Both the position numbers and the translations under genes were made by a program. A stretch of 64,000 nt of DNA from positions 10,912,001-10,976,000 of the forward strand of contig CAJFCV020000003.1 in the NCBI GenBank assembly GCA_904066235.2. The letters are read 5' to 3'. The notes below the pieces were generated by a model. The model was not told the origin of the DNA. It saw only the letters and a program-made list of their open reading frames with translations, and ran no database searches. Source of the stretch: Bursaphelenchus xylophilus (Eukaryota; Nematoda; Chromadorea; Rhabditida; Aphelenchoididae). How positions within the stretch are numbered: position 1 is the first letter of the stretch; each line of letters starts with the position of its first letter. Shown here one piece after another: positions 1-64,000 of the stretch.

Positions 1-616
1 GCAATAAGTGTGGACGCCTACAATCGCACCACACAGGTAAATATGAAGGAACAACGGCTTCGTAGAAGCTGGCATTTGCTTGTCTTGTGAACCGTAATGC
101 CAAGCATCCAAATGGATGAGTTGTTGTAGTCAAAATGGATGATTCGCGAGGTTTCTGGGCACTTCAAGAAGGCCGAGTTAAAAATAACGAAAGCTAACAT
201 GAGAATCATCAAGTTAATGGGTTACTAGGCCTTTTTGGAAAGGCATCGGGCCGATTTTTGTCATTTCTACTCTACGAAAAAGTCAAGGTGATAGTGACAG
301 CTAGAAGGCTTAAATTTGGCGCTAAAGTAGAGTAAAAAGCCGGCTTTCAGAAAATATAAATATTGTAAGGAACCGCATCGTATAAACTTCGCAATGACAA
401 TTGAAAGATTTCATTTTTAAAACTTCTGCAACCCAGAAGCAAAAAGCAAAAAATTAAAAAAAAAACGTCAAAGGATGTCTTACAAGCAAACTGTTTGATG
501 CAGGCTACACAAAAGTTAGTGAAAGCAGGCTTAAATTTTGAGCATAACTGTGCAAGTTCATATCCTCCTCGCAAGGTGGTGGCTGGTATGTAACCGAGTA
601 GTGAAAAAATCCACAT

Positions 617-1104
617 TACAGTGGGTGACCTGATCCGGTGGCAAAAAACCGTACCATTTTGCATCCGGGAAGTATCAAAAATGTGGCAAAATGTTTCCCT
701 CTCCGGGTGAAAAAAAAACCGATTTTCTCCGCTCGATTTGTGAGGGAAAGGGCGCACGTCAAAACAATTCTTTCAGAAAATTGAAAAAACAAGGAATCTC
801 GGATCATTGATTTTTTGCGAAGTGCCACAGAATTATCGAGCTTGAAAAATTATTTTCCTCTTCGAAAAAACATTTTTCTCGAAATTCTCTGGGAAAGTTT
901 CCCTTTGTGACTCGATAATTCAGCGACATTTCGTAAAAAATCAATGATCCGAGGTTCCTTGTTTTTTCACTTTTTCTTTGACGTGGGGCGCCCTTCAAAC
1001 CGAAGTTTTTTCACTTGGAGAGGGAAGCATTTTGCCACATTTTTGATGCTTCCCGGATGCAAAATACTACATTTTTTTGCCACCGGATCAGGCCCCTCAC
1101 TGTA
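617..1104. repeat. MITE family 1 (GGACCTGATCC foldback), copy a
   Basis: The two ends are long inverted repeats: the left reads inward from TACAGTGGGTGACCTGATCC and the right mirrors it, ending ...GGCCCCTCACTGTA. Arms of about 100 bases include the marker motifs TTTTGCATCCGGGAAG and CTCCCTCTCC-like sequence. The outermost TA is a plausible two-base target duplication, as for Tc1/mariner-type MITEs. No coding capacity. This copy is larger than its relatives (about 210-260 bases) because another palindrome sits in its centre. Confidence 0.75.
783..968. repeat. Nested palindrome inside MITE family 1 copy a
   Basis: The left arm (starting near TTGAAAAAACAAGGAATCTC) returns as its reverse complement near 906-968 (ending GTTCCTTGTTTTTTCA). 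The arms are about 60 bases, imperfect, with an AT-rich loop. It interrupts the host MITE, so it inserted later. No coding potential. Confidence 0.6.
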
Positions 1105-1125
1105 TTTTTCCAACAGGCTGACATT

Positions 1126-1265
1126 CAGTCTGTCGGGAAAATGGTGAGCGCATGTCGCTGCGCCGATCGCTAAAGTGAAAAGCAATTTGATTTCGTCGCG
1201 ACACAATTCATTTTCTCCGCGGCCATTTGATGCGACACTGTGATCATTATTTTCCCGACAGACTG
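1126..1265. repeat. MITE family 2 (CAGTCTGTCGGGAAAAT), copy a
   Basis: The terminal inverted repeats are CAGTCTGTCGGGAAAAT and its complement ATTTTCCCGACAGACTG, separated by a GC-richer core with CGCGRCG-like motifs. At about 140 bases it is far too short to code. A second partial end (CAATCTGTTGGGAAAATAAT) abuts it at about 1270, suggesting two insertions side by side. The family occurs at least eleven times in the window. Confidence 0.8.
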
Positions 1266-1863
1266 ATATCAATCTGTTGGGAAAATAATGCAAAATCCAT
1301 CGTAAGAATTTCCTGTTGTAAGCAAATGTTTGCTGATTTCCAACATGCCCGCAGAATCAGCATTGTTCTTTTTTCTGCCCGCAAAGTGGTCGCCCGCAAG
1401 TGTGGGCCCGCCGAAACAACACCCCCATTCCCCACCGAAAACTCTGAACCCCGCGCTAAATTTAACCCGTCTCCATTTAAATATTTACCAGCCACGTTGC
1501 ACCTGGAACCCAAATTTAGCCCAATTGGACGACAATTGGGCACAAACGTGGCCCTTCGCATAACTCAATTCCCCGGATACGTGGACCCGAAATTTAATGG
1601 AAATGGAATTAACAATACCATTTTCGATATTCGACGTTCGAATTTTATAGCCTAAGGCCTTTGTCGGGGAGGTCGGCGGGGTTCGGCATTTGCAATCTTA
1701 TACTTGGTCAGCAAATTTCGAATGGGGTTGAAATCGCGCTGCGGTGTGCGGTTACAACAAACGTGGACTTTGAATTTTGAGTTCGTATTGGATTTTTTGA
1801 ACAGTGGGTGGAATAAAATATAGAATTGTTTAACATGCAGAAGAAAATTTAAAACTATTTTAC

Positions 1864-2451
1864 AGGAGAATTGTCCAAAGTACGATGCTCAGATTTTCTA
1901 AAAATTTTGCGGACAAGTCGAGCATGGATCTCATATCAATGCTTGAAAATTTTAGCTCGCGCTTTGCAGGCGCAGCTGAGATATTCAGCAAGCTTTGCGG
2001 CCGAGAGAGTACGCAAAAAGCGGAGAGCGGGCAGAGAAAAATCTGCTTTTTGGCCGTGTCTTTGCCAGTTCCGCGGAAAAAATGATTTTTTTGTGGGAGA
2101 AAGAATATCAGTCTGTCGGGAAAATAATGAGCGATTTGTCGCTGCGCCATTCGTGTCGCTGAACTGAAAAGCAATTTGGTTCTGTCGCGACACACTCCAT
2201 TTTTTCGATGCGACAGAGGGCTCATTATTTTCCCGACAGACTGATATTCTTTACGATAGAAGTAGATATGAAACTTGTCATATCAAGATTTGCCAAAAAA
2301 ATGCTATTCCTTGTCGATTTTTGGCTCTAAAGTCTTGATCGTTTCTCCAAAAACGCTACCTAGGAGTCTCACATATACCATAGAAGAAATCATTCTAAAG
2401 TTATGCCAAGCTTCATCAAAATCTTATCATCGCACGTGGAGCACTTCCCTT
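1864..2451. repeat. Repeat family 3 (CAGGGGAAGTACTCC type), copy a, interrupted
   Basis: It starts at CAGGAGAATTGTCC and ends at GGAGCACTTCCCTTG. Internally it carries the family landmarks CGATGCTCAGATTTTC, TTTAGCTCGCGCTTTGCAG and GAGAGAGTACGC-like motifs. The terminal logic (CARGGGAAGT) resembles the Tc5-like elements described below, so it may be a non-autonomous relative. A family 2 MITE is inserted within it. Confidence 0.55.
2109..2243. repeat. MITE family 2, copy b
   Basis: Both ends are intact (CAGTCTGTCGGGAAAATAAT and its complement). It lies inside the repeat family 3 copy at 1864-2451, so it is the younger insertion. Confidence 0.8.
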
Positions 2452-3241
2452 GTCCGAAAGATTATAAAAAAAAAGAAAAAATGTTTAATCCCTCACAAGC
2501 CACAAGCCTCGACGAAAACGGTAGCCAAGATTCGCAGCGTCACAAATAGCACACCTTCCGTTCGCTAATGCGGAGATTCGCTTAATCCACGCTCTTCAAA
2601 TCTATATCAACCAAATTTCACGATTACTATATGTATACTTAATCTCTCTCTCGGTGTTGCAAAAAAAGCCCCATGGAATCTGTGATGCACACCTGAACAC
2701 CCTGAAATGTCATCAGATTAGGCATCGCACTCAGCATGTGTAATTCAAGCCCATTATGTGTGCTCTGGATGTACATGTAATTTTCAAAGTCCAAAAGTGC
2801 AAAAAACGGCGAAAGCGGTAGGTCTTTTGCGATGAGTGATTGATACAGACATGTGTGATGAATATGAAAAGAAGAGCTTACAAGGAAAGAACTGTTATAA
2901 AAAATAAGGACAGAAGACACATGAGGCTCTCGGATTCTCATGAAATTTTTTTTACTAGTCGCACCATAAAGTCCGTAGAATTTACATATGTAGCGCGTTT
3001 GTGAGCACACCCCGAGACGATGCAGAAAAATTCTATGGACGCCTATAGGCTATAGTATTTCTCTCGCCGTAAAGTTTGTCGACGTAGCGTGAAATTCGTT
3101 TTTTTCGCCAATGTCGCGCAAGAAACCAAGCGTCGCTTCGCAAAAAAGTCTATATCGCTTGGATAAGAATGGGAAGTTGCGGCGTGAGAAAAGTGAAAAG
3201 AAGTACAGTGCAAAGTTGTCAGTACTTTATGGCGCAACAAT

Positions 3242-3355
3242 CAGTCTGTCGGGAAAATAATGAGCACTCTGTGGCTTCGAAAATCGCATCGCAGGCGAGA
3301 AAATGGATTGTGTTACGGCAAAATCAAATTGATTTTTATTTTAGCGACGTTTTTA
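3242..3355. repeat. MITE family 2, copy c, right end lost
   Basis: The left end CAGTCTGTCGGGAAAATAAT and the core up to TTTTAGCGACG are recognisable. The expected ATTTTCCCGACAGACTG right end is missing and the sequence passes into unrelated DNA. Confidence 0.6.
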
Positions 3356-4744
3356 GGCTATACCTTTACCAATATCATCCGGAAAAAATGATTTTTTGTG
3401 TGTAAATATTTCTCTCTGCAATAGAAATGGCCAGGAAACACCTCGGTCGTTTCTGAAAAGCGCAATTCGCCAAGTTTCATCGCAATCTAACCCTTGTAAG
3501 GATGACTTCCTTAATTGAGAAATAATGCTTTTTCAAAAAAAAAATAGACTGCTTTCGCGGCTATATTTTTCCACTTTTTGCACTGCAAAGTTCTCGGAGA
3601 CACAGTTGAAAAACCTCGCGGCAATTTTTCAATTTCACGGTGCAAGAGATCAAATGCGAAGTGCAGAAATCTTGTGACAAAAACTCTTCGCCCTCTTTGC
3701 CCTTTTGAAAAAGCGAACTTCCGTGCAAAGCGCAAGCAATTTTGTTGTTGAACCATCTGGACAACAACCCCCAATTGCTCTTCTCCCATAAACAACATTA
3801 CTTTTCCTGCAGATAACCCCTTTCAATCTCAAACATCTCTTACATCTTCCACAATATCAGCCAATATTAACTCTACAATTAATCACACAATAATACCCTT
3901 TTAATTGCTTATTTTCTGCAATTAAATTGAACATAAAATTGTAAATATTTGCGGTCGCTTTGACTCACTGCCAACTTACACAATAGTATTATAGTATAAT
4001 AATTACTTTTCGGCAAAAATAAACAAATTAGTCAGTGCTACCGGAGAATTACTCGATGCGAGACAAAGTGTCTAAAAGTAAATCCATTTTTCGAAATCCC
4101 CCCGATTTTCGGGATCTTCAAGACGGATTTACCGTAGGAACGCGCAGCTAATCTGTGTTTACAAGGCGAGTCTGGGGCTATTGTCAGCTTAAGTCCACCC
4201 CCATTCCGGGGTGCTGATCCGTCGAGTGATTAGCGATATTCTGTAACAAACAAGCAGGATGCGAAAATATCACCATAATGGGGGCCTGGCAATTGAGAAA
4301 TACCAAGTTTGTACAATAAAAAAAATAAAAAATATAGTGAGAAAAAAGGACAGTAAGAAAATACAAAGATATAGTGTTGGTTATTTAGCTCTATTTTATA
4401 CTGTACATCATGATGAGCTCAATGAAAAAGATATAAAGCCTCAATGTAATGGATTTATCCCTTATTTTTTTGGGGCCACTTCCGGTTTACGTCACTAATT
4501 TAGATACATGATGTATCACGAAACAAATAGTCCTTTAGGCCATAAAGTAACTCATTTATAGTTCAAATTACCTTTCAATGGCAACATTAGAGGGTAACGA
4601 AAAAAATGAAAAAAGAAAAATTGTGTATCATACTCAGTAATGAAGATAACATACAGTAAAGCCTCCGCACAGCAAATCGTAATAATAATCGGAGCAGAAA
4701 GTCCATGGATGGACCCCAATTTCCGTGACTCACTAAAGAAATTA

Positions 4745-4988
4745 TACACGGTGACGGACCTGATCCAGTGGCAAAACACGTACCATTTTGCATCCTGGAA
4801 GCATCAAAAAATGTAGCAAAATGCCTCCCTCTCAAAGTGAAGAACCCCCGATTTCAAAAGCTCTTTTTGTGAGTGAAACACGCACCCTTCAAAACGGAGC
4901 TTTTTACCTGGAGAGGGAGGTATTTTGCCACATTTTCCCGGATGCAAAATGGTACGTTTTTTGCCACTGGATCAGGTCCGTAACTGTA
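4745..4988. repeat. MITE family 1, copy b
   Basis: Inverted arms run from GGACCTGATCCAGTGGC to GCCACTGGATCAGGTCC, with TA at both outer edges. It is typical of the family and non-coding. Confidence 0.75.
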
Positions 4989-6682
4989 TTTTTTATTGCG
5001 AAGAATGGAAATCGCGCGCGACGTAGTGCAAAAAAAATGCTCTGCGCGGGACTCATTTGGCATCCCAAGCTTATGCATTTTGTGCCAAATCTGCATGAAA
5101 ATTGAATTTTTGCTCATTTGAGGGTTATTTTTACTCCGAGTTTGTGTGTTCTCTGAGATGTCAAGACCTTGGTATGGGTCAAGTAATAAAGGTCCCTACT
5201 CTAGATCTACCTAAGATCCCAAGCCCTATGCGAATACAACGACAACGACTACACAAACCAGCGACAAGACAACTAACTATGCCCTAGGCAACAACTTCAT
5301 AAATGAACTCACAATGCTTGACTCCACCAACACAAGAGACAAATCAATAGACAAATAGTAAATACAGTAGACTTTATTAGACACAACCGCATAAGCGGGA
5401 AAAGACAAAACACAAAATAATACCAATAATTGGCGATTTCTCTTCCTTTTATATCAATTTGTCGTTCCTTCCTTGGGAATATGCAAATTCGCACGCGAAG
5501 TCGTGACAAAGAGCTCTGAAAATTCGAAATTTTTCTGATTCAAAAGATGGGGCTTGTGGACCCTCTGAAATTGTTTGCTACTCGATTTTTGTTATATGGG
5601 AGTTTCCTTACAAAGGAAACCTCTTGTTGCCCAAGAAATTTGCCACAGTATCACGCGAGTAAGAAGATCCCTCAAACCTTTTAAAGACCGATTACATTCG
5701 TATAACGAAGACATCTCACCCGGATTACCGAATGAGATCATTTCCGAAGGTATTAGTCGGCTAATATGCGAAAAGCCGGGCCATTAAAGCCCCTCAAGAC
5801 CTTGCATACAAAGACGGGCTGGTCCGAGACAATGTGTACGACAGAATGTCACAACTTCTACTATCATATGTCATCACTTTTTGATGAGATTTGTAAAAAA
5901 AAACTTTTTTTTGAAAAAGACATAAATTTTTTATAGTGTTCAAAACTTTTGCAGTTTCAAAAAGTATGCATGTTATAATTGGATTATTACGTTGTCCGAT
6001 GCCCAACGAGTAATTTCTTTCCCCATTAGACCCAATTACTTGACCTTTTTGGTTCACTAAATTCCCTCCAGAACCGATGATGAGCAATATGTCAAAAACG
6101 ATTATAATAATCGGCCAGAGAATGGAGTGCACAGTGCGGAAGTGCACGGAAACAACCAAAAACTAACCTACGCTTTGGTCGCTTAATTTGGCAACTCCTA
6201 CTGAAGAAAAATTTGCATAATACGCTATAAAAAATGAACATTCAAATCGAACGATCCGTACGTAGAACCTTTTCGGCAACATCGCGGGGTGCGCCGCAGA
6301 ACAGTGCATGTCGCAAGTGCAAAAAACGGAAAATCGCAGTGGCACGGGCAAAAAAAACGTACTGCGCAAATTCTCACCGTCCTTGTAGGCCCCTAAATAG
6401 TGTTTAAAGATGACTGAATCATGTTGCTTACTCAAGGTAGCTGAGAAAACTTTAGTTATTTTAGGTGATCAGAAAGTTTTGTCCACCAATTTTTGGAAAA
6501 CCTGCATAACTTGCCTAACAAGTTATGCAGTAAGGAAAAAGACACAAAAAACATTTTTATGTGGCAGACTCTGTCTGCTATGGCTAGTATACACGCCCAG
6601 TTTCAAAGTGATTGCGTTATATTCACTTGAGATATGGGTGGTCAGAAATTTATGTCCGGGAGTATATTATGTGTCTTAATTT

Positions 6683-6877
6683 TACTAGTCCTTCCGGAAA
6701 ATCGCCGATCTGATTTTTGGCGCTTACGCAGTGCGAAAACAAAAGTTTTCTTCGCACTGTGCAATGCTTCTTGCACCTTGCAATAGGCTTTTTTGGGCTG
6801 TTGCTGACTTTTTTCACACAGTGGAAACGCCAAAAAAGCCAAAAAATCAGTCTGTTGACATTCCGGAAAGGTTAGTA
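6683..6877. repeat. MITE with CTAGTCC/TTCCGGAA ends, TA target
   Basis: The left end CTAGTCCTTCCGGAA is mirrored by TTCCGGAAAGGTTAG at the right, each flanked by TA. The core holds CACTGTGCAATG-type inverted motifs. A related copy lies at 38464-38661, and a decayed relative near 62270-62395. Confidence 0.55.
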
Positions 6878-7907
6878 TTACGATTTTTCAAAAGTGCGTA
6901 GGCTTTTTGTCGTAAGCCGTACAGTGTACAAGACCCCTTTTTGCGGTGTGTATCTGACCCTTTACACCGTGCAAGGGCATTATCGCCGCGACGTAAGCTT
7001 TTCTCAACGGAATCGGCGCGAATTTTTACAAATTTCTCTGTGCAAAATGTTTTCGCGCCGTGAAAACGCAAGCTGAACTATGCGGTGCGAAAAAGTCCGA
7101 AGAAAATCTACGCACTTTATGAAAATTCTTGTAATACAACAACACACGATTAAAAGCCAAGGCAACGGTCAGATTCCGCTGTCCCACTTGGCTGAAAAAT
7201 TTGTCACTATTGGAAGAGGATTCGGCAAACTTGACCCATTTTTTCATCAGTAACAGAGACATTTAGACGACTCTGGACAGCGACAAAACCGGGTCAGCGA
7301 CACAGACAGGCTATACTTGAGACAAAATCTAAGAGCTGCGTTCCATAAAAAAACAATTTTTTTTCTCCTCTCTACGTCAATGTTATTTCCCCTATTAAGA
7401 GCCCAAAAACCCCTTAGGCGTTTTGAATCCACCCTCTCAATTTCTCCCGTCTCCCAAAAAAACACTCCCTCAGGCCATCAACGTGCTTGCAAAACACTTG
7501 CTTTGTTGGCAAAATGCAAACCGCAACGACAAAGTCAGAATGAGAAGGCGCGGATACGCGGATATGTCACTCTTTATGGGCTCATAAAAGTTTGAGGAAT
7601 GCAACATAATGTCACAATCCGCAGTCTTGCCCCGACTTCGGACGACTCTCGCGCCGTTAACGCAGCACGAAGACGGGACGATGTTTGAGGAGCAAAGGCA
7701 TGCGTAAAAATGACGAAACACTTCCGCTTGCACATGGGATATTTTGGGGTTTATTGCAAACGATTGCAAAATATGAGGCGTACCGTAAAACATCCTAATA
7801 ATAAATTGGAATAGAGCAGATTCGGATAATGTGAGAGCTATAATTTGGGCAAATATTGCCGTAGTTTATAAATATATGTATGTAAAAAATAGTTCAAAAA
7901 GTCTTGT

Positions 7908-8103
7908 GGGGGATCCAGTGGCAAAAAACGTACCATTTTGCATCCGGGAAGTAGCAAAAATTTGGCAAAATGCTTCCCTCTCCAAGTTAAAAAATTTCGA
8001 AATCTACGTTTTTTACACTTGGAGAGGGAGGTATTTTGCCACATTTTTTGATACTTCCTGGATGCAGAATGGTAAGTTTTTTGCCACTGGATCGGGGCTG
8101 TAA
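7908..8103. repeat. MITE family 1, copy c
   Basis: The arms GATCCAGTGGCAAAAAACG and the mirrored CTGGATCGGGGC are present. The outer bases are worn (CTTGTGGGGGATCC), so the exact ends are approximate. Confidence 0.65.
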
Positions 8104-8379
8104 GTCCTATGTTGGCTTCGGAAGAGCTTCAAATAAAGATGTTCACGCTGTGTTGGCGCTACTGCGGACAACCAAAAATTTAATTTTTTACTGCTATTAT
8201 ACTGTATTTTATGCCCAAAATCGAAGCCCTTATAACCCAATTGCATATTCGAATAGTCGAATTCAAAAAATCGCTCATGGTCTCCATCGGATTCGATAAA
8301 AATTTCGTTAAAAACGAAGTAATACATACACTTATCATTGTCGGTACAAGGCTGGCCCAGCCCTGATCAGGATGCTTAT

Positions 8380-8514
8380 CAGTCTGTTGGGAAAATAGTG
8401 AGCGCAAACCCGCTGCGTCAGTCGAGTCGCTGAAGTGAAAAGCAGTTTGATTTTTTCCTCGGCGGCCATGCGATTTGCGATGCCACAGAGCGCTCATATT
8501 TTCCCGACACACTG
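8380..8514. repeat. MITE family 2, copy d
   Basis: It starts CAGTCTGTTGGGAAAATAG and ends TTTTCCCGACACACTG. Both ends carry single substitutions relative to other copies. Confidence 0.7.
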
Positions 8515-9854
8515 ACAGTGAGCACTGTAAAGCGCCCACATAATTTAGTCTAGACTTGGCTCCCTAGGCCAGCCCGACAGCCATGTCAAATCTAGTCTCT
8601 GACCGCAGGACAATATTAACCACGGTACTATACATAAGATACAACGGCTTCCTCTAATAGCTAATTTTTTGCCTCTTAAAAAGTTTTCCATACAAATCGT
8701 TTGATAAGTAAAAAATTCTTCCAGGCTAATGGCAATAACGTTCAAGTTCACAAACTTGGACCAAACGAACCGAAAGGTCAACCCCACGAAGTAGGAACGA
8801 TCTAATTAAAAAGTGGTAAAGTGCACGTCGTAAAGAATGTCTTAGTGTCAATTTTATTATTGCCTTCCAAAGGGTCAATGACGAATGTGCCGGGTCGCAG
8901 GCAAACGTCGAAAATCAGTCCAGCAATTTTCCGAAAGGCCTAGTAATGCCAATTTTTTGGTGTTGTCTGTAGTAACGCAAACAAATTTGAGACACTTACA
9001 TGATAAATTTTCAAAGCAAAGATCTATTTTACAGTAGCCCAATATTGAAAGATTAAAAACTCATCGTATACCAATGTATTCTGATTTACATACATACAAA
9101 CTACATACATCATTGCCAGGAGAAATCAAACTCACGAATCGTCAAATTCCTCTAATTTTAAATTTTAAACCATGTACAAGTCGTATCTCACGTTCATTTT
9201 TAATGTCTTAAAATTTTAATATTTGAACGTGCCATAAATTAAATAAAAATTCTTTGAAACTGACACTTTCCACCTGGCGCATTGTATAAATTGTTGTGTA
9301 TGTTACAATGGTTCAAGTTTTTTAGTACAGAAGTTTTATGTAAAAGATGTATGGCGTATGGCAGCTGTGCGTGCAAGACTTGAAGAAAATTTTAGCGGCG
9401 CACATGGGACCTTGCAGAACTTTTTTATATGAGTATACCATACATATGCATGTCCTATAGTGGTCTGATTTGGATAGTTCTTGGATGTAACAGTAGAACG
9501 ACTCACGTCAAACTGAGATAAGCTAAAACGGCCCGTTGAATGGATTGGCATATGCCAAAAAAAGGATGCCAAAAAACTTTTTGTCGAGGAAGAAATGGGG
9601 AACTTTTGGGGCAAGAGAGTACGTTTTTGCGGGTCTTTTCTTGTCTTCTCTGTGAAATCAAGACGAAGTGTAAAAAACCGATAGCGAAGGGTCTTTTACG
9701 GTCATCGGATTATTCAGTTTGACGTGCGACTACTAGACTTTAATTTAGGGATGGTTTCTATTATACAGCTCGCTATCACTCGTCGTCGTCACTTCTTCAT
9801 TCACTCCGACATTCATGGAACTCTTACAATTCACTGTAATGTAGCCCTAGATTC

Positions 9855-10140
9855 TTTGAGAAACTGAAACTGACGTCTGCCAAAGCTTTCATCAAGCAAA
9901 TCAACAATCTTTTCAAAGAGCTTGCGTCTGTGTCTGCCCAAGAGTACAAAATACACATCCAGACTTAGGCTCAAAATCCTCTTCATTTCCCTAATGCAGA
10001 TGCCACAGATTCCGACAGTATTACGAGGAATGACACCACCTACATTTCCCCTTTGTACTTCGGTCTAAAAGCCGCCTCCAAATCCGCTCCCTCATCCTTA
10101 GGAACGGTTTAGCCGAGCTCATCCGCAAGTCTGTTTAGAG
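9855..10140 (+). pseudogene. Decayed coding relic, unknown family
   Basis: One frame beginning near TTTGAGAAACTGAAACTG stays coding-like for most of about 280 bases. It gives a lysine- and serine-rich sequence (for example AKAFIKQINNLFKELASVS, then SITRNDTTYISPLYFGLKAA) broken by at least two stop codons, TAG near 9966 and TAG near 10108. I do not recognise the family. Retroelement or host-gene relic are both possible, and chance cannot be excluded. Confidence 0.25.
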
Positions 10141-10221
10141 ACCGAAAATTCGTCAACGAAGCCGTAAATAAACCGCTGGCTAAATCGGGAAGGAGACATG
10201 TTTACGTGGTTTCCAAAATAT

Positions 10222-10325
10222 TAGTCTGTCAGAAAAATAATGAGCACTCTGTCGCATTGAAAATCGCATCACCGCCGCAGAGAAAATGAATTGTGTGGCC
10301 GCAAAATCGCCATCGGCGCAACGAC
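10222..10325. repeat. MITE family 2, copy e, right end lost
   Basis: The left end TAGTCTGTCAGAAAAATAAT and core are seen. The copy stops within its core near CATCGGCGCAACG. Confidence 0.55.
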
Positions 10326-10975
10326 AAAGCGTTTATGATTTTCCAGAGAGTTGCCAACTCAAAAATTTTGTCATACTACGTAGATTACGGCAGAAAACTT
10401 GTGATTCTAATCGGTAAATGTCGGCTGCCCGCAAAGTGGTTGCCCGTAAGAGCTGCGACGCCTTAAAAATGACTGGTCTCAGCTTCAGAAAAATCAAAAT
10501 TTTAGAGAAATCGGCGGAGCCGGAGAAATCCAAAGAAAAAGGATACCCGCTTCGAGCGACCCAATCCCTACAAGGAAATAGAAAGGCTTCGTTCTACGTA
10601 GACCAGAATTAGCTGACACTTTCGTTTGGTCCGCTACATACATATTTTATTTTGTAAAAGTTCGTTGTGCAGGGTTTTCACTACGCCTATTTTTAAACAC
10701 AACGCTTTGAGCACAAGGGACGCATATAGACTTTTAGATTTATTATGATGCAAAGGGAGAAAAACATGTTCAAAAATTCAAGTATTTAACTGGAGTGTCA
10801 AAATACTCCGAGTCGTAGTTACGGAATAGCAAAGTAAGAAAAGTTATTATCGAATACAGAGGTTGTAAAAAAGCGGCTAAAAATAAAGGAATGGACAAAT
10901 GCATTGAGATCTGCGCACAGTAAACTGCTATACAACGAAAAACTGTCCATAACAAACTATTTATTCGTAGTAATG

Positions 10976-11125
10976 TAGATCTGTCGGAAAAATAATGATC
11001 ACTCTGTCACATCGAAAATCACATCGCCGCCGAGAAAATGAATTGTCTCGCGGCAAAATTAAATTGCTTTTCACTTCAGCGACGCCATTGGCGCAGCGAT
11101 ATTGCTCATTGTTTTACCGACAAAG
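10976..11125. repeat. MITE family 2, copy f
   Basis: The ends are degraded (TAGATCTGTCGGAAAAATAAT at the left, ATTGTTTTACCGACAAAGAG at the right), but the length and core match the family. Confidence 0.55.
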
Positions 11126-11680
11126 AGATATTTAGACCTCCTTACAACAAAACCCGTCTATAACGAAGAATTTCAGAGGTCACAAAAGCCAATTTTTAGG
11201 CTTAAAATTAAAAAAGAAATTGTTTGTTATACAGAGGTTGACAGTAAAAAACAACAAAAAAAAAATAAAAAAATATCGCCTCATTAGCAAAAAACGACAA
11301 ATAGAAAATAGCAAAATTTGGACATTCGCCCTCAACAACTTTCCCAGGATAGGCTTATCGCGGGGGAAAAAGCCGATTTGCTCGAGAGCTTCAAGGATTT
11401 CGAAATTGAGGGGGTGGGTTCACGGTAACAATTTATGAAATTTACATTGTAATTTCAACACATAAGAGCTTGTCAATCAAGCCTCTGTACAACGAACTTC
11501 AAAAGACTAGAAAAAGAATCAGTTCGTTATAGAAGGGTTTCGTTGTATAAAGGTTTGATTCGGCTCAAAATTGCAACAAAACCTCTCTATAACGAACAAT
11601 TTCAGAGGTCTCAAACGTAAATTTTAAGCCAAAATAAACCTTTGTACAAAGAAACCTTTCTATAACGAATGTTCGCGAAT
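11126..11680. repeat. Cluster of CTCTATAACGAA-type dispersed repeats
   Basis: The motif (A)AACCTCTCTATAACGAA followed by TTTCAGAGGT recurs about three times (near 11145, 11575 and 11655). Related pieces occur near 12165, 16430, 19020-19150 and 43690. Spacing is irregular, so this is not a simple tandem array. Non-coding, origin unknown. Confidence 0.45.
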
Positions 11681-12422
11681 AATTTTTTCGGTTCCTTTCA
11701 ATTGATTGTACACAAGTTTAATTTAATTTTTGAACGCTAAAAAAAGTCGGTATCGGAATACTCATCCCAATCCCCCACAGTAACCCCACTATAGCCAAAC
11801 GCGGGAAAAACACCCCAATATTCAATCTATGGTTAGTTACACTCGAGCTCTCCGTTCGTAATTCTTTCGAATTCCACGGAATAATTGATGAGGCAAAATG
11901 TGTCATTTCCGACGTACTCACCTGGCCGCATTATACAAGGTTAGACTTGCGACTCTTGGAAGTCGGACCGTAAATGTGTAAAAAAAGGGCAGCTGACAAA
12001 TTCAATTAAAAAATCTCGGTCGTTTCCGCAGAACGCGGGAAAGGATTTTCGCATATTTCTTAGAAAAAATTAGTCTTAATTTGCGCCAAGTTTTATCAAA
12101 ATTTGAGCGTAGTTCCTGCGCTAGTAGAACTCTTGTTAGATACTGTAGAACTTCTGACAAAACCTGTCTATAACCAACAATTTGAGGGGTCTCAGGAGAA
12201 AATGTCAGGCCTAAATAGCCAATAGCTCTATTTCAGAACGAGCCCTTGGATGAAAACTAAATTTTTGTTACTTGACTGTACAGAGATTTGACTGAGGCTC
12301 GTTGTATGCGTTGTGAACTTACCTGAGGCCCTCTAAAATACTTAAAACTCCTCGCTGCAGTCTCAAAAAACATAGTTTTTGAGATTTTTTGGCTCGAGAA
12401 AATAGCAACTTCCATAATCTAA

Positions 12423-12874
12423 CAGAGGAAGTACTCCAAGTGCGACGTTCAGATTTTTTTTATGAAACTTGGCACAGATTTAGAATAATTTTTTCTAAGA
12501 TATATGCGAGAATCCTAGCTCGCGCTTTGCAGAAACAACCGAGATTTTTAGATCGAAAGTCGGCGAAAATTTAGGACTTTTTGCCGAATTTCAGCCCGAA
12601 AAGTTTCATGCCTATTTCTACCATAAAGGATAATGTTTCTACAAAAAAGCAAATTTTTCAGCACAAAACTGCCAAAGTTATGGCCAAAAAGCGTTTTTCT
12701 CTCTGACCGCTCTCCACGTTTAGCGCGCTCTCTCGGCGGCAAAAATCGATTGATATCTCGGCGGCGCCCGCAAAGCGCGAGCTAAACGTTTCAGGAATTG
12801 ATATTTAGTCCATACCCGACGTGTGGGCAAAATTTAAAGAAAATCTGAGCGTCTCACTTGGAGTACTTCCCCTG
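12423..12874. repeat. Repeat family 3, copy b
   Basis: A good full-length copy of about 450 bases. It starts CAGAGGAAGTACTCCAAG and ends CTTGGAGTACTTCCCCTG. Internal landmarks are AGCTCGCGCTTTGCAGAAAC, CTCTCGGCGGC and GAGCTAAACGTTTCAGG. Confidence 0.65.
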
Positions 12875-13670
12875 TGAATATAACCGGTAAAAAATAAACA
12901 GCTTGAAACAACTATTCATACGTCGCAAAAAACAGCTACGCCCTAAACCCTCCAATTACCGCAACTAATAAAATCCGTTGTCCAACAGCGGCGCCAAACA
13001 AAAGCCTCAAGCAGTGATGGTGAAGATGACGCACTAACTCGCATGCCTCCACTATAACCGAATTAGGGTCTGTGGAGTGCAGAAAACACAAACACAAGAG
13101 GTCCGGATGATGCGCGCCTTGAACTCGGGGGTTTGTTTTCTTGGAGGCCATTTGTGCAAGGAGCTGGTGGGGTAATCCAATTTCCGCGACATGTGAGCCG
13201 AGAGTTGCAATAAAGTTGCGGAAGTGATTAGTGAACAGGGGAAGTGGGGGGTGGATATAATTTGCACGGCAACTCAATATAGAACAACAATGTCTACCGC
13301 CCACTGTTTTTGTTTTGACATTCCATAGGGATCGAAAACAGTTTTTGGTGTTAGAAATGTTGCTGGCAACGAAAAACACCCCAAAAACGATCTAAAAAAC
13401 ACAATGCCAAAATATTGTTCGGCGTGAAAATTGTCATTCAAAATCAAGACAAAAAAAATTTGCTGGTCACCAGGCCTACACTTTTTCTAATTTCAGCTAT
13501 TACTAACGTTAGTTTTCTTTTCCCTGAGTTATTGTCACATATAAAACATCAAAATTTGCGGAAAAAACAAAGATCCGTTACTTTTATCTAGATATAATAT
13601 TATTGATGTGAGTACATGTAAAATGGCGCAAACTAGGTGATAAGAGTATCCTAGGACCTGATGAATCTTA

Positions 13671-13881
13671 TTACAGTGAGGGACCTGATCCAATGGCAAA
13701 AAAACGTGTGATTTTGCATCCCGGAATGAACCAAAATGACTCCAAGCCCTTTCCTTCAAGGCGGGCTCTTCAAACCGGGGTTTTTTTTAGCTTAGAGAAG
13801 GGAAGGGTTTGGAGTTATTATGGTCCCTTCCGGGATGCAAAATGAGACGTTTTTTGCCATTGGATCCGGTCCCTTACTGTA
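13671..13881. repeat. MITE family 1, copy d
   Basis: It starts TACAGTGAGGGACCTGATCC and ends GGATCCGGTCCCTTACTGTA, a near-perfect long palindrome with TA at both edges. Confidence 0.8.
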
Positions 13882-14529
13882 TTTCAACCAACCAAGCCTT
13901 CTGCTAGCCTCCACCATGCATACAATAAACGAACCGACGCAATCCATAATATTGTTGACCCGAGCTGTCGTGAATTCTAAAAGTCGTAGTAAAATGCGAA
14001 CCCTTGTGTATAGAACCTCGAAATTCGGCATGAAAACGTTCTGGGACAATGTAACACCATAACCGAAAAAATCATTCTATTCGATACCCTTTTTACCACG
14101 TTTTTATAACATTCCATGCCAATGAATTCATTCCGCTTCTCAATCCCATATTCCTACTGTATTTTATTTTAGTAGCCACGTTTTCCTCTTGAAATTTATA
14201 AGTGTGATATCACTTGTACTAATCTCATCAAGCCATTCACATAGCTGCCAGTCTAGAATTAGACTGGGTCTAATCCCTACGTTAGATGTCATGTTCGTTA
14301 TAAAAATGATTAGGGGGTTTTCTATAGCCGAGTTAATGAAAAATCAACTAAAACTTGATCAAAAAAGTTCGAAAAAGTCAAAAAAGTTAATTTTGTTGTT
14401 GTTGGAAGTAAAAAATCCGAGGATATCCGTGAAAATAAACAAGAATTATGAATGCATAATGAATAAAAGCTAGACAAAAATACAATTATAAGAAAAAATA
14501 AGATGCTGTAGTCAGACTATGACTTTTTT

Positions 14530-14885
14530 TAATTACCATAAAGATGCAGAAAGAGATTTTATGGTTGAAATTTGGTAAAATTGGGGTTTTTTTTTTGCGA
14601 ATTTTGGCGTTAAAAGTCTTTTGTTGGCTTTTTCTACCGTAAACAATAATGTTTTTCACACAAAAAAATAAATTTTTTGTACATGAAACTGGCAAAAATA
14701 TGGCCAAATAACCATTTCCTCTCTGACACCCCGCATTCCGCATGATCTCTCAGCCGCAAAAACGGCCAAATGCCCCCTAAAAAACGCGAGCTAAAACTTT
14801 CAGGAACTAATAATATGTCTCCTATGTCTGGCGTGCATCCAAAATTTGACGAAAATCCGAACGTCGCACTTGGCAGACTTCCGCT
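14530..14885. repeat. Repeat family 3, copy c, left end unclear
   Basis: The core landmarks (CTACCGTAAACAATAATG, ACGCGAGCTAAAACTTTCAG, CCGAACGTCGCACTTGG) and a right end at CTTCCGCTG are recognisable. The left terminus is too diverged to place. Confidence 0.5.
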
Positions 14886-15136
14886 GTAAATTAATTCTCT
14901 CACGATCAGTCCATGAGAAAGTGCGCCGGTCTGAAAAGGTTGTCCGCAATCAAAAATTCTGTTTTTTGTGGACTTTTTCGAGTTCAAGTGTAGCCATAGA
15001 AAAATGAGGTCTACAAAACGAGGATGACGTGAGAAAAGCGATAATTTTGGATTTTGAGGGTTGGGTTTGTTGACATATTGGAATGAGGAAGGAAGTTGAT
15101 AAGGTTTCTTCTCAAAAACCAGCCCAATTCAGAAGG

Positions 15137-15398
15137 TACGGCGGGGGACCTGATCCAGTGGCAAAAAACGTACCATTTTGCATCCAGGAGGTATCAAAAA
15201 AATGTGGCAAAATACCTCCCTCTCCAGTGAAAAAAAAACTTTGATTTCAAAAGCGCGCCCGCTCTTTTTGCAAGGGAAACGGCGCGCCCTTCAAAACGAA
15301 GTTTTTTCACTTGGAGAGGGAAGTATTTTGCCACTGTTTTGGTACTTCCCGGATGCAAAATGGTACGTGTTTTGCCACTGGATCAGGCCCCCACTGTA
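15137..15398. repeat. MITE family 1, copy e
   Basis: It runs from TACGGCGGGGGACCTGATCC to GGATCAGGCCCCCACTGTA. The arms are nearly perfect over about 100 bases. Confidence 0.75.
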
Positions 15399-16660
15399 TT
15401 CTGTATATCATCAGATATAACAAAGCGGCCCGAGCTTCTCTGGGGCCGGGCTGCGGGCTCGAGATTTGAAATTTTAGGTCCAGCCTCTTCACAAAAAGAA
15501 ATGTTTTTTTTTCCTTTGGAAACACGCGTTTGGGATGCCAATTTTGGATTCTTGGCATTGTGCAACAAGATGTATTTATGGCTCTATCAAGATCGAAAAG
15601 TTTTTTTTTTTGCTGTTCGAAATGTTTCTGGCAACGGTAAAACACCCTAAAAACGAGCAAAAAACACAATGCCAAAAAGTTGTAAAAGTGGCGGGAAAAT
15701 TACAATTCAAATTTGGGCTGGGCCTAAAAATCGTCAGAAGGGCCATAGCTCCCCAAGGACTGGGCCGAGCTTCGAAAATTTCAAAAAGGGTTACCATGTG
15801 CAACTTTGAACGCCTCCCTTACAAAAGCCATCAGAAAATTTGTTTTGTTACAGTAACCTTAACAAAACACAGAGACGATATAAAAGTGCACCAGAAATAG
15901 CACAACCACATGAAACGAATAGAAAATTAGCGACAGTAAAAACGAATATTAAGAAACGTTTTTGGCCTTTTTGTCCCACGAACACTGCATTCACTTCCTG
16001 CGGATCGCTGAATTAGCTTCGTTGTAGTTGCTGGGTGTTCTAAAAATTTTCAGCTGACCAAGGAATGGCTTCACTTCGCGTTATTGGCTAAATAAGCCAA
16101 CATGTCGGCGAAAAGTCATCAACGCAAATTTGTGCAAGATCTATGGTCTAAAAGATGCTGAAAATTTAACGGGTTTTCCGAAACTACAAAATATCAATAA
16201 TCTTCTTCTGCGCTATCAAAAAAACAACAATATTTATTTTATTTACAATATTAATCATCATTGCTTTGTTGTACTACAATTCCTCGGCACGGTGGCTTCC
16301 AGGCTCGTCGGAAAGAGCTCTGAAACAATGTGATTCCAATAGGACTGGCAGGTAAAAATTGATAGGTCTATATAGTCTTGTATTAACTATACAGCTAGCA
16401 ATAAAGATTCCTCCTCCTACAACGAACCTCCTTATAACAGAACCTGCCTAAAATAAAGAATATCGGAGGTGCCAAGAATCAATTTTACGCAATAGCGGGT
16501 CTCCCTAAACCGCATCGTTATACAATTTCTTTGTATAACGAATGAATAGTTTTTTTTTTTTGATTTTATGGCCTGAAATTGACCCTTGCGACCTCTGAAA
16601 TTCTTCAAGATATAGACAGGTCTTGTTACTCGGAGGTTGGTTTTCAGAAGGTCCTAGTAT

Positions 16661-16801
16661 CAGTCTGTCGGGAAAATAATGATCACGATGTCGCGTCGCT
16701 AAAGGGAAAATCCATTCGATTTTGCCGCGACGCAATTCATTTTCTCAGCAGCAATGCGATATTCGATGCGACACAGGACTCATTATTTCCCCGACAGACT
16801 G
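16661..16801. repeat. MITE family 2, copy g
   Basis: Both ends are intact (CAGTCTGTCGGGAAAATAAT, CATTATTTCCCCGACAGACTG). It ends 10 bases before the large palindrome at 16812. Before that palindrome inserted, this MITE would have adjoined the methyltransferase-like gene's 3' end. Confidence 0.8.
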
Positions 16802-17234
16802 ATATAACTAAAAGACGATTTTTGGCTCGCTGCGTCAGCCGGGGACATTCAAAAAAATTTTTTTTGAGTTTTTTGGCCTAAAATGTTGGTATAGGTCACA
16901 AAAACACATTCCCAAAATTTTTTTGCCCAGTGATGCCCGGAAGGTAGAAATTTGCATACGGTTATAACCGTCCTTCTGAGCTCTGCTGTTGCCGTCGCAA
17001 TAAAGACAATTTGACGAAACCGACACCATATAGGTTTTGGTGGATGGCAAATTCAAAAATCGCAATTTCAAGTCAGTAGGATTACTGTAACATACAGTTT
17101 TCGACCTTCGGTCGATAAAAATCGACCGTATCTCCTTCAAATCAAAAATCCCACAAGATTTTATTGCAGATTTGGAATCAGCGTAAAATTCTGGTCTAGG
17201 GGCATGCAATTTGCATCCTTGATTCCGTGGCAGA

Positions 17235-17310
17235 TAAATCATGGCGCAGTGGGTTTGGACGAAAACTAGTAATCTGACGACCCTGGTTCGATCCCCGCTG
17301 GAGACAATTA
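17235..17310 (+). ncRNA. tRNA-like segment (Thr-AGT-like), left arm
   Basis: An A-box match TGGCGCAGTGG (17242-17252) is followed by the loop-like CTAGTAA (anticodon AGT if read as tRNA) and a near-perfect B-box GGTTCGATCCC (17285-17295). The acceptor stem does not pair well. I read it as a tRNA-derived sequence rather than a working gene. Confidence 0.5.
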
Positions 17311-18134
17311 TTGTAAAAAAGATGGAAATGACATTTAATGGAATAATGAGGGTTATATGAGCAACGCTGAGTATTTTTAGACATCAATGGAACATGAGTT
17401 TGAGGTTAGAACAGGGTTTATATTATTTTACTCTCGGAATCCGTGAAAAATAAAACTGCTTCAAACGGGCTGAAATTGATAACACCTATTCTAGGATTAA
17501 TTCTTAGAAACTTTTGTGTTAACTTTTTTTTGTTAGATTACTGTAACGTGAATTACGGTAACAAAAAGCTCGGCCTCCTTAAAGGCGATTGCTTCAAAAT
17601 TTTCGCATAAAATTAAAAATTTTTTTTGGCTATATTATTCAAACTGCAGAAAGCGGGCATGCCTCATATTTAAAATGCAATTCTAACTCATTTTCAGTGT
17701 GAATTAATCTCATCATCCATTGGTGATATTGCGTTAGATAACTCGGGTATTTCAAAACGTACGGCCATAAACGAACTATTAATGCGCAAACCCACTCGTT
17801 CTTAACTATTCCTACAATCTTCGTGATATTCCGATGGCCCTGCGCCTTGTGGTATGAAAAAACAAAATTGGGTTTTATGTTACCGTAATCCAAGTTACAG
17901 TAATCTAACAAAAAAAAGTTAACACAAAAGTTTCTAAGAATTAATCCTAGAATAGGTGTTATCAATTTCAGCCCGTTTGAAGCAGTTTTATTTTTCACGG
18001 ATTCCGAGACTAAAATAATATAAACCCTGTTCTAACCTCAAACTCATGTTCCATTGATGTCTAAAAATACTCAGCGTTGCTCATATAACCCTCATAATTC
18101 CATTAAATGTCATTTCCATCTTTTTTACAATAAT

Positions 18135-18207
18135 TGTCTCCAGCGGGGATCGAACCAGGGTCGTCAGATTACTAGTTTTCGTCCAAACCCACTGCGCCAT
18201 GATTTAT
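18135..18207 (-). ncRNA. tRNA-like segment, right arm (mirror copy)
   Basis: Reverse-complement counterpart of the segment at 17235-17310 with the same A- and B-box matches. Being in opposite arms, the two face each other. Confidence 0.5.
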
Positions 18208-18573
18208 CTGCCACGGAATCAAGGATGCAAATTGCATGCCCCTAGACCAGAATTTTACGCTGATTCCAAATCTGCAATAAAATCTTGTGGGATTTTTGAT
18301 TTGAAGGAGATACGGTCGATTTTTATCGACCGAAGGTCGAAAACTGTATGTTACAGTAATCCTACTGACTTGAAATTGCGATTTTTGAATTTGCCATCCA
18401 CCAAAACATATATGGTGTCGGTTTCGTCAAATTGTCTTTATTGCGACGGCAACAGCAGAGCTCAGAAGGACGGTTAAAACCGTATGCAAATTTCTACCTT
18501 CCGGGCATCACTGGGCAAAAAAATTTTGGGAATGTGTTTTAGTGACCTATACCAACATTTTAGGCCAGAAAAC

Positions 18574-21500
18574 TCAAAAAAAAATTTTTTGAATGTCCGG
18601 CCCCTCGTATTGGCTGACGCAGCGAGCCAAAAATCGTCTTCTAAAAACAAACTCTCTATCACTTCTCCGCTCTATATACACTTGCCTAAAGACCTCTTCG
18701 AACTCAAAGTCGCGCAGCAGATCAAACTTTTTCTTCAGTTCTCCGTTCAGACTCTGGAATCTTGACTTCAATAGATCCGTCGATGGCTCTTCCTTCTTTC
18801 CACATACCATCGCCTAAAATAGAATTGAAAAATGGAATTCTTAACTCACATGATTCATGGAGATCTGAAAAATCTGGCACCATCTGAAATACTGTTTGTA
18901 GAGCTGTTTCAGCTCGTTGAAGACTTTATCATCAAACCCATGTTCAGTGACAGCATTCATGGCGATGATTCCGTCTGAAAAAGTGCAAATAAACAGTCAA
19001 ATCTCTGTACAGTTTTTCAAGTTCCCCAAAAAATGTTCGTTATACAAAGGTTTTGTTTTATAAAGACTTACTTTGGCATAAAATCGACTTTGCTTACCTC
19101 CGAAATTGTTCTTTATAGAGAGGAAATGTAGTGCGGAGGTTCGTTTTACAAAGCCTTCACAGTAAAAAGAATAAAAAATAGACAAAGCCAAATTGAATCC
19201 AGACAATTATCAATCAAAAAAACCCAAAAATTTCCCAACATACCATCCGACAGAACGTCGTAATTGGCCTTGACAGTGTCCTCTTCCCAGTACGAGTTCA
19301 CCGGACACAGTGACTTGTAATCCTCGGAGATGTCGTTGTAGCAGAGATCGAGCAAAATAAAGTCGTATTTCAGGCCTGAAAATGAATCATCAAAGTCGTT
19401 TTACAGCAAAACCTCTCACCATTTCTGCTGGCATTGCGAATGAAGACCGTGCTATCCTCGTAATGGACTTGGATTTGTCGGCCCTCCTCGAAACCCAGCC
19501 ATTTCTTGCCAATGTAGACGGTGGCCGGCTCCAACTCCACGCCAGTAATATGAATCTAACAATAAATAGAAAAGGAAGTGCTCCAAGTGCGACGCTCAGA
19601 TTTTCTTTAAATTTTGCACACACGTCGGGTATGGACTAAGTATCAATTCCTGAAAGTTTTAGCTCGCGCTTTGCGGGCGCCGCCGAGATATCAAACGATT
19701 TTTGCCGCCGAGAGAGCACGCTAAACGTGGAGAGCGGTCAGAGAGAAAAGCGCTTTTTGGCCATAACTTTGGCAGTTTCGTGCGGAAAAATTTGATTTTT
19801 TGTAGAAACATTAGCCTTTACGGCTGAAATAGGCATGAAACTTTTCGTGCCGAAATTCGGCAAAAGTTCCTAAAATTTCGCCGACTTTTGATCTAAAAAT
19901 CTCGGTTGTTGCTGCGAAGCGCGAGCTAGGACTCTCGCATATTTCTTAGAAAAAATTATTCTAAATTTATGCCAAGTTTCATCAAAATCTGAGCGTCGCA
20001 TTTGGAGTGCTTCCCCTGTAAATAGAAAAGAAAGTGTCTCAAGTACGACGCTCATATTCTCTTTAAATTTTGCGTACAGTTCGAACATAGGGCACATATC
20101 AATCCCTGAAAATTTTAGCTCTTGTTTTGCAGGTGCAGCTGAGATATTGAACGATCTTTTTCGGAGAGAGAGTACGCGAAATACGGAGTGCGCAGAGATA
20201 AAAAACACTTTTTAGCCGTATCCTTGCCAGTGCCGCATGGAAAAGACTGTTTTTTTGTGGAAACTTTACCCTATACGATAGAAATAGATGTGTAAACTTT
20301 CGTCCAGAAATTCGTCAAAAAAGTGTCGATTTTTTCCAAAAAAAAATTCATCTAAATTTGCGCCAATTTTCATCAAAATCTGAGCCTCACACTTGGAGTA
20401 TTTCCCCTAAAAATTTTAAAATAAAAAACCCCCCAAAAAGCTACCATTGGATTAATACTAGCCAAAGCCATCGCCATGGTCCCAAAGCCCAACCCGGAGT
20501 TGTAGATTCGCACCGGCTTGGTTGTGTTGTGCTCCAGACTTCCAAAAACGAATGGGACAGACAAGAGGAATTGAACATATTGCGTGACGGAAGTTTCGGT
20601 CAGGAATTTGCCTGAAATATGAAAAATGAAAAAGTTTGAAAAAGAGAAGTTTGCCAAGTCCACCGCTAGGACTTGGCCAAAATTTTGCATACGGACTGGG
20701 TTCGGGCCACTCCAAATAAATTTTAAATGGCTCAAAATTTACCATTTTTATCCAAAACCGTCGTGGCCAATGAAAAACCCGTCACTTCCGGATGCACTGA
20801 GATTAATGCCGATCTGAAACATGCAAAAAATCGATAAAAAAACTTTACAATGACAAATAATTCCATAGTTTAAAAAGCCAATTTTAGGCTTAAAATACTC
20901 TCCAAAATTCTATGACAAAACTTTTCCCATCTTACGTAAAAGTTCCTTATTCTGGCCACGACTTATAACTTTGCGGAAACTGGACAGAATTGGCCCAAAT
21001 TTGGCGTGCAGGCTCAATTCAGCGTTGTCAATGCCCGGACAGTGGCTTTAGCTAGTTTAGGTACCTTCTTTTTTACGTACCACCTTACCCTTTAAAAACG
21101 GCTGCAGCCTGCCATTTTACACTTTATACGATGAGACATGTCCAGAACCAAACTTATTGCCTCCGTATAGAGCTAAATGAGCCGTCATAGCCTTCGTAGG
21201 TACCCTTAAAGTAATAGAGCTATTATAGTAATTAAGTTCCAGCTAAGTCGAGGCCTTTCTTCCTAACTTTAGGTCCCAAGCTTGGGCGCAGTTCGAAGAG
21301 TACCTTTGTTGAGGCCAGAATAAGGAACTTGTTCCCCATCTTACACTTGTACAGAGATTTGACAATGCTAAAATCGTCCTTACCCATCATCACGCCGGAC
21401 GCAAAACACCACCCAACAGTCGTGCGGAAAGCAGAACATATCCAACAACGAGTACTCCGTGGGCCTCTTGAACATCCTCTTGATTCGATCAGTATGCCGA

Positions 21501-21631
21501 TACACTCCTTCTTTCAGTTTGAGCTCCATTTTTTCGTCGTAGAAAAAGCCTTTCGGCGGGTTTTTCATCTCCATCCAAGTGAGATTTGTCTGAGATGCGG
21601 CATGATTTGACACGACAAAAGTTGGAATTAC
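18574..21631 (-). CDS. Spermidine-synthase-fold methyltransferase-like protein (METTL13-like), 5' incomplete
   Basis: Seven exons join in frame on the minus strand: 21384-21631, 20743-20813, 20445-20611, 19420-19555, 19244-19375, 18850-18974 and 18574-18813. Each is bounded by gt/ag sites with compatible phases, giving about 370 residues. Exon 3 ends with a SAM-binding glycine motif (SGLGFGTMAMALASINP), and exon 4 opens with GVELEPATVYIGKKWLGF, the acidic-loop motif of the spermidine synthase/METTL13 C-terminal fold. KYDFILLDLCYND and DGIIAMNAVTEHG follow in the expected order. Family knowledge suggests a SAM- or decarboxylated-SAM-using transferase; substrate unknown. No start codon is visible at the first listed exon, so upstream exons are expected beyond the palindrome at 21.7-23.9 kb. 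About the last 21 codons (RRFLARCVSQ...) come from the adjoining transposon, which supplies the stop. Function may therefore be retained or compromised. Confidence 0.75.
19568..20019. repeat. Repeat family 3, copy d, in an intron
   Basis: Full-length copy (AAGGAAGTGCTCCAAGTGCG to TTTGGAGTGCTTCCCCTG) in intron 3 of the methyltransferase-like gene. It lies head to tail with copy e, seven bases apart. Confidence 0.65.
20027..20408. repeat. Repeat family 3, copy e, in an intron
   Basis: Second tandem copy (AAAGAAAGTGTCTCAAGTACG to CACTTGGAGTATTTCCCCT), shorter by an internal deletion. Together the pair makes up most of the 889-base intron. Confidence 0.6.
20942..21328. repeat. TIR element in an intron (GTTCCTTATTCTGGCC ends)
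   Basis: GTTCCTTATTCTGGCC at the left is mirrored by GGCCAGAATAAGGAAC at the right, 387 bases apart, inside intron 1 of the methyltransferase-like gene. CCCATCTTAC occurs just outside both ends. Non-coding and unassigned. Confidence 0.55.
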
Positions 21632-22661
21632 CTGTAAGTGATGTACATAAAATAATTTGGTTAGGAAAAAACAGAGAAAATGATGATTTTTTGAAGAAAA
21701 AGGAGGAAAATGGAACTCTGTAGGGGATTTGGCGCTACGACATTTCGGGTCAGGGACAACTCGGGTCGCGACAACTCGGGTCAACGACAACTCGGGTCAA
21801 CGACACTTCGGGTCAACGACACCTCGGGTCAACGACATTTCGGGTCAACGATACCGTTTAATATTTTCGCTTCGGGACTTGGAAAAAAGAATTTTTTGGT
21901 GAATTTAAAAAATTTTTCAAATGTTTTCGCTTCGGGACTTGGAAAAAAAGGATTTTTTGTGAAATTTGAATAAAATTTGAAATTTTTTCGCTTCGGGACT
22001 TGGAAAAAAAGGATTTTTTGTGAAATTTGAATAAAATTTGAAATGTTTTCGCTTCGGGACTTTTAACAAAAGGATTTTTTGTGAAAATTGAAAAAAATTT
22101 GAAAGGTTTTCGAGCTGACTGAGTATGAACTGACTGAATATGAAAACTGGGTTTCTGTTACCTTACTGCCTTTAGGGATTCTTTTTGAAAATTTTTCGAC
22201 TTATAGCACTTTTAGACGTTAATGGTGTTGTTTTGGTGCCTAGTACTGCTTAAAAACACATTTTTAACACTTGGTACTAAATAGTACTACCTGGTACTAT
22301 ATAGTACGAGGTGCAAATTTGGCCGTAAGGCGGTAATGGCGTTGGTTTGGTGCTTAGTAGAACCCAAAAACACGTTTTTACACTTGGTACTATATAGTAC
22401 CAACTGGTACTGTTTTGTGAGAAGTGAAAATTTGGTCATGAGGCAGTAATGGTGATGGTTTGGTGCTTACAAGGGAAGTCACTTTTTTCGCAGATCGATC
22501 CATACTGGTGACCTAGTGGACTGTGAAGGCCTCAGGCTGTGTAAGAAGAATCTGGCGTCCAAAAGTGTTTACGGGCCCTGAGGGCAGAGTTATGGCTCAT
22601 CAAAGTTCGCGCAAAAAAGGTCCCGAAAAGACCCTCCAAAAAAACGGGATCAGAGAAGTGA

Positions 22662-22734
22662 GCTTCGGTAGCAGAGTGGTTCGCAGATTTTTCTTTTGTC
22701 TGGAAGGGCTAGGGTTCGATTCCTCTTCCCGGCA
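22662..22734 (+). ncRNA. tRNA-like segment, left arm of Tc5-like element
   Basis: Perfect Pol III A-box TAGCAGAGTGG (22669-22679) and B-box GGTTCGATTCC (22713-22723), 33 bases apart. The 3' end CCCGGCA resembles an acceptor end, but acceptor and T stems pair only partly, so it is best called tRNA-derived. Confidence 0.5.
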
Positions 22735-22750
22735 ATAACTAAAAATAATA

Positions 22751-23143
22751 TTGTATTATAAGAGTAGCGTAAGTTACAAAAAAATTGTTTTGAAACATTT
22801 TTTGAAAAATTTTATTATCCTGTCGTTAAAATTTGGGGAAGTCGTTGTGAGCTTGGACACAGTGAGGGATGCGAGGGCATTTTTCCGCCGAGGATCGCAT
22901 TCAATTTCTGGAATAATGCGGCGATTACGGTGGATGAAGACGCCGTATCATTGGAGAAAACTGCGGGAACTTTGGCGTAAAGGTAGGACGGGGATTCTCA
23001 ATATGTATCTCTCTGATGTTTTAGAAGACGCCCTTGGTGATCATGATATCATGCTGAAGCGTTTGAGTCAAACGCTTGCTGTCTGGACAGATGATAAATT
23101 TAGCGACGATATGAACAAAATCGTCATTTTTTTAACGACTTAA
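22751..23143 (+). CDS. Foldback-element protein fragment, DNA-binding-like
   Basis: The open frame ends in TAA at 23143. The part from about residue 30 (VVVSLDTVRDARAFF, then YHWRKLRELWRKGRTG) aligns by eye with the protein coded at 49148-49577 (FVSLDQIRAVKRYW, YYWRKMTDLWKKGK). It is rich in arginine and lysine with helix-turn-helix-like spacing. By analogy with Tc4/Tc5/pogo-type transposases this could be an N-terminal DNA-binding region, an inference only. The first about 28 residues are low-complexity and the true start is uncertain. No DDE catalytic region follows. Confidence 0.5.
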   Translation: MYYKSSVSYKKIVLKHFLKNFIILSLKFGEVVVSLDTVRDARAFFRRGSHSISGIMRRLRWMKTPYHWRKLRELWRKGRTGILNMYLSDVLEDALGDHDIMLKRLSQTLAVWTDDKFSDDMNKIVIFLTT

Positions 23144-23218
23144 TAATAATTTTAAAAAAAATTTTTTAAATATTTTTTTTGTTACTTACGCTACTTTTAC
23201 AATATTATTTTTATTTAT

Positions 23219-23291
23219 TGCCGGGAAGAGGAATCGAACCCTAGCCCTTCCAGACAAAAGAAAAATCTGCGAACCACTCTGCTACCGAAGC
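23219..23291 (-). ncRNA. tRNA-like segment, right arm of Tc5-like element
   Basis: Mirror copy of the segment at 22662-22734 with both promoter boxes intact. Confidence 0.5.
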
Positions 23292-23924
23292 TCACTTCTC
23301 TGATCCCGTTTTTTTGGAGGGTCTTTTCGGAACCTTTTTTGCGCGAACTTTTATGAGCCATAACTCTGCCCTCAGGACCCGTAAACACTTTTGGACGCCA
23401 GATTCTTCTTACACAGCCTGAGGCCTTCACTGTCCACTAGGTCACCAGTATGGATCGATCTGCGAAAAAAGTGACTTCCCTTGTTAGTAGAGCCCAAAAA
23501 CACGTGGTACTATATAGTACCAGGTGGTACCATTGGTTTTAGACAAAATTTTAGTGCTGCCGGCACCACAGTTAATATTCAGTCAGACACCCTTTTTTCT
23601 ACTTCCGATGCGAAAACATTTCAAAATTTTGTTGAATTTTCCAAAAAATCTTTTTTTTCCCAGTCCCGAAGCGAAAACACTTCAAATTTTTTTCAAATTT
23701 CACAAAAAATCCTTTTTTTTCCAACTCCCGAAACGAAAACATTTCAAAAATTTCTCAAATTCACCAAAAAATTCTTTTTTCACAGTCCCGAAGCGAAAAT
23801 ATTAAACGGTATCGTTGACCCGAAATGTCGTTGACCCGAAGTGTCGTTGACCCGAGTTGTCGTTGACCCGAGTTGTCGTTGACCCGAGTTGTCGCGACCC
23901 GAGTTGTCCCTGACCCGAAATGTC

Positions 23925-24037
23925 GGGACGCGGGGGATTTTTGGCAAAAAAGTGCTTAAAAATGGATTTTGATGATTTCGTCTAATGGCATTGCCAACCA
24001 AAACTGTTGAAAACCCTTTCTCATAGACGCTGATTGT
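23925..24037 (-). other. Possible upstream exon of the methyltransferase-like gene
   Basis: A tttcacag acceptor precedes a coding-like stretch (TISVYEKGFSTVLVGNAI, then NPFLSTFLPKIP) on the same strand as the gene at 18.6-21.6 kb. The stretch runs directly into the palindrome at 23924 with no good donor site left, so splicing to the next exon cannot be shown. It could equally be an unrelated exon or chance. Confidence 0.3.
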
Positions 24038-24959
24038 CTGTGAAATTTTAAAATTCCCAAAAATCTTCAAAATTTTACAAATAATCATCAAAAACCCCTA
24101 AAAAATGGTCAAAAATCCCATAAAGAACTCTGAAATACTCAAAACGCCATGTAAATATCTTCAAATTCACGTACAATCAAGAACAGAGCACTCCAAACAC
24201 AACCCGCACAATTTACAACCATTGTTCGTGAGGACAAGAAATGAAAATAAAATTCATTTGGAGCAATGCAGATTCAAAATCAAAATTCATTTTCCACTCC
24301 CCAGCGGAGTCAGAGGCAAAGACACAACGTGAAAATCATCATGGTCATTATCATAAATGGTCTTGAGACAAACCGAAGTTTTTCTGGCAACGAGATGAGG
24401 TGTGTATGCTGCTGTTTTCTGTTGTTGAAATAAAGAATACAGTCTTTCCAGAACTGGCAAAAAGTTATCGCTTTATAAAAATCCTGTTGTTTCTGCAAAC
24501 CGCTAGCTAGAATACGTCTCTTACTAGTCGCGCCGTAAATCTCGTCAACCACGAAACTCCAAAGTTGACGGTTCAAAAAAGAAATAGCAACTATATCTGA
24601 AGAGTCAAAGTTGTCATGAGTTTGCATTGTTTAACCCATATTGGTTTAATTGCTTATTGTTGTTGTTTTTGCTAAAGCTTTTTCCGCTTTGAATTGATCT
24701 CAAAGAATTATACATATTGTTGTCTAATTTCTCTGATCGTGGGCTTAGAAATTACGACTGCGTCCAACAAGGATAGAAAGACTTTTCTTGTTGGAAAAAC
24801 AGGATTGAGGGGTTTAATGCCAGCAAACTTTACATATCAGTAATTTGTGAGCCCTAAAAATAACGCTTATAGTAAATAAACCTAATATAACTGACCCAAG
24901 TCAATACATAGTGCCTTTACTTTTGCCTTTTCTTCCTTCGAGTAGTTGAACTTTGGACA

Positions 24960-25085
24960 ACGCAATGGCTGTCCCCAAATTTATACCATTCTGTCCCCAA
25001 ATTTCCCCATTCTGTCCCCAACGACCTGTCCCCAAATAGGGGTTCGGAATCTGTCCCCAAAATATTCCGAATATGTCCCCAAACA
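24960..25085. repeat. TGTCCCCAAA minisatellite
   Basis: The decamer TGTCCCCAAA or a close variant appears about six times at irregular spacing with AT-rich spacers. No protein feature. Confidence 0.6.
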
Positions 25086-25205
25086 CAAAAATTAGTGTAG
25101 GGTCCATGTTTCGAGGTAGTAATAACACTTCGGGCTAAAAAATTTGAAAATTCAAATCGGTGATTACGTAATAAGCAAAAGTTCAATACCTTTGGGTAAA
25201 AATCG

Positions 25206-25550
25206 GATATAGGGGTAATCAAGGATGCTGATTTTGAAAATGATATTCATTTTTCATGATTGTAACTTTTTTCTTAAGTAGTAGTGTAAAGTAGTAATTT
25301 TTGAAAATTTTAGATGAGATGTCGAGTTATAGGTAATCGACGATGCTGATTTTGAAAATGATATTCATTTTTCATGATTGTAACTTTTTTCTTAAGTAGT
25401 AGTGTAAAGTAGTAATTTTCGAAAATTTTAGATGAGATGTCGAGTTATAGGTAATCGAGGATGCTGATTTTGAAAATGATATTCATTCTTCATGATTTTA
25501 ACTTTTTTCTAAAGTATTATAGTAGTGTAAAGTAGTAATTTGTGAGATTT
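25206..25550. repeat. 118-base tandem repeat, three units
   Basis: The landmark GATGCTGATTTTGAAAATGA occurs at 25224, 25342 and 25460, an exact 118-base period. The units differ at a few bases and the last decays after about 90 bases. A related sequence is arranged as a palindrome at 34118-34545. Confidence 0.75.
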
Positions 25551-25796
25551 TTTGAATTGGAAGGGTTTATGGGTGATGATTCCAGAATAAGATTCATGAT
25601 GAGTTGTGCTGTAAAATTGTGATCTTTTTTTTTTATTTTATTTTTTTTTGATGAATAGTTAGTTAAATGAAAGGTATGTGTTATTGTTGATTCAAGAACT
25701 GTGTTCATCTTCTGTAGTTTTTATTCACCTCCAATTTGTTGACAGAAGAATTTTTGCTCAGAATTTTCTGTCAAACCTGGCATAGCGGCAGGCTAT

Positions 25797-26381
25797 CCCA
25801 AGCCAAACAATTTTATAGCAGAAAAATTTCTGTCAAACCCCGCCCATTTTGGCGCGCTCGATGAAGAGCAGAAGCAATACCGTTGATGACTCGAAGTAAT
25901 AATCGCACGAAAAACAATCCTGTTGGATAATAACACGACGTTGCTCAAAGAACTTGAAATAGCAAAAAAACTTTTTGAAATTTAAAAATACTTCTCTTTA
26001 GACAACATAGTTATATTTTTAAAATTTTTTGTCATAAAAAGAAAAAAACAGCCGTACTATTTTGTGACGTTGTCCGTACAAGAATAGGTTAAATTTACAC
26101 AAGTTATTTGCCGTTTCAACGTTTTCTCTATCGATTTATTGCAATTAGGCAGACATTGTTTTAGGTGATATCAGACGGACCTGAAGGAGTTGAAAATAGT
26201 TGTAAAATATTTTAAATTTTTAAAGTGATAAATGCTAGACTGAACAATTATCCAACAGGATTGTTTTTCATGCGATTATTACTTCGAGTCATCAACGGTA
26301 TTGCTTCTGCTCTTCATCGAGCGCGCCAAAATGGGCGGGGTTTGACAGAAATTTTTCTGCTATAAAATTGTTTGGCTTGGG
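25797..26381. mobile_element. 585-base palindromic element (CCCAAGCCAAAC ends)
   Basis: CCCAAGCCAAACAATTTTAT at the left is mirrored at the right. The arms are about 140 bases and near-perfect through ATCCTGTTGGATAA. The loop is AT-rich and non-coding. A target duplication is not clear. Confidence 0.65.
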
Positions 26382-26541
26382 AACACGGCGTTACTACTAC
26401 AAATTGCTAAGTTGTAAAAAGCTGCTAATCTTTGAATTTCGCAAACAGCGCTTTTTCTAACAGCATATACAGCCGGGAACGTTGGCTTTGATTAAAATTT
26501 TTAAAAAATGTAAAGCTATGGCGGAAAACTTTTGAATCATC

Positions 26542-26832
26542 TTAATAAAAAAAAGAAAAAAGTACCATAGAAAATGTGTTGAAGTTATTCTCCGACGTTT
26601 TCTTGTCAACCGGCACAATCGTGAAGTTTAGGTTGCGTTGTGCCGCAGCCACAGAATACACCATGTTGTTGACGACAGAGACGGTCATGGCAACGTCATC
26701 AGCCCATGCCAGGGAATTTACGTCCCAGAATTTCCATGCTGATTTAACGACTGCCCATAGGACGGCCATACAGGTCCAAAACTTCGACCGACCGCATCCA
26801 TTGTTGAGAATACTAAATGAATTCGATCCCAT
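26542..26832 (-). CDS. Putative small membrane-type protein, unknown
   Basis: A 96-residue frame starting MGSNSFSILNNGCGRSKFW. It has two moderately hydrophobic stretches (about residues 17-36 and 48-66) and composition more protein-like than neighbouring frames. A possible donor (ATG|gtactt) near its end could join a further short exon across a very short intron, which would change the C-terminus. I do not recognise it. It may be a real orphan gene, an exon of a larger gene, or chance. Confidence 0.3.
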   Translation of the reverse strand: MGSNSFSILNNGCGRSKFWTCMAVLWAVVKSAWKFWDVNSLAWADDVAMTVSVVNNMVYSVAAAQRNLNFTIVPVDKKTSENNFNTFSMVLFSFFY

Positions 26833-27244
26833 TTTTCTTTTTTTAGTATTTGAATGAGGTTTTTGTAAACAGAAGAACATTTTCAACCCAAGGTTCCAAA
26901 TCTCTTGCAAATCCTTTATGCTGTGGGCACTGTAAACACAATTACATTCTTTCCAACTTGTGATGTGAAAGTCGACGAAAAACTGACTCTTAAATTCTGA
27001 AACTGACTCTTAAATGTCTGCTTTTGGGCGTATGTTGGCCAAATTGGCGTTTAACAATCGATGGTTTGTAAAAAAAAAATGCTGACGTCACAAATTGTGA
27101 TTTGGGATTTCTCTGGCTTTGCCCATTTTTTGTTCAATGACGTAAGTTCTAAGAACAGAAAAAATTTGGCGTCTTCAAGTGGAATCATAGGCATTATTTG
27201 CCATTCCGCCAAAGCATAGCGTAGGGTGAGCAAACTGTTAAAGA

Positions 27245-28298
27245 ATGGAGGTAAAACGAAGGGAATTTCTGGATGCTAAGATAAAAGAACTTAAAGGTAA
27301 GTTAAATTCTTGTTTCTCTAAAATTTTTGGTGTTTCAGCCAGTGTTGACAAAGCCGTTCCATTTGAAGACAAGCTTTACAACCAGCCCAGGCTCAGCGAC
27401 TTAGTAGTCAGTGTGGGAGAGCAGAAGTTTTATGTAGGTTTTTTCCTCATAGCATAAGAAAAAATTTTAGGTCAGTAAACATCAATTGGCCAAGAAATCT
27501 CCGGTCTTTGAAACCATGTTTCTTTCCGACTTCAAAGAAGCCAAAGAAGGCGTGTTGAACCTTCACGATGAAGACCCTGAGGCAGTGGAGGCGATGCTGA
27601 AGCACATCTACATGAACACAAAAATTAAAGACTTCGAATTAGCAAGGCGTGTTGTTCCGCTAGCGCATCGATATGAACTACTGGCCTTAAAGGTGAGAGT
27701 TCAATCTCTTCGATTTTTTCGACAAGAATTTTTCATTTCCTTGGCGCCATTTTTACAAGATTCCTTTCAGGACGAGTGTGAGCTAATCCTCCTCGAAAAA
27801 GTGACATTCAAAAGTGCCATAGAGGTTTTGTACTTGGCCAACCAGCTCGATCTGAAGTTGCTGTTCATTAAAAGCTCTCAGGTCCTCTACTTTGAATCTA
27901 ATCTTAATAACACTGAAGGCACCAATCAGACTGATGACAAGGAAATAGAACATTTATGCAAGTGTCTCTCAACACCATCCGGTATTTCAACTTTCCCCCG
28001 ATACATCGATTTTTATGGAAGAAAAGTTGCCAAACTTAGAGTCATAAACAACAATAGACACGAAATTTATTTCACCGATACCTCCGAGCTTTCAAATTCT
28101 TTCTACACGGTGGAGTGCAGTATCCCGGCGAAACCAGTGCTTCACCAAAATTACCACCATGTTTGTTCTGAGGCATACTTCTCTCTTACAATTAGAAGGA
28201 CTGAGAAACAGAGTGATGAAAAGTCTGGTTTGCTGGCTTGGGGTTTCTACAAAAACAAACGCTACAACCTTTTAGAGATTCCGATTGTATATCACTAA
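27245..28298 (+). CDS. BTB-domain protein with divergent C-terminus (BTB copy 1)
   Basis: Four exons (27245-27296, 27339-27433, 27471-27692, 27771-28298) give about 298 residues. The first intron is 42 bases, the second 37, the third 78. A short charged helix (residues 1-20) precedes a BTB/POZ fold (about 30-125; SDLVVSVGEQKFYVSKHQLA, KSPVFETMF, EEDPEAVEAMLKHIYM-like motifs) and a BACK-like helical stretch (to about 160). BTB proteins typically dimerise and act as Cul3 ubiquitin-ligase adaptors. Exon phases match BTB copies 2 and 3 exactly, so the three share ancestry. The last about 110 residues are unlike the others and lack the zinc finger. The third intron is in frame and stop-free, so retention would still code. 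AATAAA follows at 28311-28316. Confidence 0.85.
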
Positions 28299-28316
28299 AA
28301 TTCGCCGTTAAATAAA

Positions 28317-30775
28317 GCAAGTATTTCTTGGTTTGGCATGTGGAAATATATGAATTTGTATCAATCAAAACGATAGCTTTTCCTGTCTTGTAATAGTGAA
28401 TCAATGGCGCCAAAAGGTTCGGGCGCAGCTCGGGAAAACTTCGAAACTATGAAAAATCCAAACCCCAAGATTTAAAGCATGGTGGATACCGAAGAACCTC
28501 CCGTTCGAGCTCTTGGAGTGCGATTTTTGAAGATACATCAAAAATGCTGATATTGAGGGACTCGTATTTCCCGATTCAGAAATGGTACCGATACAAATAA
28601 TAGCTTAAAAGAGAGTTTTTTACAACTCGAAGGATGGCCCGGACATTTCGAAAAAACGACCGACCCAGAATCTTTTGATATTTTGCATAGTTGTTGTACC
28701 ATGATAGCTGAACGTCAGCACGAATTTTTAGTTTAAGAAATTACCGTATACGGGGGTTACGGTAGGTACAATTTTTAGAAAGATTGGGTTCGTATGTAAA
28801 AACCTCAAGGAGTAAAGGCACAAAACCTCGCCGTTTTACGTTTTTGACCATGGGGAACATTTTCATTATTGACAACTTTGCCGTAGGATGTTGCCTTCGA
28901 CTATTTTGAAAAATACCAAGATACCATATTGAATGTAACTTTTTTGCAGAGAACTTGTCTCAACTTTTGAAACCTCTTAAAAACACTTTGACATGTATGT
29001 AACAACATATCAAAAATGCGCGAAAATAAAAGGGGGGGGGGGGTTTTGGAGTTACGGTACTTTGAATGTTTCCGGTACGCACGTCAATCCAAGATAGAAG
29101 AAAAAATTTCCCGCCCCTTTTTGGTGATTCGTTCAAAACGAAATGATAAAAAGCATTTTCTTATCTTTGGCCTCCATATTAGTTATACCGATCTCCTTTT
29201 GTTTGATGATCTCCTAGATGTTATTGTTGTTATTTATAGCGAAACATATCAGTATTTTGTTGCCTATGGGAAGATAAAAATGCCCAATTGATTTGGAAAT
29301 CGATTTTAGTTTGAAGACAACAGCCGAGGACGTCTGCTCTATGGAGTAGTGGGGGGACTCTAGGTGACTTTAGGGAAAATAACAACTATTTTGGAGCTTT
29401 TAGGTACTTTTTGGGACTTTTGGGTCAATTCATAAAATTATTTTGGGTTTACTTCTAAATTATTAGGGCTTCTCATTTACTTTAGGGCTAGGGGGCTTCT
29501 ACCTTATCATTTAATCTCTTTTTATTTTCAGGTTCTGATGTCGGGACGCCAACACACATGAGGGGGGCGAGTAGGACCAGACACACCCACCAAGATCCAC
29601 CAACCATTTCCCGTGCAATCCCGCAGCCATTCAGCCCGAAACATCCAAACCCCGACTACGTCCCGCCACGAAAACGCTACGCTGCATTGGCATTCCGCAC
29701 CGACTGGTCATTGGGACGTGACTTTGGGAATAATCATTCATATTCTTTTGGTTTCCAGGAGGCAGACGGTTGACCATTGTTCACCGTCCTCACCTCGTTG
29801 TTTTGTGTGTTTTACCCCGTTGTTGGTTGTTTTTGGCGGATAAATACTCAGTGAAGTTTATTGTCGGCCTTTTATTTGAGTATAATACGGGTTCTTTATT
29901 CCCGTGATTTACTTCTTCTTAGAGACCTTTGCCCCTTTGATGGTATAAAAGGTCCTATTTTTTCTCAAATTTCACAAAAAATCCTTTTTTTCCAAGTCCC
30001 GAAGCGAAAACATTTCAAAATTTTTTCAATTTTCACAAAAAATCCTTTTTTCCAAGTCCCGAAGCGAAAACATTTCAAAAAAAAATTTTTTCAGGTAACC
30101 TATCCTCCGAGGTAACCTATCCGGCGGGAAATTTTTCTTCTATTTTTGGAGGCCACACGCCTCCTTTGTTTTACTCTCCGCTTTCTACCCGATATTTCCC
30201 AAAGAGGTTAGAGAGAAGTTTGGGACGTCTCTTCTATTCCCTGTGTTCTCTCGCGGTTCTGCGAGAGAACACAGGTTTACTACAAGTGGCTGATCGTTTT
30301 CTGCAAGCGGACGCGCGTTATGGACGCGCGTTAGTTTTTGTTTTTAGGTCCATCAAGTATAATATCCCTTCGTTTGATGTTATTTCTCCTGTTATTCTAG
30401 GTTTTTTTCTTTCTTTTAGCTACTTCGTACTTTGTTCTTGTTGTTTCTTCACTTTTCTGGTCGAAAATTGCTAGAAAATGTAGATTCCTATCTATTTTTT
30501 CCAGGTGGGACACCTTGTTTTAGGCTCGGTCAAGATTTTATGTGTTCAGTCGCTATTTCAGCCTCGAGAAAGTGGCGTTTTGATCTCGAGACAATGTGTG
30601 ACCTGGTGGACACGAGTTTATCCTCTTTATACCCCTTTTTCAGCCAAGAAACTACGTAGAAAGTTTAGTTGATACCTCATGAATAATATTATTATGTTCG
30701 CAGTGGGAATCGTGCGTTTTAAGTTGAGGAATTGTGTGCGATAGTTGCTTTATATTTTTGCAAAAAAAAATCTGA
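28317..30775. other. No supported gene
   Basis: This interval holds a short homopolymer of G (29032-29043) and a coding-like but unrecognised stretch near 29560-29770 (YVPPRKRYAALAFRTDWS, preceded by a tattttcag acceptor). It also holds copies of the TTCCAAGTCCCGAAGCGAAA repeat (29960-30095, related to the arms at 21.9-22.1 kb) and a perfect hairpin at 30240. A TATA-like TATAAAAGG at 29943 precedes this repeat. I cannot assemble a gene from these. Confidence 0.4.
30240..30275. repeat. Perfect 15-bp stem hairpin, 6-base loop
   Basis: CCTGTGTTCTCTCGC, loop GGTTCT, then its exact reverse complement. A duplicated GGACGCGCGTTA lies about 35 bases downstream. Function unknown. Confidence 0.6.
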
Positions 30776-31366
30776 CAAGGAAAGTACTTTTATGGGGGCT
30801 CCTACTTTTCGACGGGACATACCTCAAAAAATCAGAAAAAATGTGCTGATCAAGGATATATAAATCTTAGCTGCCCATTTTAGGTTTTTAGGGGCGAAAA
30901 TGCCCAAAAACTCGCTTAATTTCCCTACAAAAGGGCAGGCATTCGAAACGATAAAAAGCGCAGTCGGTCTCTTCCTTCGGAAGAGAGCGATGTGGCCGAG
31001 TGGCTAGTGCCGTAGTCTGGGAATCAAGAGGGGGACGCCGCACGGGTTCGGTTTCCCTTTTGGACTGAAGCAACTTTTTTTGAAGTTGAAGGTCGGAAAA
31101 ATAAATTTTTGGGCCAAGACTGATTTATTACGTCCTAGAAACTCAATAAACATCATTTTAAGCCGAAATAAAAATTGTAAACCTGTGAAAAATTAAGCGA
31201 AAAGAGGTTTATATAGGACTTTAAACCAACTTGCGATGGACTTTTCACCCCTAAAAACCTAAAATGGGCAGCTAAGATTTATATATCCTTGATCAGCACA
31301 TTTTTTCTGATTTTTTGAGATATGTCCCGTCAAAAAGTAGGAGCCCCCATAAAAGTACTTTCCTTG
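30776..31366. mobile_element. Foldback element with central tRNA-like sequence (P1)
   Basis: CAAGGAAAGTACTTTTATGG at the left is mirrored at the right, and the palindrome continues outward as AAAAATCTGA / TCAGATTTTT. Arms of about 130 bases flank a central tRNA-like sequence. The ends match the Tc5-like CAAGGRAAGT type. The TNA duplication cannot be tested because the flanks are themselves inverted. Confidence 0.6.
30986..31063 (+). ncRNA. tRNA-like segment of element P1
   Basis: A-box TGGCCGAGTGG (30993-31003) is intact, while the B-box (GGTTCGGTTTC, 31045-31055) has two changes. A hairpin CTCTTCC-TTC-GGAAGAG lies just upstream, as in element P2. Non-functional as a tRNA by appearance. Confidence 0.4.
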
Positions 31367-31689
31367 TCAGATTTTTTTGTATTTCGAGCTTTTTTTGATC
31401 AATTTACTTTCGACATTGTACTAGACAAGTTTCGGCAAAATTGTCGTGTTTTTAAACTTTCGTTTTTGAAATTATGGGCTAATAAGCTTCTTAAATCCCT
31501 TATCTTGCCTATTAACATTTGAAACCCTGCAAAAAAGTGGATTTACGACTGTTTCCACCTGCTAGCCCTAAATCTCTAGATCTTTCCGAAATTTTAATGT
31601 TTTCATCGCGTCTTTTGCCAAATTCGAGGGTTAGAATTGACAAGAAAGGATTGCTCTTATAATCTCATCTAATTACAGGAGCTAACAGA

Positions 31690-32578
31690 ATGGAAGAAGA
31701 ATTTGCTCCAGTAAAAGACAAACAGCCAGCTGGATCAGCAAAAAATGACGAATTTGATCCTGGTAAGTATTTTGTATTATTGTTTCTAGTATTTCATACA
31801 TGCCAATCTCTGGCATCTAGAAAGGTTTTTTGGATGGGTTTTCTCCAAAAAATGTGTTATCCATGGTGGAACTGACGTTTCTTTGCGAATTTTTAAAAAT
31901 TTTCTGAGGAAATTCGTTGTTGCTGACTGTGAATAGATAGCTGACCTAGATATAGCGGTTTTGTTATTTTTGGAAGATGCTGCACACTTGTTTTTCTTTG
32001 AGAAATTTGAGTTTTAGTCGTCATGTTGTTTTAGAATTTTTCTGCGGAAATTTTTTGCTTTTACAATCTGAAACTGGGCTTGTTAGCTCGTCAACGGCAC
32101 AATCTTTCTTTCAGAAGATCGTTATAAACCCGAAGGAACAGTGATATTGGAAATTGATCGGTTTTCGGACTTTGCACGAGGACTGCCGGCCGAGAACCCG
32201 CAACGACTGTCGGAAGCGGTCTACATCCGTGGCATGCCATGGAAAATCTTGGCAATCCCGCGCGATGGGTCCAGATCTCCGAACCAACAGACCGCCAAGT
32301 GCCTTGGCTTCTTCCTGCAATGCAATGGAGAGGCGGGCGACGGCGAGAACTGGTCCTGCTCGGCCTCGGCGATGTTCCGCATCGTCCCCATGAAGGAGGG
32401 AATCGAACCCAACATCCAACGAATCTCCCACACCTTTCATCCCAAGGAAAACGACTGGGGATACTCGCAGTTCGTGCAGTGCGATCAGCTGCTGGAGGAA
32501 AGTGGCGGTTACATAAAGGATGATGTGGTTCGATTAGAAGTTGACGTCTCTGCTGATGCTCCACATGGTGTTCATTAA
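31690..32578 (+). CDS. USP7-like MATH-domain-only protein
   Basis: Two exons (31690-31762, 32115-32578) give 178 residues. After an acidic N-terminus, about residues 30-175 match the USP7/HAUSP MATH (TRAF-like) domain: VYIRGMPWKILAIPR, KCLGFFLQCNGE, WSCSASAMFRIV, ISHTF...KENDWGYSQF and the terminal VDVSADAPHGV. USP7 MATH domains bind P/AxxS peptides in substrates such as p53 and MDM2; the nematode USP7 homologue is MATH-33. In USP7 the catalytic protease begins just after ADAPHGV. Here a TAA follows two residues later and no catalytic exons are seen downstream in the window. It could be a partial duplicate acting as a binding-only competitor, or a gene truncated by the repeats at 32.7-33.8 kb. 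GC content of exon 2 is well above its surroundings. Confidence 0.8.
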
Positions 32579-33140
32579 GCTTGGAGGTTATTGAGGGGAT
32601 TTGAAGGGGTTTTCATGGGATATAAATGGATTTTGAGAGGGTTGGGATATTGTTTTAGGTGAGATGAAAAAATTTTTGGAAATTTTTGAAGGTTTATATT
32701 TTTTCTTGTACAGGGTGTACCAATTTGGTGGCCCGATTTGAATTGGCTATAACTTCTTTAATTTTGGGCCAAATTTTAAAATTCTTTTTTTCCCTGAATC
32801 CTCAGACATGCCCATTTTGTTTAATACCAAATATGTGGCAGGAGTACAGAAATCTCGCCATCTTCGTCATCTTTGTTTAGGGCCAACCCTTTTCCCCAAC
32901 TTTGCGGATTTTCAAAATTTTCATATCTGTGCCCTCCGGGTTTCACTCCTTAGGAGCGGATTTGCTTTGGGTTTTTTAATTCCAAACTATTCTACACGAA
33001 ATTCTAAACCTTATGAACCTAGGTTTGCCACAACTATCTATTTCGTTCACAAGATAGATCTTTTGTTCTTCACGACGAAGATGGCGAGATTTCTGTACTC
33101 CTGCCACATATTTGGTATTAAACAAAATGGAGATGTCTGA

Positions 33141-33710
33141 CAAGGAAAGTACTTCTATGGGGTGTGGAATTACCGGTCAAGATATATATCAAAAAATTCG
33201 CAAAAATTTTCTGATTCAGAATATATAAAAATTAGCTGCCTAATTTTGGTCTATTAACGAGTTTTATCAATAAATGTATTTCTCGAGGAAAAAATCTGCG
33301 GCAACAAAAGCGCGCTCGGTCTCTTCCTTCGGAAGAGAGCGGTGTGGCCGAGTGGTTAGAGCGCTAGATTGGGAATCCGAAGGGAACGGGTTCGATTCCT
33401 TTTGCCACACTAGAACCCATTTTTTACATTGGAACTACTTTTAAGGTGTAGTTGTAATCCAATTTGATATTTTAAGGCTTGTCAAGGCCTCAAAATTTAT
33501 TTTAGCACAAAACAAAATTTTTTTATTGGTAAAAACACGGTCAAAAAGACACTTGCATTGTGTCGCGAGAAAACTTCTGAGGACAAAAACATGTCATCAG
33601 ACCAAAATTAGGCAGCTAATTTTTATATATTCTGAAACAGAAAATTTTTGCGAATTTTTTGATATATATCTCGACCGGTAATTCCACACCCCATAGAAGT
33701 ACTTTCCTTG
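33141..33710. mobile_element. Foldback element with central tRNA-like sequence (P2), TGA duplication
   Basis: CAAGGAAAGTACTTCTATGG at the left is mirrored at the right. TGA flanks both ends inside C-TGA...TGA-G, the Tc4/Tc5-type CTNAG target. The arms are about 110 bases, with one tRNA-like segment in the loop. No coding region. Confidence 0.7.
33342..33411 (+). ncRNA. tRNA-like segment of element P2 with a perfect acceptor stem
   Basis: GTGTGGC (33342-33348) pairs perfectly with GCCACAC (33404-33410). The A-box TGGCCGAGTGG and B-box GGTTCGATTCC are both perfect, and the loop TTGGGAA would give anticodon GGG. The anticodon and T stems each have mismatches. It is the best preserved of the tRNA-like segments and could still be transcribed by Pol III. 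A hairpin CTCTTCC-TTC-GGAAGAG lies immediately upstream. Confidence 0.55.
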
Positions 33711-34117
33711 TGAGGATTCAGGGAAAAAAAGAATTTTAAAATTTGGCCCAAAATTATAGAAGTTATAGCCAATTCAAATCGGGCCACCAAATTGGTACAC
33801 CCTGTATATTTTTTTGTGCCGAAAAATTGCATTTTATCTTTTATACAGCAAGCAGCATATTTAAAATCTTGATTTTTCGCAATAAACTCAACAGACATCT
33901 CAATTTACGGCTGTTTCGCACAGTGCGTGTTGCCGGTTTCAGTCCACCGCGCTGTTACGGCGCAGGCTCGTCATAACAGGAGTTTACTATTACAGCAAAC
34001 TCATCGCAACCTGAACTCCTCGGAAAAGAAGAGAGGAGAATCAGTCGTATTGGCCCCCGTTTTTGGGAAGGGGACCGAGCGCTCCGATCTCAGGAAAAGG
34101 GTGCGATGAGGGTGTTG

Positions 34118-34545
34118 GATATATTAGAGGTAATCGATTGACGGGGATTTCGAAAATGATGTTAATTTTTTCTGATTGTTACTTTGTTCTTAAGTAGTAG
34201 TGTTAAAAATTAATTTTTCGATTTTTTTCTAAAGATACTCGATTTAGGGGTTTTCGAGGGCGGGGATTTCAAAAATGATGTTCATTTTTTCTGATTTTGA
34301 CTTTTTTCTTATCTAGTAGATACCAGAAAAAAAATTTTCAAAAAATTACTTTTTAATACTACTAGTTAAGAAAAAAGTCAAAATCAGAAAAAATGAACAT
34401 CATTTTCGAAATCAGCGCCCTTGATTACCCCTAAATCGAGTATTTTTAGAAAAAAATCCTAAAATTACTTTTTAACACTACTACTTAAGAAAAAAGTAAC
34501 AATCAATCATCATTTTTGAAATCCCCGCCCTCGAAACCCCCATAC
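34118..34545. repeat. Palindromic relative of the 118-base tandem repeat
   Basis: The motif ATGATGTTCATTTTTTCTGA and flanking sequence appear twice forward and twice inverted around a centre near 34335. Single units resemble the 25.2-25.5 kb repeat (AATGATATTCATTTTTCATG, TTAAGTAGTAGTGT). Non-coding. Confidence 0.55.
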
Positions 34546-34820
34546 ATCGACAAATTTCCTCCATATTCGGAAAAATCTTCCTCCCAACGAGGGGTTCCTC
34601 TCGAGGAAAACCAAAAAGCTGTATCAAATCAATATATTCGCTTTGCCAAACAATAAACAAATTCTTGTAAACGAAAGAATAAAAAAAACGACGGAACTTT
34701 CTGAACGACCCAAAAATAATATTTTGTCAGCTAAATTTGCATAACACGATCTTGAAAGTCGAATTATTCGACCAAGAAATTTGTCGACGAAATTGGTCCC
34801 AGTTCGATCCCATTGCGACC

Positions 34821-35914
34821 ATGAATCGGTCGGTTTTTATCGTCTTTCTGTTGATTTTTTCCGTCGTTGGAGCCGATCAACCTTCAACGGGAAATGCGAG
34901 GAACCGTCGGCGTGCGGACGATCCGGAAACCACCAGCACATCGACTACCACCACCACCCCCAGCACCTCGACCACCACAAATCCGCCGACCACTACAAAT
35001 CCGCCGACCACCGAGACTACGACGACCACCGCGCCTACGTCCACTACCACGACCACACCAGCTCCGCCTAGTACCACAACTCCGACTACTACACCAGCTT
35101 CGACCACTACGACCACTACTACTGCAAGTCCCGGTACTGGCGAGCCAGAGACGACCACGGCAGCTTCGCAGGAACTCGGTAAGTCCTTTTTTTTGTGATG
35201 CAATTAGGAGAAGTATTCAAGTTTTTATTATACAAAAAATTGGTGGAAAAGATGAGAGATTTTTACAGTGGCGCGGACTTGATACAGTGACAAAAAAACA
35301 TGCCATTTTGCAATCGGGAGGTATCAAAAATGCAGCAAAATACCTCCCTCTCCAACTAAGAAAACTCCTATTTGAAAAACGAGCTCTTTTCCTTACAAAA
35401 GAGAGATTTTGAAATCGGAGATTTTTCACTTGGAGAAGGAGGTATTTTGCTACATTTTTGACATTTCCCGGATGCAAAACCATATGATTTTTTTTGCTAC
35501 TGCGACGCTCAGATTTTGATGAAACTGGGCACAAATTTTGATTCATTTTTCCCAAGGCGTGTGCAAGGTTTCTAGCCAGCGGCTTACTGTTTTTATCGAT
35601 TTACTACATGTGAATAAAGCAATATTCTTTTAAAAAATCAATTTTTTCCGGACAAATTTTTTTATTTTTTCCCATTCTCACCTAGATGTAATCTGAAAAG
35701 TGACAAAATATCCGTGAGGATGACTTATTTTCCTAAATTTCTGATTTCAGGTCCTTTCGACGGGAACAATCTGTACTTTACGGCTGGTGCCGCCGTCTCA
35801 GCGCTCGGTTTCCTCATCAGCACGTTGTTCTTGGTGCTGGCATTGGCTGGTGTGATCTGCAAACCCGTCGCGAAGAACAAGATCAAACGGGAGTTGGATC
35901 CGCATTACCGTTGA
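34821..35914 (+). CDS. Threonine-rich, mucin-like single-pass membrane protein
   Basis: Two exons (34821-35178, 35751-35914) give 173 residues. Residues 1-18 look like a signal peptide (hydrophobic FIVFLLIFSVVGA). Residues about 36-115 are dominated by Thr, with Ser and Pro (repeats such as TTTNPP and TTTTTAP), typical of dense O-glycosylation. Residues about 127-158 form one strong transmembrane segment, and a short basic tail (KNKIKRELDPHYR) ends the protein. The likely topology is an extracellular mucin-like stalk with a cytosolic tail, possibly a cuticle or glycocalyx protein (inference). AATAAA lies at 36006-36011. The intron contains a MITE and part of another repeat. No orthologue is recognised; low-complexity stalks evolve fast. 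Confidence 0.8.
35264..35501. repeat. MITE family 1, copy f, right end truncated
   Basis: It begins TACAGTGGCGCGGACTTGAT. The right arm breaks off after TTGCTACTG and passes straight into a repeat family 3 fragment (CGACGCTCAGATTTTGATG, to about 35590). It sits in the intron of the mucin-like gene. Confidence 0.65.
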
Positions 35915-36342
35915 TCTATCGCTTAATGTTCCCCTTGATTTCCTTATTAGCATCTATCTACTTTTTCTCCTGATTTTCAGGCTATCTCGATGCTGAACAT
36001 TTCTGAATAAAGTGTGCTTCCCAACCGAGGGATTGATAAAATTACTGTGGCGTTTTATATGTGGACAGAAAATTAAACACTTTATGTTTTTTTTGACTTT
36101 GACAGGCGACAAAAAAGCTTTTTGAATACTTCGTTTTCCAAGCCGTAAAAGGGATAATTCAAAAATTTCTTTGGTTTCTGATCCGTTACCTATCTTTACC
36201 GGGGAAGTACTGAGACTTTAAATCTCTAGAGTAGCCCTCACCGACACTGTTTGTGTTCATGGATACGTTAGGCTTGGTATTTGGACGTTTGCGACCGAAG
36301 CTTCCTGCGGCAATGCTTACAAACGATCGTTCTTGGTTAGTA

Positions 36343-36818
36343 CTAGACATGACTCCCGGGCTGGGCCGGCCTGGGCCGTGGACCGGGCCGAAATTTCGGC
36401 CCGTCGGACGGATTTCAGATCGGCCGGGCCGGCCGGACCATTTCCGGCCCGTCGGCCGGGCCGGCGTTTCGGCCCGGCCCGGAATATATAGTTAAAATCC
36501 AGAGTCTCGAAGCGAAAATTGGGCTTGATAATGAAAATAAACGCAATGTCAAGACACAATTGTTTTTTAAAGGTATTTTTGTTTTTAGGTAACTACGGAA
36601 CACAGTATTTATCCATTTACATGACAATAGAAAAAGTTTGGTCATAAGGAGCTAGACTTGGGGAGACTTTTGTTTCAATGGGCCGGCCCGGGCCGAAGAA
36701 AATTTGAAACGGGCCGGGCCGACGGAAGATTTGGAACGGGCCGGGCCGGCCGGAACCCTTCAGGCCAACGGGCCGGGCCGAGATTTTCGGCCCGGGCCGG
36801 CCGACGAGCCATGGTTAG
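36343..36818. mobile_element. GGCCGG-rich TIR element, TTAGTA target duplication (G1)
   Basis: The ends CTAGACATGACTC and GAGCCATGGTTAG are inverted repeats. TTAGTA lies directly outside each, a six-base target duplication. Both subterminal parts are runs of GGGCCGGGCC-like sequence that are inverted relative to each other, so each half can fold on the other. The middle is AT-rich. No protein. Confidence 0.7.
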
Positions 36819-37043
36819 TTAGTACCTTGTTTAACGCCCATTTGATCGGAGAAGCAAGGAGCTTCCGTTGGCCAGAGATAAGTAACCTTTTCCCATTCTG
36901 TGTGGAAACATAGACCCTTTCCCATTTATTGGCGTCGCTTTGTCTGTCAAAAAGACGCGTCGCATCGTGAGCTCTTCGATCAGACACTGATCTAGCTCTA
37001 AGAAAACGCTCCCGCTCTTTTTATTTCTAGTTTTTTTGTCAAA

Positions 37044-38083
37044 ATGGAGAAAAAATTACGAGAGTTGGATTTGAAAATTAAAGATTTGAAAGGTGGGTAA
37101 TAGGAAGGGACTGATATTGAGAGTTATTTTACCACTAACAGTAAATCATGTTATAATATAGATTACCTTTGAATTCGAAACAGGCGGTTAACGTTCGTTT
37201 GTCTTTAGAAAAGGTTTCGAAAGTTGCTCCATTTCAAGACGAACTTTTCAACGATCCGAGGTTCAGCAATCAAAAAATAAATGTGGGGAAAACAACGTTC
37301 TATGTAAGTACAAAAATTTTTTGATTTTTTACAAGCATTTTTTAGGTTTGCAAACACCAACTGGCCAAGAAATCGCCGGTTTTTAAATCCATGTTTAGTT
37401 CGGGCTTGAAAGAAGCCGAAGAAGGTGTCCTGGAACTGCACGATGATCCCGCTGCTGTAGAAGCCATGTTGAAATACGTTTACATGAATTCGAAAATCAA
37501 TGATCTTCAGTTGGCAATGAATGTGGTACCCTTGGCGTACCGATACGATTTGACGGACCTTATGGTAAGTGGATTGCTTTGGGAATTTGTTGGAAAGTAG
37601 TGTGTTTCAAGAAATTTTGTACAATTTTTTTGCTTGTATCTTTGTTTTCGCAGACACAAGAAAAAAATGCATATACTTAAAACAGGGTGCATTATCTTTG
37701 GTCAATTTTTCCAGAACGAATGCGAATTGGCGATCTTGAATGGGATCTCTGACGAAAGCGCTGAGCAGGCGTTTGATTTAGCCGGAAAGTTTGACCTGAA
37801 GTTGGTTTTTGCAAAAAGCTGTCAGCATCTTCTGCTTAACGCCGATCTGGGAAGTGATACTAATTGTCCCCATGTTGCCACAGTAAAGCCCGGAAAAAGT
37901 TGGCCCGATCGGAGGTCACGTTGCGAAACCTGCGGTGATGAAAAAGAGGCCTTCGCGTGCTTGGTGTGCCACAAAGTATTCTGCAGTCGTGCAATGGAGC
38001 ACCGTAAAAACACCGGACATGGGATAGAGATTAGATTATCCGACTTATGGGCTCATTGCTATGATTGTGATTTTAAATTGTAA
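37044..38083 (+). CDS. BTB plus ZnF-UBP protein (BTB copy 2)
   Basis: Four exons (37044-37092, 37209-37303, 37346-37564, 37715-38083) give about 243 residues. N-terminal charged helix 1-20; BTB/POZ about 28-122 (VCKHQLAKKSPVFKSMF, HDDPAAVEAMLKYVYM); BACK-like helices about 122-160. Then follows a Cys/His-rich domain (about 178-241): CPHVA, CETCGDEKEAFACLVC, then ...MEHRKNTGH and LWAHCYDC. The spacing matches the UBP-type zinc finger (as in HDAC6, BRAP, USP5) that binds the free C-terminus of ubiquitin. A few residues around CSRAMEH are missing compared with copy 3, so the finger may be damaged. Likely role: Cul3 adaptor with ubiquitin-sensing (inference). Codons and introns closely match copy 3. 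Confidence 0.85.
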
Positions 38084-38463
38084 TGGTCGACTTTAGATAA
38101 TATAGATAAAGTTTATTAGAGAATAATTACAAGAGAATTACAAGAGCATTAAGAGAGTGGAAGCTTCCTCGAATGATTTCGAGGGCGGCTTATATAGTAG
38201 ATTGGGTTGTTGTAGTTTGGGTTGCACACATTCCAAACTTGGTTTTTATGAACTCAGTTTCTGCTGAGTCACTTTGTGTCCTCATCCGGTTTCGCAATCC
38301 GGAATCCATCGATCATTATTTCTTCATTGTTTGACGCACGTAATGCGCGTGGTCATTAATCTCGACCTCCTTGGGCGTGGTCTCCTTTAACCATTCCATC
38401 CGTAGTGTAGCGGCGGTTTCCAGGTGTTTTCCGCACGGCTTCCATTATTTGATTGTTACAAAA

Positions 38464-38661
38464 TACTAGTCCGTTCGTAAAATCGCTGGAATTATTTCGG
38501 CGACGTGCACTGTGCAAGAAAACTCGGGGTACGAGCGACAGCTCGAAAAAGCCTATTGCACTGTGCAAAAAGCCAAAAATTGCACAGTGCAAAATGAACT
38601 TTCGGTTTCGCGGAGTGCATATCGCCGAGAACATTCCAGCGACTTTACGAACGGACTAGTA
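38464..38661. repeat. MITE with CTAGTCCGTTCGTAAA ends, TA target
   Basis: CTAGTCCGTTCGTAAAATCG is mirrored by CGACTTTACGAACGGACTAG, with TA outside both ends. Inner CACTGTGCAA motifs are also inverted. It is present only in the left duplication unit, so inserted after the duplication or was lost from the right. Confidence 0.75.
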
Positions 38662-39004
38662 TAAAGACGGTTTTTAAACTCAGTTGAGTTGAAATAAACC
38701 TTTATTAAAAATCAATACTGTGCTGTAAAGTAACCCGTATTTGAACAACAACAAACGCCCCAAGGGCTAATTGGAACCAACTGATTCATTGTCAACCGCA
38801 TCGTCCAGTAATGGCTCTTCTTCATTTGGCAGATCTGTTTCCTCTTCCTCAGCTTCAGCGGGCGTTATCTGAAAAAAAATTTAGCGAAAATAATATATTT
38901 TTTGTACAATAAAGGAATATGTATTACAAAGCTTCTGCATAAAAAATTTCAATGAACCAAAAAAATAAGTCTGTTATATAGAAAGGGTTTGTTGTACACA
39001 TTTA

Positions 39005-39235
39005 CAGGGGAATTGCTTCAATTGCGACGCTCAAATAAAGGTATGGACAAAAAGAGTTTTCTCTCTGACCACTCTCCGCTTTTTGCGTACTCTCTCAGCC
39101 GGAAAGATCGTTGAATATCTCGGCTGCCCCTGCAAAACGCGAGCTGAAACATTCAGGAGATGGTACGTGACCTATGCTCAAAGGGTATGCAAAATAATGA
39201 AAATCCAAGCGCCGCGCTTTGAGGTACTTCTCTGG
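39005..39235. repeat. Repeat family 3, copy g (deleted form)
   Basis: It starts CAGGGGAATTGCTTCAATTG and ends GAGGTACTTCTCTGG. It lies in the last intron of the ABC fragment and is matched by 43758-43987, so inserted before the tandem duplication. Confidence 0.65.
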
Positions 39236-40122
39236 TGAGATCTGTTTTGGCCAAGAATTGTCTCTTCTGACAACTGACGATCTTTGTTATAGACAAGTAT
39301 CATAGTAAAAAGTTCATTGTTCGGAGGTTCAACTGTAACCAACAAATTACCTCAACTCTCGGCGGAGTCATCCTTTCGATTGACGGTTTGTGCGATCGCA
39401 TCGCAAAATCCCCCTCCTTGGCCAACGCCTTGAACAACGACTCCTCTTGCGCTAACAAATTGTCTGGCGTATCGAATTCCGCAACTGCTCCATTATCAAT
39501 AACAAGCACTCGATCCACATCACTCAGCCAATTCAGCCGATGAGCGATTGTCAAAACGGTGCAGTCGTTGAAATGGTCGCTAAAAAAGTCGTTGTAAAAG
39601 ATGTGTAAAATCTTACCGTAACGTCCGATGGACCATTTGATCTGTCTCCAAATCTACCGACGCCGATGCTTCGTCCAGAATCAGGATTTTCGGCTTGCGC
39701 AACAACGCTCGGGCCAAGCAAATCAGCTGCCGTTGGCCGACGGAGATGTTGCTTCCGCCTTCGGTCATTTCCGTGTCCAGACCACTGGGCAAACTCTGAA
39801 CGAATTGGCCCATTCCGGCGAATTCCAACGCCTCCCACAAGAAGTCTTCGTCGAAGCGCTTCGAGGGGTCCAGGTTCATTCTCAACGTTCCGGAAAAGAG
39901 GACCGGGTCTTGCGGGACAATGGTCAGACGTCGACGGAGAGTGGGCAACGGAACAGTCGACAGATCGACATTATCGATGAGAACTCGGCCGGATTTCAGC
40001 TCGAGCAGGCGGAACAGAGCCAGAGCAAAGCTGCTTTTACCTGGAAATGCATGACTATAGATTTTATGCTGGGAAAAGGGTACTTGGATCTTTTTTTGGC
40101 TGATTTTGCGGAAGGTTGACTG

Positions 40123-40369
40123 TACAGTGAAGGACCAGATCCGTGGCAAAAAACTTATCATTTTGCGTCCGGGAAGTATCAAAAATGTGGCAAAAGGCCC
40201 CCAATTTGCTCGGATTTCGGAAGCGAGCCCGCTCTTGTCGTGAGGGAAAGGGCACACCCTTCAAAACGGAGTTTTTTAGTTGGAGAGAGAGGCATTTTGC
40301 TACATTTTTTGATACTTCCCGGATTAAAAATGGAACGTTTTTTGCCACTGGATCAGTTCCGCCACTGTA
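40123..40369. repeat. MITE family 1, copy g
   Basis: In the intron between the exon 15 and 16 copies of the ABC fragment. Its counterpart at 44875-45123 lies at the same position in the intact gene, so it predates the duplication. Confidence 0.8.
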
Positions 40370-40781
40370 ATGGCACAAAAACTTACCGGATCCAGTCCTC
40401 CCAACAATCGCAATCTTCTCTTTGGCCTTGATGTTGATGCTGATATTGTTCAGAATCGTCTGACTTTCCGATCGATACGAAAACGACGCCTCTTCGAACG
40501 TGATCTGCCCATTCGTTGGCCAGCCGCTCAAGGGCTCAATAGACAGACCAAGAGGTTATTCGGAGTCCTGAAAATTAATAAAGTCTTCGAAATTACCATA
40601 AATGGCGTCTATTAACGTTGTGGTGCTTAGAAATCTCGCTTACATCTTGCATTTCCTCTGCATATTCGGTGACGCGCTCGACGGACACAATGTTCGTCTC
40701 CAGCTCACTGGACATGCGAACGGTCGCATCGTGGGATGTTCGATCAGACAGACACTGATCTAGCTCTAAGAAAACGCTCCA

Positions 40782-40950
40782 CACGGCAACCCGAAGTTTT
40801 TCCTGGCTCCTTTCGACACTTCGCCCAATTTTCCGACCGAAAAATATTTTTCTCGGAATTATTTTATTTCTTTTGTCAATTTTGACACTTCGTTTGGACG
40901 AAACTCAAAAGTGGGCGGGAAAGATTTTTCTTCTATTTCGGGTTGCCGTG
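40782..40950. mobile_element. 169-base TIR element, CTCCA target duplication
   Basis: CACGGCAACCCGAAG at the left is mirrored by TTCGGGTTGCCGTG, with CTCCA on both sides (40777-40781 and 40951-40955). The left duplication unit carries the empty site (ACGCTCC followed directly by CGCTCTTTTT), so insertion followed duplication or the unit escaped it. It lies about 40 bases upstream of the BTB copy 3 start codon and may alter its promoter or 5' UTR. Confidence 0.75.
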
Positions 40951-40986
40951 CTCCAGCTCTTTTTATTATTTCTAGTTTTTGTCCAA

Positions 40987-42131
40987 ATGGCCTTGCAAAT
41001 GGAAAGACAATTAGGACGGTTGGAGTACCAAATTGAAAGGTTGAAATGTGGGTAATGGGAAGGGAATGATATTGAGGGTTATTTTGCTACTAACTTAAAT
41101 CATATTATAACTTATCTTTGAATTAGAAACAGGCGGTTAACGCTCGTTTGTTTTTAGACAAGGTTTCGAAAGTTGCTCCATTTGAAGACGAACTTTTCAA
41201 CGATCCGAGGGTTAGCAATCTAAAGATCAATGTGGGAACAACAACGTTCTATGTAAGTACAAAAATTCTTTGATTTTTTACTAGCACTTTTTAGGTTTGC
41301 AAACACCAGCTGGCCAAGAAATCGCCGGTTTTCAAATCCATGTTTCTCTCGGGCTTGAAAGAAGCCGAAGAAGGTGTCCTGGAACTGCACGACGATCCCG
41401 TTGCTGTAGAAGCCATGTTGAAACACGTTTACATGAATTCGAAAATCAATGATCTTCAGTTGGCAATGAATGTGCTACCCTTGGCGCACCGATACGATTT
41501 GAGTGACCTTATGGTAAGTGGATTGCTTTGGGAATTTGTTGGAAAGTAGTGTGTTTCAAGAAATTTTGTACAAATTTTTTGCTTGTATCTTTGTTTTCGC
41601 AGACACAAGAAAAAAATGCATATACTTAAAACAGGGTGCATTATCTTTGGTCAATTTTTCCAGAACGAATGCGAATTGGCGATCTTGAATGGGATCTCTG
41701 ACGAAAGCGCTGAGCAGACGCTTGATTTGGCCAGAAAGTTTGACCTGAAGTTGGTTTTTGCAAAAAGCTGTCAGCATCTTCTACTTAACGCCGATCTGGG
41801 AAGTGCTACTAACGCCGATCTGGGAAGTGAGACTAGTTGTCCCCATGTTGCTACAGTAAGTTCCGGAAACAGGTGGCCCAACCGGAGCTCTCCTTGCGAA
41901 ACCTGCGGTGATGGCAAAGCTGCCTATGCGTGCTTGGTGTGCCAGAGAGCATTCTGCGGTGGTTATACCTACGGTCATGCAATGGAGCACTATGAAGACA
42001 CCAAACATTCGATGGTGATTAGGTTGTCCGACCTCTTTGTTTGGTGCTATAGTTGTGCATCGACAGTTAATAGTCGCAAGCTTGACGAGACAAAGGATTA
42101 TATTTTTCAGGTTCAGTTCCGCAGCCTTTAG
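40987..42131 (+). CDS. BTB plus ZnF-UBP protein (BTB copy 3)
   Basis: Four exons (40987-41047, 41158-41252, 41295-41513, 41664-42131) give about 280 residues. The layout is as in copy 2: helix 1-25, BTB about 32-126, BACK-like about 126-165, then a more complete UBP-type zinc finger (about 190-255). Visible in order: CPHVA, CETCGDGKAAYACLVC, AFCGGYTYGHAMEHYEDTKH, IRLSDLFVWCYSC. These match the Cys/His ligands and the WCY ubiquitin-tail pocket of HDAC6/USP5-type fingers. An internal duplication NADLGSATNADLGSET lies before the finger, and a 25-residue tail follows it. Exon 1 ends one base differently from copy 2 (AAAT|gtggg versus AAAG|gtggg), changing Glu to Tyr at the junction. Likely a Cul3 adaptor reading free ubiquitin C-termini (inference). 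Confidence 0.87.
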
Positions 42132-42140
42132 TTAGGCCGT

Positions 42141-42550
42141 GTCATAGAAAATTTCGATCTCGGGTTTTTGCCTTTATGTAACCACCATCGTCCTAAAAAC
42201 CCATTGGCAAAACAGTTTTGCCTACTTCCGCCGTTAACGCAGTTATTTTTACAATTTATTGTTTATACAGTAGTCCACAATAATTCAGTAATGACCATGC
42301 AGATATCATGAAATTGTGCATACTGATGTTTTCGAACTCGTAGATTTCAAAAAAAGTGGTTTTGACTCATTAGGATTACTGTAACATACCAAACTGCCGA
42401 TTCGGCCGCCAAAAATCGGCCGTAAAAGGTTTGTTTCTGAAAAATAACTATGTCAATGGCGGAAGTAGGCAAAACTGTTTTGCCAATAGGTTTTTAGGAA
42501 GATGGCGGTCATATTAAGGCAAAAAACCCGAGATCGAAATTTTCTATGTC
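42141..42550. mobile_element. 410-base palindromic element 10 bases after the BTB copy 3 stop
   Basis: GTCATAGAAAATTTCGATC is mirrored at the right. The arms of about 110 bases include TTTGCCTACTTCCGCC and its mirror. The centre holds GATTACTGTAACATACC and CGGCCGCCAAAAATCGGCCG, sequence types also present in the arms of the two YTAA palindromes, suggesting kinship. It probably supplies the 3' UTR of BTB copy 3. Confidence 0.65.
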
Positions 42551-42660
42551 AAGGGCTGATACACCCACTCAGAAATTGTGTTTTATTATATATGTAATCC
42601 ATTTAACGTTTCATGTAATTTGAGTAAAATCTGTTTCCTGCATAAGTCGGCTCGGTATGA

Positions 42661-43401
42661 CTAGACATGGCTCGTCGGCCAGCCCGGGCCGAAAATCTCA
42701 GCCCGTCGGCCTGAAGGGTTCCGGCAGGCCCGGCCCGTTTTAAATTTGCTTCGGCCCGGCCCGGGCCGGCCCATTGAAAGGAAAGTCTCCCCAAGTCTAA
42801 CTCCTTATGACCAAATTTTTTTTTATCATCAATGGGAAAATAAATGCTCTGCTCCTCCAACCGATTCACAGGCAATTCCCCTAGATAATTATGGGACAAT
42901 CTCCCAATGTATTCACGCAAATAACCCACACGAATAAATGCCAATACTATTTATCCACGCAATTCCCAACCACAATCAAAACCAATACAAGCCAATATCA
43001 AAGAGTAATATGTATCTGATCCACACGGAACTCTGACGGCCAAACGCGCGCTCAGATTCCTCCGTTCCTCCTTCTATCGTCTTCACATTCCAACCAACTC
43101 CCACCACCGATCCTCCTTCCGTCCACGTTCCTCTCTCACATTAGGCTGCTCGTTATCGTTGCGGGACCAAATGAGGGCCCAGATGCGGCTGGCTCCACAC
43201 ATCATGTAAATGGAAAAATACTGTGTTCCATAGCTATCTAAAAACAAAAATACCTTTAAAAAAACCAATTGTGTGTTGACATTACGTTTATTTTCATTAT
43301 CAAACCCAATTTTCGCTTCGAGATTCTGGATTTTAAATATTCCGGGCCGGGCCGAAATTTTGGCCCGGCCCAGGCCGGCCCGGCCCGGGAGCCATGTCTA
43401 G
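42661..43401. mobile_element. GGCCGG-rich TIR element, GTATGA target duplication (G2)
   Basis: CTAGACATGGCTCGTCGGCC at the left and CCATGTCTAG at the right are inverted ends. GTATGA lies directly outside both. It is in the opposite orientation to G1, with which it shares GGCCGG-rich flanks and the internal CTCCCCAAGTCTA segment. About 270 extra bases in its middle are specific to this copy. Confidence 0.7.
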
Positions 43402-43457
43402 GTATGAATATATTCATAGACCGTTTTTTTTAAAACTCAGTTGAGTTGAAATAAACC

Positions 43458-43463
43458 TTTATT
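43458..43463 (-). terminator. Poly(A) signal of the ABC transporter
   Basis: AATAAA on the minus strand, 61 bases beyond the TAG stop codon. The same signal is kept in the broken left copy. Confidence 0.6.
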
Positions 43464-43523
43464 AAAAATCAATACTGTGCTGTAAAGTAACCCGTATTTG
43501 AACAACAACAAACGCCCCAAGGG

Positions 43524-60802
<17,279 letters not shown>

Positions 60803-60831
60803 CAAGCAGCCCTTTCAACACTCTTCCAGCC

Positions 60832-63702
<2,871 letters not shown>

Positions 63703-63707
63703 TGAGA

Positions 63708-64000
63708 AAAATTCCAAGCGCAACGTTCAAATTTTCTCTAAAAATTTACCATACGTCAAGCATAAGCCACATATCAATCTCTGAAAGTTTTAGCTCGCGC
63801 GTTGCAGACGCAGTCAAGATATCGAACGATTTTTTCGACCGAGAGGCTATGTCAAAGGCGGAGAGCGATCAAAGAGAGAAACACTTTTAGACCATATTTT
63901 TGCTAGCCTCATGCGAAAAAAATTATTTTTTGTGGAAGCATTATAGAAATAGGCATGAAAATTTTTATACTAAAATTGGCAAAAAAGGCGTAAATTATTA
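63708..64000. repeat. Repeat family 3, copy k, cut by the window end
   Basis: TTCCAAGCGCAACGTTCAAA, AGTTTTAGCTCGCGCGTTGC and CGAGAGGCTATG landmarks in the usual order. The right end is outside the window. Confidence 0.55.

What the first reader, a model, noticed from the sequence alone, without database searches (positions are those of the whole stretch)
22470..23483. Tc4/Tc5-like foldback element carrying tRNA-like genes in both arms around a coding centre
The sequence shows CAAGGGAAGT ends, a TTA duplication in a CTNAG target, two mirror tRNA-like segments with perfect A- and B-boxes, and a central basic ORF. The same design recurs at 48495-50105 with a different tRNA type, and without an ORF at 30776-31366 and 33141-33710. 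Independent tRNA types in elements sharing ends suggest repeated capture, or a role for Pol III promoters in the element's life cycle. Tc4/Tc5 in C. elegans are known foldbacks with TNA duplications; tRNA cargo is not part of their usual description as far as I know.
Basis: partly seen in the sequence, partly recalled or inferred. Interest (0 to 1): 0.85.

Follow-up and report, generated by a model that had tools for sequence, protein, structure and literature searches.

The report
tRNA promoters inside Tc5-type transposon ends
A family of cut-and-paste DNA transposons in a nematode (most likely the pine wood nematode) carries, at a fixed place inside its ends, a tRNA-like RNA polymerase III promoter whose two boxes stayed similar while the surrounding sequence changed, which suggests that the transposon uses a host factor that normally serves tRNA genes.

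Summary
22470-23483 is a foldback element with CAAGGGAAGT ends, a TTA duplication, and in each arm a tRNA-like segment with A and B boxes. It is one of a large group: 236 end-plus-inward-B-box arms genome-wide, 0 for the reversed-letters control. Two transposons that still encode Tc5-type transposase sequence carry such a module in both terminal inverted repeats, 254 and 245 bp from the end. The tRNA-like part is thus built into the ends of a Tc5-lineage transposon, not cargo. Between nine families the A and B boxes are the best-conserved internal stretches (identity 0.69 and 0.85; other windows 0.42 on average, 0.59 at most). With the collinear arms this favours one old acquisition over repeated capture. 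The segments score poorly as tRNAs, and 6 of 9 have TTTT between the boxes. I favour a TFIIIC binding site over a working Pol III gene; no binding data were available. The central ORFs resemble the transposase N-terminus. Host: probably Bursaphelenchus xylophilus. C. elegans has TFIIIC-bound 'tRNA pseudogene' repeats (CeRep3, PMC6950938); a Tc5 origin for them is untested. Against: boxes are not better conserved within the finding's own family.

The parts
22470..23483 (.). Tc5-type foldback element (family F1), TTA target duplication
22662..22733 (+). tRNA-like segment, left arm: A box TAGCAGAGTGG from 22669, B box GGTTCGATTCC at 22713-22723
23220..23291 (-). tRNA-like segment, right arm, mirror copy pointing inward
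22739..23143 (+). 134-aa stop-to-stop frame, similar to the Tc5-type transposase N-terminal region (VSLD motif); frame shifted in L009 (= L001), open over residues 14-131 in L016
48495..50105 (.). foldback element of family F3, TGA duplication in CTGAG
48687..48770 (+). tRNA-like segment, left arm of F3 element
49831..49913 (-). tRNA-like segment, right arm of F3 element
49128..49583 (-). 151-aa frame, transposase N-terminus-like; open in the four distinct sequences (five elements) held in full
33141..33710 (+). short element, family F4, single tRNA-like segment between 129-nt arms, TGA duplication
33338..33410 (+). tRNA-like segment of F4 element; only tRNA match in the window at the lax setting, 22.4 bits, below cut-off
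30776..31366 (+). short element, family F5 (first 117 bp 97% identical to the TIR of the transposase-bearing element on contig C7); flanks TGA / TCA
30986..31066 (+). tRNA-like segment of F5 element, A box TGGCCGAGTGG, B box imperfect

Best explanation
These are non-autonomous members of a Tc5-lineage DNA transposon group in a nematode, probably Bursaphelenchus xylophilus. An ancestor had a tRNA-like Pol III type 2 promoter (A box + B box, pointing inward) about 200-270 bp from each end, within its long terminal inverted repeats; the two transposase-bearing elements examined keep such a module there. Shown: position, orientation, copy number, presence in transposase-bearing members, similarity of the boxes between families. 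Inferred: the boxes were kept because the host factor TFIIIC binds them at the transposon ends, mostly without a finished Pol III transcript, and this helps the element, for instance by keeping the ends in open chromatin for transposase or as a barrier against heterochromatin. Neither binding nor benefit is shown. Likelihood of the anatomical statement about 0.85; of TFIIIC binding as the reason for conservation about 0.5.
For: Module in both TIRs of two transposase-bearing elements: C2 2847065-2849706 (TIR about 349 bp, 98%, B box at 254) and C7:722-2967 (TIR 306 bp, 99.3%, B box at 245), with Transp_Tc5_C 49.2 and 57.7 bits, DDE_1 26.1 bits in the first, HTH_Tnp_Tc5 23.6 bits in the second. 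Genome: 116+120 end-plus-inward-B-box arms, reversed-letters control 0+0. Among 110 arms held, 47 forward B boxes, all at 239-255; 20 reverse ones, none at 239-269. Sample chosen by ends alone: 17 pairs, 12 with TNA duplication, 11 of these 12 with a B box. Nine family representatives: A box 0.69, B box 0.85 identity, 140 other windows mean 0.42, maximum 0.59. TTTT between the boxes in 6 of 9 representatives, 0 of 10 distinct host tRNAs (the 10 come from the best-scoring tRNA loci), and weak tRNA fold speak for binding rather than transcript. In C. elegans 504 TFIIIC sites without Pol III mostly carry both boxes, 214 of them in CeRep3 repeats (PMC6950938, passages).
Against: Within family F1 the boxes are not better conserved than the rest of the arm (of 239 windows, 142 are as conserved as the A box or more, 87 as the B box or more), and 9 of 23 left arms lack a strict B box. 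The nine representatives were picked by me, the A boxes were chosen by hand, and the alignment may favour shared motifs. A boxes of F2 and F3b are weak; B boxes of F5 and C7 are imperfect (7/9, 8/9). No ChIP or RNA data; no C. elegans or other nematode genome was at hand. The opposite-orientation genome control did not complete. F4, F5 and C7 have no TTTT between boxes and have T runs of 6-10 behind the B box, so Pol III transcripts remain possible.
Confidence: 0.6

Rival explanations
1. The module is a working Pol III promoter: short RNAs start inside each TIR and run inward, for instance giving double-stranded RNA or a regulatory RNA for the element.
For: A and B boxes at tRNA-like spacing (44-56 bp); T runs of 6-10 within 60 bp behind the B box in F1b, F3b, F4, F5 and C7. 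Pol III-made small RNAs from A/B-box loci exist in C. elegans (mir-1829, PMC12157501, a preprint, passages).
Against: TTTT between the boxes in 6 of 9 representatives would be expected to stop Pol III early (termination rule recalled); AT-rich arms give T runs by chance; T runs of only 2-4 behind the box in F1, F2, F3 and C2.
Confidence: 0.25
2. Repeated capture: different families picked up different tRNA genes independently at the same place.
For: tRNA-like sequences differ strongly between families, A-to-B distance 44-56 bp.
Against: Similar distance and the same orientation in the nine; arms collinear; residual similarity of tRNA-like parts between some families (F4-F1b 75% over 59 nt, F1-F3 67% over 112 nt); a TTCTTTTG stretch shared by F1, F3 and F3b (seen by eye). 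No tree was made.
Confidence: 0.08
3. The boxes are subterminal binding sites for the transposase that resemble a tRNA promoter by accident.
For: Subterminal transposase sites are common in Tc elements (recalled); position is nearly fixed relative to the end.
Against: Both A-like and B-like motifs, in tRNA order, with spacing that varies between families as in tRNA genes; GGTTCG is invariant in 9 of 9 representatives although the two transposases are only about 32-35% identical.
Confidence: 0.1
4. Ordinary hitch-hiking: a tRNA pseudogene caught once in an ancestral TIR and carried along without function.
For: No excess conservation within family F1; tRNA fold weak.
Against: Neutral drift would not be expected to leave the A and B boxes as the best-conserved internal windows between nine families.
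Confidence: 0.17

Closest known systems
Tc5 (C. elegans) and Tc5-type transposases of nematodes
   Same: CAAGGG-type ends and TNA duplication (Tc5 description recalled); transposase with HTH_Tnp_Tc5, DDE_1 and Transp_Tc5_C domains; named relatives are C. elegans F30F8.4 (36%) and a Nippostrongylus protein (34%); the best of 6 hits, 37%, is unnamed
   Different: A tRNA-like promoter module in both TIRs; whether C. elegans Tc5 has it could not be tested here
CeRep3 repeats / extra-TFIIIC sites of C. elegans (PMC6950938)
   Same: Interspersed repeats, called putative tRNA pseudogenes, at sites with A and B boxes bound by TFIIIC without Pol III
   Different: The main text has no word beginning 'transpos'; CeRep3 sequence not available here. 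That CeRep3 is an inverted-repeat unit is recalled, not read
nev-tRNAs (nematode-specific tRNAs with long V-arm; PMC4033280)
   Same: Nematode-specific, odd tRNA-like genes
   Different: A nev-tRNA was charged in tests; the segments here score poorly as tRNAs; no link of nev-tRNAs to transposons in the passages read
tRNA-derived SINEs (description recalled)
   Same: Internal A/B boxes in mobile DNA
   Different: Here TIRs, TNA duplication and a DDE-type transposase; the promoter points inward from both ends
DNA transposons targeting small RNA genes (PMC3706591; title and start of abstract in the listing only; the family name Dada is recalled)
   Same: DNA transposons linked to small RNA genes
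   Different: Those insert into such genes; here the tRNA-like part lies inside the transposon

Membership tests
Tc5-type DNA transposons | Three-base TNA target duplication | tested here: met
   41 of 48 end pairings in the loci held, many of them fetched because of their boxes; one of the 41 is a chance pairing across two window elements. Misses: five ACCCC-type pairs (0 of 5), L029 and window 30776. CTNAG target in 23 of 48
Tc5-type DNA transposons | Transposase with Tc5 DNA-binding, DDE and Tc5 C-terminal domains | tested here: met
   Met by relatives: L089 pieces Transp_Tc5_C 49.2, DDE_1 26.1, HTH_Tnp_Tc5 18.6 bits (below 22.2); L092 57.7, HTH 23.6, DDE_1 17.5 (below 22). Not met by the 22470-type and 48495-type frames themselves: no Pfam match; only N-terminus-like frames
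Tc5-type DNA transposons | CAAGGG-like ends and long TIRs (recalled) | tested here: met
   CAAGGRAA ends, TIRs 306-349 bp in the two transposase-bearing elements
tRNA genes | Cloverleaf score above cut-off | tested here: not met
   lax search of window and 16 loci: of the modules only F4-type ones are listed, 20.7-28.1 bits against 29; a 26.8-bit match in L031 lies outside its element
Pol III type 2 promoter | A box and B box in order with tRNA-like spacing | tested here: met
   A-to-B 44-56 bp in nine representatives, A boxes chosen by hand; A box weak in F2 and F3b
extra-TFIIIC sites | TFIIIC bound, Pol III absent | not testable with these tools
   needs ChIP data
CeRep3 | Sequence homology with C. 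elegans CeRep3 | not testable with these tools
SINE | No TIR, 3' tail, variable-length duplication (recalled) | tested here: not met
   TIRs and 3-bp TNA duplication

The most novel reading that the evidence does not exclude
A whole lineage of nematode Tc5-type transposons carries TFIIIC landing sites in its ends and has seeded nematode chromosomes with Pol III-free TFIIIC sites; the C. elegans CeRep3 / extra-TFIIIC sites near heterochromatin borders would then be relics of such transposon ends, i.e. a mobile source of TFIIIC boundary elements.
Probability: 0.3. Interest if true: 0.85.

Novelty: new variant of a known kind. Interest (0 to 1): 0.66.

Why it matters
None of the listings of my ten paper searches (openly licensed papers only) shows a DNA transposon with a host-type Pol III promoter kept in its terminal repeats. 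If TFIIIC binds there, transposons would spread TFIIIC sites, and the origin of C. elegans TFIIIC sites with both boxes but no polymerase would become directly testable by overlaying published ChIP peaks on Tc5-type ends. It also suggests that tRNA pseudogene counts and gene models in this genome may include transposon ends.

Tried and rejected
tRNA gene reading: ARAGORN and Rfam at its cut-offs negative on the window; lax search weak. Coding role of the F1 centre: no Pfam match; lengths of near-full copies differ by numbers not divisible by three; frame shifted in L009 (= L001), open over residues 14-131 in L016. F3 151-aa frame: only 4 distinct sequences, too alike for a selection test (pN/pS 0.83 from 1-3 changes a pair). 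Conservation within F1 as proof of selection: not found (two of the 23 arms, L099 and L106, are damaged and were kept in the alignment). ACCCC-type CAAGGGAAGT repeats: 19 arms, best B-box match 8/9 once and 7/9 or less otherwise, none at the fixed place; no matching duplication in 5 of 5 pairs; set apart as another repeat. Relatives of the C7 transposase in viral contigs: none. Transposase-like sequence in 12 further loci (F2, F1b, F3b, F4) and the window elements 30776 and 33141: none at E 0.01.

Full report
WHAT IS THERE. The window lies at G000:C3:10912001-10976000 of a 78.25-Mb, 8-contig genome. The organism is most likely Bursaphelenchus xylophilus: the only match (E up to 0.001, 21 candidates) of the 151-aa frame at 49128-49583 is a protein of that species, 99% identical over 93%. 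The element 22470-23483 has CAAGGGAAGT ends, a TTA duplication, 301-nt arms 96% complementary, a tRNA-like segment in each arm, and a 134-aa frame in the centre. CAAGGGAAGT occurs 841+873 times in the genome, the reversed pattern 80+88 times.

A SAMPLE NOT CHOSEN BY tRNA CONTENT. From the places listed (all on contig C1) I picked by eye 17 pairs of facing ends and 3 unpaired ends and fetched them. Of the 17 pairs, 12 have a TNA duplication, and 11 of these 12 have a B box at 239-255 bp from an end, pointing inward, in one or both arms. L020's box is one base off the strict form, and L017, a 233-bp short form, has none. The 5 pairs without duplication (L010, L015, L022, L024, L025) belong to a repeat whose ends continue ACCCC or similar and carry no B box at the fixed place. 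So the module is nearly general among true elements of this sample, but not among all CAAGGGAAGT strings; how many of the 1714 belong to which repeat was not counted.

GENOME COUNT. End plus inward B box at 239-269 bp: 116 on one strand and 120 on the other; reversed-letters control 0 and 0 (only the first part of the places is listed). The control with the B box turned round did not complete. On 110 arms held, many of them fetched because of their boxes, 47 forward B boxes all lie at 239-255 and 20 reverse ones at 218 or 308-311. The 308-311 group is what the far arm of the short F4 elements should give (inference). A stricter A-to-B pattern is found 71 times, reversed control 0.

THE TRANSPOSASE-BEARING MEMBERS. 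The only DDE_1 match reported for the genome (2 candidates scored, counts are lower bounds) lies in an element on C2 with CAAGGGAATGG ends, a TTA duplication and TIRs of about 349 bp, 98% identical, each with A and B boxes, B at 254 bp. Its transposase is seen in two adjoining open pieces of 339 and 210 aa with a stop between them, perhaps in an intron; they match HTH_Tnp_Tc5 (below cut-off), DDE_1 and Transp_Tc5_C. A second element, C7:722-2967, has a 449-aa stop-to-stop frame with Tc5 domains, TIRs of 306 bp at 99.3%, and another tRNA-like sequence at 245 bp; against its near relative L093 it lacks a stretch of the N-terminal region (read off). L093, L094 and L095 are deleted relatives with the same TIR type and module. 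The first 117 bp of the window element at 30776 are 97% identical to the C7 TIR. The tRNA-like module therefore belongs to the TIR of these transposons.

THE CENTRES. The 48495-type centre is open over 151 aa in four distinct sequences from five elements. Five copies elsewhere in the genome are weak matches to the N-terminal part of the C2 transposase (residues 13-149, 26% identity, E 0.05-0.13). The 22470 centre matches residues 94-188 (26% identity, E 2e-5 for a single comparison) and shares the VSLD motif. I read both as remnants or truncated forms of a transposase; the 22470 frame is shifted in L009 (= L001).

CONSERVATION. Nine representatives (F1 22470, F1b L018, F2 L013, F3 48495, F3b L023, F4 33141, F5 30776, and the two transposase-bearing elements) were aligned. 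GGTTCG is the same in 9 of 9. Mean pairwise identity is 0.91 over the terminal 10 nt, 0.69 in the A box, 0.85 in the B box; 140 other 11-nt windows average 0.42 with a maximum of 0.59. With a subset of six more distant members: A 0.59, B 0.87, other windows at most 0.51. B-box match against 500 shuffles of each arm: at most 5 shuffles as good in 7 of 9, 24 in C7, 275 in F5. Against this, 23 F1 left arms (20 fetched by their centres held) show no special conservation of the boxes, and 14 of 23 keep a strict B box. That is what decay of copies after insertion would give, but it is no evidence for selection.

NOT A GOOD tRNA. Acceptor-stem pairs are 2-5 of 7 in the nine, against a mean of 6.8 in 10 distinct host tRNAs (taken from the best-scoring tRNA loci) and 2.8 for slid controls; T-stem pairs 3-5 of 5 against 5.0. 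TTTT lies between the boxes in 6 of 9 and in 0 of 10 host tRNAs. So the DNA boxes were kept better than the RNA fold, which points to a protein-binding role of the DNA.

READING. I take the module to be a TFIIIC site kept in the TIR of a Tc5 lineage. The nearest known thing is in C. elegans: 504 TFIIIC sites without Pol III, 90% with A box and 87% with B box, 214 of them in CeRep3 repeats called putative tRNA pseudogenes (PMC6950938; abstract, outline and passages seen). That paper's main text has no word beginning 'transpos'. Whether CeRep3 is a Tc5-type end is untested. The genome paper of B. xylophilus (PMC3164644, passages) gives about 22% repeats, of which around 1.3% had transposon features; elements such as these may sit in the rest (inference). 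A review of nematode chromosomes (PMC9071541, passages) names Tc5 once and has no word beginning 'tRNA' or 'TFIIIC'.

CERTAINTY. Anatomy and membership in the Tc5 lineage: strong. One old acquisition rather than repeated capture: likely, no tree made. TFIIIC binding: inferred. Benefit to the element: conjecture.

Noticed in passing
window 21738-23925, 32709-33806, 47884-50761: Three of the four elements lie inside larger inverted repeats (for 48495: 480-nt arms, 99%); the 30776 element has 12-bp mirror-image flanks. Either these transposons like palindromes or nested foldbacks are common here.
   Followed up: partly
window 16843-18598: Inverted repeat with 725-nt arms, 99% complementary, 306 nt apart; not identified.
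   Followed up: no
L096 1259-1573 and protein P0007: The database protein P0007 of B. xylophilus ends in letters that match the antisense translation of the F3 tRNA-like segment, so a gene model seems to run into a transposon end.
   Followed up: partly
L099: An F1 copy with a hairpin-like insertion between its A and B boxes.
   Followed up: no
L013 285-357; L027 near 50-120: A real tRNA gene (70.7 bits) ends 43 bp before an element end, and a tRNA-Asp-like sequence (by eye) lies about 250 bp from another end. CAAGGRAAGT ends also occur in 3 of 30 tRNA loci (L080, L084, L088); no test of excess was made.
   Followed up: partly
window 39613-47277 and 51284-56214, minus strand: Exon-like frames resembling an ABC transporter of MRP type, with a repeated pair of exon-like frames at 39.6-40.5 and 43.9-45.4 kb; the 48495 element seems to lie in an intron. 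By eye only.
   Followed up: no
CAAGGGAAGTACCCC-type repeats, e.g. L022, L025, window 2443-2452: A repeat sharing the ten end bases but lacking the module and, in 5 of 5 pairs, a matching duplication.
   Followed up: partly
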